This document shows, piece after piece, positions 1 to 64,000 of a DNA stretch of 64,000 nucleotides. Position 1 is the stretch's first letter; every line of letters starts with the position of its first letter. Made by a program: the position numbers and the translations under genes. Source of the stretch: Alphaproteobacteria bacterium (GTDB lineage Bacteria; Pseudomonadota; Alphaproteobacteria; Caulobacterales; Maricaulaceae); contig JAJRSJ010000027.1 in NCBI GenBank assembly GCA_024278855.1, positions 124,001 to 188,000 on the forward strand, written 5' to 3'. The notes under the pieces were generated by a model. The model did no database searches and was not told where the DNA came from. It saw only the letters and a program-made list of their open reading frames with translations.

Positions 1-409
1 AACCTTGTTGTGCTCCCGGCCAAACAATTTGATAAACTTCAGGATTACCTGTGTTTCCAGTTTCACGCCAAAACCAATTCGCAGATGTAGTAAATTCTGT
101 ATATAAGTCTTTATGACTAGCTTTTCGGGTTATGCAGTCAAATCCCTCTAATAATCCCCGCCAACGCATGCCATCGACTGGGGTAGCTCCGTTTTCCACT
201 TGACGAAAAACTTCCCATATCATGTGGTTCATTACGTTTGTCGGGAGGCCAAAGACGATAAATTCTGGGGCATTAAGAGATTTTGTAAAGCCAACTGAAT
301 AAGCAAAATCTGGCTGCTTGCCCTCATTATCGAATACATAGGTAAATTGCCATCCATGTTTTTCAACCATGGAAAAAAGCTTGTGTTCATAATCAGAGTA
401 AGATGTCAT
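1..409 (-). CDS. DUF4262 domain protein, 3' end outside the window
   Basis: The reverse strand is open from an ATG at 407-409 to the window edge, giving 136 residues. The protein starts MTSYSDYEHKLFSMVEKHGW and continues with FAYSVGFTKSLNAPEFIVFGLP and, near the edge, the motif QIVWPG. These match my memory of the DUF4262 family: a His-Gly-Trp start, a FAYTVGL-like strand, an E(L/F)-VFGLP segment and a late QIVWPD-like motif. The function of the family is unknown. The gene has no partner here, since the next gene points the other way. The region 410-550 between the two starts should hold both promoters, but I see no clear motif in it. Confidence 0.72.
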   Translation of the reverse strand, partial: MTSYSDYEHKLFSMVEKHGWQFTYVFDNEGKQPDFAYSVGFTKSLNAPEFIVFGLPTNVMNHMIWEVFRQVENGATPVDGMRWRGLLEGFDCITRKASHKDLYTEFTTSANWFWRETGNTGNPEVYQIVWPGAQQG

Positions 410-550
410 ATTAAGATGCTAGCAAAGCTAATCTTCATTGCCAACCTTAACGCCTGCTTTTGCCTTCAACCCACCCCCATAACCACCTAAAGCTTGCGTC
501 CCTGCGCCAAACCCCTATAGAGCGGCTACACTTTAACCAAATCGTAATTT

Positions 551-2094
551 ATGCTCACCCCATCTCAAACCAAACCCCAAACCGTCTTTGCCGATCTCGG
601 CTTGTCCTCGCCCATTTTGAAAAAATTGGAGCGGCAGGGCTATGAGCATCCTACGCCTATTCAGGCCGGGGCCATCCCGCTTATATTGGCGGGCAAGGAT
701 GTGGTAGGTTTGGCGCAGACCGGTACGGGGAAAACCGCCGCTTTTACTCTGCCGCTTTTGCAGCGTGTCCAGGAAGCACTTGATCGCGACAGCGGTCATG
801 AAAACATCAAACGCGCCATTCGGGTTCTCATCCTGACCCCGACCCGCGAACTGGCGGCGCAAATTGACAAGGCTGTGCGAAATTACGGCGAGAACCTGAC
901 CACTCGCTCCGCCTGCGTAGTTGGGGGTGTGAACATGAAACGCCAAATTAAACCGCTCAAGCAGGGGGTTGATTTGTTGGTGGCAACGCCCGGACGGCTG
1001 GAAGATTTACTGGGCCAAAAAATCATCACCCTTGACTGGATCGAGACCGTGGTGCTCGACGAAGCTGACCAGATGCTCGACATTGGCTTTATGCCGGCCA
1101 TCAAACGCATATTGGCCCTGACCCCCAAGGCCCGCCAGACGCTGTTGTTCTCCGCCACCATGCCGCGCCAAATCCGCGAACTGGCCAATAAATATATGAA
1201 AGCCCGGTGGAAATCTCCGTTTCCCCGGCCTCCAAAACCGCTGACAATGTCGCCCAAAGCGTCATGTTTATCGCCCAGCCTGACAAGACCAAGGCGGCCA
1301 TTGCTCTGTTGAAAACCTACAAAAACAAACGGGTGATTTTATTTGCCCGCACCAAGAGAGGCTGCGACCGGATTGCCAAACGCTTAAACGCTAACGGCCT
1401 CAGCGCCCAGCCCATTCACGGTAATAGATCGCAAAACCAACGCACCCGCACCCTGGACGCATTTCGGGCCGGCGAGGTCGATATATTGGTGGCCACAGAT
1501 GTAGCGGCGCGGGGCATTGATATACCGGGCGTCGAGCTTGTGCTTAATTTTGACCTGCCGCAAGTGGCCGAGGCCTATGTGCACCGGATTGGCCGCACGG
1601 GCCGGGCCGGGAAATCCGGAACGGCCATCGCATTTTGTAACGACGAAGAAAGCGCCATGCTGCGCGACATAGAAAAAATCATCAAACAAAGAATACCGGT
1701 GCGTAAAGACGACGGCAAAGTCGAAGCCCAAGCCCAATGGGACCCGACCAAAAATCCGAAAGCCGAACGCACATTTGACCACCTTAAACAGCGCGACACG
1801 GAAGCCTACGAACCGGACAGCCATCAAGGCGAAGCCAAAGGCCCAAAAGGACATGATAAACAAGGGTTCGGCGAAAAACGCAAAGCTCAACCAGACCCAA
1901 AAAACACCCCGCGCAAGCGCCGGCGCAAAAAACCTAAATCCAAAAAACCCGGCCCAAACATACCTGAACAAAAAAACCCAAAGCAGGAAAAACCAACCGC
2001 CAACCCGCCAAAACGCAAACGCCGCAACCGCCCCGGCTCCAAAGCCCGCAAACGCCAAAGAGCCGAAAGAGCGGCACGTGGTGGAGAGAGCTAA
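551..2094 (+). pseudogene. rhlE: RhlE-type DEAD-box RNA helicase, interrupted by a -1 frameshift
   Basis: An ATP-dependent RNA helicase of the RhlE group, expected to act in RNA remodelling or ribosome assembly. The first frame (551 to about 1200) has the Q motif (PTPIQ), motif I AQTGTGKT, PTRELA, TPGR, DEAD as VLDEADQ, and SAT. The second frame (from about 1204) has the helicase C domain with the RGIDIPGV and HRIGRTGR motifs and a long basic tail rich in Lys, Arg, Pro and Asn. The two halves lie in different frames. Adding one A to the AAA run at 1199-1201 restores M-K-S-P-V-E-I-S-V with nothing lost. No slippery heptamer is present, so this is a deletion or sequence error rather than programmed frameshifting. 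Identity is sure; whether the gene is broken in the cell is not. Confidence 0.85.
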
Positions 2095-2218
2095 GCTATC
2101 TAGGTATATCTGCCGTAGTATAAATTGTCAGAACACAATCATTACATAAATGCAATATAATAACACTTGCATTTACCCCATGCAAACCTATCCTCTAGCG
2201 TAAATGAGGGTTGAAAAT

Positions 2219-3703
2219 ATGTTAAAAAAGTGGGGTATGAGCGCAATAATGCTCGTGGTTATTTTGGCTCTGGCCGCGTGCGGCGGGCAGAAAACTACCA
2301 GTAATGATGATGGGCAAACCGTCCTCGTGACCATGCCTGTGGGCAAGGGTGATGTGACGCGAGTGGTCAATGCATCAGGCAAAATCGTCCCCAAAGACCG
2401 GGTCATGGTTGGCTCGGAAGTATCCGGGCGGGTCTTGAGTGTTGGTGTGGATTTCAACAGCACCGTAAAGGCCGGGGATATACTGGCGCGCATCAACCCG
2501 GAAACCTTTGAAAACTCGGTGCGGCAATTGCGCGGTCGCATACAAAGCGCCAACGCCGATGTCGAAGTGCAAAACGCCAGCATTAACCGCGCCAACATCA
2601 ATTTGGCCCAATCCCGTATTGTCCTGAAGCGCCGAACCGGTTTGTTCAAAAAAGAAGCCATTTCCCAAGCCCAATTAGAAGAAGCCCAGCGCAGTGTCGA
2701 TATTTTTGGCGCAGATGTAAAACTGGCCGAAGCACGCCTACAAAGCGCCAAAGCCCAGGTCAGCCAGATCGAAGCGCAGCTCAATAATGCGTTGGCCAAT
2801 CTGTCCCGAACCATTATCCGAAGCCCCATAGACGGCGTAATTATTGACCGTAAAGTTGACCCGGGGCAGACCGTGCAGGCTAGTTTTTCTGCGCCGGAGC
2901 TTTTTGCCATTGCCGCTGATCTGTCAGATATTCGCGTCGAAGCGCAAATCGTCGAAAGTGATGTTGCAGGTCTTGAAAAAGGCGACCGGGCCAAGTTTTC
3001 TGTGGATGCCTACCCCGATACTTCCGTCAACGGCGTGGTCGAACAATTGCGCTATAAATCAAAAGAAGCCAATAATATTGTCACCTATGTGGCCATCATT
3101 GCCGCCAAAAATAGTGACGGGCGCTTGATGCCGGGCATGACGGCAAATTTGGAAATTATCACAGATGTTAAATCCGGCGTGCTGCGTATCCCGGCGCAAG
3201 CCGAACGCTTTCGCCCAACACCTGATCAAATTACCCAGTGGCAAGCGGACGCAGAAACCACGACAGAGCCGCCCAGCCTGAACGCTCCAATTTATACACG
3301 CCTGAAACGCATTGATTTAGACGGCGCAGAAATTGACAAAATCCGCGAAAGCATGGAAGCGGCCACCAAACCCATGCGCGATATCATCAATGACCCGGAG
3401 AAATCTTTCATGCGCACACCCGTGAAAATCCGTCTCGCGGAGATGACCAGAAACATCCTTAAGGCCCAATTGGATCCGGTAGCGTTCTCCAAATACAATG
3501 CCCTGCTCGCCGCTGAGCGGCATATTCGCGATGCCAAAATATGGGTGAAATCAGGAGACAAAATGCGCGAAGTACCTGTGCGTATGGGGTTGTCGGACGG
3601 TGCATTTGTAGAGATTATTTCGGGGCTAAATGAAGGCGATATGGTCGTGACCAATATCAAAGCCGCCCCGTCCTCAACGCCCAAAAAGCGCGGCGCAAAG
3701 TGA
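2219..3703 (+). CDS. MacA-like periplasmic adaptor lipoprotein, copy 1
   Basis: Membrane fusion (HlyD/MacA-type) subunit of a tripartite ABC exporter, linking the MacB-like pump to the outer membrane factor. I chose the ATG at 2219 because AGGG at 2207-2210 is well placed; an in-frame ATG at 2204 is the alternative. The N-terminus MLKKWGMSAIMLVVILALAAC has a lipobox with Cys at residue 21. A biotinyl-lipoyl half-motif, a long helical hairpin (about 90-200) and a beta-barrel follow. About 100 mostly helical residues (roughly 330-430 of the protein) are inserted before the last membrane-proximal domain, which reads MGLSDGAFVEIISGL. Copy 2 at 5643-7136 has the same layout. First gene of a seven-gene operon. 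Confidence 0.88.
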   Translation: MLKKWGMSAIMLVVILALAACGGQKTTSNDDGQTVLVTMPVGKGDVTRVVNASGKIVPKDRVMVGSEVSGRVLSVGVDFNSTVKAGDILARINPETFENSVRQLRGRIQSANADVEVQNASINRANINLAQSRIVLKRRTGLFKKEAISQAQLEEAQRSVDIFGADVKLAEARLQSAKAQVSQIEAQLNNALANLSRTIIRSPIDGVIIDRKVDPGQTVQASFSAPELFAIAADLSDIRVEAQIVESDVAGLEKGDRAKFSVDAYPDTSVNGVVEQLRYKSKEANNIVTYVAIIAAKNSDGRLMPGMTANLEIITDVKSGVLRIPAQAERFRPTPDQITQWQADAETTTEPPSLNAPIYTRLKRIDLDGAEIDKIRESMEAATKPMRDIINDPEKSFMRTPVKIRLAEMTRNILKAQLDPVAFSKYNALLAAERHIRDAKIWVKSGDKMREVPVRMGLSDGAFVEIISGLNEGDMVVTNIKAAPSSTPKKRGAK

Positions 3704-3722
3704 TTTTGTTGCTAAAAACATC

Positions 3723-4421
3723 ATGAACACGCCTTTGATCAAAACCGAAAATCTGACCAAAATTTACGGTCGGGGTGCGGCAGAAATACGGGCCTTGGAC
3801 GGTGTTGATTTTGAGATTGAGAGCGGCGAATTTGTCGCAATCATCGGCGCGTCAGGATCAGGTAAATCGACATTGATGAATATGTTGGGCGGGCTTGACC
3901 GTCCTGACCTGGGACGCATGTTTATTGCGGGTCAGGATTTGGGGCAGATGAGCAATAAAGCTCTGGCCAAGTTTCGCAACGAGACCATTGGTTTTGTGTT
4001 TCAACAATTCCAACTCCTGCCCAAAAAATCTGCCCGCGCCAATGTGATGTTGCCATTACAATACAGACGACCTCGGCGAGAAGACGAAAAAGCACTGGCC
4101 GAACAAAGCCTGGCGCGGGTCGGCATGTCCGACCGCATAGCCCATAAGCCAACCGAGCTTTCCGGCGGGCAACAACAAAGGGTCGCCATAGCGCGGGCTT
4201 TGGTGGACGCACCGGAATTATTACTGGCCGACGAGCCGACAGGTGCGCTAGATTCCAAAACATCTACGGATGTCATGGCCTTACTGAAAAAACTAAACGC
4301 CCAAGGCATCACCATTGTCCTCATCACCCACGACGCGGACATCGCCGCCTATGCAACTAGGATTATTACCATGCGCGACGGCAAAATCACCGCAGATGAA
4401 CGCACGGAGAAAGCCCCATGA
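3723..4421 (+). CDS. MacB/LolD-type ABC transporter ATPase, copy 1
   Basis: Cytoplasmic ATPase of 232 residues driving the FtsX-type permease encoded next. Visible motifs are Walker A GASGSGKS, the Q-loop in VFQQFQLLP, the signature LSGGQQQRVAIARAL, Walker B LLLADEPTGALD and the switch His in LITHD. The extended Q-loop and PTGALD are characteristic of the MacB/LolD/FtsE class rather than of importers. The gene begins 20 bases after the adaptor and overlaps the permease gene by four bases (ATGA), so translation is probably coupled. The substrate cannot be read from the sequence. In MacB itself ATPase and permease are fused; here they are separate. Confidence 0.92.
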   Translation: MNTPLIKTENLTKIYGRGAAEIRALDGVDFEIESGEFVAIIGASGSGKSTLMNMLGGLDRPDLGRMFIAGQDLGQMSNKALAKFRNETIGFVFQQFQLLPKKSARANVMLPLQYRRPRREDEKALAEQSLARVGMSDRIAHKPTELSGGQQQRVAIARALVDAPELLLADEPTGALDSKTSTDVMALLKKLNAQGITIVLITHDADIAAYATRIITMRDGKITADERTEKAP

Positions 4422-5650
4422 GACTACCGGGCTACACCACGCTTAAATCAGCGGCAGGCTCGCTCTTGGAGCGGCCCTTGCGCACCTTGTTGACCATGCT
4501 CGGGATTATTATCGGGGTGGCCGCCGTCTATGCCATGTTGTCGATCGGGGAAGGTGCCAAGGAAAAAATCCTGAAAAGCATCGACAGTGTCAACGCCAGA
4601 ACCATGAGCATTTACCCGGACTGGAGCCAAGGGCGGGCCAGCAGGCGGCGGCCGTGGCGGCCCTTTAGCGACAAGGACGTGGAACAAATCCAGACATTAC
4701 CGGGCGTCTATGCTGCCACCGGGGATTTATCGCGGCAATATCCAATTGTATCTGAAACCAGTGATTGGAACGCCAATGTCAACGGTATTGACGCGCAATA
4801 TTTAAAGGCCAAAGACTTGGAGATCGACCAAGGCCGCCCCATAACATCCGTGGAAATCTCCCGGCGCGAAACCGTTGCCGTGATCGGAACATCGGTTGTC
4901 CGCTCATTATTCCGTGACCAAAATCCGGTCGGACGGCGCATTAAAATTAATAATATACCGTTCACAATTATTGGCACGGTCACATCCAGTGCGGGCGACA
5001 ATTGGGCCGGTCGGGATCCGGATAATTTTGTGCTCATACCGCGCACCACCGGGCGGGCGCGTTTGTTTGGCGATCACCGGCTCGCCCGCAATCAAGTGCG
5101 CGGCATTGTCATTGTCGGGGAGAGCCAACAAGATTTGGGCCGCATTGAAAGCGAGGTCGATTATATCTTGCGCCGTGCGCGCGGTCTGAGCGCCGACGAG
5201 GCGCCGGACTTTCGTATATTCAACTTTTCCGCCAACCGGCAATCCTACGCCAAAAGCCAAAAAACCCTGAGCCTTTTACTAGCAACTATGGGCGCGGTGT
5301 CGCTGTTGGTCGGCGGGGTTGGTGTGATGAATATTATGTTGGTCTCGGTCACGGAACGTACCAGAGAGATCGGCCTGCGCATGGCGGTTGGGGCAAGACG
5401 CTCCGATATATTGTGGCAATTTCTCACCGAAGCGGTTGTGCTGTCTATTATCTCGGGCCTGCTCGGCTTGGGGCTAGGCTATGGTGTCTCCAAAATCTCC
5501 CTAGGAACGGACAATATAGAAATGCTGTTCGCGCCCCATATCGCCGTGCTGTCCTTTAGCTCGGCCCTGATCATAGGCGTAGTGTTCGGCTTCCTCCCAG
5601 CCCACAATGCATCGCGCCTAAACCCTATAGACGCGCTTAGACATGAGTAA
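4418..5650 (+). CDS. MacB-like FtsX-family ABC permease, copy 1
   Basis: Inner-membrane permease of 410 residues with the MacB topology: one N-terminal membrane helix (ERPLRTLLTMLGIIIGVAAVYAM), a large periplasmic domain of about 210 residues, then three C-terminal helices. The segment GGVGVMNIMLVSVTERTREIGLRMA is the typical FtsX/MacB signature, and the end PAHNASRLNPIDALRHE is typical of the family. MacB-like permeases do not carry substrate through the membrane but transmit force to the adaptor and outer membrane factor. The gene overlaps both neighbours (4 bases upstream, 8 bases downstream), so it belongs to one translational unit. Confidence 0.92.
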   Translation: MRLPGYTTLKSAAGSLLERPLRTLLTMLGIIIGVAAVYAMLSIGEGAKEKILKSIDSVNARTMSIYPDWSQGRASRRRPWRPFSDKDVEQIQTLPGVYAATGDLSRQYPIVSETSDWNANVNGIDAQYLKAKDLEIDQGRPITSVEISRRETVAVIGTSVVRSLFRDQNPVGRRIKINNIPFTIIGTVTSSAGDNWAGRDPDNFVLIPRTTGRARLFGDHRLARNQVRGIVIVGESQQDLGRIESEVDYILRRARGLSADEAPDFRIFNFSANRQSYAKSQKTLSLLLATMGAVSLLVGGVGVMNIMLVSVTERTREIGLRMAVGARRSDILWQFLTEAVVLSIISGLLGLGLGYGVSKISLGTDNIEMLFAPHIAVLSFSSALIIGVVFGFLPAHNASRLNPIDALRHE

Positions 5651-7136
5651 GGTGTTAGTAAGTAAAGTTGTGATAAGTAAAAGCATGACGAAAAATACAC
5701 ATATGCATCTCCTACTCTCCGGCTTGGCCCTCCTCCTGTCGGCCTGTGCGGCAGACACTATAAAGACCGAGCGGACATTGGAGACGGCGCAGGCTTCGGC
5801 TGGTACGATTGAGCGGATCATTACGGCGTCCGGCAAAATTGTGCCCAGGGTCGAGGTCATGGTTGGCTCGCAGGTTTCGGGGCGCATTGACGAAGTGCTT
5901 GTTGATTTTAATTCATTGGTCGAGAAGGGCGATGTTTTGGCGATCATTGACCCGACCACATTTGAAAGCCGGATATCCCAAAACCAGAACCGCATAGCTG
6001 CGGCTCTGGCCGATATTAAAGTCCGTAATTTATCGATCGCACGGGCGCAAGTGTCCTTAAAAAATGCCGAGAGACAATTTATCCGCAGGCAAGACCTGTA
6101 CGCTAAAGAGGCCATCAGCACAGCCCAGCTTGAGCTTGCCGAGCGTGACCTTGAATTTGCCCGCGCAGATCTGGAACTTGCCAAAGCCCGGCTGGTTTCG
6201 GACAAGGCAAATGTGCGCCAGATACGCGCCGGGCTGGTTGAACTGCAAACCGATCTTGCCCGCACCATCATCCGCAGTCCTATCAAAGGCATTGTTATAG
6301 ACCGCAAGGTCGACCCTGGTCAGACCGTGCAAGCCAGTTTTTCCGCCCCCGAACTTTTTACCATTGCCGCAGATTTGTCGCAGATTGATGTGGAGGTGGC
6401 TATTGCCGAATCCGATGTGGCGGGGCTGGACACGGGTGACAAGGCCCGCTTTAGCGTCGATGCTTATCCGGGTCATTCCGTGCGCGGGGTTGTGCATCAA
6501 TTGCGTTACAAGCCAAAAGAAGACAAAAATATTGTCACCTATACGGCAATCGTTCGGGCGACAAATTTGGACGGACGGTTATTGCCGGGCATGAGCGTTA
6601 ATTTGCAAATCGTCAAGGATATGAAGACCGATGTGAAGCTGATCCCGGTCACGGCCCAGAAATTCCGCCCCTCACCAAATGATATTGCCAAGCTTGCCGC
6701 AAAAGGAGATTTGGCAGGTGATAAAGGGCGTTTGCTGGAACCGACATTGGTACGCTTGCGCGATATCGGGATTGCCGATGCGCGAATTGAAGCTTTCAAA
6801 ACCAGTGCGGAAGCCAAAACCCAAAGCCTTAGGGAGCAAATCAACGGGCCAAAAAAAGCCTTCGGTAATGAAAATATAAAAACGCGTTTTAACGAAATGA
6901 TGGACGATCTTGTCAAGGCTGAGCTAAGCGCGGATGAACAAGCAAAATACGCGGCGCAGATTTCCCTTGAACGCAAAATCAGACCCGTCCAGCTTTGGGT
7001 GGCTGCCGGAAATGGCAAAATGGCCCGTAAAACCATCAAGCTTGGCTTGTCAGACGGCAGTTTCGTTGAAGTGGTTTCAGGCTTGGCAGACGGTGAGCAG
7101 GTCGTGATTGGTATCACCGATAGTCCAGCGCCATGA
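5643..7136 (+). CDS. MacA-like periplasmic adaptor lipoprotein, copy 2
   Basis: Second adaptor, clearly a paralogue of the one at 2219: both share MVGSxVSGR, RTIIRSPI, IVIDRKVDPGQTVQASFSAPEL and the same helical insertion of about 100 residues before the last domain. The start overlaps the preceding stop (ATGAGTAA at 5643), which suits translational coupling. Internal ATGs at 5685 and 5703 would give a more usual signal peptide (MHLLLSGLALLLSAC, a lipobox), so the true start may be one of these. It should pair with the ATPase and permease that follow. The two adaptors differ in most surface residues, so the duplication is not recent. Confidence 0.87.
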   Translation: MSKVLVSKVVISKSMTKNTHMHLLLSGLALLLSACAADTIKTERTLETAQASAGTIERIITASGKIVPRVEVMVGSQVSGRIDEVLVDFNSLVEKGDVLAIIDPTTFESRISQNQNRIAAALADIKVRNLSIARAQVSLKNAERQFIRRQDLYAKEAISTAQLELAERDLEFARADLELAKARLVSDKANVRQIRAGLVELQTDLARTIIRSPIKGIVIDRKVDPGQTVQASFSAPELFTIAADLSQIDVEVAIAESDVAGLDTGDKARFSVDAYPGHSVRGVVHQLRYKPKEDKNIVTYTAIVRATNLDGRLLPGMSVNLQIVKDMKTDVKLIPVTAQKFRPSPNDIAKLAAKGDLAGDKGRLLEPTLVRLRDIGIADARIEAFKTSAEAKTQSLREQINGPKKAFGNENIKTRFNEMMDDLVKAELSADEQAKYAAQISLERKIRPVQLWVAAGNGKMARKTIKLGLSDGSFVEVVSGLADGEQVVIGITDSPAP

Positions 7137-7834
7137 TAAAAACCAAATGCTTGCGAAAAACCTATCATTTGGGCGGCACGGATATCCACGCACTTGACGG
7201 TGTAGATTTGCATATTCCCAAAGGGCAATTCGTCGCTATTTGCGGCGCTTCGGGGTCTGGCAAAACCACGCTGATGAACATGCTGGGCGGGCTGGATCAA
7301 CCGGACGGCGGCTCGGTTGAGGTGGATGGTCACGATATAGCCAGGCTGTCGCACAATGCTCTGGCCCGTTTTCGTAATGAAAGTGTTGGTTTTGTGTTCC
7401 AGCACTTTAACCTGCTGGCGCGGCGCACCGCAGTGTCCAATGTTTTGCTACCCCTTGAATACCGCCGCCCCAAACCTGGCGACCACAAAAAACGCGCATG
7501 CCGGGCCTTAAATGATGTGGGTCTGGGCGACCGGACGGCCCACAGACCGGCGGAGCTTTCTGGCGGCCAGCAACAGCGCGTCGCCATTGCCCGCGCTTTG
7601 GTGGGGGAACCGCGTTTACTACTGGCGGACGAACCAACGGGGGCGCTGGATTCCCAAACATCTGCTGAATTGCTGGAACTGCTTGTGCGGCTTTCGCAAC
7701 AAGGCCTGACAATTGTCTTGATCACCCATGACAAGGAGGTGGCCGCCTATGCCCGGCGGGTAATTACCATGAGTGACGGCAAAATTGTCTCTGACCAGAT
7801 GAATACCGAAGCAAATACGAAGCTTGCATCATGA
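7133..7834 (+). CDS. MacB/LolD-type ABC transporter ATPase, copy 2
   Basis: ATPase of 233 residues with Walker A GASGSGKT, Q-loop VFQHFNLLA, signature LSGGQQQRVAIARAL, Walker B LLLADEPTGALD and switch His in LITHD. It is the paralogue of the ATPase at 3723 and follows its own adaptor with a four-base overlap. It overlaps the next permease gene by four bases as well. A full second adaptor-ATPase-permease set, not just a spare subunit, has therefore been kept. Confidence 0.92.
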   Translation: MIKTKCLRKTYHLGGTDIHALDGVDLHIPKGQFVAICGASGSGKTTLMNMLGGLDQPDGGSVEVDGHDIARLSHNALARFRNESVGFVFQHFNLLARRTAVSNVLLPLEYRRPKPGDHKKRACRALNDVGLGDRTAHRPAELSGGQQQRVAIARALVGEPRLLLADEPTGALDSQTSAELLELLVRLSQQGLTIVLITHDKEVAAYARRVITMSDGKIVSDQMNTEANTKLAS

Positions 7835-9048
7835 GACATTTTATTGCTGCATATGTCAGCCTGGTTTCGCGCCCCTTTCGCACCTTGCTGACCATGTTTG
7901 GCATTGTCATCGGGGTTGCGGCAATCTACGCGATGATCTCCATCGGGAACGGGGCAAAAAAGATGATTATCCACAGCCTGGACGGTATAAATACCAGGTC
8001 AATTGCGATTACACCCATTTGGACGGAGAATAAAGCTTCCAGGCGGACAGAAAGACGTCCGTTCAGCGAGGCGGATATTGAGGAGATCAGCCGCATAGAG
8101 GGGGTGGAAAGTGTATCGGGAGAAAATTCCAAAGAATTTTCTGTCGCCGTGCCCGGCGCAGATTTAAAGGTTGGTATAGACGGCTCGGATGCATTTTATC
8201 TGCGCACAAAAAGCATGACACTAAAACTGGGCCGTAATTTAAACGAAACGGATTTGCAGTCCAAGGCGCTGGTGGCAATTATTGGCAGTTCGGTCGCCCA
8301 GTCGCTTTTTGGCACCAACCACCCCATTGGCGAAACCGTGAAGATTGACAAAATCCCGTTTACCGTCATTGGCGTGGTTGAAAAACACGAAACAAACCTG
8401 TCATCTCGCAGGGATGAAAACAAATTTGTCCTGATCCCCAGAACCACGGCCCGGGCCCGGCTGATGGGCGGTCATGCCTCGGTTAAAAACCATGTTGAGG
8501 GTATAACAGTCATTTTCGAACGCGAGCAGGATTTTTCCAGGATTGAAGATGATATTGAGCATTTATTGCGCTACACGCGCGGCTTGTTGGATTCTGATAA
8601 ACTCAATTTCAGAATGTTTAATTTCGCCGCCGCTCGCAATCAAATGATGCAAGTCCAGCGCGTCTTGAGCCTGCTACTTGGGTCAATAGGCACGATTATT
8701 TTGATTGTTGGCGGGGTTGGTGTGATGAATATCATGCTGGTCAATGTCACCGAGCGCACCCACGAAATCGGCTTGCGTCTTTCTGTAGGTGCACGACGAT
8801 CCGACATTTTGTGGCAGTTTGTCATTGAGGCTATATTGCTATGTGGCCTTGCGGGCATTGTTGGCCTTGGGCTTGGTTGGGGCATTATTGCTGTGGCCGA
8901 AATAATCGGCGAGTTTAAAATGGATACAGGCTGGTCTGTAGCCGCTTTGGCTTTCGGCTCGTCGCTATTTGTCGGGCTAATCTTCGGCTATCTTCCCGCA
9001 CGCCGGGCCAGTCGGTTGCATCCCGTAGAGGCGCTTCGCCATGAATAA
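7831..9048 (+). CDS. MacB-like FtsX-family ABC permease, copy 2
   Basis: Inner-membrane permease of 405 residues, paralogue of the one at 4418. It has the same N-terminal helix (SRPFRTLLTMFGIVIGVAAIYAM), the periplasmic domain, and the C-terminal signature GGVGVMNIMLVNVTERTHEIGLRL ending in PARRASRLHPVEALRHE. It starts on a four-base overlap with its ATPase. With copies 1 and 2 both intact, the operon could form two homomeric pumps or one mixed complex. Confidence 0.92.
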   Translation: MRHFIAAYVSLVSRPFRTLLTMFGIVIGVAAIYAMISIGNGAKKMIIHSLDGINTRSIAITPIWTENKASRRTERRPFSEADIEEISRIEGVESVSGENSKEFSVAVPGADLKVGIDGSDAFYLRTKSMTLKLGRNLNETDLQSKALVAIIGSSVAQSLFGTNHPIGETVKIDKIPFTVIGVVEKHETNLSSRRDENKFVLIPRTTARARLMGGHASVKNHVEGITVIFEREQDFSRIEDDIEHLLRYTRGLLDSDKLNFRMFNFAAARNQMMQVQRVLSLLLGSIGTIILIVGGVGVMNIMLVNVTERTHEIGLRLSVGARRSDILWQFVIEAILLCGLAGIVGLGLGWGIIAVAEIIGEFKMDTGWSVAALAFGSSLFVGLIFGYLPARRASRLHPVEALRHE

Positions 9049-9079
9049 ATATTGGGCATGAATAAACTAAGGTGAGTGA

Positions 9080-10495
9080 ATGATGATAAAATACAAATTC
9101 ATAGTGGGCGCAGTGTTTGGCCTGTTCCTGATTTCGGCCTGTGCTGCGGTGGACAAACAGGCCATCAATACCAGGATCGAGCAGGCCGAACATACCCTGC
9201 CCAACCATTGGCAATCAGCTATGTTGGCTGCGTCACACCCGCGCTCATGGCAAAGCTTGTTTGGCGACCCCTTGCTGGCAGAATACCTGGCCAGGGCCGG
9301 GAGCCAGAACCTGAGCCTAGAGCAAGCGGCGGCTCGTATTCGCCAATCTGCAGCCCGGTTGCGACAATCTGAAGCCGTGCTGTTGCCGACTATTACGGCG
9401 GATTTACGGGCCAGTGGCTCGACTTTGCTGACAAATCTTAATACTGCAAATGACAGTTACGGCGCAGGCATTTCTGCTTCCTGGGACCCGGATATATTCG
9501 GCGGCAACAAAGCGGATATCCGGCAATCTACTGCATTACTAGCCGTTCAAAAAGCCAACGGCGAACGCTTGCGCCGCACGATCATGGCCCAGGTGGCGCG
9601 GGCCTATATTTTCATCATAACGGCGGATCTACAATTGGAGTTGGCCCGTGAAAACCTGTCTTTTATTGCCGAAACCAAACGTATCTCCAAAGCACGTTTT
9701 GACGCCGGAGATATTGCACGGGATAACCTTTCCTTGTCCCTATTGGAGTTCGAAAACGCATCCGCATCCGTGCAAAACCTGGAATTTTCCGCCAGACAAT
9801 CACGCCGGGCCTTGTCTTTGCTGATCGGGGATTTTGGCGCCGATAAATTATCCGTGGCAAATGCCCTGCCCGCGCCTGCGCTTTTGGGTTCGCAAAGCCT
9901 GCCGGCAAATTTACTGGCAAGCCGGTTTGATATTTTAGCGGCACGGGCAAATTTGGTTGCGCGTATTGCCACATTGGAAAGCGCTGCCGCCGACGACTGG
10001 CCGCGCATTGGGCTTTCGGGACGCATAGGGAGTTCGGGTAATTTGGAAGATCTGTTTAATCCCGCCCGCTATATTGCCAACCTGGCCGCATCTCTTGTGG
10101 GGGTTATCTTTGACAATGGCCGCAATCAGGCCAGACGGGACGGGGCCAACGCATCCCTGGACGAAGCCTTGGCTAGCTATAAACAGATTTTGCGAAACGC
10201 GGTGTCCGAGGTTAACGCGGCCTTTGACGAAACGGCGGTTTTGCGCCGATCACTAGCGGCCCTGAACCGCGCTAGCATCGCCGCCAACAAAGCGTTAGAG
10301 CTTGAGAAAATTAAATATGATTTGGGCGAGTCTATCTTGTTGGATGTGTTGACCGTACAAAGGCGGGTCAATTCAATAAAATCGTCGCGCATATCAACCG
10401 AGCGCCGCCTGCTAGACGCCCAAATCTCCGCCTATCTGGCAATAGGCGCGCAGAATTATGAGCTTCCGTCAAAAGCCAACATTTTATCGAGATAG
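9080..10495 (+). CDS. NodT/TolC-family outer membrane factor lipoprotein
   Basis: Outer membrane channel of 471 residues that would complete the tripartite exporter. The start MMIKYKFIVGAVFGLFLISAC has a lipobox with Cys at 21 and is preceded by AAGGTGAG. The protein has the two-fold repeat of long helices and short strands of the efflux transporter outer membrane factor family, for example DSYGAGISASWDPDIFGG, typical of NodT-type proteins. It lies 31 bases after the second permease, the only non-overlapping junction apart from the first. It is the only outer membrane factor here, so both pumps probably share it. Confidence 0.88.
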   Translation: MMIKYKFIVGAVFGLFLISACAAVDKQAINTRIEQAEHTLPNHWQSAMLAASHPRSWQSLFGDPLLAEYLARAGSQNLSLEQAAARIRQSAARLRQSEAVLLPTITADLRASGSTLLTNLNTANDSYGAGISASWDPDIFGGNKADIRQSTALLAVQKANGERLRRTIMAQVARAYIFIITADLQLELARENLSFIAETKRISKARFDAGDIARDNLSLSLLEFENASASVQNLEFSARQSRRALSLLIGDFGADKLSVANALPAPALLGSQSLPANLLASRFDILAARANLVARIATLESAAADDWPRIGLSGRIGSSGNLEDLFNPARYIANLAASLVGVIFDNGRNQARRDGANASLDEALASYKQILRNAVSEVNAAFDETAVLRRSLAALNRASIAANKALELEKIKYDLGESILLDVLTVQRRVNSIKSSRISTERRLLDAQISAYLAIGAQNYELPSKANILSR

Positions 10496-10508
10496 GGTTC
10501 GGAGAAAT

Positions 10509-10697
10509 CTATTTTAGGCTCGACACAAAACGGTTATCATCAAAATTACGGATATTCCAAGTACCCAAAACAATCGTGGCGTCGCGAGTTTTGCGCGGCA
10601 TTTCGGCGTCCATTTGGGCGCGGATACGTTTGAGGCCCGCAACGGTGCGAGCTCTTTGTCGCTGGCCCATATTGCGAAGGTTTTTATAAAACGGCAC
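10509..10697 (-). pseudogene. 5' remnant of an endonuclease/exonuclease/phosphatase-family gene
   Basis: A 62-codon reading frame whose product matches only the beginning of the endonuclease/exonuclease/phosphatase superfamily: an N-terminal MPFYKNLRNMGQ, a stretch like GLKRIRAQMDAEMP, then TIVLGTWNIRNFDDNRF, where WNIRNF is the usual first catalytic strand (the Asn binds metal). Family members normally continue with a segment ending in AVQEV and several hundred more residues. Here it stops six residues after NRF, 13 bases from the end of the outer membrane factor gene. I read it as the leftover of a gene cut by a deletion. It is very unlikely to be active. Confidence 0.55.
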
Positions 10698-10734
10698 GCC
10701 ATACCCCTGTTACAAACTAAACCCATAGCATGTT

Positions 10735-11622
10735 TTAGTGAATAGCGCAATTATCTATCAAGCGCACCCCTTGGCAATGGGCTGCAATGAGCAGGCGGGC
10801 CGGGCGAGCGCCCATATGACCATTGAGCAATACCAGTGATTTTTCATCGGCCACAGCCACATAATCCACACGCTCAAATCCTGCGTCCAGAATTTTTTTT
10901 CGGGCGATTTCTGTCGCAGTTTCTATAATGTCACCGTCCGAAATTCTGCGCGCACATTCATACATAATGACATTCAGCCGCCCGGCTATTGTGCGCGCCG
11001 CTGCACCGAAATACCTGTTTCTCGACGACATGGCCAGACCGTCCGGCTCGCGCATGACCGGCGCACACATGATGCGCACGGGCATGTCCAGATCAGCGGT
11101 GAGGCGGCGTATGGTCAGGAGTTGCTGATAGTCTTTTTCGCCAAATACGGCCAAATCCGGCTGCACTCGATTAAAAAGCTTGGTGACAATTAAGGCGACG
11201 CCCGCAAAAAAATGACTGCGGGTACGGCTTTCCAACCCTACAGCCGGGCCGCCGAGCGCAATCCTTGTGGCATGGTCGTCAGTGTACATTTTTTCGGGCA
11301 TGTAAACCAGATCACATCCGGCGGCTTTGAGCATTTCACAATCTCGCTTATGGTCGCGGGGGTAGGTGGCAAGGTCTTCGCCCTCGGCAAATTGGGTTTC
11401 GTTGACATAAATACTGGCAATGGTTTTGCTGGCGTGGGCTTTGGCTTTGGTGATCAAGGATATATGTCCGCCGTGCAAAGCCCCCATAGTCGGCACCAAC
11501 CCGATGGTTTCTCCAGACCCGCGCCACCCCCACACCTGCTTGCGCAATTCGTTTTCAGATGTGATGAGTGCAAATCCTGCCTTGGCATGCCCTTTGGGTG
11601 TTTGTATAGATTTCTCGGACAT
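10735..11622 (-). CDS. panC: pantothenate synthetase
   Basis: Joins pantoate and beta-alanine with ATP to make pantothenate in the coenzyme A pathway (cytoplasm). The 295-residue protein shows the HIGH-like motif in PTMGALHGGH, YVNETQF, the LFNRVQPDLAVFGEKDYQQ segment and the MREPDGLAMSSRNRYF segment carrying the KMSKS-like loop. I placed the start at the ATG of MSEKSIQTP (11620-11622), preceded by AGAGGTT; a longer frame to 11685 would run into the upstream gene. It lies 8 bases after the D,D-carboxypeptidase gene and is probably cotranscribed. No panB is in the window. Confidence 0.95.
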   Translation of the reverse strand: MSEKSIQTPKGHAKAGFALITSENELRKQVWGWRGSGETIGLVPTMGALHGGHISLITKAKAHASKTIASIYVNETQFAEGEDLATYPRDHKRDCEMLKAAGCDLVYMPEKMYTDDHATRIALGGPAVGLESRTRSHFFAGVALIVTKLFNRVQPDLAVFGEKDYQQLLTIRRLTADLDMPVRIMCAPVMREPDGLAMSSRNRYFGAAARTIAGRLNVIMYECARRISDGDIIETATEIARKKILDAGFERVDYVAVADEKSLVLLNGHMGARPARLLIAAHCQGVRLIDNCAIH

Positions 11623-11630
11623 AATAACCT

Positions 11631-12872
11631 CTAATTTGGGGCAACAACCAAGCAGGGTTTTGCCCGGGCCACAAGCGTGTTGCACACATATCCGGCCTGC
11701 TCAAATGACAAGCCGGCGAGCCTGGCCCGGTAGATGATCCCGTCGATTTTTTGTACTGGAATAACCACCTGTTCCGCATTCATAAGCCCCAAATCTGCAT
11801 CGGTGCGAACTATCTGGTTGACCATGTGCGCGTCCGCAGCGAAAGCAAATGCGCCGAGCTGCACTGCCCAGTTTTTGGCGGCGGGTCTGACTGGCATTTG
11901 CAGGCCCTTAGCACCCCCCACCCGTCCACTGCCAATTATAGTGTGCGAAGCCCGCAAGGTGTAAGCTTGGGCGCTATCCGGTTTTGGGTTTGGTTTGCGC
12001 GTGCCTGTGGTTTTTCGGGTATCTGCATTTAAGGCAAATCTGCGGGCGCGGGTTTGGTCAATTGTTTTTTGCACCGCAAACCCGCGCTCGATCAAATCCG
12101 CCATATGGCTATCGCGGGAGCGCCCACTGGCCCCGCCGAGCACCACGGCGATCAAACGCCGCCCGCTCCGCTCGGCCGACAACACCAAATTATATCCGGA
12201 TGCATTGGTATAGCCGGTTTTGAACCCGTCGACCCCCGCCACTTTCCCTAACAAAGTATTGTGGTTGGTATAGGTGCGGCCTTTATAGGTGAATTTTATC
12301 TGGTTGAAATACGGGTAATATTGGTGGTGGGTACGCAACAAGCTTTCCGCCAGTTTGGCCATATCACGGGCCGTGGTAATTTGGCCATCATCTGGCAGGC
12401 CGTTGGCATTGCGAAAGACCGTGCGCTGCATGCCTAAAGCCTTGGCCTTGGCGGTCATTTTCGCGGCAAATTCGGTTTCCGATCCGCCCAACCGCTCGGC
12501 CAACACCACGGCGGCATCATTGCCCGACATGACCGCCACAGCTTGTACGGCTTGCTCTACGGTGATGGTTTGTCCGCGCCGCAGCCCCAGTTTCACCGGC
12601 GCGGTCCGGGCGGCGCGGGCCGAAACCAAGAGCTTTTCGTCTAGGCCAAGCTCGCCGCGCTCAAGGGCATCAAATACCAAATATAATGTCATCATTTTGG
12701 TCAAAGACGCCGGATAACGCAGACCGTCAATTTGACGGGCGTGCAATATCTCCATACTGCCTACATCAACAATAATGGACGCATATTTGTTTTGCCCATC
12801 TTTTGCCAAGGCGGATATATTCAGCCCGAAGGTCAGGATAAAAACGACAAGAATACGCAAAACATATTTCAT
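11631..12872 (-). CDS. D-alanyl-D-alanine carboxypeptidase with C-terminal SPOR domain
   Basis: Low-molecular-weight penicillin-binding protein of the PBP5/DacF type, trimming peptidoglycan pentapeptides in the periplasm. The active-site motifs are SLTK (Ser about 56), SGN (about 116) and KTG (about 218). A signal peptide (MKYVLRILVVFILTFGLNISALA) precedes them. The last 80 residues (from WAVQLGAFA to the end) look like a SPOR domain, which binds denuded glycan at the division site. I chose the ATG at 12872; an in-frame GTG at 12893 is possible. Neither has a strong ribosome binding site. Divergent from clpS; three TTAA boxes lie between them. Confidence 0.9.
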   Translation of the reverse strand: MKYVLRILVVFILTFGLNISALAKDGQNKYASIIVDVGSMEILHARQIDGLRYPASLTKMMTLYLVFDALERGELGLDEKLLVSARAARTAPVKLGLRRGQTITVEQAVQAVAVMSGNDAAVVLAERLGGSETEFAAKMTAKAKALGMQRTVFRNANGLPDDGQITTARDMAKLAESLLRTHHQYYPYFNQIKFTYKGRTYTNHNTLLGKVAGVDGFKTGYTNASGYNLVLSAERSGRRLIAVVLGGASGRSRDSHMADLIERGFAVQKTIDQTRARRFALNADTRKTTGTRKPNPKPDSAQAYTLRASHTIIGSGRVGGAKGLQMPVRPAAKNWAVQLGAFAFAADAHMVNQIVRTDADLGLMNAEQVVIPVQKIDGIIYRARLAGLSFEQAGYVCNTLVARAKPCLVVAPN

Positions 12873-12976
12873 ATCCAAGCCATAAAGAGCCACTGTTTTA
12901 AGAATGGTTAACGCGGATTAATAAATAGCACAAATCGCCTCTTTTACTTTTCGAAAAAGCCATTATCTTAGGGAGC

Positions 12977-13339
12977 ATGATTAAACAGCTAAAGAACAGA
13001 CTGCCATATATGGGCGGTGATGATGAACGCGGTAATGAGCGGGACAATGAACGCGGTGTTGCCACCAAAACCCGGCCCAAACCCAAACAACCGTCGAAGT
13101 ACCGGGTGTTGCTGCTTAATGATGATTACACGCCTATGGAATTTGTTGTCGGGCTTTTGATGGGTGTTTTTAAAAAAAACCAGGAAGAAGCAACAAAAAT
13201 CATGATGGATGTGCATCAAAACGGTATCGGCATTTGCGGCATTTATACCTTTGAAGTGGCGGAAACCAAAGTGGCGCAAGTGCTAGACGCTGCCAAGCGC
13301 CACGACCATCCACTTAAATGCACACTCGAAAAAGCCTGA
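12977..13339 (+). CDS. clpS: ClpS adaptor of the ClpAP protease
   Basis: Small adaptor of 120 residues that delivers N-degron substrates to ClpA. The core is recognisable: [17 protein letters not shown], with the [10 protein letters not shown] substrate pocket, and later VGICGI-like and HPLKCTLE ends. A variable acidic/basic arm of about 35 residues precedes it. clpA follows 131 bases downstream on the same strand, the standard order. Confidence 0.95.
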
Positions 13340-13470
13340 ACAAAACCTGGGTAAGAACCTGAGTAAAAACCCGCCTACACAATCAAAAGCAGATATACAC
13401 TTGAAAAAGCATGAAAACCCGCCACATTAGAACTTAGATTAAAGATACGAGAAAAGACGAAAGACACATT

Positions 13471-15807
13471 ATGGCTTCATTCTCCCCGGTTCTTGAAGAA
13501 ACCATCCACCGCGCTTTGACCTTGGCGTCTGACCGTCAGCACGAGCTTGCAACCCTTGAACATCTATTGCTAGCTTTGATCGACGACAAAGACGCCAGCG
13601 CAGTGCTAAGCGCTTGTGATGTAGAGTTGGAAAGCTTGCGCGCCGCCTTGACCGTTTATCTGGACGAAGACCTGGCCTCCCTGGTGGTCGAGGAATTCGA
13701 CGAAGCCCGCCCTACCGCCGGTTTTCACCGGGTGATCCAGCGCGCCGTCATTCATGTGCAAAGTTCCGGCCGCGAAGAAGTGACCGGGGCCAATGCGCTT
13801 GTGGCCTTGTTTAATGAGCGCGAAAGCCATGCGGTGTATTTTTTGCAAGAGCGCGACATGACCCGTTATGATGCGGTCAATTATATCTCCCACGGTATTT
13901 CCAAAACCGGCGACGGGCCTGAGAACCGTCCCATCATTGGCACAGGCCAAAACGAAGAGGGTGGCCCCGACAAAAACCAGGAAGACCCGTTGGAAGCCTA
14001 TTGTGTTAATCTCAATAAAAAAGCCGAAGACGGCGGTATTGATCCGCTGATTGGCCGCACCTCCGAGGTTGAACGCTGTATCCAGGTTTTGTCGAGACGC
14101 CGCAAAAACAACCCGCTTTTAGTTGGTGATCCCGGCGTTGGTAAAACCGCGATCGCCGAAGGCATTGCCTTGCAAATCGTCAAAGGTAAAACTCCAGACG
14201 TCATAAAAGACGCCACTATATTTGCTCTGGACATGGGTGCTTTGTTGGCCGGAACCCGCTACCGGGGTGATTTTGAGGAACGGCTCAAGGCCGTTATGAA
14301 AAAATTGGTCGAAACACCTGGCGCAATTTTGTTCATCGACGAAATCCACACCATTATTGGTGCGGGCGCTACATCCGGCGGCGCTATGGATGCATCCAAT
14401 CTGCTCAAGCCGGCCTTACAGTCCGGTAAATTACGCTGCATGGGCTCAACCACCTATAAGGAATACCGCCAACATTTCGAGAAAGACCGGGCTTTGGCCA
14501 GACGCTTTCTCAAGATCGACGTGGTGGAACCCACCCCCGGCGATACGGTAAAGATTTTGCGCGGGCTCAAATCCTATTTCGAAGATTTCCATCAGGTCAG
14601 CTATACCGCCGAGGCCGTACAAGCGTCCGTGGATGTGGCGGTGCGCCACATCACCGACCGCAAATTACCCGACAAAGCCATTGATGTCATCGATGAGGCC
14701 GGCGCGTTTCAAAAGCTCCAACCCAAAAACAAGCGCAAGAAAACCGTCGGTATCAAAGACATAGAGGCTGTGGTCGCCAAAATAGCCCGTATTCCGCCCA
14801 AAACGGTTTCAAGGGATGATGCCAAGGTCCTGAAATCCCTGCCTGAAGATTTGCGCCGGGTTGTATTTGGCCAAAGCAAGGCTATTGAGCAAGTTTCCGC
14901 TGCCGTCAAATTGGCCAGGGCCGGCCTGCGCGAGCCGGACAAACCTATTGGCTCTTATTTGTTTTCCGGCCCCACGGGCGTCGGCAAAACCGAAGTTGCC
15001 AGACAATTGGCCATTGCACTCGGGCTAGAATTATTGCGTTTTGATATGTCTGAATATATGGAACGTCACACGGTCTCCAGATTGCTGGGCGCACCTCCGG
15101 GCTATGTGGGCTATGACCAAGGCGGGTTGTTGACCGACCGGGTAAGTGAACACCCCCACTCTATTTTGCTGTTGGACGAAATTGAAAAAGCCCACCCGGA
15201 TGTGTTCAATATCCTGTTGCAAGTCATGGACAACGGCACGCTCACTGATGCGAGCGGGCGGGCCATTGATTTTCGCAATGTCATATTGATCATGACCACC
15301 AATGCCGGAGCCGCCGATGCCGCCAAAGCTGAAATCGGGTTTGGCCGGGCCGACGGTAGCAACGAAGAAGACGACAAAGCTATCAAACGTCTGTTCACAC
15401 CGGAGTTTCGCAACCGCCTTGACGCTATGGTCAAATTTGATGCGCTCGGCCGAGCAGATATTGCCAAAGTGGTGGATAAATTTATCATCCAGTTAGAGGC
15501 GCAGCTTTCCGACCGTAAAATCCTGTTTGAAGTCTCCAAAGCCGCCAATCTATGGATCGCCGACAAAGGTTATGACAAGCGTTATGGTGCCAGACCTTTG
15601 GCCCGCACTATCCAAGAATATATCAAAAAACCTTTGGCAGACGAAATTCTGTTCGGGAAATTGAAAAAAGGCGGCTTGGTCAAAGTCGGGGTGGACAAGA
15701 AAAATAACAAATTAAAGTTCGACATTTTGAAACCTGCCCAACTGAAAATAGAAGGCAAAAAGGGCGGCAAAGGCTTGCCCGCCCCTAAACCGAAAGAAGA
15801 TGCGTAA
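13471..15807 (+). CDS. clpA: ClpA, ATPase subunit of the ClpAP protease
   Basis: Unfoldase of 778 residues. It has the N-domain double repeat (1-145), a first AAA+ module with Walker A GDPGVGKT and IDEIHTIIGAGA, and a second with GPTGVGKTE and LLDEIEKAH. It lacks the long coiled-coil middle domain of ClpB, which together with clpS upstream identifies ClpA. An IGF/IGL-type loop for docking on ClpP is consistent with KAEIGFGRADG, about residue 630. The tail is Lys-rich (KIEGKKGGKGLPAPKPKEDA). The region 13340-13470 upstream holds CTTG at 13400-13403 but no convincing sigma-32 -10 partner. Confidence 0.95.
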   Translation: MASFSPVLEETIHRALTLASDRQHELATLEHLLLALIDDKDASAVLSACDVELESLRAALTVYLDEDLASLVVEEFDEARPTAGFHRVIQRAVIHVQSSGREEVTGANALVALFNERESHAVYFLQERDMTRYDAVNYISHGISKTGDGPENRPIIGTGQNEEGGPDKNQEDPLEAYCVNLNKKAEDGGIDPLIGRTSEVERCIQVLSRRRKNNPLLVGDPGVGKTAIAEGIALQIVKGKTPDVIKDATIFALDMGALLAGTRYRGDFEERLKAVMKKLVETPGAILFIDEIHTIIGAGATSGGAMDASNLLKPALQSGKLRCMGSTTYKEYRQHFEKDRALARRFLKIDVVEPTPGDTVKILRGLKSYFEDFHQVSYTAEAVQASVDVAVRHITDRKLPDKAIDVIDEAGAFQKLQPKNKRKKTVGIKDIEAVVAKIARIPPKTVSRDDAKVLKSLPEDLRRVVFGQSKAIEQVSAAVKLARAGLREPDKPIGSYLFSGPTGVGKTEVARQLAIALGLELLRFDMSEYMERHTVSRLLGAPPGYVGYDQGGLLTDRVSEHPHSILLLDEIEKAHPDVFNILLQVMDNGTLTDASGRAIDFRNVILIMTTNAGAADAAKAEIGFGRADGSNEEDDKAIKRLFTPEFRNRLDAMVKFDALGRADIAKVVDKFIIQLEAQLSDRKILFEVSKAANLWIADKGYDKRYGARPLARTIQEYIKKPLADEILFGKLKKGGLVKVGVDKKNNKLKFDILKPAQLKIEGKKGGKGLPAPKPKEDA

Positions 15808-15808
15808 A

Positions 15809-15824
15809 GGGTGAATAATCACCC
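15809..15824 (+). terminator. small hairpin after clpA
   Basis: Perfect 6-bp inverted repeat GGGTGA-ATAA-TCACCC starting two bases after the clpA stop. No T-run follows, so it is a weak terminator candidate or a message-stabilising hairpin. Confidence 0.35.
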
Positions 15825-15861
15825 CCAAGTTAATCCGAGGTGTAATCCTGTTAGCCCATGT

Positions 15862-17007
15862 TCAGCCCATGCGCGAAATGTGTTGCGGCGGGGTATTGGA
15901 AAGCAATTGGCGGAGTAATTGCGTACGACTGGTAACATCTGCTTTGGAGTAGATTGAACGCAAATGATTTTCCACTGTACGCACACTAATCAGCAGGCTT
16001 TCTGAAATTTGGGTATTTGTTAGCCCTTGGGCCAATGTCATGACAATTTCACCTTCGCGCAGTGTCCAACCAAATTCTTCAGCGCATTTGGATATGGCAA
16101 TATTGGTATGAACAAAGCCGAGCCTGACAATGAAGCGCAAAACTCCATTTTCCGAGATGGTCTTGCTCACGGAAAAATTGATGTTTTGGTTTAATGCGGT
16201 TCGGTCTGAATCTGGACACAAGGAGCTAATATTCACCTGTCGGCGGCCGCTTTTTATCAAACTGGTCACGGCTTGGGAAACCCGCTGCATTAGAAACGGT
16301 AAATTTCCATAGGTCTTATTGCGCACACAATCGCTCATTTCTTTGATCTGGAGCGCATCATCAAGGATGAGATAGCCCGTATTGTCCCACACGGATTTCA
16401 GATTTTCGCTTAATAGTTTGTATTTTTCCAAATGCTCCTTGAAAGTAAGTCTGGCGATTGTCGAGCCGACGATGGGCGCAATACTAATCGCCCTGCGAAT
16501 AGCATTATCACCAAAATCTCGCATGCCGTGGGGGCGATGAAAGCCGACAATAACCAAAAGATCATTGTTGACAGTTTTCGGCTTGACCGCCAAAGCCAGA
16601 ACATGGCGGATACCGCTAGGTTTTAAAAAGTCGTTATAATCATCGGTTTTTACAAATGTATTTTGGTCACAGACATCAGACAGACGATAGACATCTGTAC
16701 GGGCATCTGCCTGGGTGTGCCGCAAAGCATTAAGGTCACGGTTCAGGATGACCGGGTCCGAGCGGTGAAATTTATTTATATATTGATTATGGATTTTATT
16801 GCCCACACCCTGGGCAAGGTTATGCCCTATTTCATAGCCCTCATGGTCATGTTGAAAATGTAACAACGTGCTGGTCTCGGCACCAATTTTTTGGGCAACT
16901 GAACCGAGGAGCGTATTTTCAAGGGATGCGTAATCATGGCACTCGGAAATCTCCTCATAAAGATGAGAGGAATACGGCGGTGATTGTGTAATCCGTTTCG
17001 AAGACAA
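15862..17007 (-). CDS. LuxR-family transcriptional regulator
   Basis: DNA-binding regulator of 381 residues. The C-terminal 65 residues are a LuxR/GerE helix-turn-helix (LREGEIVMTLAQGLTNTQIS, then SVRTVENHLRSIYSKADVTSR). The first 300 residues have no recognisable receiver domain and look like a GAF/PAS-like sensor, so it is probably a one-component regulator binding a small ligand. The frame starts with TTG at 17007; a TAA lies 6 codons upstream and no early ATG exists, so TTG is likely. It is the last gene of the minus-strand arm and probably controls the catabolic island. That role is inferred from position. Confidence 0.82.
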   Translation of the reverse strand: MSSKRITQSPPYSSHLYEEISECHDYASLENTLLGSVAQKIGAETSTLLHFQHDHEGYEIGHNLAQGVGNKIHNQYINKFHRSDPVILNRDLNALRHTQADARTDVYRLSDVCDQNTFVKTDDYNDFLKPSGIRHVLALAVKPKTVNNDLLVIVGFHRPHGMRDFGDNAIRRAISIAPIVGSTIARLTFKEHLEKYKLLSENLKSVWDNTGYLILDDALQIKEMSDCVRNKTYGNLPFLMQRVSQAVTSLIKSGRRQVNISSLCPDSDRTALNQNINFSVSKTISENGVLRFIVRLGFVHTNIAISKCAEEFGWTLREGEIVMTLAQGLTNTQISESLLISVRTVENHLRSIYSKADVTSRTQLLRQLLSNTPPQHISRMG

Positions 17008-17110
17008 ATTGCGACCCCGTGTTTACGCGAGCCGTTATAGTGAGCGAATTTGCGCCGAGCGTCAAGCCGGATGGTCAACCCCATAGTTAACCAAGCAAGC
17101 ATAGGGAAAT

Positions 17111-18745
17111 TTAAGCTTCTAGAATTTGCACCATTTCTTTGCGCATGACATTTTTTTTGACTTTACCAGTGACCGTTAAAGGAAATGCGTCGACGAAGCG
17201 AATGTGGCGGGGGATTTTGAAATGGGCTATTTCGCCTTTGCAAAAATCTTTTACACCTGCGTCTGTGAGCTTTGCGCCGGGCTTCAGTCTAATCCAGGCG
17301 CAAACTTCTTCGCCGTATTTTTCGTCCGGGACGCCGAACACCTGGGCTTCGGCAATATCAGGATGGGTGAATAAAAAATCCTCGATTTCGCGTGGGAAAA
17401 TGTTTTCACCGCCGCGAATGAGCATATCTTTGACCCGCCCGACAATGTCGCAATACCCGTCCGCATCAATGACGGCCAAATCGCCCGTATGCATCCAACC
17501 GTCAACATCAATAGCCTCTCCGGTTTTTTCTTCGTCGTTCCAATAGCCGCGCATAACCGAATAACCACGTGTGCAAAGTTCGCCTTTCACGCCGCGCTTA
17601 ATCGTTCCGCCTTGTTCGTTGACAATCTTAACCTCCACATGAGGGTGGACGCGACCAACTGTGGAAACACGTTTTTCCAACGGGTCGTCCTTTGCGGTTT
17701 GAAAGCTGATGGGAGAAGTTTCGGTCATGCCGTAACCAATAGTAACCTCGCCCATATTCATATCACTGATTACCCGCTTCATCACTTCGATGGGACAAGG
17801 CGATCCCGCCATGACGCCAGTGCGCAAGGATGTCAGGTCACGGGATTTGAAATCCGGATGGTCAAGCATGGCAATAAACATGGTCGGAACCCCGTAAACG
17901 GCCGTGCATTTTTCTCTAGCCAAGGTTTTTAAAACTTCTCCGGCGTCAAATTTTGCCGAGGCATAAATTGCCGTAACCCCGTGCAGGCAACAGGCCAAAC
18001 TGCCCATGACCATGCCAAAACAGTGATAAAGCGGAACCGGAATGCAAAGTTTGTCACCGGGGCCGAAATTTTGGGCTTGCCCGGTAAACAAAGCATTATT
18101 GAGGATGTTTTTATGGGTGAGGGTTGCGCCCTTTGGGGCGCCGGTTGTGCCGCTGGTAAACTGGATATTGATCGGATCGTCCGCGCTCAAACTCTCTTGG
18201 ATTTTTTCCAGGCGCTTATGGTCTTCTGCCCGCCCGTTTTGCAGGACTTGATCAAATCCGTAAAACCCCGGCTGCTCCATCTCGCCGATTTGTATAAGGG
18301 TTTTCAGGCTTGCGACCTTGCCGCTTTCCGTAAGAGCTTTGGCCATGCCTGCATAATCGGCATGTTCGGTCTTATTGGCTAATACTAACGCCTTACAGCC
18401 AACTTTATCCAGGGCATATTCCAATTCCCGTGGGCGGTAATCAGGGTTTATATTGACCAACACCAATCCGGCCAAAGCGGTTCCGAACTGGGTAATTGTC
18501 CACTCAGCGCAGTTTGTAGCCCAAATGCCGACCCGGTCTCCAGGCTCAAGGCCTAAAGCCAAAAGCCCAAGCCCCAAGTTTTGCGACCGTTCCAGCAATT
18601 GCGTGAAACTAAGCCGCAAATCTTGATGGTGCGATACAAGCGCATCAGCATTTGGCCACCGCCGCGCCGCCCGGTGCAGGGCACCGCCAATGGTACCTTC
18701 GTAAAGAGGAGCATCGGTGGGCCCTGTTACATGACTTAAAGACAT
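17111..18745 (-). CDS. AMP-forming acyl-CoA ligase
   Basis: ANL-superfamily enzyme of 544 residues that makes an acyl-CoA from a carboxylic acid, ATP and CoA. The adenylation motif is [15 protein letters not shown], followed by YGMTET, the [12 protein letters not shown] segment, the hinge [16 protein letters not shown] and the catalytic Lys near the end in TVTGKVKK. It resembles medium/long-chain fatty acyl-CoA synthetases, but the same fold serves aryl and cinnamoyl acids, so the substrate is open. Its ATG follows the stop of the cupin gene directly (TAA then ATG), indicating translational coupling. Confidence 0.9.
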
Positions 18746-19234
18746 TTAGTTGATATCAGGATAGTCAACATTGATATGATCTGCCACACCGCCATCCAAA
18801 GCCATTTGGTACATAAATTTACCATCAACCACCGCAGCAATTGAGCCGTCGTCATTATATCCCAGTAATGGCCCGTGCATGACAGCAAACATGGTGAAAC
18901 CGCCCGGACTGTCAGGCTGATGGATAGCACCGGCTGGCTCCCAGACATAATGCAGGCCCGGGCCGCGGTCATCATCATAACCAAATTCGCCCTCTAAAAT
19001 AATACCTTCAACCGCACCAACATGGCCATGTACAGGCGCGTCATTATCCGGGTCTACTTTGAGGATCATGGAAAAGCCGCCAGTTTTCATATCAACATTT
19101 AGAAGCCTGAACCAGGTACCTTCAATCACCCAAGGTAGCCATTTTAGCGCGTTGGTGTCCAAAAATACAGACTGTTTTGGTTTAACCGTTTTCACGGTCA
19201 TTGCGTCGCTTTTTGTTAGTTTAATTGAAGACAT
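18746..19234 (-). CDS. cupin protein of the dihydroxyacetophenone dioxygenase-like family
   Basis: A 162-residue single-domain cupin. Metal-ligand candidates are HGHVGAVEGIILEGEFGY (His-x-His plus Glu, about residues 69-80) and a later His in AGAIHQPDS (about 104). The size and the patterns WLPWVIEGTWFRLLNVD, PVHGHVGAVEG and HYVWEPAG are those I associate with the 2,4'-dihydroxyacetophenone dioxygenase family, Fe-dependent enzymes that cleave the C-C bond beside an aryl ketone; ChrR-like sensors are relatives. First gene of the minus arm, coupled to the ligase. The family call is reasonable; the substrate is not known. Confidence 0.7.
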   Translation of the reverse strand: MSSIKLTKSDAMTVKTVKPKQSVFLDTNALKWLPWVIEGTWFRLLNVDMKTGGFSMILKVDPDNDAPVHGHVGAVEGIILEGEFGYDDDRGPGLHYVWEPAGAIHQPDSPGGFTMFAVMHGPLLGYNDDGSIAAVVDGKFMYQMALDGGVADHINVDYPDIN

Positions 19235-19358
19235 TTTATTTCCCTTTTTGTGGTTTCAGTTGCACTTCGTTTTACACAAATAGTACTTCACGGTATGACG
19301 GGAACCCCCTAGTTTGTCATGTTTTTTCTACATTAAACCAGTTTTTTTCATGAAATTT

Positions 19359-19371
19359 CGACATATGGTCG
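19359..19371. promoter_or_regulatory. dyad in the divergent promoter region of the catabolic island
   Basis: CGAC-ATATG-GTCG, flanked by TT and AA at matching distances, lies between the cupin start (19234) and the TonB receptor start (19465). It is a candidate operator for the LuxR or MarR regulator encoded in the island. A second conserved-looking motif, ATTGTCGCAA, follows at 19421-19430. Assignment is inference. Confidence 0.3.
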
Positions 19372-19464
19372 CAAAATTGAGTAGTTTACGCTATTGGCGG
19401 GCCGGCCATTATCGGGTCAAATTGTCGCAAGCAATAGAAATTAGATAATGCAAAAGGGGACACT

Positions 19465-21834
19465 ATGTCACACGTTAACATCAATCACAAAACAATTACA
19501 TCAATGCTAAGCTCGGCGGCTATAGGGCTTGCCCTTGCGGTTACGGGGGCAGGCTTTGCCGGGACCGCCTATGCGCAAAGCGATGCCCAAACGGGTGAAA
19601 GCACGTCTTCAGGCGGATTTGACGAAATTATCGTTACGGCCCGTAAGCGCGAGGAGAGCGTCGAGACCACACCGATTGCCATTTCGGCTTTTACCGGGGA
19701 TACGTTGGAAAAGCGCGGCGCGGTCAATATTGAAGATGTATCAAGGTTTGTGCCTAATTTAAATATTAGCTCTAACGGTGGTGCGGGCGGCAGTGGCAGC
19801 ACGTCGAGCATTTTTCTGCGCGGTGTCGGGCAAAGTGATTTTCTGATTACCACCGACCCGGGCGTCGGTCTTTATATTGATGGGGTGTATTTTGCCCGCG
19901 CCACAGCAACCATTATGGATTTGCTTGATTTGGAGCGGGTTGAGGTTTTACGCGGCCCACAAGGCACGTTGTTTGGTAAAAACACCATAGGCGGCGCCAT
20001 AAGCCTGATTTCTGCCAAACCAAATCCTGACGGCGGCGGTAAGATTGAGCTTCGGGCCGGGCAAAATAATTATTATGAAGGGCGTGCCATGGTCGATGTG
20101 CCCATGAGCGAAAATTTAAACGCGCGCTTCTAGGCCCTTTATAAAACCAAAGACGGTTATACGGACAGAATTGTCACGGGTGAACGTGAAGGCGATGAGC
20201 GCAGCTTTGCGGCCAGAGCCATGTTCACATGGGAGCCTAGTGACCAATTTACGGCCGACCTTGCTATTGATGTTCAAAAACGCAACGGAACCACGGCGGA
20301 AACGGCAATTTTACAATTCGAGCCAACTGCGCCTGTAGCAACCTTGTGGGGTATTTTTGTCGGAACCGCAGCCAATCCGGCGGCTGTTGTTAACACGAAC
20401 CCGCGCCGTAGCGGCTCCACAGGCCCCAATATAGATGACAATAAAACTTTCGGCCTTGGCCTGACCATGGAATATGATCTCGGATCCACCACGCTTAAAT
20501 CCATTAGCGCGGTGCGCACCTTAGACGCTGAATTTGGTCGCGACGGCGACGGCACGCCCAATGCATTTGTGCACACGAATAATAAAGTTGTGCAGCAACA
20601 ATATTCTCAAGAGCTACAACTTATCGGCAAAAGCTTTGACGGTCGGCTGGATTGGGTCGGCGGGGTTTATTACTTTAATGAACTGGCCAAAGACACCAAT
20701 GATGTGCGACTTGCGGAAGGGCTTTTTGCGGCGCTTGAAGCTTTACCCGCCGCCGTTTTACCATTGGTGCCAGGTTCAGTATGTCCAGGGCCGTTTCCGC
20801 CTAATGTTTGTGCAGGCGGGGTCGGCAACCCTTTCAATACCGGGCTGGATCTTGATTTTGATATTTACAACAAAGTCAGAGCCGAAAGCTATGCGATTTT
20901 CGGTAGCGGTACATTTGCGCTCACGGATCAGTTCAATGTAACTGCAGGACTACGGTATACGGACGAAAACAAAGATTACTTCCTTGACCATAGCCGGGTT
21001 AATTCAGGCGCCGCGATTATTCCGCCGACCACTGTCACGGATAGTTGGAGTGCCTTGTCGCCCAAATTCAGCTTGGACTATCAGGCAGGCGAGAACACGT
21101 TATTATATCCATCTGTAGCCAGAGGCTTCAAAAGCGGCGGCTTTAATGGCCGGCCAACCTCCCAAGGCGCGGTTGACAGTTATGCGCCGGAATTTGTCTG
21201 GTCCTATGAGGCTGGTATCAAAACCAGCTTTGCCGACAGGCGGGTTCTACTGAGTATGGCCGCTTTCATGTATGATTACCAAGACATGCAGCTCACATCT
21301 GTTCGGGCTGACGCATTTGGCAATTTATTACTAGTGACAGAAAATGCCGGCACAGCCAATATTAACGGTTTTGAGGCAGAGGTGCAGGCAATGGTTACAG
21401 ACAATTTTGTCGTCGATGCAAGCCTTGGCTTGCTCGATGCAAAATATGACCAGCTCAATGCTGGCGCAACGGTTACAACCAATTTAAGGCTTGCACGCAC
21501 ACCGGATTTCACCATGTCATTAGGCGGAGAGTACACGTTTGAAGTTTCCGATGACTTTGATTTGACAGTGCGCGGGGATTATTCTTACCGCAGTAGCCAA
21601 GCCCTTGACCCGGCCAATACCGCAATCTTGATCCAGGACGGTTACGGCCTGCTCGGTGGACGTATCACCCTGACGCCGCAAGATGCCAATTGGGAAGTCG
21701 CTATTTACGGCAAAAACCTGACGGACGAGCTTTATCTGGTTGGCGGGCTTACCGTATTGGACAGCTTTGGTACCGTAGAGGGTTCCTACGGCTTGCCGTC
21801 TGAATGGGGTATCGCGACCAAACTGAAGTTTTAA
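19465..21834 (+). pseudogene. TonB-dependent outer membrane receptor with an in-frame amber codon
   Basis: Active uptake receptor of 789 codons. It has a signal peptide ending TAYAQS, a TonB box-like FDEIIVTARKREE, the plug domain (PIAISAFTGDTLEKRG to about 200), then a 22-strand-type barrel ending with Phe (GIATKLKF). A TAG at 20131-20133 (codon 223) interrupts the frame just where the barrel begins, between NARF and ALYKTKDGYTDRIV; the frame is open on both sides and homology reads straight through. It could be a nonsense mutation, a sequence error or, least likely, a readthrough codon. A good Shine-Dalgarno (AAAGGGG) precedes the ATG. First gene of the plus arm, so it probably imports the pathway substrate. 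Confidence 0.85.
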
Positions 21835-21849
21835 TTTATTTCCTTTCAA

Positions 21850-21876
21850 GCCCCGGCCTGTGATATAGGTCGGGGC
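21850..21876 (+). terminator. GC-rich hairpin after the TonB receptor gene
   Basis: GCCCCGGCC and GGTCGGGGC pair over 9 bp with one G-T wobble around a 9-base loop. It lies 15 bases after the receptor stop. There is no T-run, so it may attenuate rather than terminate. Confidence 0.45.
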
Positions 21877-21965
21877 GTAATAATAATGTGTCTGGGGAAA
21901 ATCTGTTCGTTTATATTATGCCCCGCAGCACGAATTGTCGCAATTTGGGTATAGAAAGCGAATGT

Positions 21966-23165
21966 ATGCAAACCAGTAAGCAGATCGACGTCAACAGCAA
22001 ACCCGTCATTGCGGCCCTTACATTGTTGGCAACCATCGCACCCGCCGCCGCCGTATTAAGCCCCTTGCTAGTGGGTGCCTATGTCACAGACATGGGTTTC
22101 ACCCCGCAACAAGGCGGCTCTATCATTGCGGCTGAATTGATCGGGGCGGCTTTATCTTCCCTATCTACTTTTTTCCTGATTAGCCGCGTAAATTGGCATA
22201 AAATCCTCTACGGCGCAATTTTTACCATGATTGTCTGCTATGGTATTTCGTACATGATCACTAGCTATGACGCGTTCCTCGTCACCAGATTTGTCTCCGG
22301 GCTTGCTTTGGGCACACTGATGACCATGACCATTGTCGTGGCCGGGATGATGAAAGATCCGGAGCGGGCATTTGGTTTTTGGTCTCTGGGCCAGATCGTC
22401 TTTGCCGTGATCGGGTTTGCGGTTTTTCCCAAATTATTACCGCAAATTGGTCTGGACGGGTTTTTTATCTTCATGGCAGCGGCGGTGGCGTTACTGATAT
22501 TGCCGGCCCGCTTCATGCCTGAGCGAGCGGTTGCGGCAAATAAAGCCCAAAACGGCGAAACATCAACTGCCGCAAAAAGCCTGATCGCAATCGGGGCGCT
22601 AGCGGCTTTCTTGTTTTACATAGCTATTGGCAGTGTCTGGGCCTATGTGGAGCGGATCGCAGATCAAGCCGGGATTGAAGCCGGTACCATCGGTTATGTT
22701 TTATCCCTATCCTCGCTATTAGGGGTGGTCGGCGCGGCGGCGGCCACTTGGATTAGCACAAAATATGGCCGTTTCCTGCCCAGCGCTATCGGTTATATTT
22801 TGGTCGGGCTTGGTATATTGCTGTTGTTCAATCTTGAAACCACCATGTTTTACACGCTTGCGTCTTTGGTATTCAAATTTGCTTGGTGGTTTACCGGGCC
22901 GTATTTACTAGCCAGTGTCACCAGCATGGATGCGTCCGGGCGCATGGCGATTTTGGTCAACTTTATGATCGCTTGCGGTCTGGGGTTAGGGCATGCCATA
23001 GGCGCGAAAGTGCTGACCATTGCCCAGCAAATTGGCGGCGGGCCATTAAACTATAATGCCGTGATCCTTTTCGGTGTAACAAGTTTGGCCATCTCTTTTC
23101 CGCTTTTGGCTTTGGTTTTTCGCGCCCATAACAACTCTGGCAAACCCGTTCCCGTAATTTCATAA
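21966..23165 (+). CDS. MFS transporter
   Basis: Inner-membrane protein of 399 residues with about 12 hydrophobic helices in two halves separated by a polar loop (about residues 190-210, AANKAQNGETSTAAKS). The overall pattern is that of a major facilitator; motif A is weak. Likely an importer for the compound brought in by the neighbouring TonB receptor. I chose ATG 21966 (MQTSKQIDV) since the upstream frame to 21888 is polar and unlike family starts. It lies 13 bases before the hydrolase gene. Confidence 0.78.
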   Translation: MQTSKQIDVNSKPVIAALTLLATIAPAAAVLSPLLVGAYVTDMGFTPQQGGSIIAAELIGAALSSLSTFFLISRVNWHKILYGAIFTMIVCYGISYMITSYDAFLVTRFVSGLALGTLMTMTIVVAGMMKDPERAFGFWSLGQIVFAVIGFAVFPKLLPQIGLDGFFIFMAAAVALLILPARFMPERAVAANKAQNGETSTAAKSLIAIGALAAFLFYIAIGSVWAYVERIADQAGIEAGTIGYVLSLSSLLGVVGAAAATWISTKYGRFLPSAIGYILVGLGILLLFNLETTMFYTLASLVFKFAWWFTGPYLLASVTSMDASGRMAILVNFMIACGLGLGHAIGAKVLTIAQQIGGGPLNYNAVILFGVTSLAISFPLLALVFRAHNNSGKPVPVIS

Positions 23166-23178
23166 GAAAGGTTTTAAG

Positions 23179-24132
23179 ATGACGGATTATTCAAACACAG
23201 ACCCTGGCATGTTGCAATTTGTCAACCAGTTCTACGCAGCCCCGCAAGTCGGTTTTGCAGCGGTGGGCCTCGACAATGCGCGGCTCATGCTCGATGCTTT
23301 CCCCGACATGGTTGATCTCCCGGCAGTAGAGATCGGCGAAGTGCGCGATATTGAGGTCGCAGGCGCGGACGGGCCTTTGAAAGCACGGCTTTATGTGCCC
23401 GAGAATGCCCAACCCAATAGCCCTGCCCTAATCTTTTACCACGGCGGTGGCTGGGTCATGGGCGGACTGGATAGCCATGACCGCCCGTGCCGCCGAATTT
23501 GTTCGGTCGGTAACATTCCCGTTTTGGCTGTGGATTACCGTCTGGCCCCCGAACACCCGTTCCCGGCAGCCATTGACGATGCCGTGGCCGCCTTTCACTG
23601 GGCGTGCGAAAATGCAGGCAAGCTCGGCATTGATAAAACCAAATTAGCGGTTGGCGGCGATAGTGCGGGCGGCAATATTGCGGCCTCGCTTGCTTTGTCG
23701 CTGAGGGGTGACAAACGCGGCGAGCCTGCTTTTCAGCTCCTGATTTACCCGGCCCTACAAGCCTTTGGCAAAGCCCGTTCTCACGAAAAATTCGGCCAAG
23801 GTTATGCCCTTGATAAAGCGGACATGAATTTCTTTATCACGTCTTATGCTGGGAAAAATGCCAATGCATCCGACGATGTGCGCCTATGGCCACTTTTGGC
23901 AAAGGACTTCAATAATACCCCGCCCGCCTATATTATTACAGGCGGCCAAGACCCCTTGCAAGATGACGGCATTCAATACGCAAATGCGCTCGAAGCGGCA
24001 GGTGTGAACATAAAACTTAAACATTATCCAAGCATGACCCACGGGTTTTGCTCCATGACGGCTTTGTCGCCCGATGCTTTGCAAGCCCTTGAAGATGCGG
24101 CGCGTTATGTGGGCGCAGCTTTACGCGGTTAG
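23179..24132 (+). CDS. alpha/beta hydrolase of the hormone-sensitive lipase family
   Basis: Carboxylesterase-like enzyme of 317 residues. The oxyanion motif is HGGGWVMGG, the nucleophile elbow GDSAGGN, the catalytic Asp lies in TGGQDPLQDDG and the His in MTHGF. This is the HSL (family IV) pattern. An RBS (AGAAAGG) lies 8 bases upstream of the start. In the island it may cleave an ester formed by Baeyer-Villiger-like or dioxygenase chemistry; that is inference. Confidence 0.88.
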   Translation: MTDYSNTDPGMLQFVNQFYAAPQVGFAAVGLDNARLMLDAFPDMVDLPAVEIGEVRDIEVAGADGPLKARLYVPENAQPNSPALIFYHGGGWVMGGLDSHDRPCRRICSVGNIPVLAVDYRLAPEHPFPAAIDDAVAAFHWACENAGKLGIDKTKLAVGGDSAGGNIAASLALSLRGDKRGEPAFQLLIYPALQAFGKARSHEKFGQGYALDKADMNFFITSYAGKNANASDDVRLWPLLAKDFNNTPPAYIITGGQDPLQDDGIQYANALEAAGVNIKLKHYPSMTHGFCSMTALSPDALQALEDAARYVGAALRG

Positions 24133-24162
24133 GGACGAGGTTAGGCGCGAGAGGAAATATCC

Positions 24163-24951
24163 ATGCAGGCACAAGGTAAAACAATGACGGGGAAGCGTTG
24201 TGTTGTCACGGGCGCAGCCTCCGGGATTGGCCGGGTGACATGTACGGAATTTGCCCGAGCCGGCGCGAAGGTGGTATGTGCGGACATCAATCTTGAAGGC
24301 GCGCAAAAAACGGTTGAGGCTTGCGCAGGCGATGCCCTTGCGGTGCGCCTTGACGTAACCCGGCCAGACAGTTGGAAAAATTGTCTGGATATTGCCGTCG
24401 AAGAATTTGGCCAGGTCGATATATTGGTCAATTGCGCCGGCATCGGCCGCAATGGCGATTTCGAAGCTTTTTCCCTGGCGGATTGGAATGCACTTATTGC
24501 AGTCAATCTAACCGGAACCTATCTGGGCTGTCAGGCGGCCATGCGTTTAATGCGGCCCCAAGGAAGCGGTGTTATTATCAATCTGTCTTCCATTGCAGCG
24601 ACCACGGGCGGCGCAGATATTGCCGCCTATTGCGCCACCAAGGGCGGTGTTGCGGCACTGACCAAGGCGGTGGCCATGCACGGGGCGGCCCACGGGATGC
24701 GCGTCTGCGCCCTCGCCCCGACCTATGTGGATACGGAATTACTAGATAATGCGGACATTCATTTCCCGTCGCGCCCAGCCATGTTGGACTTGATGGCTGA
24801 ACTTATACCCATGGGCCGGGTCGCCACACCAAAAGACATTGCGGATACAATTCTGCTGTTGGCTAGTGATGGCGCCGCCATGATAACCGGATCAACTTTA
24901 TATGTAGACGGCGGACAAACATCCGGCATGCCTAGCCGACACTCGGAGTAA
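24163..24951 (+). CDS. short-chain dehydrogenase/reductase, copy 1
   Basis: NAD(P)-dependent oxidoreductase of 262 residues with TGAASGIGR, NCAGIG in place of NAG, catalytic Ser in SSIAA, YCATK as the YxxxK motif, and a C-terminal ITGSTLYVDGG. An Asp (CADINL) after the second strand predicts NAD rather than NADP. It lies four bases before the second SDR. Both probably oxidise alcohol intermediates of the island pathway. Confidence 0.88.
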   Translation: MQAQGKTMTGKRCVVTGAASGIGRVTCTEFARAGAKVVCADINLEGAQKTVEACAGDALAVRLDVTRPDSWKNCLDIAVEEFGQVDILVNCAGIGRNGDFEAFSLADWNALIAVNLTGTYLGCQAAMRLMRPQGSGVIINLSSIAATTGGADIAAYCATKGGVAALTKAVAMHGAAHGMRVCALAPTYVDTELLDNADIHFPSRPAMLDLMAELIPMGRVATPKDIADTILLLASDGAAMITGSTLYVDGGQTSGMPSRHSE

Positions 24952-24954
24952 ATT

Positions 24955-25734
24955 ATGACAGACAGACTGAACAACAAATCTTGTATCGTGACAGGCGGGG
25001 CGCGTGGCCTTGGGCGCGCCATAGCGGAGGCCTTTATCAAAGAAGGTGCGTTGGTTCTGATTACGGATATTGACGAAAAGGCAGGTGTAAAAACCGCGCA
25101 AGAAATAGGTGCAAAATTTGCAGTTCAGGACGTGTCTGATGAAGACCGCTGGCCAGAGATCGTCAAGCTTTGTCTGGACGAATTTGGCGGTCTTGATGTT
25201 TTGGTCAATAATGCAGGCCTGGCCCAAACCGGGGAAGGGCTATCGCCTGAAGACAGCACGCTTGCTTCGTGGCGGCGTATGTTTAGCATCAATGTCGAGG
25301 GTGTGTTTTTAGGCTGCAAGGCAACCCTTCCGGCCCTGCGCAAACAAGGCGGCGGCTCGATCATCAACATGTCGTCCGTAGCCTCCCTTGTCCCGACCCC
25401 GTTTTTTACGGCTTACGGAGCCAGTAAAGCGGCTGTGACCCATCTTAGCACATCCGTAGCCCTGCACGGTGCGCCAGATAAAATCCGCTGCAATTCGGTT
25501 CATCCGGGGCAAATCCAAACCGATATGCACAATGATATTGTCAAGGACGCCGCGACAAAAGCCGGTGCGCCCCTTGATGTAGTTGAAGCGGACTTTGCCT
25601 CGCGTATCCCCATGGGGACCTTTCAACAAGCCAGCGACATCGCCAATACCGTCGTGTTTTTGGCCAGTGATGACAGTGCGCATATTACAGGTACACAAAT
25701 GGTCGTGGACGGCGGCATGCAACTTACAAATTAA
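24955..25734 (+). CDS. short-chain dehydrogenase/reductase, copy 2
   Basis: Oxidoreductase of 259 residues: TGGARGLGRAIAEAF, NNAGLAQ, MSSVASL, YGASKAA and TGTQMVVDGG. TDIDE after the second strand again suggests NAD. It is similar in plan to the SDR upstream but diverged, as expected for consecutive steps or opposite stereochemistry. Confidence 0.88.
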   Translation: MTDRLNNKSCIVTGGARGLGRAIAEAFIKEGALVLITDIDEKAGVKTAQEIGAKFAVQDVSDEDRWPEIVKLCLDEFGGLDVLVNNAGLAQTGEGLSPEDSTLASWRRMFSINVEGVFLGCKATLPALRKQGGGSIINMSSVASLVPTPFFTAYGASKAAVTHLSTSVALHGAPDKIRCNSVHPGQIQTDMHNDIVKDAATKAGAPLDVVEADFASRIPMGTFQQASDIANTVVFLASDDSAHITGTQMVVDGGMQLTN

Positions 25735-25757
25735 ACAACTCAACAAGAGGAAACACT

Positions 25758-26306
25758 ATGAGTAAACTACTTTCTTTCGGACAGCCCCTCGGCAGCATTA
25801 TGCAAACCGCCTATGTGGTGGACGACCTTGAGCTGGCCGCCCGCAAATGGACAAAAACGCTAGGCATTGGCCCGTGGTTATTACTTGAACATTTTGAAGC
25901 CGATAATATGACCTATTACGGCGAACCAACTGACATAGATTTATCCGTGGCTTTGGCCTATACGGGTTCCATGTGTTACGAACTGGTGTTCGTTCATAAT
26001 GATGTACCCAATGTGTATGCGGACGTGGTGAAAGATAAAGGCTATGGCTGTTTCCACCACTCGGCGATTTCCACCGAAACCTTTGACGAAGACGTGGCCC
26101 GCTATAAAGCCCAAGGTTATGAAGTGGCTTTTTACGGCGAAGTCAGGCCCGTGGGCGGCAAACGCTTTGCCTATATTGATACCCGTAAAGACAATGGCGG
26201 CATGATCGAGCTGATCGAGATTAGCCCCGAGGTCGAAGGTTTGTTTTCCATGGTCAAAGGCTTGAGCGAAAACTGGGACGGTAAAGATATTATTCGTCGC
26301 CCGTAA
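25758..26306 (+). CDS. VOC (glyoxalase/dioxygenase superfamily) protein
   Basis: A 182-residue protein with two beta-alpha-beta-beta-beta modules of the vicinal oxygen chelate fold. The first starts IMQTAYVVDDLELAARKW, the second near FHHSAISTE; GMIELIEI supplies a conserved Glu. The relatives I recognise are methylmalonyl-CoA epimerase-like and glyoxalase_4 proteins, which can isomerise, epimerise or cleave rings. RBS AGAGGAAA precedes the ATG. Specific reaction unknown. Confidence 0.78.
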   Translation: MSKLLSFGQPLGSIMQTAYVVDDLELAARKWTKTLGIGPWLLLEHFEADNMTYYGEPTDIDLSVALAYTGSMCYELVFVHNDVPNVYADVVKDKGYGCFHHSAISTETFDEDVARYKAQGYEVAFYGEVRPVGGKRFAYIDTRKDNGGMIELIEISPEVEGLFSMVKGLSENWDGKDIIRRP

Positions 26307-26309
26307 ATA

Positions 26310-26359
26310 TATACTCAAGATACTCGAAAACCGGAAGTTTCTCGGGTATCTTGAGTATA
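26310..26359. repeat. long inverted repeat between the VOC and marR genes
   Basis: TATACTCAAGATAC at 26310-26323 and its exact complement at 26346-26359 form a 14-bp perfect stem, which extends inward by about 4 bp through a wobble pair. No T-run follows. It starts three bases after the VOC stop and ends 71 bases before marR. It could be a terminator-like hairpin for the upstream operon or a regulator site. Confidence 0.6.
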
Positions 26360-26430
26360 GCACAATAATAAATTGACATCAGGTTATTGACAATATATAT
26401 GATTTTTCATGTATATTACAGTTAAGAGCT

Positions 26431-26901
26431 ATGTCTGAAAAATTTATTGATAATTATTTATTGTTTCAACTGGCGCTGGCTAGTCATACATTCTCCGAAG
26501 AATTTTATGACCAGTTACGCGCCGCTGGTGTCAGCCCGCCCAAATGGCGGATATTGATCAATTTGATGGATTGTCCGGGCATGTATCTTACGGCCCTGGC
26601 CAAATACGCCCTGTATGAGCCATCGCGTGTGACCAAGCTTGTGGACCAACTGGTCGGCGAAAAGTTGGTTGAGAGACGTACTAGCCATCAAGATCGCCGC
26701 CGCGTCAGCATCCATATTACCGCCAGAGGTTTGGCCCTTGTCAAACCGTTGATTGTCCAAGCGCAAATCCACGAGGCCAGTGTTTTGGCCGGGCTAACGC
26801 CCACTGACCAAAAACATTTGAAATCTATTCTAAGAAAATTGGCGCAACGGCACGCCGAAGATATGCAAGTCGGAAATCTGAAACTTGTCGATACGGTATA
26901 A
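26431..26901 (+). CDS. MarR-family transcriptional regulator
   Basis: Winged-helix regulator of 156 residues. The recognition region is LTALAKYALYEPSRVTKLVDQL and the wing is RRTSHQDRRRVSIHITARG, the standard MarR pattern of a DxRxx(Y/V) wing. MarR proteins usually repress neighbouring catabolic genes and are released by a phenolic ligand. It sits between two plus-strand groups of the island and has its own AT-rich upstream region (26360-26430). Confidence 0.9.
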   Translation: MSEKFIDNYLLFQLALASHTFSEEFYDQLRAAGVSPPKWRILINLMDCPGMYLTALAKYALYEPSRVTKLVDQLVGEKLVERRTSHQDRRRVSIHITARGLALVKPLIVQAQIHEASVLAGLTPTDQKHLKSILRKLAQRHAEDMQVGNLKLVDTV

Positions 26902-26936
26902 TTCACAACACATTTTAAAAACCAAAGGAAAATAAC

Positions 26937-27896
26937 ATGGCAAAAGCATTCGCATCATCTGATGATATGGAAGAAAAAACAGAAACTTTAAACGTATTAG
27001 CGGACGGGGTCTATGCCCTGACCGCCGAAGGCGACCCCAACATCGGGGCTATTGAAGGCGAAGATTTTATTGTCGCCATTGAAGCTCGTGCCACCCCCAA
27101 AGCCGCATCAGACTGGCTGAAAAAATTGCGCGAACATACGGACAAACCGGTACGTTATTTGGTGCTAACTCATTACCACGCTGTACGGGTTTTGGGCGCG
27201 AGCGCCTTTGACGCGGACGAAATTATCGCCCACGAAAAAACCGCGTTTTTGCTCAATGAGCGCGGACAAGAAGACTGGGACAGCGAATTTGGCCGTATGC
27301 CGCGCTTGTTCCGCGAGCCTGACGGCATCCCCGGCCTGACCCATCCACACCTGACTTTCAAGGACGAAATGACTATTGAACTGGGCGGCGACCGGGGGCA
27401 TTTAGAGCTTAAATTTTGCGGGCGCGGCCATACGGCGGGCGATATTGCGGTTTGGTATCCCAAACACAAAATCCTGTTTGCAGGTGATTTGGTCGAAGCC
27501 GAAGCGGCGCTTTATACGGGCGATGCGTTCCATATGGATTGGGCTAGCGGCACGCTTGATAATGTAAAAGCTTACGAGGCCGAAATGTTGATCGGTGGGC
27601 GCGGCGCAGTCGTGCGCGGACGCAAAGACGTAGATGCGGCCATTGAACAAACCCGCGAATTTTTACTGGGCATGCAAAAACACGTCAAAGCGGCCCATGA
27701 TAACGGCGGCACGCTCAAGGACGCGTTCGAAGCGACCCATAAAGCTTTGGCCCCCAAGTTTGCCCACTGGCCAATTTTCGAGCATTGCTTGCCGTTTAAT
27801 GTGCAAAGGCTTTGGGACGAATATGACGGCATAGATTGGCCGCGTATCTGGACTATGGACCGCGATAGAGAGGTTTGGGCACTATTACAGGATTAG
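26937..27896 (+). CDS. MBL-fold protein with an altered metal motif
   Basis: Metallo-beta-lactamase fold protein of 319 residues. The usual HxHxDH motif appears as THYHAVR (residues 78-84): the first two His are kept, but the Asp and third His are Val and Arg. Later motifs are present: GRGHTAGDIAVW (His) and LFAGDLVEAEAA (Asp). So it would bind at most one metal in the usual way. It may be a single-metal hydrolase or a binding protein. RBS AAAGGAAA precedes the ATG. Probably cotranscribed with the monooxygenase. Confidence 0.82.
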   Translation: MAKAFASSDDMEEKTETLNVLADGVYALTAEGDPNIGAIEGEDFIVAIEARATPKAASDWLKKLREHTDKPVRYLVLTHYHAVRVLGASAFDADEIIAHEKTAFLLNERGQEDWDSEFGRMPRLFREPDGIPGLTHPHLTFKDEMTIELGGDRGHLELKFCGRGHTAGDIAVWYPKHKILFAGDLVEAEAALYTGDAFHMDWASGTLDNVKAYEAEMLIGGRGAVVRGRKDVDAAIEQTREFLLGMQKHVKAAHDNGGTLKDAFEATHKALAPKFAHWPIFEHCLPFNVQRLWDEYDGIDWPRIWTMDRDREVWALLQD

Positions 27897-27928
27897 ACAC
27901 AACACGTTTAACACGACAGGATTAGATC

Positions 27929-29530
27929 ATGAGTTTTGACGGCATTCCGGTTTATAAGAAAAAAACCTATAAAAAATCTGCCGAATTATCCGGCGCGGCA
28001 CCAAAGAAGCACGATTTTATCGTGGTTGGTTCCGGGCCGATCGGTTTGGCAGCAGCTCTGGCTATGGCTCGTAAAGGCCATAAAGTCATCATTGTAACCG
28101 CATTTGATTTCGTGCCTGCGGGCAGTAAAGGCATTTGTTATTCCAAGGAAGCTTTGGACATTTTTGACCAGCTCGGCGTCGGTGAACGTATTGTCGACAA
28201 AGGTGTGATTTGGAATGTTGGCAAGGTATTTTGGGGGGAAAGCACTGATCCGGTTTACCAATTTGATATGCTGCCGGTCAAAGATCAGAAAAATCCGGGT
28301 TTCGTCAATATTCAACAATATTATGTTGAAGACTATTTGGTCGATGCCCTTGAGAAAATGGATAATGTCGATATTCGCTGGGGCCATAAGGTCAGCGGTA
28401 TTGATACACGTGACGACGGAGCCACCCTGACCATAACTACACGGGACGGTGATTATCAACTGGATACGGATTATGTCATTGCCTGCGACGGCTCTAAATC
28501 CACCATTCGCGATTTGATGGGGCTGGATTTTGCGGGCCGGATTTTTGAAGACAGCTTCCTGATCGCCGATGTAAAGTTTAAGCAAAGCCGACCTTCAGAG
28601 CGCTGGTTCTGGTTTGACCCGCCCTTTAACCAAGGCCGCACCGCGCTGTTGCATAAACAACCGGACGATATCTGGCGGCTCGACTTTCAACTGGGTTGGG
28701 AAGTTGACCGCGAAGAAGCCATAAAGCCGGAAAATGTCGCGCCCTTTATCAAAGGACTGCTCGGCGAAGACACCGAATACGAAGAAGACTGGATGAGCAT
28801 TTATACATTCCAGTGCCGGCGCATGGCGCGTTTCGTTCACGGGCGCGTGATTTTCGCCGGCGACGCCGCCCATCAGGTTAGTCCGTTCGGGGCGCGCGGT
28901 GCCAATAGCGGCCTGCCTGATATTCAAAATCTGTGTTGGAAACTGGATTTGATCTTGCGCGGGCAAGCACCTGAAAGCCTGTTGGAAAGCTATAATATTG
29001 AGCGCACCCAGGGCGCGGACGAAAACATCTTAAACTCGACCCGCTCAACGGATTTCATCACGCCAAAGTCGGAAACCTCAACCATTTTCAGGGATGCCGT
29101 CCTTGAAATGGCTGGCGAACATGAATTCGCCCGGCCTTTCGTTAATTCCGGTCGTTTGTCCGCCCCGACCCCTTATCATATTAGCCCTTTGTCCACACCA
29201 GACGGCACTGAATTCGCCCAAGGCCCAAAACCGGGCCATGTGTGTGTTGATGCCCCCATCGTACAAGACGGGAAAGATGGATGGCTGTTAGAAAGCCTCG
29301 GCAATGAATTTACCCTCTTGTATTTTGGCGACACCCCGCCGCAGACCAAGATCAAAACTCTGGTTTTGCCAAATACGGGCCTGGCTAGCGACCGCTACGG
29401 CGCCAATACCAGTTATCTTGTCCGGCCAGATAACATTGTTGCCGCAAGATGGGCGCATGCCAATACCCAAAATGCAAATACCCAAGATGTAGAGCGCGCC
29501 TATAAGCGCGCACTCGGCGAGGAGGCCTAA
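27929..29530 (+). CDS. FAD-dependent aromatic-ring monooxygenase (MhpA/PheA-like)
   Basis: Class A flavoprotein hydroxylase of 533 residues. It has the Rossmann GSGPIGLAAALAMARKGH (about 33-50), a DG motif as CDGSKSTIRDLMG, and the GD motif FAGDAAHQVSPFGARGANSG. A thioredoxin-like C-terminal domain of about 130 residues follows. The family adds one oxygen to phenolic rings using NAD(P)H and O2. It lies 3 bases before a DUF2783 gene, a common pairing. The exact substrate is not readable. Confidence 0.9.
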   Translation: MSFDGIPVYKKKTYKKSAELSGAAPKKHDFIVVGSGPIGLAAALAMARKGHKVIIVTAFDFVPAGSKGICYSKEALDIFDQLGVGERIVDKGVIWNVGKVFWGESTDPVYQFDMLPVKDQKNPGFVNIQQYYVEDYLVDALEKMDNVDIRWGHKVSGIDTRDDGATLTITTRDGDYQLDTDYVIACDGSKSTIRDLMGLDFAGRIFEDSFLIADVKFKQSRPSERWFWFDPPFNQGRTALLHKQPDDIWRLDFQLGWEVDREEAIKPENVAPFIKGLLGEDTEYEEDWMSIYTFQCRRMARFVHGRVIFAGDAAHQVSPFGARGANSGLPDIQNLCWKLDLILRGQAPESLLESYNIERTQGADENILNSTRSTDFITPKSETSTIFRDAVLEMAGEHEFARPFVNSGRLSAPTPYHISPLSTPDGTEFAQGPKPGHVCVDAPIVQDGKDGWLLESLGNEFTLLYFGDTPPQTKIKTLVLPNTGLASDRYGANTSYLVRPDNIVAARWAHANTQNANTQDVERAYKRALGEEA

Positions 29531-29533
29531 ACC

Positions 29534-29731
29534 GTGACAAATCAGCAAACACTAATGACCAAACCCAATATGCCCGACCACGACGATATTTACGAAGCCT
29601 TGATCGACGCCCACGACGGATTATCCTTGCAACAAAGCATGAAGCTAAATGCTAAACTGATCTTGTTACTGGCCAATCACATTGGCTGTAAGGACATATT
29701 GCTTGAAGCGGTAGAACAAGCCAAGCCTTGA
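29534..29731 (+). CDS. DUF2783 domain protein
   Basis: A 65-residue protein starting at GTG, with the pattern DHDDIYEALIDAHDGLSLQQS and LNAKLILLLANHIGC, which I recognise as DUF2783. The family's role is unknown, but it is often encoded directly after FAD monooxygenases such as the one here, so it may be an accessory subunit. Last gene of the plus arm. Confidence 0.75.
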   Translation: MTNQQTLMTKPNMPDHDDIYEALIDAHDGLSLQQSMKLNAKLILLLANHIGCKDILLEAVEQAKP

Positions 29732-29761
29732 CCATAATACATCTAGGGCATCCTAAATCTA

Positions 29762-30124
29762 TTAGGCGGCTATAAGCTTTTCCACCTCGCCGACCAATTG
29801 GCGTAAATGTATGGGTTTTGACAAAACTTTGGCGTCAGCAGACGTATCAGCACTGTTTTTGGCGACAGCGGCAAAGCCGGTAATAAACATGATTTTAATG
29901 CCAGGTGACAATATTTCCGCCTGCTTGGCCAGTTCAACCCCGTCGAGGCCCGGCATCATAATATCCGTAAGCAATAAATCAAATGCACCGTCGGCAAATT
30001 TCAAAGCCCGCAGAGCCCGCTCCCCGTCGGAACAGGCTATGACATGATGTCCGGCTTTTTCCAGTGCTTTTTAGAAGAACCGACGCATTGCATCATCATC
30101 CTCGGCGTATAAAATCGTTGCCAT
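29762..30124 (-). pseudogene. cpdR: CpdR-like response regulator with an early in-frame TAA
   Basis: Single-domain receiver of 120 codons. The beginning MATILYAEDDDAMRRFF has the acidic pocket (EDDD); LLLTDIMMPGLDG gives the phospho-acceptor Asp; FITGFAAV and KVLSKPIHLRQLV complete it. FITGFAAVA and the closing LVGEVEKLIAA are typical of CpdR, which controls ClpXP degradation of cell-cycle proteins in Alphaproteobacteria. Codon 18 is TAA (30071-30073), between RRFF and KALEKAGH, where homologues have a coding residue. The rest of the frame is clean. It could be a real nonsense mutation or a one-base error. Confidence 0.72.
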
Positions 30125-30282
30125 ACCACCCTTTATTGTTTTTGCTGTTGGATTGTCCCAAACGGCTTATATTGTTTTCATCACCGTTCTGGTTTAATAT
30201 GATACACAAACCGGAACAATAATCAAGATGTGCAGGATTCCCGCCAAGTGGGGAATAGGCCAGCTCAGTTAAGGAAGTGTGC

Positions 30283-31221
30283 ATGTGGCACGGGGAATAT
30301 CGACAAAATTATAAGACCCTAATGGTTTGCCAACGCCTGCAGTGCAAGCTCGACCGGTTGGCATTGGACGAAATTGGCACACCTGTTAGCCTGTTGCTAG
30401 CCGGCCAACCCAGCACACCTGTTGTCCTGTCGTCGCCCCATTGCGGGCGCAATTACCCAAAAGCTTTTCAGGCCCAAAGCCTATTGTCCTTATTTCAACT
30501 TCGCCAAAGCGAGGACTGTTATATTGACCACCTCCTAACCCCCCTACGCAAGCTTGGTATACCGTTTCTCAAGGCCAATTTCCCGCGCATACTTGTTGAT
30601 GTAAACCGAAGTGCGGATGAATACTCATTGCAAGCATTACACCATATGGGAGACGGTCGTCCACAACCTACACAGCGCGCCCGGCTCGGTTTTGGTGTCG
30701 TGCCAACCCGCCTGGGCCTGCATATGGATATCTACCCCCACGACATTTGTGCGGATCTAATAGGCTACAGATTAAAAACCCTATACCGCCCCTATCATGA
30801 CGCATTGAAAAATTTGCTGCATAGCGCCAAAGATCAGTGTGGGCATGCGGTTTTACTGGATTGCCATTCCATGCCGGGGTCGGACCAAAGCGGCGAAAAG
30901 CGGACAGATATTGTCTTGGGCAACCGATACGGGGCCGCTTGCCGCCCCAAGACCATTGCGTTTATCGAACATGTATTCACAAGTCTGGGCTATAGGGTTA
31001 GGCGCAATGACCCTTATGCGGGCGGGTTTATTACCGAACATTACGGGCGACCACATATGAATATTGAAGCCGTGCAAATCGAGATTAACAAAGATTTATA
31101 TCTAAATCCGCTCAGTTTGGAAAAGAATGAAGGTTGGGACAAGCTGACGAATAATATGCAAACCGCCATTGTGCAGATCAATAATTACTTTGCTGCACGA
31201 GACACGGTCGCCGCTCAATAA
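30283..31221 (+). CDS. N-formylglutamate amidohydrolase
   Basis: Enzyme of 312 residues in the family that releases formate and glutamate from N-formylglutamate (histidine degradation). Visible features are VLSSPHCGRNYP near the start, the central DVNRSADEY, LLDCHSMPG and the end-region AVQIEINKDLYL. I chose the ATG at 30283, seven bases after AAGGAAG; a GTG at 30277 is in frame. The neighbourhood with a CpdR-type receiver is one I recall from other Alphaproteobacteria. No other hut gene is present, so the role may be broader deformylation. Confidence 0.85.
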   Translation: MWHGEYRQNYKTLMVCQRLQCKLDRLALDEIGTPVSLLLAGQPSTPVVLSSPHCGRNYPKAFQAQSLLSLFQLRQSEDCYIDHLLTPLRKLGIPFLKANFPRILVDVNRSADEYSLQALHHMGDGRPQPTQRARLGFGVVPTRLGLHMDIYPHDICADLIGYRLKTLYRPYHDALKNLLHSAKDQCGHAVLLDCHSMPGSDQSGEKRTDIVLGNRYGAACRPKTIAFIEHVFTSLGYRVRRNDPYAGGFITEHYGRPHMNIEAVQIEINKDLYLNPLSLEKNEGWDKLTNNMQTAIVQINNYFAARDTVAAQ

Positions 31222-31235
31222 AGCACACAAAAAAA

Positions 31236-31256
31236 GGCCACACTATAAGTGTGGCC
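31236..31256 (-). terminator. rho-independent terminator
   Basis: Perfect 9-bp stem GGCCACACT/AGTGTGGCC with a three-base loop. A run of eight A lies at 31228-31235, so on the minus strand the hairpin is followed by eight T: a classical terminator for the oxidase/acetyltransferase transcript. It may also stop the plus-strand amidohydrolase transcript, which ends at 31221. Confidence 0.8.
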
Positions 31257-31344
31257 AGTTTGAGGGGGAAGGTAGCTGTCGCTACACCTTGAATATGGGG
31301 TACGCATATAAATGCGCAAGCTATGTGAATGAATTGTAATATAT

Positions 31345-31923
31345 CTAATCCGTTGTCAGGCGGCCATAGATCAAATGATCTTGCCAACGCCCATCAACTT
31401 TCAGATATGACCTGGCCTTGCCTTCTAAAACAAAGCCTGTGCCCTCCAGTAATTTGATAGATGCATGATTGTTTTCCTGTACGGCAGCCGTGAGCCGGTG
31501 CAGGCCGAGATCTTCAAAAGCAAAACGTGTAACAGCTCTGACCGAGGCGCGGGCATAGCCTTGGCGGGCAAAATCACGCCCGACCCAATAGCCGATATGT
31601 GCAGATTGCAACGAGCCTCGTTTCACCGACGTCAAATTACAAGCGCCCACCAGGCGGCTATTGTTGCCACTGCGAAACACATGGAACGGATAGGCGGTAT
31701 CATTAGAAATCATGGTTTTAAATTGCGCTAAACGGGCTTTGTAGGCGTGGCGGGATAGATGGGCTTCTTTCCAGCTTGGCTCCCACGGTTGCAGAAAATC
31801 CCGGTTGGCGCGGCGCAACTCTACCCAATATTCAAAATCAGCCCACGCAGGAACCCGCAAATGCACGCCGCCGCCCGCACAGGGTTCAAACAATGGTTTT
31901 GGTATTTGGCCGCGCTTGGACAT
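31345..31923 (-). CDS. GNAT acetyltransferase of the RimJ/RimL type
   Basis: N-acetyltransferase of 192 residues. LRVPAWADFEYWVELRRANR begins the GNAT fold, IGYWVGRDFARQGYA holds the acetyl-CoA loop (R/Q-x-x-G-x-A type), and GLHRLTAAVQENNHASIKLL is the signature of ribosomal-protein (RimJ-like) acetyltransferases. It follows SURF1 by four bases and so closes the oxidase operon; there is no evident functional link to respiration. Confidence 0.87.
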   Translation of the reverse strand: MSKRGQIPKPLFEPCAGGGVHLRVPAWADFEYWVELRRANRDFLQPWEPSWKEAHLSRHAYKARLAQFKTMISNDTAYPFHVFRSGNNSRLVGACNLTSVKRGSLQSAHIGYWVGRDFARQGYARASVRAVTRFAFEDLGLHRLTAAVQENNHASIKLLEGTGFVLEGKARSYLKVDGRWQDHLIYGRLTTD

Positions 31924-31927
31924 ACCC

Positions 31928-32692
31928 TTATCTCTCTAAATACAGCCGCCCGGCCCGTTTATGGATAAGCAGGTATATGACCAGTAATATAAAGATAAAG
32001 CTATACCAAGTCAGCATGTAATCAAGGTGATTGTTAGCAATCTCGGGAATGCGGACGGGAAGCTCTGAAGCCGTCTCCACACCAAAAACCTGGTCAATAA
32101 AATAAGCGGTTTCTATCTCATTTTTGGCGTCACCTTTTGGGTCATTTTTTGGCCCGGCCCAATTTATAATTTCAGGGTTGGCGTTAAACACGAACCAGCG
32201 GTTTGTCTCCGGGTTGTTTTTCGGCATAAACCGGGTTGTCATATCCGGTATGCGGACATAGCCCACGATTTTTTCTTGGCCGGTTTTCAGATCTGGCGGC
32301 GCGTTTTTTTGCGCGTCCGTAAATTTGTGGGTAGCCACATAGGCAGTTTTATCATCGGCTCTATAGGGTTGGTAAAGCTGCCAGAAAAACCGTTTGCCGT
32401 CCGAGCGCGACACATGAAATGGCTGACCATTGTTGATCTGTGGCCTAACGAAACGCCCGTCCAGCTCTATCCGGCGAAAATCCAGCGGGTGGCCGGCGGC
32501 TAGCAAAAGACTGGCTTGCGACAGGCTGGTTAACGGCGCCGCATTGGCCGCTTGGTCAATTTGAATAATGAGGTCGGTTTTCCAAAGCAGGCGTTTGTAT
32601 TGCCAAGTCCCCAAAGTAGCCAAAATGGCAAAACAGATAAGCACCGCAATGCTCAAGCCCGGCATGGGTTTGAATTTAATTCGCATGGTCAA
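31928..32692 (-). CDS. SURF1-family cytochrome oxidase assembly protein
   Basis: A 254-residue inner-membrane protein with one helix at each end (LSIAVLICFAILATLGTWQYKR and HLDYMLTWYSFIFILLVIYLLIH). It helps insert heme a into subunit I. The typical GTWQ.KR and PxxxNxHxxYxxTWY-like C-terminal motif (PEIANNHLDYMLTWY) support SURF1. Placement after ctaE is standard in Alphaproteobacteria. Confidence 0.88.
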   Translation of the reverse strand: MTMRIKFKPMPGLSIAVLICFAILATLGTWQYKRLLWKTDLIIQIDQAANAAPLTSLSQASLLLAAGHPLDFRRIELDGRFVRPQINNGQPFHVSRSDGKRFFWQLYQPYRADDKTAYVATHKFTDAQKNAPPDLKTGQEKIVGYVRIPDMTTRFMPKNNPETNRWFVFNANPEIINWAGPKNDPKGDAKNEIETAYFIDQVFGVETASELPVRIPEIANNHLDYMLTWYSFIFILLVIYLLIHKRAGRLYLER

Positions 32693-32786
32693 CCTCGAAA
32701 TATATCATGCCCGCTTAAAACCATTTGGGCACCAGTTCGCAAACCAGTGCCCATATATTTGGTTTCATCTCTCATAAGGTTTTGCG

Positions 32787-33746
32787 CTAGTTCAGAGCAA
32801 ATACCACATAGACGAATGTGAACAGGAACAGCCAGACCACATCAACGAAATGCCAATACCAAGCGGCAGCTTCAAAACCGAAATGCTGGTCTGATTTCAA
32901 ATTTCCACGAGCGGCGCGCAGCCACATCACAAACAAGAAGATTGTCCCGATAATGACGTGTAGGCCATGAAAGCCTGTTGCCAAGAAAAAGGTGGAGCCG
33001 TAAATATTACTGTCGAGCCAATTGGTCTCGGTCATACGGTGACCGTAGGCTTCGACATATTCAACGACTTGCACATAGGTAAAGACCAGACCTAAGACAA
33101 TGGTCAGGGCCAGTCCCCAATAGACGGATTTTTGCTTATTTTCGATCAAGGCATGATGGGCCCAGGTCAAGGTCACACCCGACAGCAATAACAGCAATGT
33201 ATTGATCAAGGGAAGGTCCCAAGCATTGATGGTGGTGATGGCATGACCACCAGCATTTACGCCAAAGCCTTCCGCGTAGGACGCGGCGTTTTCCAATATA
33301 TCAGGGTTCCAACTGGCGCGAACTTCGTGGAACAAGACAAATTCGAAAAACATCCAGAACCAGGCTACGAAAAACATCACTTCTTGCATCAAAAACATAA
33401 TCATGCCGTAACGCATCCCGATTTGCACAACCGGTGTGTGGTCGCCCTGCTCGCCCTCTTTGATCATGTCGAGCCACCAGCCAATCATAACCGCCGCTCC
33501 CATGAGCAAGCCGAGAACTATGAATATCCAGCCACCATTGGAAACTTTATCCGGGCCAAACATATCCATGCCGCGCGAAAACAAAAACTCCATCATACCG
33601 TTAGGGTTTTCAGTGGAGCGCGGATGTAAGCCGGCGAAAAACACCACCATGCCCAAGCCCCATACCAATGTCGCAACGCCAGAGAAAAATGGCCACGGAC
33701 TTGGGTTTACCAGATGATAATCGTGTTCTACTGCATGATCGGACAT
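32787..33746 (-). CDS. ctaE: cytochrome c oxidase subunit III
   Basis: Integral membrane subunit of 319 residues with seven helices. The start (HDYHLVNPSPWPFF-like) and the segments VMFFVAWFWMFFEFVLF, FFLATGFHGLHVIIGT and FGFEAAAWYWHFVDVVWLFLF are diagnostic. The first loop is longer than usual, about 30-40 residues around GMDMFGPDKVSNGG. It follows ctaG with touching start and stop. Confidence 0.95.
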   Translation of the reverse strand: MSDHAVEHDYHLVNPSPWPFFSGVATLVWGLGMVVFFAGLHPRSTENPNGMMEFLFSRGMDMFGPDKVSNGGWIFIVLGLLMGAAVMIGWWLDMIKEGEQGDHTPVVQIGMRYGMIMFLMQEVMFFVAWFWMFFEFVLFHEVRASWNPDILENAASYAEGFGVNAGGHAITTINAWDLPLINTLLLLLSGVTLTWAHHALIENKQKSVYWGLALTIVLGLVFTYVQVVEYVEAYGHRMTETNWLDSNIYGSTFFLATGFHGLHVIIGTIFLFVMWLRAARGNLKSDQHFGFEAAAWYWHFVDVVWLFLFTFVYVVFALN

Positions 33747-34489
33747 TAGCCCCTCCCTTGAGTGTCTTGTTTGTCTTGACGCTCTACTACAGGCGTCTTG
33801 ATTTGTTGTGTTGGTTTGTTGTTCGCTTTGCGCTCAATTGCTTCCAGCTTTTCAAGTTGAGCTTGGCGCTGCACGGACGTGTTGGCATTTTTGGTCGGCG
33901 CGTCTACTTTATGAAAAGTATAAGACAGTGTGATGGTTTTTATTTCGTCCAACCGCCAGTTTTTATGCATTTCCGGATCAACGAAAAACAACACCGGCAT
34001 GGCAACCTGCTCGCCCGGCTCTAATTTTTGTTCCGTAAAGCAGAAACATTCAATTTTGGAAAAATACGGCGCCGCTTTTATGGGCGTCACATTATAGCTC
34101 GCCGTGCCGACAATTGCGGTATCACTGTCGTTGCGAGCGGTATAATAAGCCAAAGCATTTTGCCCAAGCTTAACCGTCATGGCTACATCATCGGGCTTGA
34201 ACGTCCAACCAAGATCGCTTGCAACATTGGCGTCAAACCGGACTTTGATCTGGCGTTCCAAAATTTGCGTGCTGATATTCTCGGCGACCCGTGTCGTACC
34301 CCCATAGCCGGTTACCCGACAAAACGCGTCATAAAGCGGCTTGGAAGCAAAACCAAGCCCCAACATGGCCAAGGCCGTCACACTCAGCGACACCACAACT
34401 TTCCTGTTGGCGTTCCCTAGTTTATGTTTCAGGGGTTTATGTTTCAGGGGTTTATGTTTCAGGGGTTTATGTTCAGGGGTGTTTGTCAT
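33746..34489 (-). CDS. ctaG: cytochrome c oxidase assembly protein CtaG/Cox11
   Basis: Membrane-anchored periplasmic copper chaperone for the CuB site, 247 residues. One helix (VVVSLSVTALAMLGLGFASKPLYDAFCRVTGYGG) is followed by an Ig-like domain with the copper motif ECFCFTEQ. I put the start at ATG 34489, one base after the CoxF-like stop; a TTG at 34498 is possible. The cytoplasmic N-terminus contains a four-fold HKPLK repeat encoded by 15-bp DNA repeats. The C-terminal tail is about 40 residues longer than usual and rich in Lys and Gln. Confidence 0.93.
   Translation of the reverse strand: MTNTPEHKPLKHKPLKHKPLKHKLGNANRKVVVSLSVTALAMLGLGFASKPLYDAFCRVTGYGGTTRVAENISTQILERQIKVRFDANVASDLGWTFKPDDVAMTVKLGQNALAYYTARNDSDTAIVGTASYNVTPIKAAPYFSKIECFCFTEQKLEPGEQVAMPVLFFVDPEMHKNWRLDEIKTITLSYTFHKVDAPTKNANTSVQRQAQLEKLEAIERKANNKPTQQIKTPVVERQDKQDTQGRG
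34421..34479. repeat. 15-bp tandem repeats within ctaG
   Basis: About four copies of TTTATGTTTCAGGGG (the last lacks one T-containing base). On the coding strand they encode repeated KHKPL in the N-terminal arm of CtaG. The repeats keep the frame. Confidence 0.85.
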
Positions 34490-34490
34490 A

Positions 34491-34652
34491 TTAGGCAAAT
34501 ACTCCCAGCCTGTATAACATGGTAAAAAACACCAGGGTCACGAAACCAAACAGGCTAGCGGCAATAGCAAAATTGCGTTTTTTACGCGCCGACAATTCTT
34601 CTGCACTTGGCTCGACATAGCCCAGGATTTCAGGGTTTTGTGGGTCACTCAT
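34491..34652 (-). CDS. CoxF-like small membrane protein
   Basis: A 53-residue protein that is easily missed. It begins MSDPQNPEILGYVEPSAEEL and has one predicted helix (FAIAASLFGFVTLVFFTMLY). A strong ribosome binding site, AGGAGATAC, precedes the ATG at 34652. Its position between ctaB and ctaG matches the small 'coxF' gene seen in alphaproteobacterial oxidase operons. The function is not known; probable assembly factor. Confidence 0.75.
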   Translation of the reverse strand: MSDPQNPEILGYVEPSAEELSARKKRNFAIAASLFGFVTLVFFTMLYRLGVFA

Positions 34653-34661
34653 ATGTATCTC

Positions 34662-35716
34662 CTACAACACTTGTCCGGCCGCAATAGCGCCGAACAGGGC
34701 AAATAAATAGACAATCGAATAGGCAAATAAATTCCGCGCACATTTTCGCCGAGCTGCACCCTATACAAAGACGCTTCGTCGAGCCCGCTCGCTTTATCCC
34801 CCGCATTGGAGCGCCAAACCCGGAAAGCCAAAACCAGAAATACCAAATTTAGCAAGCTGGCAACGCCTATATAGAGCGGCGAGCTGAGCGAGGTCGTGGC
34901 AATAAATCCACTAGCAACTACGAGCAAGACTGCATAAACATCAATCTGCAACCGGGTTGATTTTGCCCCCCGCACATTGGGCATCATTGGTATGCCTGCC
35001 TTGGCGTAATCGCCTTGCTTATACAGAGCCAAGGCCCAGAAATGCGGCGGCGTCCACAACAAGATGATGGCAAAAAGCAACAACGGCGCGGCTGTAATAC
35101 CGCCGCCTGCCGCTGCCCAACCGACCATTGGCGGCAAAGCCCCCGCTGCGCCGCCAATAACAATGTTCTGCGGGGTCTTGCGCTTGAGCCAGATTGAATA
35201 AATAACGAAATAGTAAAAAATTGTGAACGCCAAAAGCCCGGCGGCTAAATAATTGGATGCAGATGCCAAACCAAGCACCGAGACAAAGCTCATAACCACC
35301 CCAAAGGCAAGTACGCTGGACGGAGCCATTTTGCCGGCAGGCAGTGGGCGTTTGCGGGTACGGCTCATAATTGCGTCAATATCGCGGTCATACCACATAT
35401 TCAGCGCACCTGCCGCACCGGCGCCAATCGCAATAAAGAAAATAGACGCCGCCGCCAAAACCGGGTTTACGGAAGACGGGGCGGCGATGAAGCCAACCAT
35501 AGCCGTAAACACCACCAAGGACATCACCCTTGGCTTCATCAAAGCATAGTAATCGCCGGGACTGGCTGTTCCCAGTCCCACAAATGTAGATGCACTGGCT
35601 GTTCCCAGTCCCACAAATGTAGATGCACTGGCTGTTCCCGGCCCCACAGATGTAGACGCACTGGCTGTTCCCAACCCTGCTAGATCACTAGAATTATGGT
35701 GTACGGCTTCTGACAT
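34662..35716 (-). pseudogene. ctaB: protoheme IX farnesyltransferase (heme O synthase), frameshifted near the end
   Basis: Membrane enzyme that adds a farnesyl group to heme B for the oxidase. Visible are the NMWYDRDIDAIMSRTRKRPLP motif (Asp-rich prenyl site), the second YTLWLKRKTP-like loop (SIWLKRKTPQNIVIGG) and about eight helices. After ASLYR (34759-34761, GGG) the frame is lost: as written it ends in the unrelated LPCSALLRPDKCCRRYI. Adding one G restores GAARRKCARNLFAYSIVYLF and a stop at 34662-34664, just before coxF. The start ATG overlaps the ctaD stop (TAATG). An N-terminal extension holds 11-residue repeats. Probable sequence error or a late-frame mutation. Confidence 0.85.
35571..35696. 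repeat. 33-bp tandem repeats in the 5' part of ctaB
   Basis: Three full copies (35571-35603, 35604-35636, 35637-35669) and a partial fourth. The first two are identical; the third differs at a few bases. They encode repeats of GLGTASASTFV in the cytoplasmic N-terminal arm, which homologues lack. Confidence 0.88.
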
Positions 35717-37323
35717 TACTTGATCTGCGGCAGTTTGGAATATTGGTGATAAGGCGGCGGTGAAGACAAAGTCCACTCCAGTGTATTGGCACCTTCGCCC
35801 CAATAATTGTCACCAGCTTTGCGTTTAACAATAAAGGCCTCAACCACCCAGATAATAAAGACAATCGCACCAGCCGCAGACATATAGGAGCCAAATGAGG
35901 ATATCTGGTTGAAAAGCGCAAATTCCTGCGGGTAATCAATAATCCGGCGCGGCATGCCCTGATACCCTAGGAAATGTTGCGGCATAAACACCAGATTAAC
36001 CCCGATAAAGAACAACCAGAACTGTAAGCCCGCCAAGTATTTATTATACAAATAACCGCTCATTTTACCAAACCAGTAGGTAAAGCCCGAGAAGATGGCA
36101 AAAACCGCACCCATAGACAAAACATAATGGAAATGCGCCACCACGAAATATGTATCATGGGCGGCCGTATCAAGGCCGGCACTTGCCAAAAACACACCCG
36201 TAACCCCGCCAATAACAAACAGGAATATGGTCGCCAAAGCCCACTGCATGGGAATTGTGTAGCGTATAGAGCCGCCCCACATTGTCGCAAGTCAGGAGAA
36301 GACTTTAACACCCGTCGGCACCGCAATAACGAAGGTCGCGGCTAGGAAATAAGCTTTTAAATCCACATCCATACCGACCGTATACATATGGTGAGCCCAA
36401 ACAACAAAGCCGACAACACCAATGGCCACCATAGCATAGGCCATGCCGAGATAACCAAAAATCGGCTTACGGCAAAACGTGGAAATTACTTGTGAGATAA
36501 CGCCAAAGGCCGGCAAAATCATAATGTAAACTTCCGGGTGCCCAAAGAACCAGAACAAATGCTGGAACATCAGCGGATCACCGCCCATGGCCGGATCAAA
36601 GAAGCCAGTGCCAACGGTACGGTCGGTAAACAACATAATCATAGCCGCCGCCAAAACGGGAAGCGACAGTAATAATAGCCAACTCGTTACCAACACACTC
36701 CAAGCATAAAGCGGCATTTTGTGAATAGTCATGCCCGGCGCACGCATATTGAAAATGGTTGTGATAAAGTTGATGGCCCCGAAAATAGAGGAAAACCCGG
36801 CGGCCAATATACCGATGATTAGAAAATCAAAGGCCGGGCCGGGATGTCCAGAAGTCGATAATGGCGGATACATAACCCACGAGCCGCCAAAGCCCGCACC
36901 GCCGGCCCCGCCTGGTAAAAACATGGAGATAACACCACAAATCAGTGCCACGGCCAACAGCCAGAACGACAGATTGTTCATGCGCGGAAACGCCATATCC
37001 GGTGCGCCGATCATCACTGGCACAAACCAGTTGCCAAGTCCGCCAATCACAATAGGCATGACCATAAAGAAGATCATCAACAAGCCGTGCATGGTGATAA
37101 ACATATTATAAGTATGGGGATTGCCAAAAATCTGCAATCCCGGTTCAGCCAACTCCATGCGCATCATCACTGACAAAAGTCCGCCGACCAAACCACCGAT
37201 TAGGCCAAGTATCAGATATAGTGTGCCAATATCCTTGTGGTTGGTCGAGAAAAACCAGCGCACCCAAAATTTTGGTTTGTCGTCATGCCCGTGTGTATCC
37301 GCCGTCGCTTGTGAAATAGCCAT
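35716..37323 (-). pseudogene. ctaD: cytochrome c oxidase subunit I, with TGA at a conserved Trp codon
   Basis: Catalytic heme-copper subunit of the aa3 oxidase, 535 codons and 12 helices. Heme and CuB landmarks are present: [30 protein letters not shown] with the cross-linked His-Tyr, [13 protein letters not shown], and after the lesion [12 protein letters not shown]. Codon 344 (36292-36294) is TGA where nearly all homologues have TGG, in KVFS-W-LATMWGG. Both flanks are in the same frame with no other damage. TGA ends many other genes here, so it is not reassigned. A single G-to-A error or mutation is the simplest reading. Confidence 0.93.
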
Positions 37324-37332
37324 GATGACCCC

Positions 37333-38268
37333 CTATTGTACTGTATTTATGGTCAAGGCTTCAGTGCCGCTGACCGTATTTTGTGAAATTTGTGTTGTGA
37401 AACTACCGCCGTTAGCAGCCCAACGTTTAAACTCGGCCTTGCCAACAACCATAATCTCTATGGGCATAAAGGCATGGTTGATACCGCAAATTTCGGAGCA
37501 CTGACCGTAATAAGTCCCCTCTTCGCCCGCATGTACTTTAAACCAGGTCTCGTTAATACGGCCCGGCACGGCATCAATTTTCACCCCGAATTGCGGCACG
37601 GCAAATGCGTGTATATTATTGTTGGAGGTGACAATAACTTTGACAACCGTATCCACGGGGACAACCAATGGCGCATCACTGGCCAGTAAATAAGGCCTAC
37701 CGTCAAGGCGCGGCTCACCGGCTGGGCGGGCGTCGATTTTGGTAATAATCTGCGCATGGGACAGGCCAAATTTGTCTGCAGTAGGAATATCCACAATATT
37801 GGAGACATAGGGATCGATATTTTCATAATCCGGATAGGTATATTCCCAATTCCAAGTATTGCCAGTCACTTTGACCACCAGTTCTGATTCCGGGATAACA
37901 TCTTGGAAATACAAAAGCTTCATGCTGGGTATCACCAAAATAGCCAATATGATCACTGGAACAATTGTCCATATCACTTCCAGTCCCACATGGTGGGTTG
38001 TTTTTGACGGCACCGGGTTGGCCTTTTCGCGAAAGCGCACCATGATATAAACCATTAAGGCGGTGACAAGAATAACAATTGTCACCATAATCGGCACCAA
38101 CCAATAATTATTAAAGTTGGTAATGGCGTCCATCACAGGCGTGACTGAACGTTGAAATCCAATATCTCCGTCCGTCGGGCCGTTTTTATTGGACGCAAAT
38201 GCCAAACCTGATGTGGTTAAACCTACAAATGTGGCTCCAGCCAACGCCGCTAATCGTGAAATACGCAT
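37333..38268 (-). CDS. ctaC: cytochrome c oxidase subunit II
   Basis: CuA-bearing subunit of 311 residues that takes electrons from cytochrome c. It has a signal peptide (LAGATFVGLTTSGLAFA), two membrane helices, and the CuA site YYGQCSEICGINHAFMPI (two Cys, His, Met) with the earlier His in NNIHAFAVPQFGVK. First gene of the oxidase operon, 9 bases before ctaD. Its promoter must lie in 38269-38500, shared with tldD. Confidence 0.95.
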   Translation of the reverse strand: MRISRLAALAGATFVGLTTSGLAFASNKNGPTDGDIGFQRSVTPVMDAITNFNNYWLVPIMVTIVILVTALMVYIMVRFREKANPVPSKTTHHVGLEVIWTIVPVIILAILVIPSMKLLYFQDVIPESELVVKVTGNTWNWEYTYPDYENIDPYVSNIVDIPTADKFGLSHAQIITKIDARPAGEPRLDGRPYLLASDAPLVVPVDTVVKVIVTSNNNIHAFAVPQFGVKIDAVPGRINETWFKVHAGEEGTYYGQCSEICGINHAFMPIEIMVVGKAEFKRWAANGGSFTTQISQNTVSGTEALTINTVQ

Positions 38269-38500
38269 ATCCCCTCCTCTATCCTCCCAAAGCGCATTTG
38301 CGCATTATTCGGAGTTAAACCAATTCAAGCACCCAGTTCAAGTACAATGTCCGCTCTACCATAGCGGACAAATTGTCGCAGCCTGTGTGCTATAATGTCG
38401 CAATGAATATGGTGTTAGGGCTTGCAAGACAAGCCATAATTCCCGAAAAGCCAGTTTAACTTATCATGAACCTAATATTTTTTATGGAATCCGTAATTTT

Positions 38501-39919
38501 ATGAGCAATTTTGTATTTGAAGACTGTGAACTGGACCGCGCAGGCGCCCAAAAAATTCTCGACGAGACCTTAAAGGGTGCTGACGACGGCGAATTGTTTT
38601 TGGAGCGCGGGGCGAGCGAATCGCTCAGCTTTGATGATGGCCGGCTCAAAATGGCCAGTTTTGATACGTCGCGCGGCTTTGGCCTGCGCTGTGTCGCCGC
38701 AGAGACCACAGGGTTTGCCCAAGGTACAGAACTGACCGAGGGGGCGTTGCGCCGGGCGGCCAGCGCGGTGACCTTGGCCAAGAACGGTCACACCACACCA
38801 TTGACGGCCCCTGGGCCAAGGCGCACCAATAAACAACTATATCCGGAAATCGACCCCATCGACGACCCGGCATTTGCGCCCAAGGTCGAACTCCTGCGCC
38901 AGATCGACTCTTATGTACGAGCCAAAGACAGTAAAGTCGTGCAGGTCAATGCCACCATGGCCGCCTCGACCCGCACCATCGCCATTTTGCGGGCCGGCGG
39001 GGCACGTTATGATGATGTGAGGCCCTTGGTGCGGCTGTCGGTTTCGGTGACGGTTGAGAAAGACGGGCGGCGCGAAAACGGTTATGCTGGCACAGGCGGG
39101 CGGGCCGCTTACGCTGATTTTATCAAGGTGGATAACTGGAAAGCCCTCGCAGATGAAGCTCTGCGCAGTGCATTGGTTAATTTACGCGCCGTGCCTGCGC
39201 CGGCTGGGCCCATGGATGTCGTGCTTGGCCCTGGCTGGCCCGGCGTTTTGTTACACGAAGCCATTGGCCACGGGCTTGAGGGCGATTTTAACCGCAAAGG
39301 CACGTCGGCGTTTTCGGGCCGCATCGGTGAGCGCATTGCCGCACCGGGCGTCACCGTGGTTGACGACGGAACACTGCCCGGCCGGCGCGGCTCTATCATC
39401 ATGGACGACGAAGGCACACCGTCGGCCCGTAATGTATTGATCGAGGACGGTATTTTGAAAGGCTATCTTCAGGACAGGCTCAATGCGCGGCTCACCGACG
39501 TGCCTGCCACCGGCAATGGGCGGCGCGAAAGTTTTGCCCATGCGCCCATGCCGCGCATGACCAATACATTTATGTTATCGGGGGGCGTACCAAAAGGCGA
39601 AATTATCGCCGATCTGAAAGACGGGATTTACGCCACCAATTTTGGCGGTGGTCAGGTGGACATTACATCTGGAAAATTTGTCTTCCAATGCACCGAAGCT
39701 TACCGGGTCAGAGACGGTAAAATCGAAGAGCCGGTCAAAGGCGCAACCCTGATCGGCGACGGCCCGACCGTCCTGACGAGGATCAAGCATATTGGTGATG
39801 ACAGCGCCCTTGACCCAGGCATTGGCGTGTGCGGCAAAGCTGGGCAAACCGTACCCGTCGGTGTCGGCCAACCAACGCTTTATATTGAAAACCTGACAGT
39901 GGGCGGCTCGGCGGGTTAG
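38501..39919 (+). CDS. tldD: TldD metalloprotease subunit
   Basis: Zinc protease subunit of 472 residues that acts with TldE/PmbA, which is not in the window. The metal motif is HEAIGHGLEGDFN (HExxxH, about residues 251-256), and the C-terminal part has the conserved GGGQVDITSGKFVF and CGKAGQTVPVGVGQP. The place beside the cox operon and pointing away from ctaC is widespread in Alphaproteobacteria. The 232-base gap upstream has no other gene; it contains GCGCA-TT-TGCGC at 38292-38303 and two GTCGCA motifs at 38372-38404. Confidence 0.95.
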   Translation: MSNFVFEDCELDRAGAQKILDETLKGADDGELFLERGASESLSFDDGRLKMASFDTSRGFGLRCVAAETTGFAQGTELTEGALRRAASAVTLAKNGHTTPLTAPGPRRTNKQLYPEIDPIDDPAFAPKVELLRQIDSYVRAKDSKVVQVNATMAASTRTIAILRAGGARYDDVRPLVRLSVSVTVEKDGRRENGYAGTGGRAAYADFIKVDNWKALADEALRSALVNLRAVPAPAGPMDVVLGPGWPGVLLHEAIGHGLEGDFNRKGTSAFSGRIGERIAAPGVTVVDDGTLPGRRGSIIMDDEGTPSARNVLIEDGILKGYLQDRLNARLTDVPATGNGRRESFAHAPMPRMTNTFMLSGGVPKGEIIADLKDGIYATNFGGGQVDITSGKFVFQCTEAYRVRDGKIEEPVKGATLIGDGPTVLTRIKHIGDDSALDPGIGVCGKAGQTVPVGVGQPTLYIENLTVGGSAG

Positions 39920-39948
39920 AGCGCTCCCCGCTAACAGCAAAACAATTT

Positions 39949-40437
39949 CTAAATCACACGCAGTTCTTGTGACATGTCACCGGCGGGGGCGCAGATTTGC
40001 GCGGCTCTTTTTTCGAACGCCTTCATAATAGACGCGGCCGCTCCGTCTATTTTCCCGCGCACCAAAAACTGCAACGGCGCGGCTTTCAAGGCCACGTCCA
40101 GTGTAAAATCGAGCTGGGTGGAGCCATCGGATAGCAAATGAAACTCCCAAATATTGGTAAGTGTTCGCACCGCCCCGCCGTGCCCGGCTTTTTCAATGCG
40201 AATGCGGAGGTTTTCTCGGTCTGCCGTGGCCCGTGAGCGGAAAGTCTCACTAATGAATTTGTACTGCACCGCCACATCCACCGTTAGGGCTACGCTTGTC
40301 GGGGTCAGGGTTTCGCGTCTCAATATCCGAACCGACGAGATAAAATCAATGAACTTGGGATAACTCTCAACATCTATAACCATGTCGAGCAAATCTTGCG
40401 GGCGGTGAAATAATCGCGTTTGGCGGTGGATACGCAT
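39949..40437 (-). CDS. Coq10/RatA-type START-domain ubiquinone-binding protein
   Basis: A 162-residue polyketide cyclase/START-like protein. The beginning HRQTRLFHRPQDLLDMVIDVESYPKFIDF is typical of the Coq10 group (YPxFL/I), and the C-terminal helix FEKRAAQICA closes the lipid cavity. Coq10 proteins bring ubiquinone to the respiratory chain. It follows lipA by 6 bases, the common alphaproteobacterial order. Confidence 0.85.
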   Translation of the reverse strand: MRIHRQTRLFHRPQDLLDMVIDVESYPKFIDFISSVRILRRETLTPTSVALTVDVAVQYKFISETFRSRATADRENLRIRIEKAGHGGAVRTLTNIWEFHLLSDGSTQLDFTLDVALKAAPLQFLVRGKIDGAAASIMKAFEKRAAQICAPAGDMSQELRVI

Positions 40438-40443
40438 CAGACC

Positions 40444-41418
40444 CTAATGCCTTTTATTCGCCAGGTTTTTTTCTTGGCGAGCGGTGCGCAATTTCGCAAA
40501 ATCCGCATCCGCATGATAGCTTGAACGGGTCAGGGGTGTGGCAGAGACCATCAAGAAACCTTTGGCGCGCGCAATGGTTTCGTAAGCTTTAAATTCGTCG
40601 GGCGTAACGAACCGCTTGACCGCCGCATGTTTGCGGGTCGGCTGCAAATATTGGCCAATGGTCAGAAACTCAACGCCCGCCACGCGCATATCGTCCATAA
40701 CCTGCATAATCTCTTGCTTGCTCTCGCCGAGGCCGACCATTAACCCGGACTTGGTGAACTGGTCGGGGTCGCGCTCTTTAACCCGCTCCAATAGGCGCAA
40801 GGAATGGTAATAGCGCGCACCGGGGCGGATCGACAAATAAAGACGCGGCACAGTTTCCAGATTGTGATTAAACACATCAGGTTTGGCGTCGATGACAATT
40901 TCAGCTGCGCCGGATTGCCGCAAAAAGTCCGGAGTTAATATCTCAATGGTCGTGGCCGGGGATTTTTCGCGTATCGCTTTGATGGTATCAACAAAATGCG
41001 CCGCGCCGCCGTCCACAAGGTCGTCGCGGTCAACCGAGGTTATCACCACATGTTTAAGGCCCATTTCCACCACGGCATTGGCGATCTCGCCCGCTTCGGC
41101 CGGGTTGACCGGCCCGGGTAGTCCGGTCTTGATATTGCAAAACGCACAAGCCCGGGTGCAGGTATCGCCGAGGAGCATAAAGGTAGCATGGGCTTTTTCC
41201 CAACACTCACCTATATTCGGACAGGCCGCTTCTTGGCAGACGGTCACAAGGCCCTTGTCGCGCACGATTTTTCTGGTTTTGGCAAAACCTTTGGAGGTTG
41301 GGGCCTTGACCCTGATCCACGCCGGTTTGCGCAACACGTCCGTATCCGGCTTGTTGGCCTTTTCCGGGTGCCTCAACGCTTGCGAGGGTCGCAACTTCTT
41401 ATCAATAAGTACAGTCAT
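40444..41418 (-). CDS. lipA: lipoyl synthase
   Basis: Radical SAM enzyme of 324 residues that inserts two sulfurs into octanoyl groups on lipoyl domains. The auxiliary cluster motif is [12 protein letters not shown] and the radical SAM motif is CTRACAFC. The C-terminal [10 protein letters not shown] supplies the conserved Ser that ligates the auxiliary cluster. Its products are needed for the E2 and E1 beta lipoyl domains encoded downstream in this window. Confidence 0.96.
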
Positions 41419-41522
41419 GAGCCAGATTATGGGTATTCGCCCGCTTAAAACAAGTCCTTAATCACGTAAAACTTGCTTAATCCTTCTGTGGTAAAGTCAT
41501 TTTGAATAATGGTGGAATGAAT

Positions 41523-42599
41523 ATGTTTAAAACGGTTACAATCAGAGACGGGCATGATAATTTCTTCACGCCCCTGCGCTTTATTTTCGCCTATATGGTT
41601 CTCATCGGTCATGCTTTTGTTGTGGTCGGCGGCACCAGCGCGGCCGAGCCACATATTTTTTATCACTACACTTTCAGCTATATGGCGGTGAATTTGTTTT
41701 TTATTGCGTCTGGTTTTTTGGTCACGGGCAGTATGATGTACCGCAAAAATCTGGCCAATTTTGCCTCGGCGCGAATATTGCGCATATTCCCGGCTTTGAT
41801 TGCCCATGTTTTGGTCATCATGTTCATCTTTGGCCTCATGACCACATCTCTACCTTGGGGAGAGTATCTAACTAGCAAAGATGTGTGGAAACAGCCGTTT
41901 ATTGTGCTTGGGTTTATTGATACCGAAATGGCCCTGCCCGGTATATTACCAAATAATGCCGAGCCCATTGCTTCGGCGACATTGTGGACATTGCGCTATG
42001 AAGTCCTCGCCTATATTGGCACATTTATCGCTTTTAGCCTGGGTTTGATGAAACATCGCTGGATGATATTGGCACAATTTGTCATCTTCGCTATCGCCGT
42101 CCCCGTGGCCTATAAAACCGGGCTATATGACCAATTGCCCGCCACTGCACAGTCCTTATTGCGTTTCGGGTTAGCTTACGGGCTCGGCGCGGCGATTTAC
42201 GTTTACCGGGACAAGCTGAAATTTCATATCGCCATCATCCCGGTTTTGGTTTTAGTGACCAGCTTGTTTAGCAACACCGTCATGTTTGAAGTGGTCGGAA
42301 TTGTTGCCGCCGCCTATATGTTGTTTTGGGCCGCCTATGTGATCCTGCCCCGGTTTGATTTTCTTAAAAAATACAGCGATATTTCCTACGGGATTTATAT
42401 TTATCACTGGGCTAGCTTGCAGGGTGTCTATCATTTCATGCCAAATTTAAACATCTGGCAATTGATGATCATTGGCACGCCGATTACGCTCATGCTGTCT
42501 GCCGCCTCTTGGCACTGGGTCGAAAAACCGGCGCTTTCTCTCAAAACGAAATTCGCCGGAAAACTAAACCGCAAAAAGGCTGAACCGGTACCAGCATAG
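41523..42599 (+). CDS. acyltransferase 3 family membrane protein
   Basis: Integral membrane O-acyltransferase of 358 residues with about ten helices. The start FFTPLRFIFAYMVLIGHAF has the family's R-x10-H-type catalytic pair, and SYGIYIYHWASLQGV near the end is the usual closing motif. These enzymes acylate sugars or surface polysaccharides. I chose ATG 41523 because GGTGGA lies seven bases upstream; TTG 41502 and ATG 41517 are in frame. It sits alone on the plus strand between lipA and lpd and converges with lpd, leaving one base between stops. Confidence 0.85.
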   Translation: MFKTVTIRDGHDNFFTPLRFIFAYMVLIGHAFVVVGGTSAAEPHIFYHYTFSYMAVNLFFIASGFLVTGSMMYRKNLANFASARILRIFPALIAHVLVIMFIFGLMTTSLPWGEYLTSKDVWKQPFIVLGFIDTEMALPGILPNNAEPIASATLWTLRYEVLAYIGTFIAFSLGLMKHRWMILAQFVIFAIAVPVAYKTGLYDQLPATAQSLLRFGLAYGLGAAIYVYRDKLKFHIAIIPVLVLVTSLFSNTVMFEVVGIVAAAYMLFWAAYVILPRFDFLKKYSDISYGIYIYHWASLQGVYHFMPNLNIWQLMIIGTPITLMLSAASWHWVEKPALSLKTKFAGKLNRKKAEPVPA

Positions 42600-42600
42600 C

Positions 42601-43980
42601 TTACATATGCATCGCCCGCCCGTAAGCCGACAACACGCTTTCGTGCATCATCTCGGACAAGGTCGGGTGGGGAAATACTGTCTCTATTAACTCGGCTTCG
42701 GTGGTCTCTAGGGTCTGGGCGATTGCATAGCCTTGAATAAGTTCCGTAACCTCTGTGCCGATCATATGGGCGCCGAGCAGTTCTCCGGTTTTCCTGTCAA
42801 ACACGGTTTTGACCAAGCCTTCAGGTTCCCCCAGCGCAATCGCTTTGCCGTTGCCAATGAACGGGAAGCGCCCAACCCTAACATCATGGCCCACGTCTTT
42901 GGCCCCTTGCTCGGTGAGGCCAACACTGGCGATTTGCGGTTGACAATAGGTACAGCCGGGAATTCTATTGGCATTGCGCGGGTGCGGGTCTTGGCCCGCT
43001 ATTTTCTCGACGCAAATAATGCCCTCATGGGAAGCCTTATGGGCCAACCAAGGCGGGGTTGTGACATCGCCAATGGCGTAGAGACCGGGGATTTTGGTGC
43101 GCGAAAACTCGTCCACCACAATATGGCTGCGGTCAATTTCGACGCCCAAATTTTCAAGCCCCATATTTTCCACATTGCCAACAATGCCGATGGCCAGAAT
43201 GATGCGGTCAAAGCTTTCGGTCTTGCCTGAAATATCGGCACTTACATTGTTCTTGCCCGGCTTGACGCCGGACACTTGCGCACCTGTCAAAATACGCATG
43301 CCTTTTTTCTTAAACGCTTTCTCGGCCAGTGCAGAAATCTCTGCGTCTTCGGCAGGCAAGATACGGTCCAACATTTCCACCACGGTCACATCCGCGCCAA
43401 AGGCATTGTAAAACGAGGCAAATTCCATCCCAATCGCCCCCGAACCAACCACCAGTAATTTCCCCGGCATCACATCCGGGATCATAGCTTCTTTGGCCGT
43501 CCAGATAAATTTTCCGTCCGGCTCCAACCCGGCGGCAGGGATAAGTCTGGCCCGCGCCCCGGTGGCTAAAATAACATATTTAGCCGTGTAGGTTTTATCG
43601 TCGACCACGACTTTGGGTGCAGATACCCCTGTTTCTAGCTTGGCAAATCCGTCGATTAGGGTGATTTTGTTTTTCTTCATCAGGAACTTAACGCCGCCAG
43701 ACAATTGCCCTGCAATAGAGCGCGAGCGCTTGACCATAGCGGGCAAATCAAAGCCCGCATCCGCCGTTAAACCATATTCGGTTGCATGCTGCATATTGGT
43801 ATAAACTTCCGCCGAGCGCAACAAAGCCTTGGTCGGGATACAGCCCCAATTGAGACAAACACCGCCAATTTCGCTTTTTTCGACAACCGCCGTCTTAAGC
43901 CCCAATTGCGTAGCGCGAATAGCCGCCACATAACCGCCGGGGCCAGAACCGATAATGATAAGATCAAAGTTGGAAGACAT
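42601..43980 (-). CDS. lpd: dihydrolipoamide dehydrogenase (E3)
   Basis: Flavoprotein disulfide reductase of 459 residues that reoxidises lipoyl groups of the pyruvate dehydrogenase complex. It has the FAD site IIIGSGPGGYVAA, the redox disulfide GGVCLNWGCIPTKAL, the NAD site VVGSGAIGMEFASF and the catalytic FPHPTLSEMMHES. It lies downstream of pdhC after one hypothetical gene. Confidence 0.95.
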   Translation of the reverse strand: MSSNFDLIIIGSGPGGYVAAIRATQLGLKTAVVEKSEIGGVCLNWGCIPTKALLRSAEVYTNMQHATEYGLTADAGFDLPAMVKRSRSIAGQLSGGVKFLMKKNKITLIDGFAKLETGVSAPKVVVDDKTYTAKYVILATGARARLIPAAGLEPDGKFIWTAKEAMIPDVMPGKLLVVGSGAIGMEFASFYNAFGADVTVVEMLDRILPAEDAEISALAEKAFKKKGMRILTGAQVSGVKPGKNNVSADISGKTESFDRIILAIGIVGNVENMGLENLGVEIDRSHIVVDEFSRTKIPGLYAIGDVTTPPWLAHKASHEGIICVEKIAGQDPHPRNANRIPGCTYCQPQIASVGLTEQGAKDVGHDVRVGRFPFIGNGKAIALGEPEGLVKTVFDRKTGELLGAHMIGTEVTELIQGYAIAQTLETTEAELIETVFPHPTLSEMMHESVLSAYGRAMHM

Positions 43981-44064
43981 AGAAAACTCGCGCTAGGTTG
44001 AGCCGCAAGCATAGGCGGTTTTACTTTCGATTAAAACCAAAAACACAAAGGCAAGAGATATCAA

Positions 44065-44589
44065 TTATTGTGGCAGTAATCCGGGTGGCAAATTTTGCGG
44101 CGCGATCAAGGCTTCCAACACTTGCAACCGCATCACATCGCGCAGGGCATCAACCTCAACGGCGTCGATCAATTCAAACGCAGCTTCGGCTCGTCCCTCC
44201 ACGGCCAGAGCAATGGCCATGCGGCTGCGGGCCGTATCGCGTAATTCCGGCTGGATGATTTTTAGCATGGCCGCATCGGCAAAACTAAACCGTTTATTGC
44301 CAACAGACGCGGTGACAATATCCAGATAGGCATGGTCTCTGATCTCAATGGTGGCAATTTTATCTGCTTGCTCCATCAAGGTTGGCATGACCCGCACCAG
44401 ATCAATTTTCGGCTTTAAGACTGTTTCTGGGCGCGGCGATGTTTTGGCCTTGTTGGACTTGGCTGTCTTGCCCCATTTTAACGGCCACGCAATTGCGGTA
44501 TCGCGAAACTCCGATACATTCGTGATATAATACACCGCACCGCCGGACAAGCCTGCGGCGAGCAATATGGCAATAAAGAATTTAAACAT
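44065..44589 (-). CDS. hypothetical periplasmic or membrane-anchored protein
   Basis: A 174-residue protein I do not recognise. One N-terminal helix or signal (FFIAILLAAGLSGGAVYYI) is followed by a basic linker and a helical region (about 60-170) that may form TPR-like hairpins. It lies between pdhC and lpd on the same strand, so it is probably carried in the operon. Nothing shows a catalytic site. Confidence 0.62.
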   Translation of the reverse strand: MFKFFIAILLAAGLSGGAVYYITNVSEFRDTAIAWPLKWGKTAKSNKAKTSPRPETVLKPKIDLVRVMPTLMEQADKIATIEIRDHAYLDIVTASVGNKRFSFADAAMLKIIQPELRDTARSRMAIALAVEGRAEAAFELIDAVEVDALRDVMRLQVLEALIAPQNLPPGLLPQ

Positions 44590-44700
44590 GGCGCATACCC
44601 TACAAATTCGTATTTTGCACTATATGCTCTGGCAAATTATTGGCAAGCACAGACAGCATAAGGGCAAAAAGCTTGGACAAATTTCGCCGCTCAGGCGAAC

Positions 44701-44744
44701 ATCCCTATAGCATCCCTATAGCATCCCTATAGCATCCCTATAGC
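44701..44744. repeat. 11-bp tandem repeats at the end of pdhC
   Basis: Four exact copies of ATCCCTATAGC in a row, then a partial ATCATAG. The last copy overlaps the pdhC stop (44738-44740), so the array probably grew from the gene's own final codons outward. Confidence 0.9.
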
Positions 44745-46066
44745 ATCATAGTGACGGGTTTTTCAATGAGACGCTTAAATACGGTCAGCCAATTTGCGCC
44801 GATAGCCCCGTCCACAACCCGGTGATCACAACTCAAAGTGACGCTCATAACTGTAGCAATTGCCAGTTCACCGTCCCGGACCACGGGGCGCGGAGCCCCC
44901 GCACCAACGGACATTATCATGCCTTGGGGTTGGTTAAGGATGGAGCTAAATGATTTTATCCCCATCATACCGAGGTTTGACAGGGAAAATGTGCCGCCCT
45001 GATATTCTTGAGGTTTAAGTTTTCGGTCACGGGCGCGTGTGGCCAAGTCTTTCATCTCGGTGGAGATAAGCGCCAAGCCTTTGTTCTCGGCTTCGCGGAC
45101 TATTGGCGTAATCAAACCACCATCAATGGCAACTGCAACGGCCACATCGGCGTGGTGGTGATAGGCAATTCCGTCCGGTGTATAGCTAGCATTGGCATCG
45201 GGCACTTGCTTCAGCGCAATAGCGCAGGCCCGGATCAGCATATCATTGACCGAGATTTTTATACCCTCGGGCGCTTGAGCGTTCAGTTCCTTACGCATAG
45301 CCAGCAGGGCGTCAATTTCGCAATCAATATTAAGCGGGAAGTGGGGTACATCGCGCGCACTTTCGGTTAAACGCTTGGCAATAATGCGGCGCATCCCGTC
45401 CAAAGGTTCAAGGTCATAGCTGCCAACCGGGACGCCCATTTTTTCAAGATAATCCGCCCCGCCGCCTCGTAAGGGGCCAAGCTCGGTGGTCGTGGCTGCG
45501 GGTGTTGGTGCTAATGTTTGAATGGATTGAATTTTCGCGGTCTCGATATCAACTTTGATAATCCGCCCATGTGGGCCGGAGCCAGTAATGGACGCCAAAT
45601 CCAATCCGCGTTCTTTTGCCATGCGTTTTGCTAGGGGTGAGGCTTTTATCCTACCAACCCGCTCATCCCGACGTAGGCCGGGATCCACAGCGGCAGTCGC
45701 AGGGTTCCCGGTTTCCTGGACCCCGTCTTCCGATGGGGTGAGCGGAACAGGAGGTGGTTCCGGTGCATTTGTAACGGGCGCAGCCCCGCCGACAACATAA
45801 CCATCCATCACCGAGGCATCCTCGCCGTCCTCCAACAACACCGCAATCGGTGCGTTGACTTTAACTTCGGTGCTGCCTTCAGCTACCAGAATTTTAACCA
45901 AAACCCCCTCCTCGACGGCCTCGATTTCCATAGTCGCCTTGTCGGTTTCGATCTCGGCCAACACATCACCAGAGGAAACCTCGTCCCCCTCGGCAACCAA
46001 CCATTTGGTCAATGTGCCTTCTTCCATGGTAGGGGACAAAGCAGGCATCAGGATTTCAATGGGCAT
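44738..46066 (-). CDS. pdhC: dihydrolipoamide acetyltransferase (E2 of pyruvate dehydrogenase)
   Basis: Core enzyme of the complex, 442 residues. One lipoyl domain with [15 protein letters not shown] (Lys about 43), a linker, the E1/E3-binding domain SPLAKRMAKERGLDLASITG (about 168-200), a second linker and the catalytic domain ending with CDHRVVDGAIGANWL (HxxxDG). The first linker is partly made by a palindromic element (45659-45745), giving DGVQETGNPATAAVDPGLRR. Its start overlaps the stop of the upstream 66-codon ORF (TAATG). Confidence 0.96.
   Translation of the reverse strand: MPIEILMPALSPTMEEGTLTKWLVAEGDEVSSGDVLAEIETDKATMEIEAVEEGVLVKILVAEGSTEVKVNAPIAVLLEDGEDASVMDGYVVGGAAPVTNAPEPPPVPLTPSEDGVQETGNPATAAVDPGLRRDERVGRIKASPLAKRMAKERGLDLASITGSGPHGRIIKVDIETAKIQSIQTLAPTPAATTTELGPLRGGGADYLEKMGVPVGSYDLEPLDGMRRIIAKRLTESARDVPHFPLNIDCEIDALLAMRKELNAQAPEGIKISVNDMLIRACAIALKQVPDANASYTPDGIAYHHHADVAVAVAIDGGLITPIVREAENKGLALISTEMKDLATRARDRKLKPQEYQGGTFSLSNLGMMGIKSFSSILNQPQGMIMSVGAGAPRPVVRDGELAIATVMSVTLSCDHRVVDGAIGANWLTVFKRLIEKPVTMML
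45659..45745. repeat. palindromic element inside pdhC
   Basis: An 87-bp sequence bounded by CCGCTCA and TGAGCGG. It contains two hairpins, ATCCCG-ACGTAGGC-CGGGAT and CCCC-N10-GGGG. It lies in the linker between lipoyl and peripheral-subunit-binding domains and keeps the frame. Related copies are at 46095-46217 and 47632-47657. Confidence 0.75.
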
Positions 46067-46266
46067 TACTTGCTCCCAATCATATTTAAATAAACCCGCT
46101 CATGCCTGCGCCCCGTAGGAAGTGCCCTTGGGGTGCGCATGCAGGTATCCATCGACGCAGATCCGGCGCACACCGATAGCACAGCAATAGACCCCTGCAT
46201 CCGCAGGGGTGAGCGGGATAGAGAGGGAGTGGACGACTGCGCATGTTTTAGGATTTCAATGGGCAT
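46066..46266 (-). CDS. 66-codon spacer ORF starting with a copy of the pdhC start
   Basis: The ORF begins [20 protein letters not shown], and pdhC begins MPIEILMPALSPT; 17 bases from the ATG are identical, and the preceding bases (GGAGGTAAATA versus GGGAGCAAGTA) are related. Its ATG overlaps the DUF5076 stop and its stop overlaps the pdhC ATG, both as TAATG. Most of it is a palindromic element, so a product, if made, is probably useless. It may serve to keep ribosomes moving into pdhC. I do not claim a function. Confidence 0.35.
   Translation of the reverse strand: MPIEILKHAQSSTPSLSRSPLRMQGSIAVLSVCAGSASMDTCMRTPRALPTGRRHERVYLNMIGSK
46095..46217. repeat. palindromic element between DUF5076 and pdhC
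   Basis: A 123-bp element with perfect 8-bp ends CCCGCTCA and TGAGCGGG. The left part can fold through TGCCTGC/GCAGGTA-like arms around CCCC and GGGG, the right part through CCCCTGC-ATCC-GCAGGGG. It has the same plan as the element inside pdhC. Confidence 0.75.
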
Positions 46267-46589
46267 TATTTACCTCCAACCTTGCCTTCTAACGATGGCT
46301 TAGATTTAAGTCTTTTTGTGTACCCATTTAGAATATCATTAAACATTTGTTTTTTTGTTCCGCGTGTAGGGTCCTTTTGCTGCATGCCGTTGACAGCATG
46401 CCAAGCAATGTCCGCTAAAATTGAACCCCATAACCGGGCCTCATCATTATTGTCTACGAAACCACCTATATTCATAGACGTATGGTCAATACCATCAGCC
46501 ACCCAAAATCGAATGAATTCTTGTCGGTTTGAAGCTTCTAAAACTTCCTCAGGTATTATCAATTCTCTTAAAGGCGTTTTTTCAAACAT
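46266..46589 (-). CDS. DUF5076 domain protein
   Basis: A 107-residue protein starting [20 protein letters not shown]. The pattern [10 protein letters not shown], then [17 protein letters not shown], matches DUF5076 as I know it, a family often placed inside alphaproteobacterial pdh operons. I used the ATG at 46589, which overlaps the pdhB stop by eight bases. Function unknown; the location suggests a role in complex assembly or control. Confidence 0.75.
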
Positions 46590-47988
46590 AACAAACCCCC
46601 TTAGACGCCGCCACAACATCCCCCGCATTCGGCAAACTCAATGCTTCCAGATTACCGGCATAGGGTAACGGCACGTCTTTTTGGAACACTCTTGCTGGTG
46701 GTGCATCTAGATAATCAAACGCTTGCTCCATGACCCGCGCCGCGATTTCTGCGCCTATGCCGGACTGGCCCCAGCCTTCTTCGGCGCAGACTATGCGGTT
46801 GGTTTTTTTGACCGACTTTATAATTGTGTCGCTATCGAGCGGGCGGATGGTGCGCAGGTCAATGACCTCTGCGGAAATGCCTTCGCCTGCTAGAATGTCG
46901 GCGGCTTCCAATGCGCGGCCTACCATTCTTGAGTGGGCGGTGATGGTGACATCCGAGCCAACACGGCGCACCAGACATTTTCCGATGGGTACTAGATAAT
47001 CATCCATATCCGGTACGTCCATAATCTCGCCGTACATCATTTCGTGTTCTAAAAACACGATCGGATTAGGGTCGCGGATTGCGGATTTAAGCAAGCCTTT
47101 GGCGTCCGCCGCATCATAGGGCGCGACGACTTTCAGCCCCGGTACATTGGCGTACCAACTAGAATAATCATGGCTATGTTGCGCACCAACCCGGGACGCC
47201 GCACCGTTGGGGCCGCGAAATACGATGGGGCAGCGCATTTGCCCGCCGGACATATACAAGGTCTTGGCGGCGGAATTGATGATATGGTCTATGGCCTGCA
47301 TGGCGAAATTCCAGGTCATAAACTCGACTATGGGTCTAAGCCCGCCCATGGCCGCCCCAACCCCGATACCGGCAAAGCCGTGTTCGGTAATCGGTGTATC
47401 TATCACCCGTTTGGCGCCAAATTCTTGCAACAGTTCGCGGGTGACTTTATAAGCACCCTGGTACTCGGCCACTTCCTCGCCCATGATAAACACCCGCTCG
47501 TCCCGGCGCATTTCTTCGGCCATAGCATCGCGCAGTGCATCGCGGACACTGGTTTCGACCATAGCGGTGCCGGGGGGAACGTCTATTTCTATCGGGGTAG
47601 ACTGCACAGGTGCCACAGTGTCCAAAACACTCCGCTCATCCCCGCGAATGCGGGGACCTTTCTCGTCTTGCTGTGCAGGTTCAATGGGCGCGGTCACTGC
47701 CTCGCTCGATATTACTTTGGGCACAGAAAGCACATCAACCCCCTCACCGTCCTCTAATAACTGTAAAATCACCGTGCCAACCGCAACATTTTGCGCCCCT
47801 TCGGCCACCAAAATCTTACCAACCACACCCTCGTCAATAGCTTCAACCTCCATTGTCGCCTTGTCGGTCTCGATCTCGGCCAACATATCGCCGGACTTGA
47901 CCGCATCGCCCTCCTTGACTAGCCATTTGGTCAATGTCCCCTCTTCCATGGTCGGAGACAGTGCCGGCATTTGGATATCAATACTCAT
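46582..47988 (-). CDS. pdhB: pyruvate dehydrogenase E1 component, beta subunit, with lipoyl domain
   Basis: A 468-residue subunit whose first 80 residues are a lipoyl domain ([15 protein letters not shown]), as in other Alphaproteobacteria. A linker of about 60 residues precedes the E1 beta core, which begins near [28 protein letters not shown] and includes [23 protein letters not shown] and [18 protein letters not shown]. The linker holds a half copy of the palindromic element, read as [10 protein letters not shown]. Overlaps pdhA by four bases. Confidence 0.96.
47632..47657. repeat. half palindromic element inside pdhB
   Basis: CCGCTCAT followed by the perfect hairpin CCCCGC-GAAT-GCGGGG. 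It has one CCGCTCA end and no opposite end, so it is a single-hairpin version of the elements in and before pdhC. It lies in the interdomain linker and keeps the frame. Confidence 0.7.
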
Positions 47989-48983
47989 GCGTCCACCTCT
48001 AGCAATACATCCGTATAAAGCTCGGACGGGTCTGGTTCTGGGGAGGTTTTGGCGAATTCTACCGCGTCTGCCACAATGGATTTTATGTCTTTATCTACGG
48101 CTTTGAGCGCATCCAGATCGGCCCACTTTTCTTTGAGTAAACGATTTTTTGCCATGTCGATCGGGTCATGGTCTTCGCGCATCTCGCTGACCTCTTCGCG
48201 GGTGCGGTATTTGGCCGGGTCGGACATGGAATGGCCTCTATAACGATAGGTCATCATCTCCAATATCATCGGGCCATTGCCAGAGCGGGCATGGGCGGCG
48301 GCTTTTTTAGTGGCGTCGCGCACTGCAAGAACATCCATGCCGTCCACCTGCACGCCCTTGACGCCAAAACTAAGCCCGCGTTTGTACAAATCCTTTTGGG
48401 CGGTGGAGCGGGCAATGCTGGTACCCATGGCGTATTGGTTGTTCTCGATAATGAACAGAGTTGGCAGTTTCCACAATTGCGCCATGTTCAGGGCTTCGTA
48501 AACCTGGCCTTGGTTAGCGGCACCATCACCAAAAAACACCGTGCTGATTTTACCGTTATCCAGATATTTATTGGCCAAACCAAGCCCGGCCCCAATGGGT
48601 ACTTGCGCCCCGACAATACCGTGACCTCCGTAAAAACTTTTCTCGACACTGAACATATGCATGGAACCACCCTTGCCCCTTGAATAGCCGCCGCTACGCC
48701 CGGTCAGCTCGGCCATGACGCCCCGCGCACTCATACCCAAAGCCAGCATATGGCCGTGGTCACGGTATGATGTGATCATCTGGTCACCGTCTTTGATAGC
48801 GGCGTTGACACCCGTCACCACGGCTTCCTGACCGATATACAAATGACAAAACCCGGCGATCAAGCCCATGCCGTAAAGCTGCCCGGCCTTTTCTTCAAAC
48901 CGGCGGATCAACAACATTTCCCGGTATAAATGTAACAGTTCTTTTTTCGTGGTTTTCTTTATGATTTTTTTGGGTGCAGCCAT
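47985..48983 (-). CDS. pdhA: pyruvate dehydrogenase E1 component, alpha subunit
   Basis: Thiamine diphosphate subunit of 332 residues, decarboxylating pyruvate. The thiamine-binding motif is [31 protein letters not shown], and [20 protein letters not shown] is the phosphorylation-loop region in related enzymes. It follows ftsB by 74 bases, the usual order in the class, and overlaps pdhB. Confidence 0.96.
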
Positions 48984-49057
48984 GCTCAGACGCCTTTAAT
49001 TTATATACGAACTAAATTCATGCTTGCAACAGCATCACAGCCATATTAAACGCTAAA

Positions 49058-49390
49058 TCAGGGGGTTTCGTCAAGCCATATTACGATATCATTCGCACCC
49101 GAAACATTAAGCGTACGACGGGCATCTTCGTCGAGCCTGTCCAGATCAAGGCTGCTCGCTTTGAGCTGCGTAGCGCGGCGTTCAAGGGTTTGGCGCATGC
49201 TTTGCAGGCGAGCAAGCTCCGCGTTCAGTTTTTCAGCCCTTTTTGAGTAGTCAGCCCATTTAAATACGCCCAAACTGCCGCTAAACGCATGCAGACCCAA
49301 ATAACCGTAAAACACCACCAGAACCAGGAGCGGCCAGGACAACCGGATTTTACCAAAGGTTTTCTTAAGGGCTAGCTTCATACCGGACAC
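49058..49390 (-). CDS. FtsB/DivIC-family septum formation initiator
   Basis: Small divisome protein of 110 residues. One membrane helix (LSWPLLVLVVFYGYLGLHAF) is followed by a periplasmic coiled coil (YSKRAEKLNAELARLQSMRQTLERR) and a short end domain with LDEDARRTLN. This is the FtsB pattern, and the location before pdhA is conserved in Alphaproteobacteria. It would bind FtsL and FtsQ at the septum. Confidence 0.88.
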   Translation of the reverse strand: MSGMKLALKKTFGKIRLSWPLLVLVVFYGYLGLHAFSGSLGVFKWADYSKRAEKLNAELARLQSMRQTLERRATQLKASSLDLDRLDEDARRTLNVSGANDIVIWLDETP

Positions 49391-49518
49391 CTAACCGATG
49401 ATGGTTAGCGAGGCGTTAAACACGGGCTAAAGCGGTAGATTATTTTCTCGTTTTCACCTTCATTTTATGCGCTAATTTGCCCGTGGTGGTGACCACCGAA
49501 CTGGCATCAGTTTGAACG

Positions 49519-49704
49519 CTACCGGCTTCCCGACAACAAGCGGGAACCGGGACGGCTTTGCTTTCGGTGGTGGTGTTCAATATAATCTTTCACCACGTAG
49601 CGGCATCCGCGCCGAGTACACACGCCTGGACGGCGGATTTGCTTACAGTTACGACACGGTTTCCATTGGGTAGGTGCGTAAATTTTAGGGTTTAGCCAAA
49701 ACAT
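49519..49704 (-). CDS. possible small Cys-rich protein
   Basis: A 61-codon frame beginning inside the end of the GDYXXLXY gene. It has PCRNCKQ and VCTRRGCRYV, four Cys spaced like a zinc ribbon (CxxC-x8-CxxxxC), then basic residues. Its end is formed by a palindrome (TTCCCG-N8-CGGGAA). No strong ribosome binding site is visible. I do not recognise a family. The rest of 49391-49684 shows no other gene. Confidence 0.3.
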   Translation of the reverse strand: MFWLNPKIYAPTQWKPCRNCKQIRRPGVCTRRGCRYVVKDYIEHHHRKQSRPGSRLLSGSR

Positions 49705-50215
49705 CTTGCGGCGGCACTAAAATCTCGAAATTTTCCCCGGCCAAATCGACCAAAATCATATGGCCGGCGCTTGAGACTTTAAACACGCCGTACCGGGCCA
49801 CTTCATAGGTTTTGGCCGTGCCTTCTTGGAAATAAAACCGCGCACTACCGAAATTGGCATTGCCGCGTTTGAGCGCGTATTGCACCCGTATTTCATTGTC
49901 CGCCAGTTCGGCCTCCCCGCTCTCATCAGCATTGTCCCGGCGAGCGAATGTTGCGACATTGTTTTCGTCCAGTTTCAAGATCAATGTACCTTCGGCGGGC
50001 AGGCCTTTGCGGGCTTTTGGATAGGCGGCTCGGTCATAACCAAGCACCATATAATCGCCGAGCATCAAGGCACGCGGATCAACGGGGCGCAGTTTTAACA
50101 ACATTGTCTGCCCGTCTTGTTTAACCGCGTTCATGGCGGCAATGCCCGTATTAAATTTGTACAAACTAAAGACCAAAGCCGCCAAGGCCACGATAATGCG
50201 CGCTAATTTAAACAT
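49685..50215 (-). CDS. GDYXXLXY domain protein
   Basis: A 176-residue protein with an N-terminal signal anchor (ARIIVALAALVFSLYKF) and the naming motif GDYMVLGYDRA near residue 53, then a beta-rich part (FYFQEGTAKTYEVARYGVFKV). The family is usually encoded directly after DUF2157/DUF4401 membrane proteins, as here with an eight-base overlap. Function unknown. Confidence 0.82.
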   Translation of the reverse strand: MFKLARIIVALAALVFSLYKFNTGIAAMNAVKQDGQTMLLKLRPVDPRALMLGDYMVLGYDRAAYPKARKGLPAEGTLILKLDENNVATFARRDNADESGEAELADNEIRVQYALKRGNANFGSARFYFQEGTAKTYEVARYGVFKVSSAGHMILVDLAGENFEILVPPQDVLAKP

Positions 50216-52361
50216 AACGCCCTCCCCATTTTATGACCAAGCCGTAAGCGATAAGCAAGAGCGCCCCAAAACCCATGAGCAAGAAGGATTTATTCAGCAA
50301 ACTAATATCCATATCATAGTAAAACCAAGTGATAAAACCGATCTGCAACAACACCCCTATAACGGCCAAGCTGCGCAGGCCAAGAATATACCCGCACAAC
50401 ATGACCAATAAAGCCGCCGCACTGCCCAGAGGCATTAATGCGACAGCAAGAAGCAGCAAAACCAATATGGGTAAAGTTGGGCGCAACGGCTCGGTTTTAG
50501 AGCGAAAACGGTTCAAATACCACACAGCACCACTCGTGACCAATATGCTTGCAATAGGTTCAACCCAATGATCCCCCACGGCTAATTTTAGCGCCGGCAT
50601 CCAGTTTTCATCAGCAAAAAATACGGCAAAGACACACGGCGCCAACAAAAACGCCACGCCTGTCGCCGTTAAAATGCGCCTTTCGCGCCATTTAGCCAAG
50701 CCGGTTTTTACAGGCAGGCTTAACGCCAAAAGACCCACGACACTAAAAATTATATAAAAAGCGGTAAAGGCAAATGGGATTTGGTATTTCAACAACACAT
50801 ACATCATTAACCCTGCCAGTCCCACTGCCATGATGAATTCCAAAATACGGTCACACACCAACCACAGCGTGAGCGCAGTTAGGGCACTTGCAAACACAAT
50901 AAAACCCAAACCGGCATCGTTCACCAAGCCTGTGCCAACACTTGCCAACGCGCCGCCGCCCAATATCAGCATGTTGAAAAAATGCCGGGCAAACAAACCC
51001 CTGGTGCGCAGACGCATAAACATTGTGCCAACATACACCAAAAGCCCTAGCACAATCATGCTCGTTTCGTCTTTGATATTTACAATCTCATAAAGCACAG
51101 CCGCAAAAAACCCCATGGCCAATAAGGCTGTTAGGACACCCGCAAATCCTAAAAACATTTCCATATACCAAGGCGTGTTTTCTTCCCCGGTTTGGGCCAA
51201 CACCTGCACGGTTTTTTTCTCGTCCATACCAACAGCCCGCGCAAAACCGAGAACTGGGCGGCGCGAAATCACATCCAAATTTTCTCCCGCTTCATCTGAA
51301 TTCTCGACGAGTGGGCCGCCTGGCAGCATTTGCTCATCTGAGAATTTGGCGGAAAAATGCTTGAAACTTCGGGCCAGAGCATAAGTGAGACCCGCCATCA
51401 ATAAAAACCCGACAAAGAACATACCAACAATACCCAAGAGGTTTTCAGCCTCGGCTATCAAGCGCACCCCAATTTGCGCAAACATTAAACCAAGCCCGCT
51501 AGCCACCAAAACCAATGCTGCGATACGGGCCAGAGGCGGATTTGCGAAACTTTGGGTTTTATATGTGTATAAATAGGCAAAGGCCGCACCGCCTATAACA
51601 AGAGCCACTATTGAACGCACAAAAGCTTTGTCTTGCCAAAAACCCGTAGCAATGGCGTAAACTGCAAACACCATGCACGCCGCCACCAGAGCCAAACGAA
51701 ACCAGGCCGCCCGCGCCCAACCCGGCCATTGGCTTTGCACCCTATCATAAACAATCAGCAAAATCAAAAATGCCAATGCCAAGCCTGCATAGACCCAAAC
51801 CAAGGCTTCGCGGCCCGAATTTGGGACGATTTGCACATGGGCGTAGGACAAAAATGCGACACAGGCGACAATCAACCAAACCGTAAAGTGGGCCAAGGAG
51901 CGCGACACGGCCGCAAACGGCAAGGACAAAAACGCCCACATTGTAAAGGGGGTATAAATGGCCGACGGGGTTTGGAACACTTGGCCGTAAACGGCCATAA
52001 ACACACCGATTAACACCGTCAAGCAAATGCCGAAGGCTTGGGCAATCGGCCTGTCAAATTTTAGACCGATCCAGACAAGAGCCGACACCACCATACCGCC
52101 CTGCACCATAGCAAATTTTATAAAGTCCGATAAATCATTCCAGGTATACGCAAAAAAGAATATGATCCCGGCCAGTAAATGCCCCGCGCCCAGGGCCAAT
52201 AAAGCCCGCAGCGCCCAGCCATGCCAAGCTTTGGTATTTCGAAAAAACATCAAGGCGTTCACATAGGATTTCCCCGGCAATTCCCCGCCCCTTACCAAAG
52301 ACGGCAATGCCGCCGCCGTGATCAATCCGCCGTGGGAACTAGCTTCATCTTGCGCACCCAT
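50208..52361 (-). CDS. DUF2157/DUF4401-type polytopic membrane protein
   Basis: A 717-residue protein with about 20 hydrophobic helices. The N-terminal half resembles DUF2157 (HLLAGIIFFFAYTWNDLSDFIKFA), the C-terminal half DUF4401. A hydrophilic loop with DEQMLPGGPLVENSDEAGEN splits them. I chose the ATG at 52361, preceded by AGGAGG; the frame upstream to 52457 is unlikely coding. Such proteins pair with GDYXXLXY proteins; the role is not known. Confidence 0.83.
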   Translation of the reverse strand: MGAQDEASSHGGLITAAALPSLVRGGELPGKSYVNALMFFRNTKAWHGWALRALLALGAGHLLAGIIFFFAYTWNDLSDFIKFAMVQGGMVVSALVWIGLKFDRPIAQAFGICLTVLIGVFMAVYGQVFQTPSAIYTPFTMWAFLSLPFAAVSRSLAHFTVWLIVACVAFLSYAHVQIVPNSGREALVWVYAGLALAFLILLIVYDRVQSQWPGWARAAWFRLALVAACMVFAVYAIATGFWQDKAFVRSIVALVIGGAAFAYLYTYKTQSFANPPLARIAALVLVASGLGLMFAQIGVRLIAEAENLLGIVGMFFVGFLLMAGLTYALARSFKHFSAKFSDEQMLPGGPLVENSDEAGENLDVISRRPVLGFARAVGMDEKKTVQVLAQTGEENTPWYMEMFLGFAGVLTALLAMGFFAAVLYEIVNIKDETSMIVLGLLVYVGTMFMRLRTRGLFARHFFNMLILGGGALASVGTGLVNDAGLGFIVFASALTALTLWLVCDRILEFIMAVGLAGLMMYVLLKYQIPFAFTAFYIIFSVVGLLALSLPVKTGLAKWRERRILTATGVAFLLAPCVFAVFFADENWMPALKLAVGDHWVEPIASILVTSGAVWYLNRFRSKTEPLRPTLPILVLLLLAVALMPLGSAAALLVMLCGYILGLRSLAVIGVLLQIGFITWFYYDMDISLLNKSFLLMGFGALLLIAYGLVIKWGGRYV

Positions 52362-52578
52362 GCCCTGCCTCCTAATTTTGCCTATGCTTGAGCCTACACG
52401 ATCCCGACCCATATACAATAAAGCAAAGACACAATCTATAGGTATGCATATAGGCAAGGGGCAGATATCTTGCGCTTACTCTTACTCTAGGCGGCGAAGC
52501 CAGAGATTGAACAAGAGCTTGCGGATGTTGCTGCATTCCCATAAGTTTCGTCAAAAGGCTTGAACCAAAGGTTTAAAC

Positions 52579-53631
52579 ATGAGTAAAATGACACAAGACC
52601 AGATCGATCAGGCTTTAAAAGCCGGAATTATTGATGCGGCCCAAGCAAAAGACATGGCGGCTAAAAATATGGCAGCCAAGCTAGATGTAATCGTGCCAAA
52701 GCCAGAGCAAGCTGCACTGATCGGCGATGAGGAAAATATGCGCTTTGTGCGCTCATTTTCAGACGTGTTCATTGCCACCGGTATCGGACTTTTATCCATG
52801 GGCCTTTATGCCAGTGTCGGTATTTTTGGCGGCGGGGTGGGGTATCTAGTTGGTGCCGGGTTTTTATGGTTGATGTGCGAATATTTTGGCCGCAAAAAAC
52901 GCGCCCATCTGCCAACTTTATTATTGGCTTTGGCCTATTTGCTGTTTGTCCATAAAGGCTTAAGCAACCTTTTTGATTTCGGAAGCTTAAGCGCCGTTGT
53001 GCCTGCCGTCGTCACTATTTTAGCCATGCTTTTATTTTACTGGCGCTTCAAATTACCGTTTAGTGTGGCCTTGATCGCATTGTCCTTGGTGATCTTGGTA
53101 TTTGCCCTGCTAGGCGGAACAATTGCCACGGGTATTTTGCTCTTACTCTCTGGTTTGGCGCTATTTGCTACGGCTCTTAGCTATGATGCCCGCGACACGG
53201 GCCGCCTGACCCGCTTTGCTGATAATGCATTCTGGCTACATTTCACTGCCGCACCTTTAATCATTCACGGGGTGGCGGTTTTGGTGCTCACACCTGAAAT
53301 TATCAAAATTTGGGGCATGATCCCCATGGTTCAATTGGGGAGGGCGGATGCGATATTTTTGCTGATTATGATCGGGGTATTGGCTTTGGTCGGACTGGCC
53401 ATTAACCGGCGGGCCTTATTGGTCTCGTCCTTGGGTTATGCCGGGTTTGCCATCGGGTTTTTGATCAAGGATACCGGGCTTAACCTTAGCTCGGTCCTTG
53501 CTTTAACCTTGCTTTTGCTCGGCGGCGGTATTGTGTTTTTGGGCGTTGGCTGGCACGGCGCGCGCAAAGCATTGTTGAAAGTTTTACCCACATCTGGCTT
53601 TATGGCAAAAATCTTTCCCCCTACGCCTTAA
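52579..53631 (+). CDS. hypothetical polytopic membrane protein
   Basis: A 350-residue protein with a soluble start (QIDQALKAGIIDAAQAKDM, a short helix like that of DUF2157 proteins) and about ten hydrophobic helices from residue 60. I do not recognise a named family with certainty. It is divergent from the DUF2157/DUF4401 gene, and the start resemblance suggests a distant relation. The ends IGFLIKDTGLNLSS and GGIVFLGVGWHGARKALL are reminiscent of such proteins. Confidence 0.7.
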   Translation: MSKMTQDQIDQALKAGIIDAAQAKDMAAKNMAAKLDVIVPKPEQAALIGDEENMRFVRSFSDVFIATGIGLLSMGLYASVGIFGGGVGYLVGAGFLWLMCEYFGRKKRAHLPTLLLALAYLLFVHKGLSNLFDFGSLSAVVPAVVTILAMLLFYWRFKLPFSVALIALSLVILVFALLGGTIATGILLLLSGLALFATALSYDARDTGRLTRFADNAFWLHFTAAPLIIHGVAVLVLTPEIIKIWGMIPMVQLGRADAIFLLIMIGVLALVGLAINRRALLVSSLGYAGFAIGFLIKDTGLNLSSVLALTLLLLGGGIVFLGVGWHGARKALLKVLPTSGFMAKIFPPTP

Positions 53632-53644
53632 AGGTAGAATAACG

Positions 53645-53670
53645 CTTGAAATCGGCGGCATATTTCTTAT
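53645..53670 (+). promoter_or_regulatory. sigma-32 (RpoH)-like heat-shock promoter of hslU
   Basis: CTTG at 53645-53648, 17 bases, then CTTATCTCC. This fits the alphaproteobacterial RpoH consensus CTTG-N17-CYTATNTNNG except at the last base. The distance to the hslU ATG leaves a leader of about 40 bases. Confidence 0.7.
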
Positions 53671-53703
53671 CTCCAGTAAAACAACTTATCTCCAGTAAGA
53701 CAA
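53666..53703. repeat. 19-bp tandem duplication covering the hslU -10 region
   Basis: CTTATCTCCAGTAAAACAA at 53666-53684 is repeated at 53685-53703 with one change. The first copy is the -10 of the predicted heat-shock promoter. Confidence 0.85.
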
Positions 53704-53715
53704 AAAGGATCCAAA

Positions 53716-55023
53716 ATGTCTGAATTTTCTCCGCGCGAAATTGTTTCTGAACTGGACAAACATATTGTCGCTCAAAGTGACGCCAAGCGGGCCGTGGCTA
53801 TTGCCCTGCGTTCACGGTGGCGTCGTAAACATGTGGACGGAGATTTGCGCGACGAGATCACGCCCAAAAATATTTTGATGATCGGCCCGACCGGGGTCGG
53901 CAAAACCGAAATTTCGCGCCGCCTTGCCAAATTGGCCCATGCGCCGTTTCTCAAGGTTGAAGCCACCAAATTTACCGAGGTCGGTTATGTGGGCCGCGAC
54001 GTGGAGCAGATCATTCGCGACCTTGTGGAAATCGCCATCACCCAGACCCGGGAAAACCGCCGCAAAGACGTGGAAGCGGCAGCAGAAAGCGCGGCGGCGG
54101 AGCGGATATTGGACGCATTGGTCGGGGCCAGTGCGGGCGATGCCACCCGCGAGAAATTTCGCCAAAAACTGATCAAAGGCGAGCTTGACGATACCGAGGT
54201 CGAACTTGATCTAACCGACAACGCCTCACCGTTCTCCGGCTTTGATATTCCCGGACAGCCCGGTGCTAGCATGGGCATGATTGAGCTTGGCTCTATATTT
54301 GGCAAAGGCGGCGGGCGTACCAAAAAAGTCAAGATGAAGGTCAAAAATGCCTACGCGCCTTTACTGACCGAAGAAGCCGATAAAATGCTCGACGAAGAAA
54401 CCCTGACCAAAACGGCTATCAATTTGGTAGAAAATGACGGTATTGTATTTCTCGACGAGATCGACAAAATCACAGTACGCTCGGATGTAAGCGGCGGCGG
54501 GCAAGTGTCCCGCGAAGGAGTGCAGCGCGATTTATTGCCGCTGATCGAAGGCACCACCGTGACCACCAAACACGGCCCGGTTAAAACCGACCATATTTTA
54601 TTTGTCGCGTCTGGTGCATTTCATGTGGCTAAACCGTCCGACATGCTACCGGAATTACAAGGCCGCTTGCCTATACGTGTCGAGTTGCGGGCCTTGACCC
54701 GCGAAGATTTTGAGCGGATTTTAACCGAGCCTGAGGCTTCCTTGATCAAACAATATACCGCCTTGATGGCCACGGAAGATGTAACGCTGACATTTACCAA
54801 AAACGGCATCAAGGAGATCGCCAAAATCTCCGCAGACGTCAATGCCAGTGTCGAAAACATAGGGGCGCGCCGCTTGCATACGGTTATGGAGCGCTTGCTT
54901 GATGATATCAGTTTTAGCGCATCCTACCGAGGCGGCGACAGCATTACAATCGACAAAGCCTATGTGGTTAAAAATGTCGGCGAACTGGCTGCTGATGCAG
55001 ATTTATCCAAATTTATTTTATAA
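53716..55023 (+). CDS. hslU: HslU, ATPase subunit of the HslUV protease
   Basis: AAA+ unfoldase of 435 residues. Walker [16 protein letters not shown], the pore loop GYVGRDVE, Walker B in [10 protein letters not shown], the I-domain between about 110 and 230, and sensor motifs [16 protein letters not shown]. It works with the HslV peptidase. The usual hslV partner is not upstream; a partial hslV lies at the far end of the window on the other strand. Confidence 0.96.
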
Positions 55024-55050
55024 TTTAGGCCCTAGGCTGTAGGGCCTAAA
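55024..55050. terminator. bidirectional hairpin between hslU and ftsK
   Basis: Perfect 11-bp stem TTTAGGCCCTA/TAGGGCCTAAA with a five-base loop, starting right after the hslU stop and covering the ftsK stop (55046-55048). The A/T ends give short T-tracts on both strands. Confidence 0.75.
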
Positions 55051-57514
55051 ACCCGTCGTCTTCGGGCAAGAGGATTTCCCGCTTACCGCCTGCGCCTGCT
55101 TCGCTGATCATGCCCTCTGCTTCCATGCGCTCTATAATATTGGCGGCGCGGTTATATCCGATGCTAAGGCGGCGCTGAATATAGCTTGTGGAGCATTTGC
55201 GGTCATGGGCGACGATGGCAACGGCTTTGTCGAAAGTTTCGTCGCCGGAGTTTACATTGCCAGCCCCTGAACCTGAAGCCCCGCCCGCAGCCGCCTCTTC
55301 TTCGGTGTCCACCGTGATGTCTTCCAAATAGCTGGGCGCACCTTGAGCTTTGACGAAATTGGCGATTTTTTCCACTTCGTCGTCGCTAACAAATGGCCCG
55401 TGCAAACGGCGTGGTTTGCGGCCCGACGCCATATACAGCATATCGCCCATGCCGAGCAATTGCTCCGCGCCTTGTTCGCCCAATATTGTACGGCTATCAA
55501 TTTTTGAGCTAACCGAGAAAGAAATTCTGGTCGGAAAATTGGCTTTAATCGTGCCGGTAATTACATCCACGGACGGGCGCTGGGTTGCCATGATTAAATG
55601 TATTCCGGCGGCGCGGGCCATTTGGGCCAAGCGCTGCACCGTGCCTTCAATGTCCTTGCCCGCCACCATCATAAGGTCGGCCATTTCGTCGATCACCACG
55701 ACAATGAACGGCATGAACTCTAGCTCCAAAGTCTGGGTTTCGTACATGGCTTCCCCGGTCTGTTTGTCAAACCCGGTCATGACCGTGCGGGTGGTGGCTT
55801 CGCCGGTTTTTTCGGCTTCGCGGACTTTGTCGTTATACCCGGCGATGGAACGCACCCCGACCTTTGACATATTTCGGTAACGGTTTTCCATTTCGCGCAC
55901 CGTCCACTTTAAGGCAACAACGGCTTTTTTGGGATCGGTAACAACCGGTGTCAGCAAATGCGGTGCGCCGTCATATACGGATAGCTCCAGCATTTTCGGA
56001 TCAATCATAATAAATTTGCACTGATCGGGTGACAGAGAATACATCAGCGACAAAATCATGGCATTGATGCCAACCGATTTACCTGAGCCGGTTGTCCCGG
56101 CCACCAATAAATGCGGCATTTTGGCAAGGTCGGCAAAATAAGGCTTGCCGCCAATGTCTTCGCCCAAGGCGAGGGGCAGGCTGGCACCGGTCGTTTTGAA
56201 ATCGCGGCTCGCCAACATATCGCGTAAAAATACCGTCTCGCGGCGTCTATTGGGCAGTTCAATACCAATAGCATTGCGGCCGCGCACCACGGCAACACGG
56301 GCAGAGCGGGCCGCCATGGAGCGGGCAATATCGCCCGACAAATTTATCACCCGCGCCGATTTAACGCCCGGTGCAGGCTCGAATTCATACAAGGTGACAA
56401 CGGGGCCGGGGCGGACCCGCCCAATCTCGCCTTTGACGCCAAAATCCACCAAAACCTCACCTAGCTCTTCGGCAGATTTTTGTAAAGCGCCTGCGTCAAC
56501 TACGGCCACACGGGGCGGCGGTTTTTTGAGTAAATCAATTTGAGGCAAGACAAATTTTCCGTTTGTGGGAAAATTGTATTTCGGGGCTTTAGCCCGGCGG
56601 GCCGGCTTGGCGACCGGCGGCACATAATCTTGCGGATCTGGTTGTGGTGTTGGCGGTGGATTCGCAGGTTGCGGCACGGTTTTTTGGTCAATGTCTGCCG
56701 CACCCGGTATTTCCGCCCACACACGTTTGTCATCAAAGCCTGATTTTTCCATAGGATCTATATAGGATTTCTGGAAACGTTTCCGCAAAAACCGGATGAA
56801 CTGGTCTAACCGCACCCTGAAAATGGCCCAGACCAATCCGGCGGCGTCAAATATTTCAGCCACATCACGGCCAACAATGCCGAGAAACCGACCAAAGCAA
56901 TAGCCAAGCCCGCCAAAAATCAACAAACTCGTGATAGCGCCAGCCAGACCGGACGATATACCCGTTGATGCCAACAAGCCTTTCAGGCCCAAAAATACCA
57001 CATCACCAAACCATCCGCCAATGCCCGTCCCCATAAGCCAACCTTGGGGCAAAGGAAATGCGGCTAAAAATATCGCCAGAAACAACACGCTCATTACCAA
57101 CAAGGAACACCGCCTGAACGTATCCAGACGGGTTATATTGAGGCGCGGTTTTAACACGGCCCGTGCCGCAGCAAATATCAATAAAAAGGCTAATGCATAT
57201 GCGGCCCACCCTAAAAACTGTAAGGAAAAATTAGCCAAATTGGCACCGGGGCTACCCAGGAAATTAGAAAATTCCGGAGGTTTCTCGCTCGCCGCTGCCG
57301 CTATTGTCTCTAAAGGCAAGCCTGCCGTATCCGCCGTGCGGTCAAAGGGGGAATATGTCACTATGCTCAAGAGCAATATAAGCCCTAGTCCGCCAACAAC
57401 ACAGGCCCAAAAGGCCCGGCGCAGTGCGCCTGTTGGGGTTATATGCAACTGGTCTTGGCCTGCCATTGACGGGTCAAAGTCAGTCTCGCCGTAACCGGGG
57501 TTGGCCGTATTCAT
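55046..57514 (-). CDS. ftsK: FtsK DNA translocase
   Basis: Divisome-linked translocase of about 822 residues. The N-terminal part has four or more membrane helices, then a Pro-rich linker ([20 protein letters not shown]), the alpha/beta motor with Walker A GTTGSGKS and Walker [15 protein letters not shown], and the C-terminal gamma winged helix ([20 protein letters not shown]) that reads KOPS sites. Start ATG 57514 follows GGAG by six bases; ATG 57526 is possible. It converges on hslU. Confidence 0.94.
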
Positions 57515-57654
57515 ATGCATCTCCATTACATCCCCGCGAAGTTTTAAGGGACATCCGCGTAAAAGTATTAAGGGAGTGTAAAGCGAGCAGGTAAATGAGG
57601 GGTAAAGAGCTGTGGGTTTTTGGGCTGTTTTTCGAGCTTTAGTCTATTCCATTT

Positions 57655-57903
57655 CTATCCAAGTGGATCAAATTGAAATACCTCTTCAAACGGGACACCG
57701 AACTCCCGGGCTATGCGAAAGGCCAGCTCCATGGACGGGGCGTATTTTCCGGCTTCGATGGCGATTATGGTTTGGCGCGTCGCCCCGACCCGCTTAGCTA
57801 GCTCTTCTTGGGTCAGCTCGGTGCGGGCCAAACGAATGCGCCGTATCTGATTGGTGATTTTGCCTTTATTGGGCTTGGCTCTGGGTTTCATCTTGGGCTT
57901 CAT
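57655..57903 (-). CDS. XRE-family small transcriptional regulator
   Basis: An 82-residue helix-turn-helix protein: LTQEELAKRVGATRQTIIAIEAGKYAPSMELAFRIAREFG, typical of the short YozG/XRE type seen with DUF2178-like membrane proteins. The N-terminal arm is basic (KPKMKPRAKPNKGK). It overlaps the upstream membrane gene by four bases. Confidence 0.88.
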   Translation of the reverse strand: MKPKMKPRAKPNKGKITNQIRRIRLARTELTQEELAKRVGATRQTIIAIEAGKYAPSMELAFRIAREFGVPFEEVFQFDPLG

Positions 57904-58385
57904 AGGGCGCTCTGCCGATAGGCCTGCACCATAGTAGCGCGGTAAACAATATCACCCAAAAACATCGTGCCCATTAAAGCGAAAAACATATGGCTCGGGG
58001 TTAAGAACGACAGTCCGGGAATTGGCCCGTATTCTGCGGGATATGCGGTTTCCATCAAGAACATGAAAATAATAATATTGATGGCAATGCCCACCACCCA
58101 AAACCCGTTGCGCGCACCCCTGCGCTCAATCTCCACATCCCGCTCATCACTTTCGTAACCGCTGGTTTTCACCCGCGACGCAAAAACGCCCGCAATAATG
58201 ACATGCAAGATAATGGACGCGACAATGATCCAAATATAAAGCCCGACCAGTTCGCCCGCAGGTAAGTTTTCAACCCCGCCCTTGCTCAGCATGCTTTTCA
58301 AGAAAACAAAAAACACCGTCACATCAACAATCAATGTCGCCCAACTGCGCCGCTCCGGTTCGCTCATATTCTCAACCAATGTCAT
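57900..58385 (-). CDS. small polytopic membrane protein (DUF2178-like)
   Basis: A 161-residue protein with four hydrophobic helices and a cytoplasmic loop ESDERDVEIERRGARNGF between helices two and three; the (D)ERD-x-I-x-x-(R/K) loop is what I associate with DUF2178-type proteins paired with XRE regulators. RBS GGAG eight bases upstream of the ATG. The function is unknown. Confidence 0.72.
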   Translation of the reverse strand: MTLVENMSEPERRSWATLIVDVTVFFVFLKSMLSKGGVENLPAGELVGLYIWIIVASIILHVIIAGVFASRVKTSGYESDERDVEIERRGARNGFWVVGIAINIIIFMFLMETAYPAEYGPIPGLSFLTPSHMFFALMGTMFLGDIVYRATMVQAYRQSAL

Positions 58386-58403
58386 TTTATCACTCCGCTT
58401 ATA

Positions 58404-58461
58404 TGTCTAACTTGTTTTACATATAGGGACGATATGATGAATGTCCAACATTTTTTACATA
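58404..58461. promoter_or_regulatory. pair of 20-bp direct repeats upstream of the XRE module
   Basis: 58404-58423 and 58442-58461 match at 17 of 20 positions (TGTC-YAAC start, TTTTACATA end), with starts 38 bases apart. They lie between the two divergent regulator genes, so they are candidate binding sites for the XRE protein. Confidence 0.5.
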
Positions 58462-58489
58462 AATTTTTTACTTGCAATATTATTATACC

Positions 58490-58519
58490 TAATGTACCCA
58501 TACATCATAGGGTACATTA
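58490..58519. promoter_or_regulatory. GntR operator-like palindrome
   Basis: TAATGTACCC and GGGTACATTA are perfect 10-bp inverted repeats separated by exactly 10 bases, 13 bases upstream of the GntR start. The spacing and place suit autoregulation by a YtrA-type GntR dimer. Confidence 0.7.
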
Positions 58520-58532
58520 AATTGGAACGAAA

Positions 58533-58922
58533 ATGGAAATACAAATCGACATTGATGATAAGGTGCCTCTGTTCACACAGGTGATGGAGCAGATAAAACA
58601 GGCCGTCAGTTCTGGCGATTTGGCCGCTGGCAGTCCCTTGCCCGCCATTCGCCAACTGGCGAGCGACTTGGGGATTAACAACAAAACCGTCGCCAAGGCT
58701 TACCGGCTTTTGGAGCGCGACAATGTCATCCAAACCAAGGGTTACAGAGGCACATTCATACATCCGGACGCCATTGAAAACTGCACCACAGACTTAAACA
58801 TATGGGTCACCACCGAGCTTACCAAATCCATAACCGCATTTAGACATGCCAATGTAACGGATTCTGAAATCCGCATTGCCTTTGCCGATGTGATGAACAC
58901 AAATGAGACAAAAGGAAACTAA
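58533..58922 (+). CDS. GntR-family regulator of the YtrA subfamily
   Basis: A 129-residue regulator. The winged helix is PLFTQVMEQIKQAVSSGDLAAGSPLPAIRQLASDLGINNKTVAKAYRLLE. The C-terminal part is only about 50 residues, too short for a normal effector domain, which is typical of YtrA. YtrA genes usually precede ABC transporter or membrane genes; here one membrane gene follows with one base between. Confidence 0.92.
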   Translation: MEIQIDIDDKVPLFTQVMEQIKQAVSSGDLAAGSPLPAIRQLASDLGINNKTVAKAYRLLERDNVIQTKGYRGTFIHPDAIENCTTDLNIWVTTELTKSITAFRHANVTDSEIRIAFADVMNTNETKGN

Positions 58923-58923
58923 C

Positions 58924-59814
58924 ATGACCATCATTGATATTATTTTTTACGCTATTTTTATAAGCCAGATTTTTCTCATTTCGTATTACTACCCCAAGAA
59001 AACTTATGACCGGAATATGTATATCCTGCGCAATTACCCGGCCTCCAAATATCCAAAGCGCTATAAGCATTCCAAATATGCCTACCCGAGCGAAGCCTTA
59101 CACAAAACCATTCGCAGATATTTGGGCTTCAACCTTGCCATAGCGCTGTTTGGCCTGGGGCTGTTAATCGCGATGGCCGCAAGTGATTATACGCCGAGCG
59201 GCATCAAGGAAAACCAGCAGATCATGTTCGTTATGCTGTTTTTTATACTACAAGTCGTGCCGTATATTATATTGGAAATTTCCACCTATAATTGGCTGAA
59301 AAACATGCGCAGCGCCGCCAAAAACACCACCCGTAAAGCCGAGTTAAGCCCCCGTAAATTATTTGATTTCATATCGCCGCTATATATCGCTATCGCTGTT
59401 CTGGCCCTCATAAGCTGGGTTGTCTATTACCTGTATAATAAAGGCTTTACGACACCGTGGGATTGGCAGTCATATGTCACAATAGTTGGCATGACAGGCA
59501 TGAACCTTGTTTTTATAGGCATGGGCTACAAGTATTTACGCGGTAAAAAATTAGACCCGCACCAAGCCTATAAAGACCAACGCCAGTTTATAAAGACCAT
59601 GGTGCGCGTGTTTGTCTTTGCCAGTATATTGATGAGTTTGCAGCGGATCGTCTTTGACGCCATCAACCAAAACGGCTGGGACATGTTTGAACCGGTTGCC
59701 ATGAGCATATATTATCAAGTCGTGATCATATTTGGTATCGGTCAGGTTTTACGTATGTTCAAAATAGAAAACATAGATTTTGATGTTTATAAAGAAGAGC
59801 CTTGGTTGGTGTAA
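58924..59814 (+). CDS. hypothetical polytopic membrane protein
   Basis: A 296-residue protein with about seven hydrophobic helices. I do not recognise the family. It starts at ATG 58924 with AAAGGAAA upstream; the frame to 58903 overlaps the GntR stop. The region RNYPASKYPKRYKHSKYAYPSE is basic and Tyr-rich, between helices one and two. Controlled presumably by the GntR gene before it. Confidence 0.7.
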   Translation: MTIIDIIFYAIFISQIFLISYYYPKKTYDRNMYILRNYPASKYPKRYKHSKYAYPSEALHKTIRRYLGFNLAIALFGLGLLIAMAASDYTPSGIKENQQIMFVMLFFILQVVPYIILEISTYNWLKNMRSAAKNTTRKAELSPRKLFDFISPLYIAIAVLALISWVVYYLYNKGFTTPWDWQSYVTIVGMTGMNLVFIGMGYKYLRGKKLDPHQAYKDQRQFIKTMVRVFVFASILMSLQRIVFDAINQNGWDMFEPVAMSIYYQVVIIFGIGQVLRMFKIENIDFDVYKEEPWLV

Positions 59815-59898
59815 GCAAAAACTTAAAGCCTTTCCGGCGGTATAGTTGAACATAGAAATCGGTATTGGGTCACACAAGTATATAATACCCAAATAATT

Positions 59899-60249
59899 TT
59901 ACACTGCGGCATTGGTAAAATCACTCAAGATTATTACTTTTGCGCGGGGCGTATGTTTGGTCAGGAAGTTATGCTTGAAGCTTGCTTGAGGTTCATCATT
60001 TTGGGCTTGTTGCTGCGCTTTTTTGACTTCGGCTATTTGCTGTTTGAGTTGCTTTTTTAGCGAGGAAATCAGGTCTTTTATTTCTTGTTCATTAGCCAAA
60101 ATTTCAGCATTTTCAATGTCGCGCTTCTTGTCCATTTCTTTGGCCAGTGCACAATTTTTCTTTTGCCGGATATAGATCTTTGCTTGGTTTGGATTGCAAT
60201 ATTTGTACGACAAGCGTTTTTTAGCCGCCCGTAATTTAAACATTAGCAT
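59899..60249 (-). CDS. hypothetical helical protein, N-terminus uncertain
   Basis: A 116-residue frame, not recognised. Basic first part (KLRAAKKRLSYKYCNPNQAKIY), then a coiled coil (about 45-85, EQEIKDLISSLKKQLKQQIAEVKKAQQQAQ). Coding-like sequence (YPNPIVIKLAPKGTQTVTDP) continues upstream in the same frame to about 60320 without a start, while an ATG at 60357-60359 lies in another frame, so a frameshift in the 5' part is possible. Not conserved enough to name. Confidence 0.42.
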   Translation of the reverse strand: MLMFKLRAAKKRLSYKYCNPNQAKIYIRQKKNCALAKEMDKKRDIENAEILANEQEIKDLISSLKKQLKQQIAEVKKAQQQAQNDEPQASFKHNFLTKHTPRAKVIILSDFTNAAV

Positions 60250-60409
60250 ATTGGGATCGGTAACGGTTTGCGTACCTTTGGGTGCCAGCTTAATGACGAT
60301 TGGGTTTGGATAGATGTTTTTGTAAGATCCCCGCCATCAAAAATGCCAGTTTCAGTCATTTTGGTCAATTTAAATAACACCACCTAATTTTGCAACTCGC
60401 CCTAGTGTT

Positions 60410-61150
60410 TTACCGCTTGATCCACTCTGCTGCGTCTTCGTATTCGTGAGTGTAGAAGACGCGGACTTTTGCGGGCATTAGCGGGCCAAACAGGCGGATA
60501 GCGGTCCGCATCCAGCCTAAATCCGATACCAATGCCAGTTTTTTCAGATCGCTTAAATGCATCAGGCCGAATTTGGTGTCTTCCCACATTGCGCCGCTAG
60601 TATAGCTTTGGAAACCATCGTCCGCCACGAACAACATTTTCAGTTGGTCATGGCGTTTTTTCTTGGCCTCCACCAATGGGCGCAGCGTGTCTTCATAATC
60701 TTGTGCGGTGATGATGCCCTCGGCTTCTACGGCGACAACATCATTAGGGAAGCCCTCCAGAATGCGGAAACGGCCCGGATGGTCGCCCGGTGCCGCCGCC
60801 CAGTCCATAGCATCTTCCATGCGCGAAGCGCGAAACAGGCGAACTTTGGCTTTGATAAAATGGCGGACAAGTGCCGGAATGACTTTTACTGATATTTTGT
60901 CGCTGACAATCGCAACTTTAGGCACAAAGCTTTGCGCATTTTTGACAAATTTTATGTGAGCCAAAAAGGCACTAAATTTTTTCCACCTGGGAAATTTTTC
61001 TGCGTGAACAACCACAGACGGAACCCGGTCATACTCATTGATATAGGCGTCCATAAACCTGTTTATCTGTTTGAAGTCAGATTTTTCAAGCTTGCCGAGC
61101 GGAGAGACCCGGACAATATTTTTGGTTTCAAATTTTTCGACCTTGATCAT
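60410..61150 (-). CDS. SpoIIAA-like protein with two tandem domains
   Basis: A 246-residue protein made of two copies of a STAS/SpoIIAA-like (DUF3478) domain. The first begins VRVSPLGKLEKSDFKQINRFM, the second VVAVEAEGIITAQDYEDTLRPL; each ends with a segment like (V)FR/YTHEYEDAAEWI or LFRASRMEDAMDWA. Single-domain relatives are common. The role is unknown; lies 12 bases after clpB and may be part of the stress response. Confidence 0.8.
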   Translation of the reverse strand: MIKVEKFETKNIVRVSPLGKLEKSDFKQINRFMDAYINEYDRVPSVVVHAEKFPRWKKFSAFLAHIKFVKNAQSFVPKVAIVSDKISVKVIPALVRHFIKAKVRLFRASRMEDAMDWAAAPGDHPGRFRILEGFPNDVVAVEAEGIITAQDYEDTLRPLVEAKKKRHDQLKMLFVADDGFQSYTSGAMWEDTKFGLMHLSDLKKLALVSDLGWMRTAIRLFGPLMPAKVRVFYTHEYEDAAEWIKR

Positions 61151-61162
61151 GAGAACCTCCTT

Positions 61163-63760
61163 TTAGGTTTCGATTTTAAGTACCAGCCCCTCCTTGCCTA
61201 CGCTGACGACCACATGATCGCCGTCGTTTATTTTGCCTGCTAGGACTTGGCGGGCCAGTTCGTCTTGCAAGGATTTTTGGATGACACGCTTGAGCGGTCT
61301 GGCACCAAAGGCCGGGTCATAGCCTTTTTCGGCTAGCCATGTGCGGGCGGAGGTTTTTAGCTCTATGGTGATATCTCTATCTTTGAGCCAGCCCATGAGG
61401 CGCTTGATCTGGATATCGACAATGGCACCCATATGTTCGGGCTTGAGGCGTTCAAACAACAGTATCTCGTCGAGCCGGTTGAGAAACTCCGGTCTGAATT
61501 TGGCTTGCAACATAGCCATAACCTGCTCCCGGGCCGCTTCGACATTTTCGTCATCGCCGAGCGCCACAAGAAATTCCGCGCCGATATTACTGGTCAGGAT
61601 TATGACGCAGTTTTTAAAATCGACCGTGCGGCCTTGGCCGTCCGTGAGACGGCCATCATCTAGCACTTGTAAAAGAACATTGAACACATCCGGGTGGGCT
61701 TTCTCGATCTCGTCGAACAGCACCACCTGATAGGGGCGACGGCGCACGGATTCGGTGAGCATGCCGCCCTCGTCGTAACCCACATATCCGGGCGGCGCAC
61801 CGATCAGGCGCGACACGGAATGTTTCTCCATATACTCGGACATATCAATGCGGGTGATGGCTTGATCGTCGTCGAACATAAATTCGGCCAAAGCTTTGGT
61901 CAGTTCGGTTTTACCAACACCTGTCGGCCCTAAAAACATGAACGAGCCAATGGGCCGCGCCGGGTCTTTCAGGCCTGCCCGCGCCCGGCGTACCGCGTCC
62001 GAAACTGCGGCTACGGCCTGGGCTTGTCCGACCACGCGCTGGGCCAACACATCTTCCATAGCCAGCAGTTTTTCGCGCTCACCCTCCAGCATTTTTTCCA
62101 CCGGAATACCTGTCCAGCGCGACACTACGGAGGCTATCATGTCATCATTTACCACATCAGCTTCCAAAGACGTACCGTCGTCGTCCGCTTGTTCTGCCAG
62201 TTCTAGCTGTGCTTCCAGTCCGGGAATTTCCACATGCTGCAAGCGTCCGGCGGCTTCGTAATCGCCGCGCCTGACCACATCAGCCAGATCGATACGCGCT
62301 TGGTCCAGCTTTTCTTTAAGTTCCGTGGCGCCGGCTAGCTTAGCTTTCTCAGCCTGCCAGCGTGCGGTCAGTTCTTTGCTCTGCTCTTCAAGTTCGGTGA
62401 TTTCTTCGAGGCGTTTCTCCAGCCGGTCTTTGGAGGCTTTGTCTTTCTCTGCTTTGAGAGCTTCCGCCTCGATGCGGGCGCGTACCAATTTACGGTCAAT
62501 TTCGTCCAGTTCTTCGGGCTTGCTGTCTACCTGCATACGCAGTCTCGACGCAGCTTCGTCCATAAGATCAATAGCTTTATCGGGCAAAAATCTGTCGGTG
62601 ATATAGCGGTGTGATAAATTAGCCGCCGCCACAATGGCACTGTCGGAAATTCTAATGCCGTGATGCATTTCGTATTTATCTTTGATACCGCGCAGGATAG
62701 ACACCGTGTCTTCGACGCTCGGCTCGTCAATAAATATGGTCAGAAAACGCCGGGCCAAAGCCGCGTCTTTTTCCAAATGCTTGCGGTATTCGTCCAGAGT
62801 TGTCGCGCCAATACAGTGCAGTTCACCCCGCGCCAATGCGGGCTTTAGCAGATTGGCCGCGTCCATAGCCCCGTCGGTTTTACCTGCCCCGACCAGCATA
62901 TGAATTTCGTCGATGAACAAGACGATTTTACCGTCAGCTTTTTCGATTTCTTTGAGAACAGCCTTGAGCCGCTCTTCAAATTCGCCCCGGTATTTTGCCC
63001 CGGCGATCAAAGCCCCCAAGTCCAGTGACAGCAGGTCTTTGTCTTTCAGGCTTTCGGGTACATCACCATTGACGATACGCAAGGCCAAGCCTTCGGCAAT
63101 GGCGGTTTTACCGACGCCAGCCTCGCCGATCAAAAGCGGGTTATTTTTGGAGCGGCGCGAAAGCACCTGCACCACGCGGCGGATTTCCTCGTCGCGGCCT
63201 ATGACCGGATCCATCTTGCCTTCTCTGGCTGCCGCAGTGAGGTCGCGGGTATATTTGCCGAGCGCCTCATAGGCGTCCTCGGCGCTTTCGCTGTCCACGG
63301 GCGCATCGCCGCGCAAATTTTTGATCGCGGCGGCAATACGAGATGCATCAACACCCGCATTTTCCAACAAAACTTTCATGTCTTTATCGGCGCTTAAAAT
63401 CAGGGCCAAGAATAAACCCTCAACGGTGATATATTTATCGCCGGATTTTTTGGCGGCAGTTTCGGCGGCGGCAAACACTTTACCTGCTTCGCGGCTTAAC
63501 GTCAGATTGCCAACACCAGAGCCTTCCACCACAGGAATTTTACCGAGTAAACCCCGTGTGCCAGACGCGAGCTTGCCCAAATCAGCACCGGACGTGCGCA
63601 CCAGATTGCTTGCTAGGCTTTTCCCGTTTTGGGCATCTTCGTCTAGCAAAGCCGACAATATATGGGCTTGAGCTATTTGCTGATGGCTCCGCTCAAGCGC
63701 TATATTTTGCGCCGCTTGCACCACGGCTTTGGCTCGGTTGGTATAATTTTCAATGTTCAT
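61163..63760 (-). CDS. clpB: ClpB disaggregase
   Basis: AAA+ chaperone of 865 residues. N-domain (1-145), first AAA+ with GEAGVGKTA and [13 protein letters not shown], the long coiled-coil middle domain (about 410-530, with [20 protein letters not shown]), second AAA+ with GPTGVGKTE and [15 protein letters not shown]. The middle domain distinguishes it from ClpA and marks a DnaK-dependent disaggregase. A sigma-32-like promoter lies just upstream. Confidence 0.97.
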
Positions 63761-63793
63761 GTCATCTCCACAAATAGGGTATTTAGCTTTGGC

Positions 63794-63825
63794 CTTTATA
63801 TGGGTGTGATGAAATTTTGTGCAAG
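63794..63825 (-). promoter_or_regulatory. sigma-32 (RpoH)-like promoter of clpB
   Basis: On the minus strand CTTG (63825-63822), 17 bases, then CCCATATAAA, matching CTTG-N17-CYTATNTNNG with two mismatches. It ends 34 bases before the clpB ATG. Confidence 0.55.
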
Positions 63826-63919
63826 TGCGACAATATGGCGGACATCAGGCATACAGCGCAGGCTTAAAGTTGACGGCTGTAGATGGAAAGATCGGGCGTG
63901 AAGTATTGGGAAATATTAC

Positions 63920-64000
63920 TTATTTCTCGCTCAATACCTCGACCACGAACTTGTCATTGGTAAACACGCAAATATCGGCGGCTATGGTCATGGCTTTTTG
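63920..64000 (-). CDS. hslV: HslV peptidase, C-terminal end (5' part outside the window)
   Basis: The last 26 codons before a TAA at 63920-63922 read QKAMTIAADICVFTND, then KFVVEVLSEK. This matches the conserved end of HslV, where KAM-IAADICVYTN precedes the final strand. HslV is the threonine peptidase of the HslUV protease. It points toward clpB. The call rests on a short stretch, but the pattern is specific. Confidence 0.72.
   Translation of the reverse strand, partial: QKAMTIAADICVFTNDKFVVEVLSEK

Follow-up and report, generated by a model that had tools for sequence, protein, structure and literature searches.

The pdh operon in the stretch analysed here (64 000 nucleotides, referred to as the window) raises the question of how hairpin-forming repeats came to stand inside and between the genes of one essential enzyme complex. 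Using a covariance model at E≤0.1, we recovered five units in the 64-kb window, all of them in the pdh operon within 45659-47660, where they formed two inverted pairs (45659-45745 and 46096-46216) and one single unit (47632-47660), the three elements that a first-pass annotation had placed there (Table 1). The window held 5 matches to the pattern CCGCTCAYNCC, for which 0.32 would be expected (five or more in 0/100 shuffles). That annotation had also proposed looking for further copies, and genome-wide the pattern gave 80 matches, compared with 12 for a reversed-pattern control.

Table 1. Positions of genes, repeat elements and duplicated segments at the pdh locus (window coordinates)
Feature	Position	Strand	Basis
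pdhC, E2 acetyltransferase, host of an element	44738..46066	-	Pfam
Full inverted pair inside pdhC (E2); residues 108-136 = PLTPSEDGVQETGNPATAAVDPGLRRDER	45659..45745	-	covariance model, Pfam
Start region proper of pdhC (39-nt direct-repeat copy)	46041..46079	-	
66-codon relay ORF (MPIEIL...GSK-stop)	46066..46266	-	
Full inverted pair between DUF5076 and pdhC, inside the relay ORF	46096..46217	-	covariance model
27-nt nested insert, loop of the first hairpin of the DUF5076-pdhC pair	46111..46137	+	absent from four orthologous copies
Duplicate of that 39-nt region lying upstream, where the relay ORF now starts	46241..46279	-	
DUF5076 gene; start taken as the ATG that overlaps the end of pdhB	46266..46592	-	
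pdhB, E1beta carrying a lipoyl domain at its N terminus, host of an element	46582..47988	-	Pfam
Single unit (half element) inside pdhB, lipoyl-to-E1 linker	47632..47660	-	covariance model, Pfam

The repeated unit is a 29-nt hairpin in which CCGCTC is followed by an 8-bp stem closed by a GNAN loop and by a terminal CCA, and in about half of cases it stands in an inverted pair. At least 71 units at 46 loci, grouped by ourselves, were found in the 2.72-Mb Robiginitomaculum-like genome of this marine bacterium (covariance model, E≤1), a minimum because only 150 of 1859 first-look candidates were scored. In an alignment of 42 hand-picked units, some of them picked with a search pattern in which parts of stem and loop are fixed, 96.1% of cells were paired and the covariation score was 0.615 against 0.178 after shuffling (0/500), two of the five measures (pairs changed on both sides and further pair types) not exceeding the shuffles. 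Inverted pairs made up 25 of the 46 loci, 23 of them with the tags outward; several single units resembled pairs with a decayed partner. Most loci were extragenic and three were inside genes, two of these in linkers of one enzyme complex. The 29-nt pattern was present in 47 of the 149 genomes searched (no matches for the control pattern); these per-genome counts are whole, and element positions in relatives are given among the matches listed.

The family is related to the CGTC superfamily of REPs but carries the tag GCTC. As described in the available part of PMC3733652, CGTC-1 shares with our unit the position of the tag, an 8-bp stem starting with A-T pairs, a 4-nt loop, a CCA tail, inverted dimers, a home in the alphaproteobacteria, the apparent lack of a dedicated transposase (in our genome judged by PF01797) and the presence of some copies in genes. 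The same stem, loop and tail recurred in our 42 units, with longer loops in 3, deviating CCA tails in 2 and a failing outermost A-T pair in 6, and the predominance of inverted (HH) dimers was matched by the 25 paired loci, taking outward tags as the HH arrangement of that partial description. In contrast, the tag was GCTC (in CCGCTC) in 42/42 aligned units, which had been selected for GCTC, compared with CGTC, TGTC or CCTC in the portion of PMC3733652 at hand, so that we file the family as a variant of the superfamily and not as a member. RAYT-associated GTAG REPs and REPINs are likewise inverted hairpin pairs with an extragenic majority, but our family carried no GTAG tag and no RAYT was found in the genome.

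Both intragenic copies were in frame and, according to Pfam, between domains, as the first-pass annotation had stated. The pdhC element is exactly 87 nt, that is 29 codons, and its residues separate the lipoyl domain (4-77) of E2 from the E3-binding domain (140-175), while the pdhB unit covers residues of about 110-119, after the lipoyl domain (4-77) of E1beta and ahead of Transket_pyr (147 onward) (residue numbers from coordinates). An AlphaFold prediction of E2 from six sequences was uninformative (mean pLDDT of 36). The relatives did not carry the same linkers as ordinary conserved protein: in G001, G010 and G013 the E2 and E1beta linkers were without the element, and in the remaining congeners they had different insertions, some of them other palindromes, except that the pdhB unit was common to G002 (with a nested 27-mer) and, decayed, to G006. 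Rickettsia palindromic elements (RPEs) show the same in-frame insertion in functional protein genes and the same absence from orthologues. RPE-1 is longer than RPE-4 and RPE-6. The likeness drawn earlier to these elements was apt, given that Di Nocera, De Gregorio and Rocco (2013) filed RPE-4 and RPE-6 in the CGTC superfamily, which our unit resembles as far as the superfamily description in the available part of PMC3733652 goes; the differences are the non-Rickettsia host and the small share of loci inside genes (3 of 46), two of them in linkers of one complex. Among the matches listed, our literature search found no published description of palindromes in lipoyl linkers or of REPs in dihydrolipoamide enzyme linkers, nor anything on palindromic repeats in Robiginitomaculum.

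The third copy was, as first described, a full pair between DUF5076 and pdhC, but it also lies inside an open frame that the first-pass annotation had missed. This frame, which we call a relay ORF, begins at a duplicate of the pdhC start that overlaps the stop of DUF5076 (TAATG), and its own stop, TAA, overlaps the pdhC ATG; the two 39-nt direct-repeat copies flanking the element are 79% identical. Orthologous copies of the pair were found in G002, G006, G009 and G011, and DUF5076 was not seen between pdhB and pdhC in the congeners compared at this junction. Insert-free pdhB-pdhC gaps measured -11 to +9 in G001, G003, G005, G010, G012 and G013 and were tight by sequence in G007. All five insert-bearing genomes kept an open frame through the element at this junction, which reached pdhC directly or, in G002, via a chain of three overlapping ORFs. 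Between G009 and G011 the relay core showed 7 synonymous changes and 1 non-synonymous change, a bias to which the hairpin stems may also contribute by constraining the sequence, and no synonymous bias was seen between our genome and G006. Such a frame at pdhC may keep the neighbouring genes translated together.

To see how far relay ORFs extend to other gene junctions, we compared same-strand gaps in three congeners, using gene starts from a home-made caller, which missed DUF5076. Relay ORFs were present in 16/29 REP-bearing gaps and in 12/114 other gaps (p 9.5e-7), and strict overlaps (+1 or +4) in 11/29 and 6/114 (p 2.2e-5), tests that are not fully independent because orthologous junctions recur among the 29 gaps (leuD-leuB three times, cobS-cobT twice). 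With these strict overlaps, part of the REP gaps resemble mycobacterial MIRUs, whose ORF overlaps the downstream start by 4 nt. The remaining 13 REP gaps had no relay ORF. These frames could have arisen through neutral tolerance, with random insertion harmless in linkers and at stop-start junctions and frames open by chance, since many units contain no stop and ATGA provides one, a reading we regard as rather unlikely. In its favour, 58/138 frames of 23 inverted pairs were open, and ATGA stood at the gap start in 20/29 REP gaps compared with 33/114 others, making a relay more likely; moreover, swapping the elements between gaps alone gave a mean of 7.3 relays. None of 2000 swaps reached the observed 16, however, and the excess held over both controls in this genus. 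At acd-ech, too, a relay ORF was found in 7/7 insert-bearing species, a 4-nt overlap being seen in four species that lack an insert, and the frame was kept though the inserts differed in sequence and even in family; acd-ech and leuD-leuB were picked since our genome showed a relay there, the leuD-leuB REP gaps of G007 and G011 having been seen before that choice. The G009-G011 comparison, with the reservations given above, also speaks against tolerance alone. At mmsA-acd of G002 the unit was present and no relay ORF was found.

A second genus of the family, represented by G067 and G084, had relay ORFs in 6/21 REP gaps and 3/31 others, the same direction without significance (p 0.13), so that their generality is unproven and neutral tolerance gains some support. 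Strict overlaps there numbered 2/21 and 1/31, ATGA was no commoner at REP gaps (12/21 versus 18/31), and 0/75 counted units lay inside genes.

We return to the reading that we consider probable, namely that REP-type palindromes spread non-autonomously and are kept in translated regions as linker codons or as coupling relay ORFs. Some enzyme would move these CGTC-related, GCTC-tagged elements, which in translated regions of this genus would survive chiefly at places where they are readable in frame: the pdhB and pdhC copies as extra codons of flexible linkers, junction copies as small relay ORFs whose start lies at or close to the upstream stop and whose end falls on the downstream start. By bridging stop to start, relay ORFs would probably still let ribosomes pass from one gene to the next. 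With gaps of about 20 nt hardly any translational coupling is left (PMC10666635, available part), which would explain selection for relay frames. The MIRU, as portrayed in the accessible part of PMC12548453, where Supply et al. 1997 is cited for it, inserts at start codons and yields a small ORF coupled to the downstream gene at -4 spacing, as relay ORFs would be; in contrast to the MIRU of that description, relay ORFs belong to another phylum and derive from many different REP pairs, at acd-ech also from another palindrome family. The available part of PMC3733652 has no description of relay ORFs, and the nested inserts in the loops of our units set them apart from CGTC-1 as given there. Among the matches listed, the literature search found no published description of REP relay ORFs.

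As for the mover, a MITE or a RAYT-mobilised REP with its transposase in the genome appears improbable. The CCGCTCA...TGAGCGG terminal inverted repeats are of the MITE type, and element and Y1_Tnp co-occurred above expectation across 149 genomes (19 with both, 28 with the element only, 12 with Y1 only and 90 with neither; p 1.5e-4, uncorrected for kinship). Against this, the RAYT gene suggested in the first-pass annotation was not found, as a profile search for PF01797 detected no Y1 (RAYT-type) transposase in our genome, in agreement with the statement, in the part of PMC3733652 available, that CGTC repeats are apparently without a dedicated transposase. Y1_Tnp was not found in G007 either (42 pattern matches; genome 74% complete), and of the 12 Y1 loci examined L181 alone gave a model match under E 0.01 (E 0.0041). 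A RAYT was accordingly rejected as the mover, having not been found in our genome and not being locus-linked in relatives. No consistent short target-site duplication was seen, direct 2-nt repeats occurring in 1/23 pairs. Longer junction duplications at pdhC, at C21:24374 and at the L006 junction are exceptions. Long junction duplication was rejected as a general rule and is occasional only (score of at least 11 in 2/29 REP gaps versus 2/114, p 0.18).

A role as conserved regulatory RNA hairpins of the pdh operon, terminators or mRNA stabilisers whose coding state is incidental, is very improbable, since seven congeners had no element at the pdhB-pdhC junction, the linker copies varied between species and a terminator scan of 45500-47800 found no terminator-like site in the DUF5076-pdhC or pdhC pair. 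In favour of such a role stand the strength of the hairpins, the 11/46 loci between convergent genes and the orthology of the DUF5076-pdhC pair in five species. The scan also gave 6 sites in all, compared with 2.7 in shuffles, and the pdhB unit accounted for two of the 6, one per strand.

Taken together with the published precedents of RPEs within genes and mycobacterial MIRUs at start codons, the retention of elements as linker codons or relay ORFs bears on why REP elements tolerate operons and on what limits their insertion sites. A wider proposal, which is tentative, is that translation may act as a filter on palindromic selfish DNA in this genus: unrelated REP-type families would enter operons only if read as protein, as an interdomain linker or a relay ORF bridging the stop-start overlap, so that one element could give way to another with the frame and both overlaps retained, as seen at acd-ech, and further nested inserts would preferentially enter at hairpin loops in a fixed orientation. 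If so, the in-gene elements of Rickettsia and the mycobacterial start-codon units would come under one general rule. The pdh genes themselves show repeat DNA made into protein linkers more than once in an essential complex. If relay ORFs are real, many unannotated operon genes of 40-70 codons would be hidden repeats that keep their neighbours translationally coupled.

The elements in the pdh operon belong to a dispersed structured repeat whose unit is a 29-nt hairpin comprising CCGCTC, an 8-bp stem that starts with A-T and keeps CC/GG, a GNAN loop and a CCA tail. In an alignment of 42 units, for some of which the search pattern itself had set part of the stem and loop, the pairs varied in a compensatory manner, with 96.1 % of cells paired. 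The covariation score was 0.615, as compared with 0.178 after shuffling (0/500 shuffles) and 0.03–0.12 for slid structures, while two of five covariation measures (change on both sides of a pair and further pair types) were not above shuffles.

All three elements placed in this operon by the first-pass annotation were present at their positions, and CCGCTCAYNCC gave five matches in the window against 0.32 expected. Extending the search to the whole genome (2.72 Mb, 79 contigs, the window lying in C34), as it had suggested, yielded further copies, with 80 matches as compared with 12 for the reversed control. A covariance model built from the 42 units (R1) identified at least 71 units at E≤1 when 150 of 1859 first-look candidates were scored. 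We grouped these into 46 loci, 23 of which consist of two units with the tags outside and two of which have the reverse arrangement. The five R1 units of the window all fell inside one 2-kb stretch of the pdh operon. The clustering previously described as striking is not in itself unique, as contig C30 carries three loci within 0.7 kb. A search of 149 genomes, the own one among them, recovered the unit pattern in 47, and a control pattern had no hits in any. The same genus contains MAGs named Robiginitomaculum sp., and Hellea belongs to the family. In the relative G007, three pairs with identical units and spacing hint at recent amplification; Y1_Tnp was not found in this genome, which is 74 % complete.

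Coordinates of the features described, in the window unless another contig is named (G000, own genome; L, locus)
Feature	Position	Strand	Remarks
Element in pdhC (E2) linker	45659-45745	-	
Element between DUF5076 gene and pdhC	46096-46217	-	
Element in pdhB (E1beta) linker	47632-47660	-	
ORF through the pdh junction element	46066-46266	-	
DUF5076 gene	46266-46592		at the pdhB-pdhC junction
11-nt tandem array, CATCCCTATAG	44700-44754		~4 copies; overlaps pdhC 3' end and stop
Junction preceding E2-like gene (MGQYIFKMPDIGEGVTEAEI...), L006	G000 C19:1430-1640		single unit, flanked on each side by a copy of the junction's stop-start sequence (CATGGAGGATTA.ATGGGC)
Unit in prophage D5-type primase gene, L009	G000 C55:37751-37778		
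Identical pairs in G007	C9:46835, C9:51274, C18:10599		

Only three of the 46 loci in the own genome lie inside called genes, namely pdhB, pdhC and, near its N-terminal end, a prophage primase. Both pdh copies are in frame and have Pfam domains on either side, in agreement with the interdomain position originally proposed, and aligning the relatives' linkers, as had been suggested, revealed very different linkers among congeners. Units were present in the E2 linker of the own genome, G002, G003, G005, G007 and G011, and also of G030, from another genus; G012 had a decayed unit, G006 and G024 had other palindromes (read by eye), and G001, G010, G013, G014, G018 and G021 had no element, the E2 genes of G008 and G009 being interrupted by contig ends. 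For the E1beta linker, the unit-bearing genomes were own, G002, G005 and G007, and the unit of G006 was decayed. Applying R1 to 80 named E2 loci, several from the same genomes, added one Hellea MAG with a pair within the linker (L201). Hairpins of ≥8 bp, not all of them repeats, were found in 11/60 E2 and 4/32 E1beta linkers, counting those that could be delimited by motif search in 85 loci (own included, some genomes twice). The linkers of pdhB and pdhC in G002 have an identical unit and flanks, as though sequence had been copied from one lipoyl gene to the other. The pdhB linkers of G003 and G011 (L105 and L111) share common sequence, contrary to the pdh core tree, in which the own genome is sister of G011; this sharing suggests recombination.

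At the pdhB-pdhC junction, the gap measures −11 to +9 in six insert-free congeners, and the sequence of G007 shows the genes tightly spaced. Where the junction element is present (own genome, G002, G006, G009 and G011), it is crossed by an open frame of ~50–70 codons. The own ORF takes its start from a second copy of the pdhC start (39-nt repeat, 79 %), overlaps the DUF5076 stop and terminates in TAATG on pdhC; its counterparts end at +1 (G009), 0 (G011) and −3 (G006), and G002 has a chain of three overlapping ORFs, the last ending at +11. Other small ORFs begin at about the position of the DUF5076 gene in G002 and G006. The core peptide is RSPLRMQGSIAGLSVCA..ASMDTCMRRYER. G009 and G011 differ by seven synonymous changes and one non-synonymous change, but own versus G006 shows no synonymous bias, which leaves no more than a suggestion of selection on the peptide.

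Such relay ORFs, which bridge gene junctions, exceeded two controls in one genus. Same-strand gaps of 70–320 nt were scored in the own genome, G007 and G011 for an ORF of ≥30 codons covering ≥70 % of the gap, with its end between −6 and +10 relative to the downstream start. At 515 nt, the own pdh junction was too long to be counted. Treating gaps as independent, a few being orthologous, relay ORFs occurred in 16/29 gaps with a unit and 12/114 without (p 9.5e-7), strict overlaps in 11/29 and 6/114 (p 2.2e-5; 11/25 and 3/62 for gaps of 110–260 nt), and downstream starts with ATGA in 20/29 and 33/114 (p 1.6e-4). When elements were swapped among the 29 gaps, a mean of 7.3 relays was obtained, and none of 2000 rounds attained 16. 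For G067 and G084, which belong to another genus, the excess did not reach significance (6/21 versus 3/31, p 0.13), strict overlaps numbered 2/21 versus 1/31, ATGA was not enriched (12/21 versus 18/31), and none of 75 counted units lay within genes.

Orthologous junctions were picked for an ORF seen in the own genome, the leu gaps of G007 and G011 being known beforehand. For acd-ech, where 11/11 loci were resolved, the genes overlap by 4 nt in G008, G001, G013 and G010, while all seven others (own, G011, G006, G002, G003, G007 and G005) carry an insert whose ORF ends in ATGA and, in six of them, starts from a GTGA lying on the upstream stop. A script identified units in four of the inserts, and inspection by eye in that of G006. 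In G011 and G002 (L364 and L366, respectively), the relay ORF is formed by a different palindrome family, CTCTCC...GGAGAGG, which is dispersed, since its sequence recurs, as read by eye, around a 27-nt module in own contigs C10, C45 and C64 and in G006. Broadly similar palindromes were seen in the E2 linkers of L212 and L215. For leuD-leuB, 9/13 loci were resolved: five without insert had gaps of −4, −4, −4, −1 and 0, and all four with units had an ORF ending ATGA. For mmsA-acd (6/11 resolved), units were present in the own genome, G005 (ORF to +1) and G002 (no ORF).

The 27-nt module was also located in loops of units. Three orthologous comparisons showed its exact insertion, with differing stems: the own intergenic pdh element (filled) against G002, G006, G009 and G011; G005 E2 (filled) against G007 and G011; and G002 E1beta (filled) against own. 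The full pattern had nine copies in 4/149 genomes, and its core 22 matches in 17 genomes, nine of them in unit loops in a single orientation throughout (read by eye). Six own loci carry units within unit loops, again in a single orientation (read by eye).

The unit resembles the CGTC repeats described by Di Nocera et al. (2013, PMC3733652) in stem, loop, tail and pairing, but its tag differs, and we therefore class it as a variant of them. According to the same paper, some CGTC copies lie in genes, those in flexible linkers were suggested to be possibly neutral, and a dedicated transposase is absent. The literature searched yielded no account of relay ORFs built from REP-type palindromes, of repeated element capture by PDH linkers or of fixed-orientation nesting within unit loops; for coupling of the relay type through a mobile repeat, MIRUs are a known case (PMC12548453). 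Huber et al. (2023, PMC10666635) report an almost complete loss of coupling at gaps of ~20 nt. The elements would be mobile via some enzyme, and translation reading through them would be retained because a hairpin left untranslated would break the coupling of the genes.
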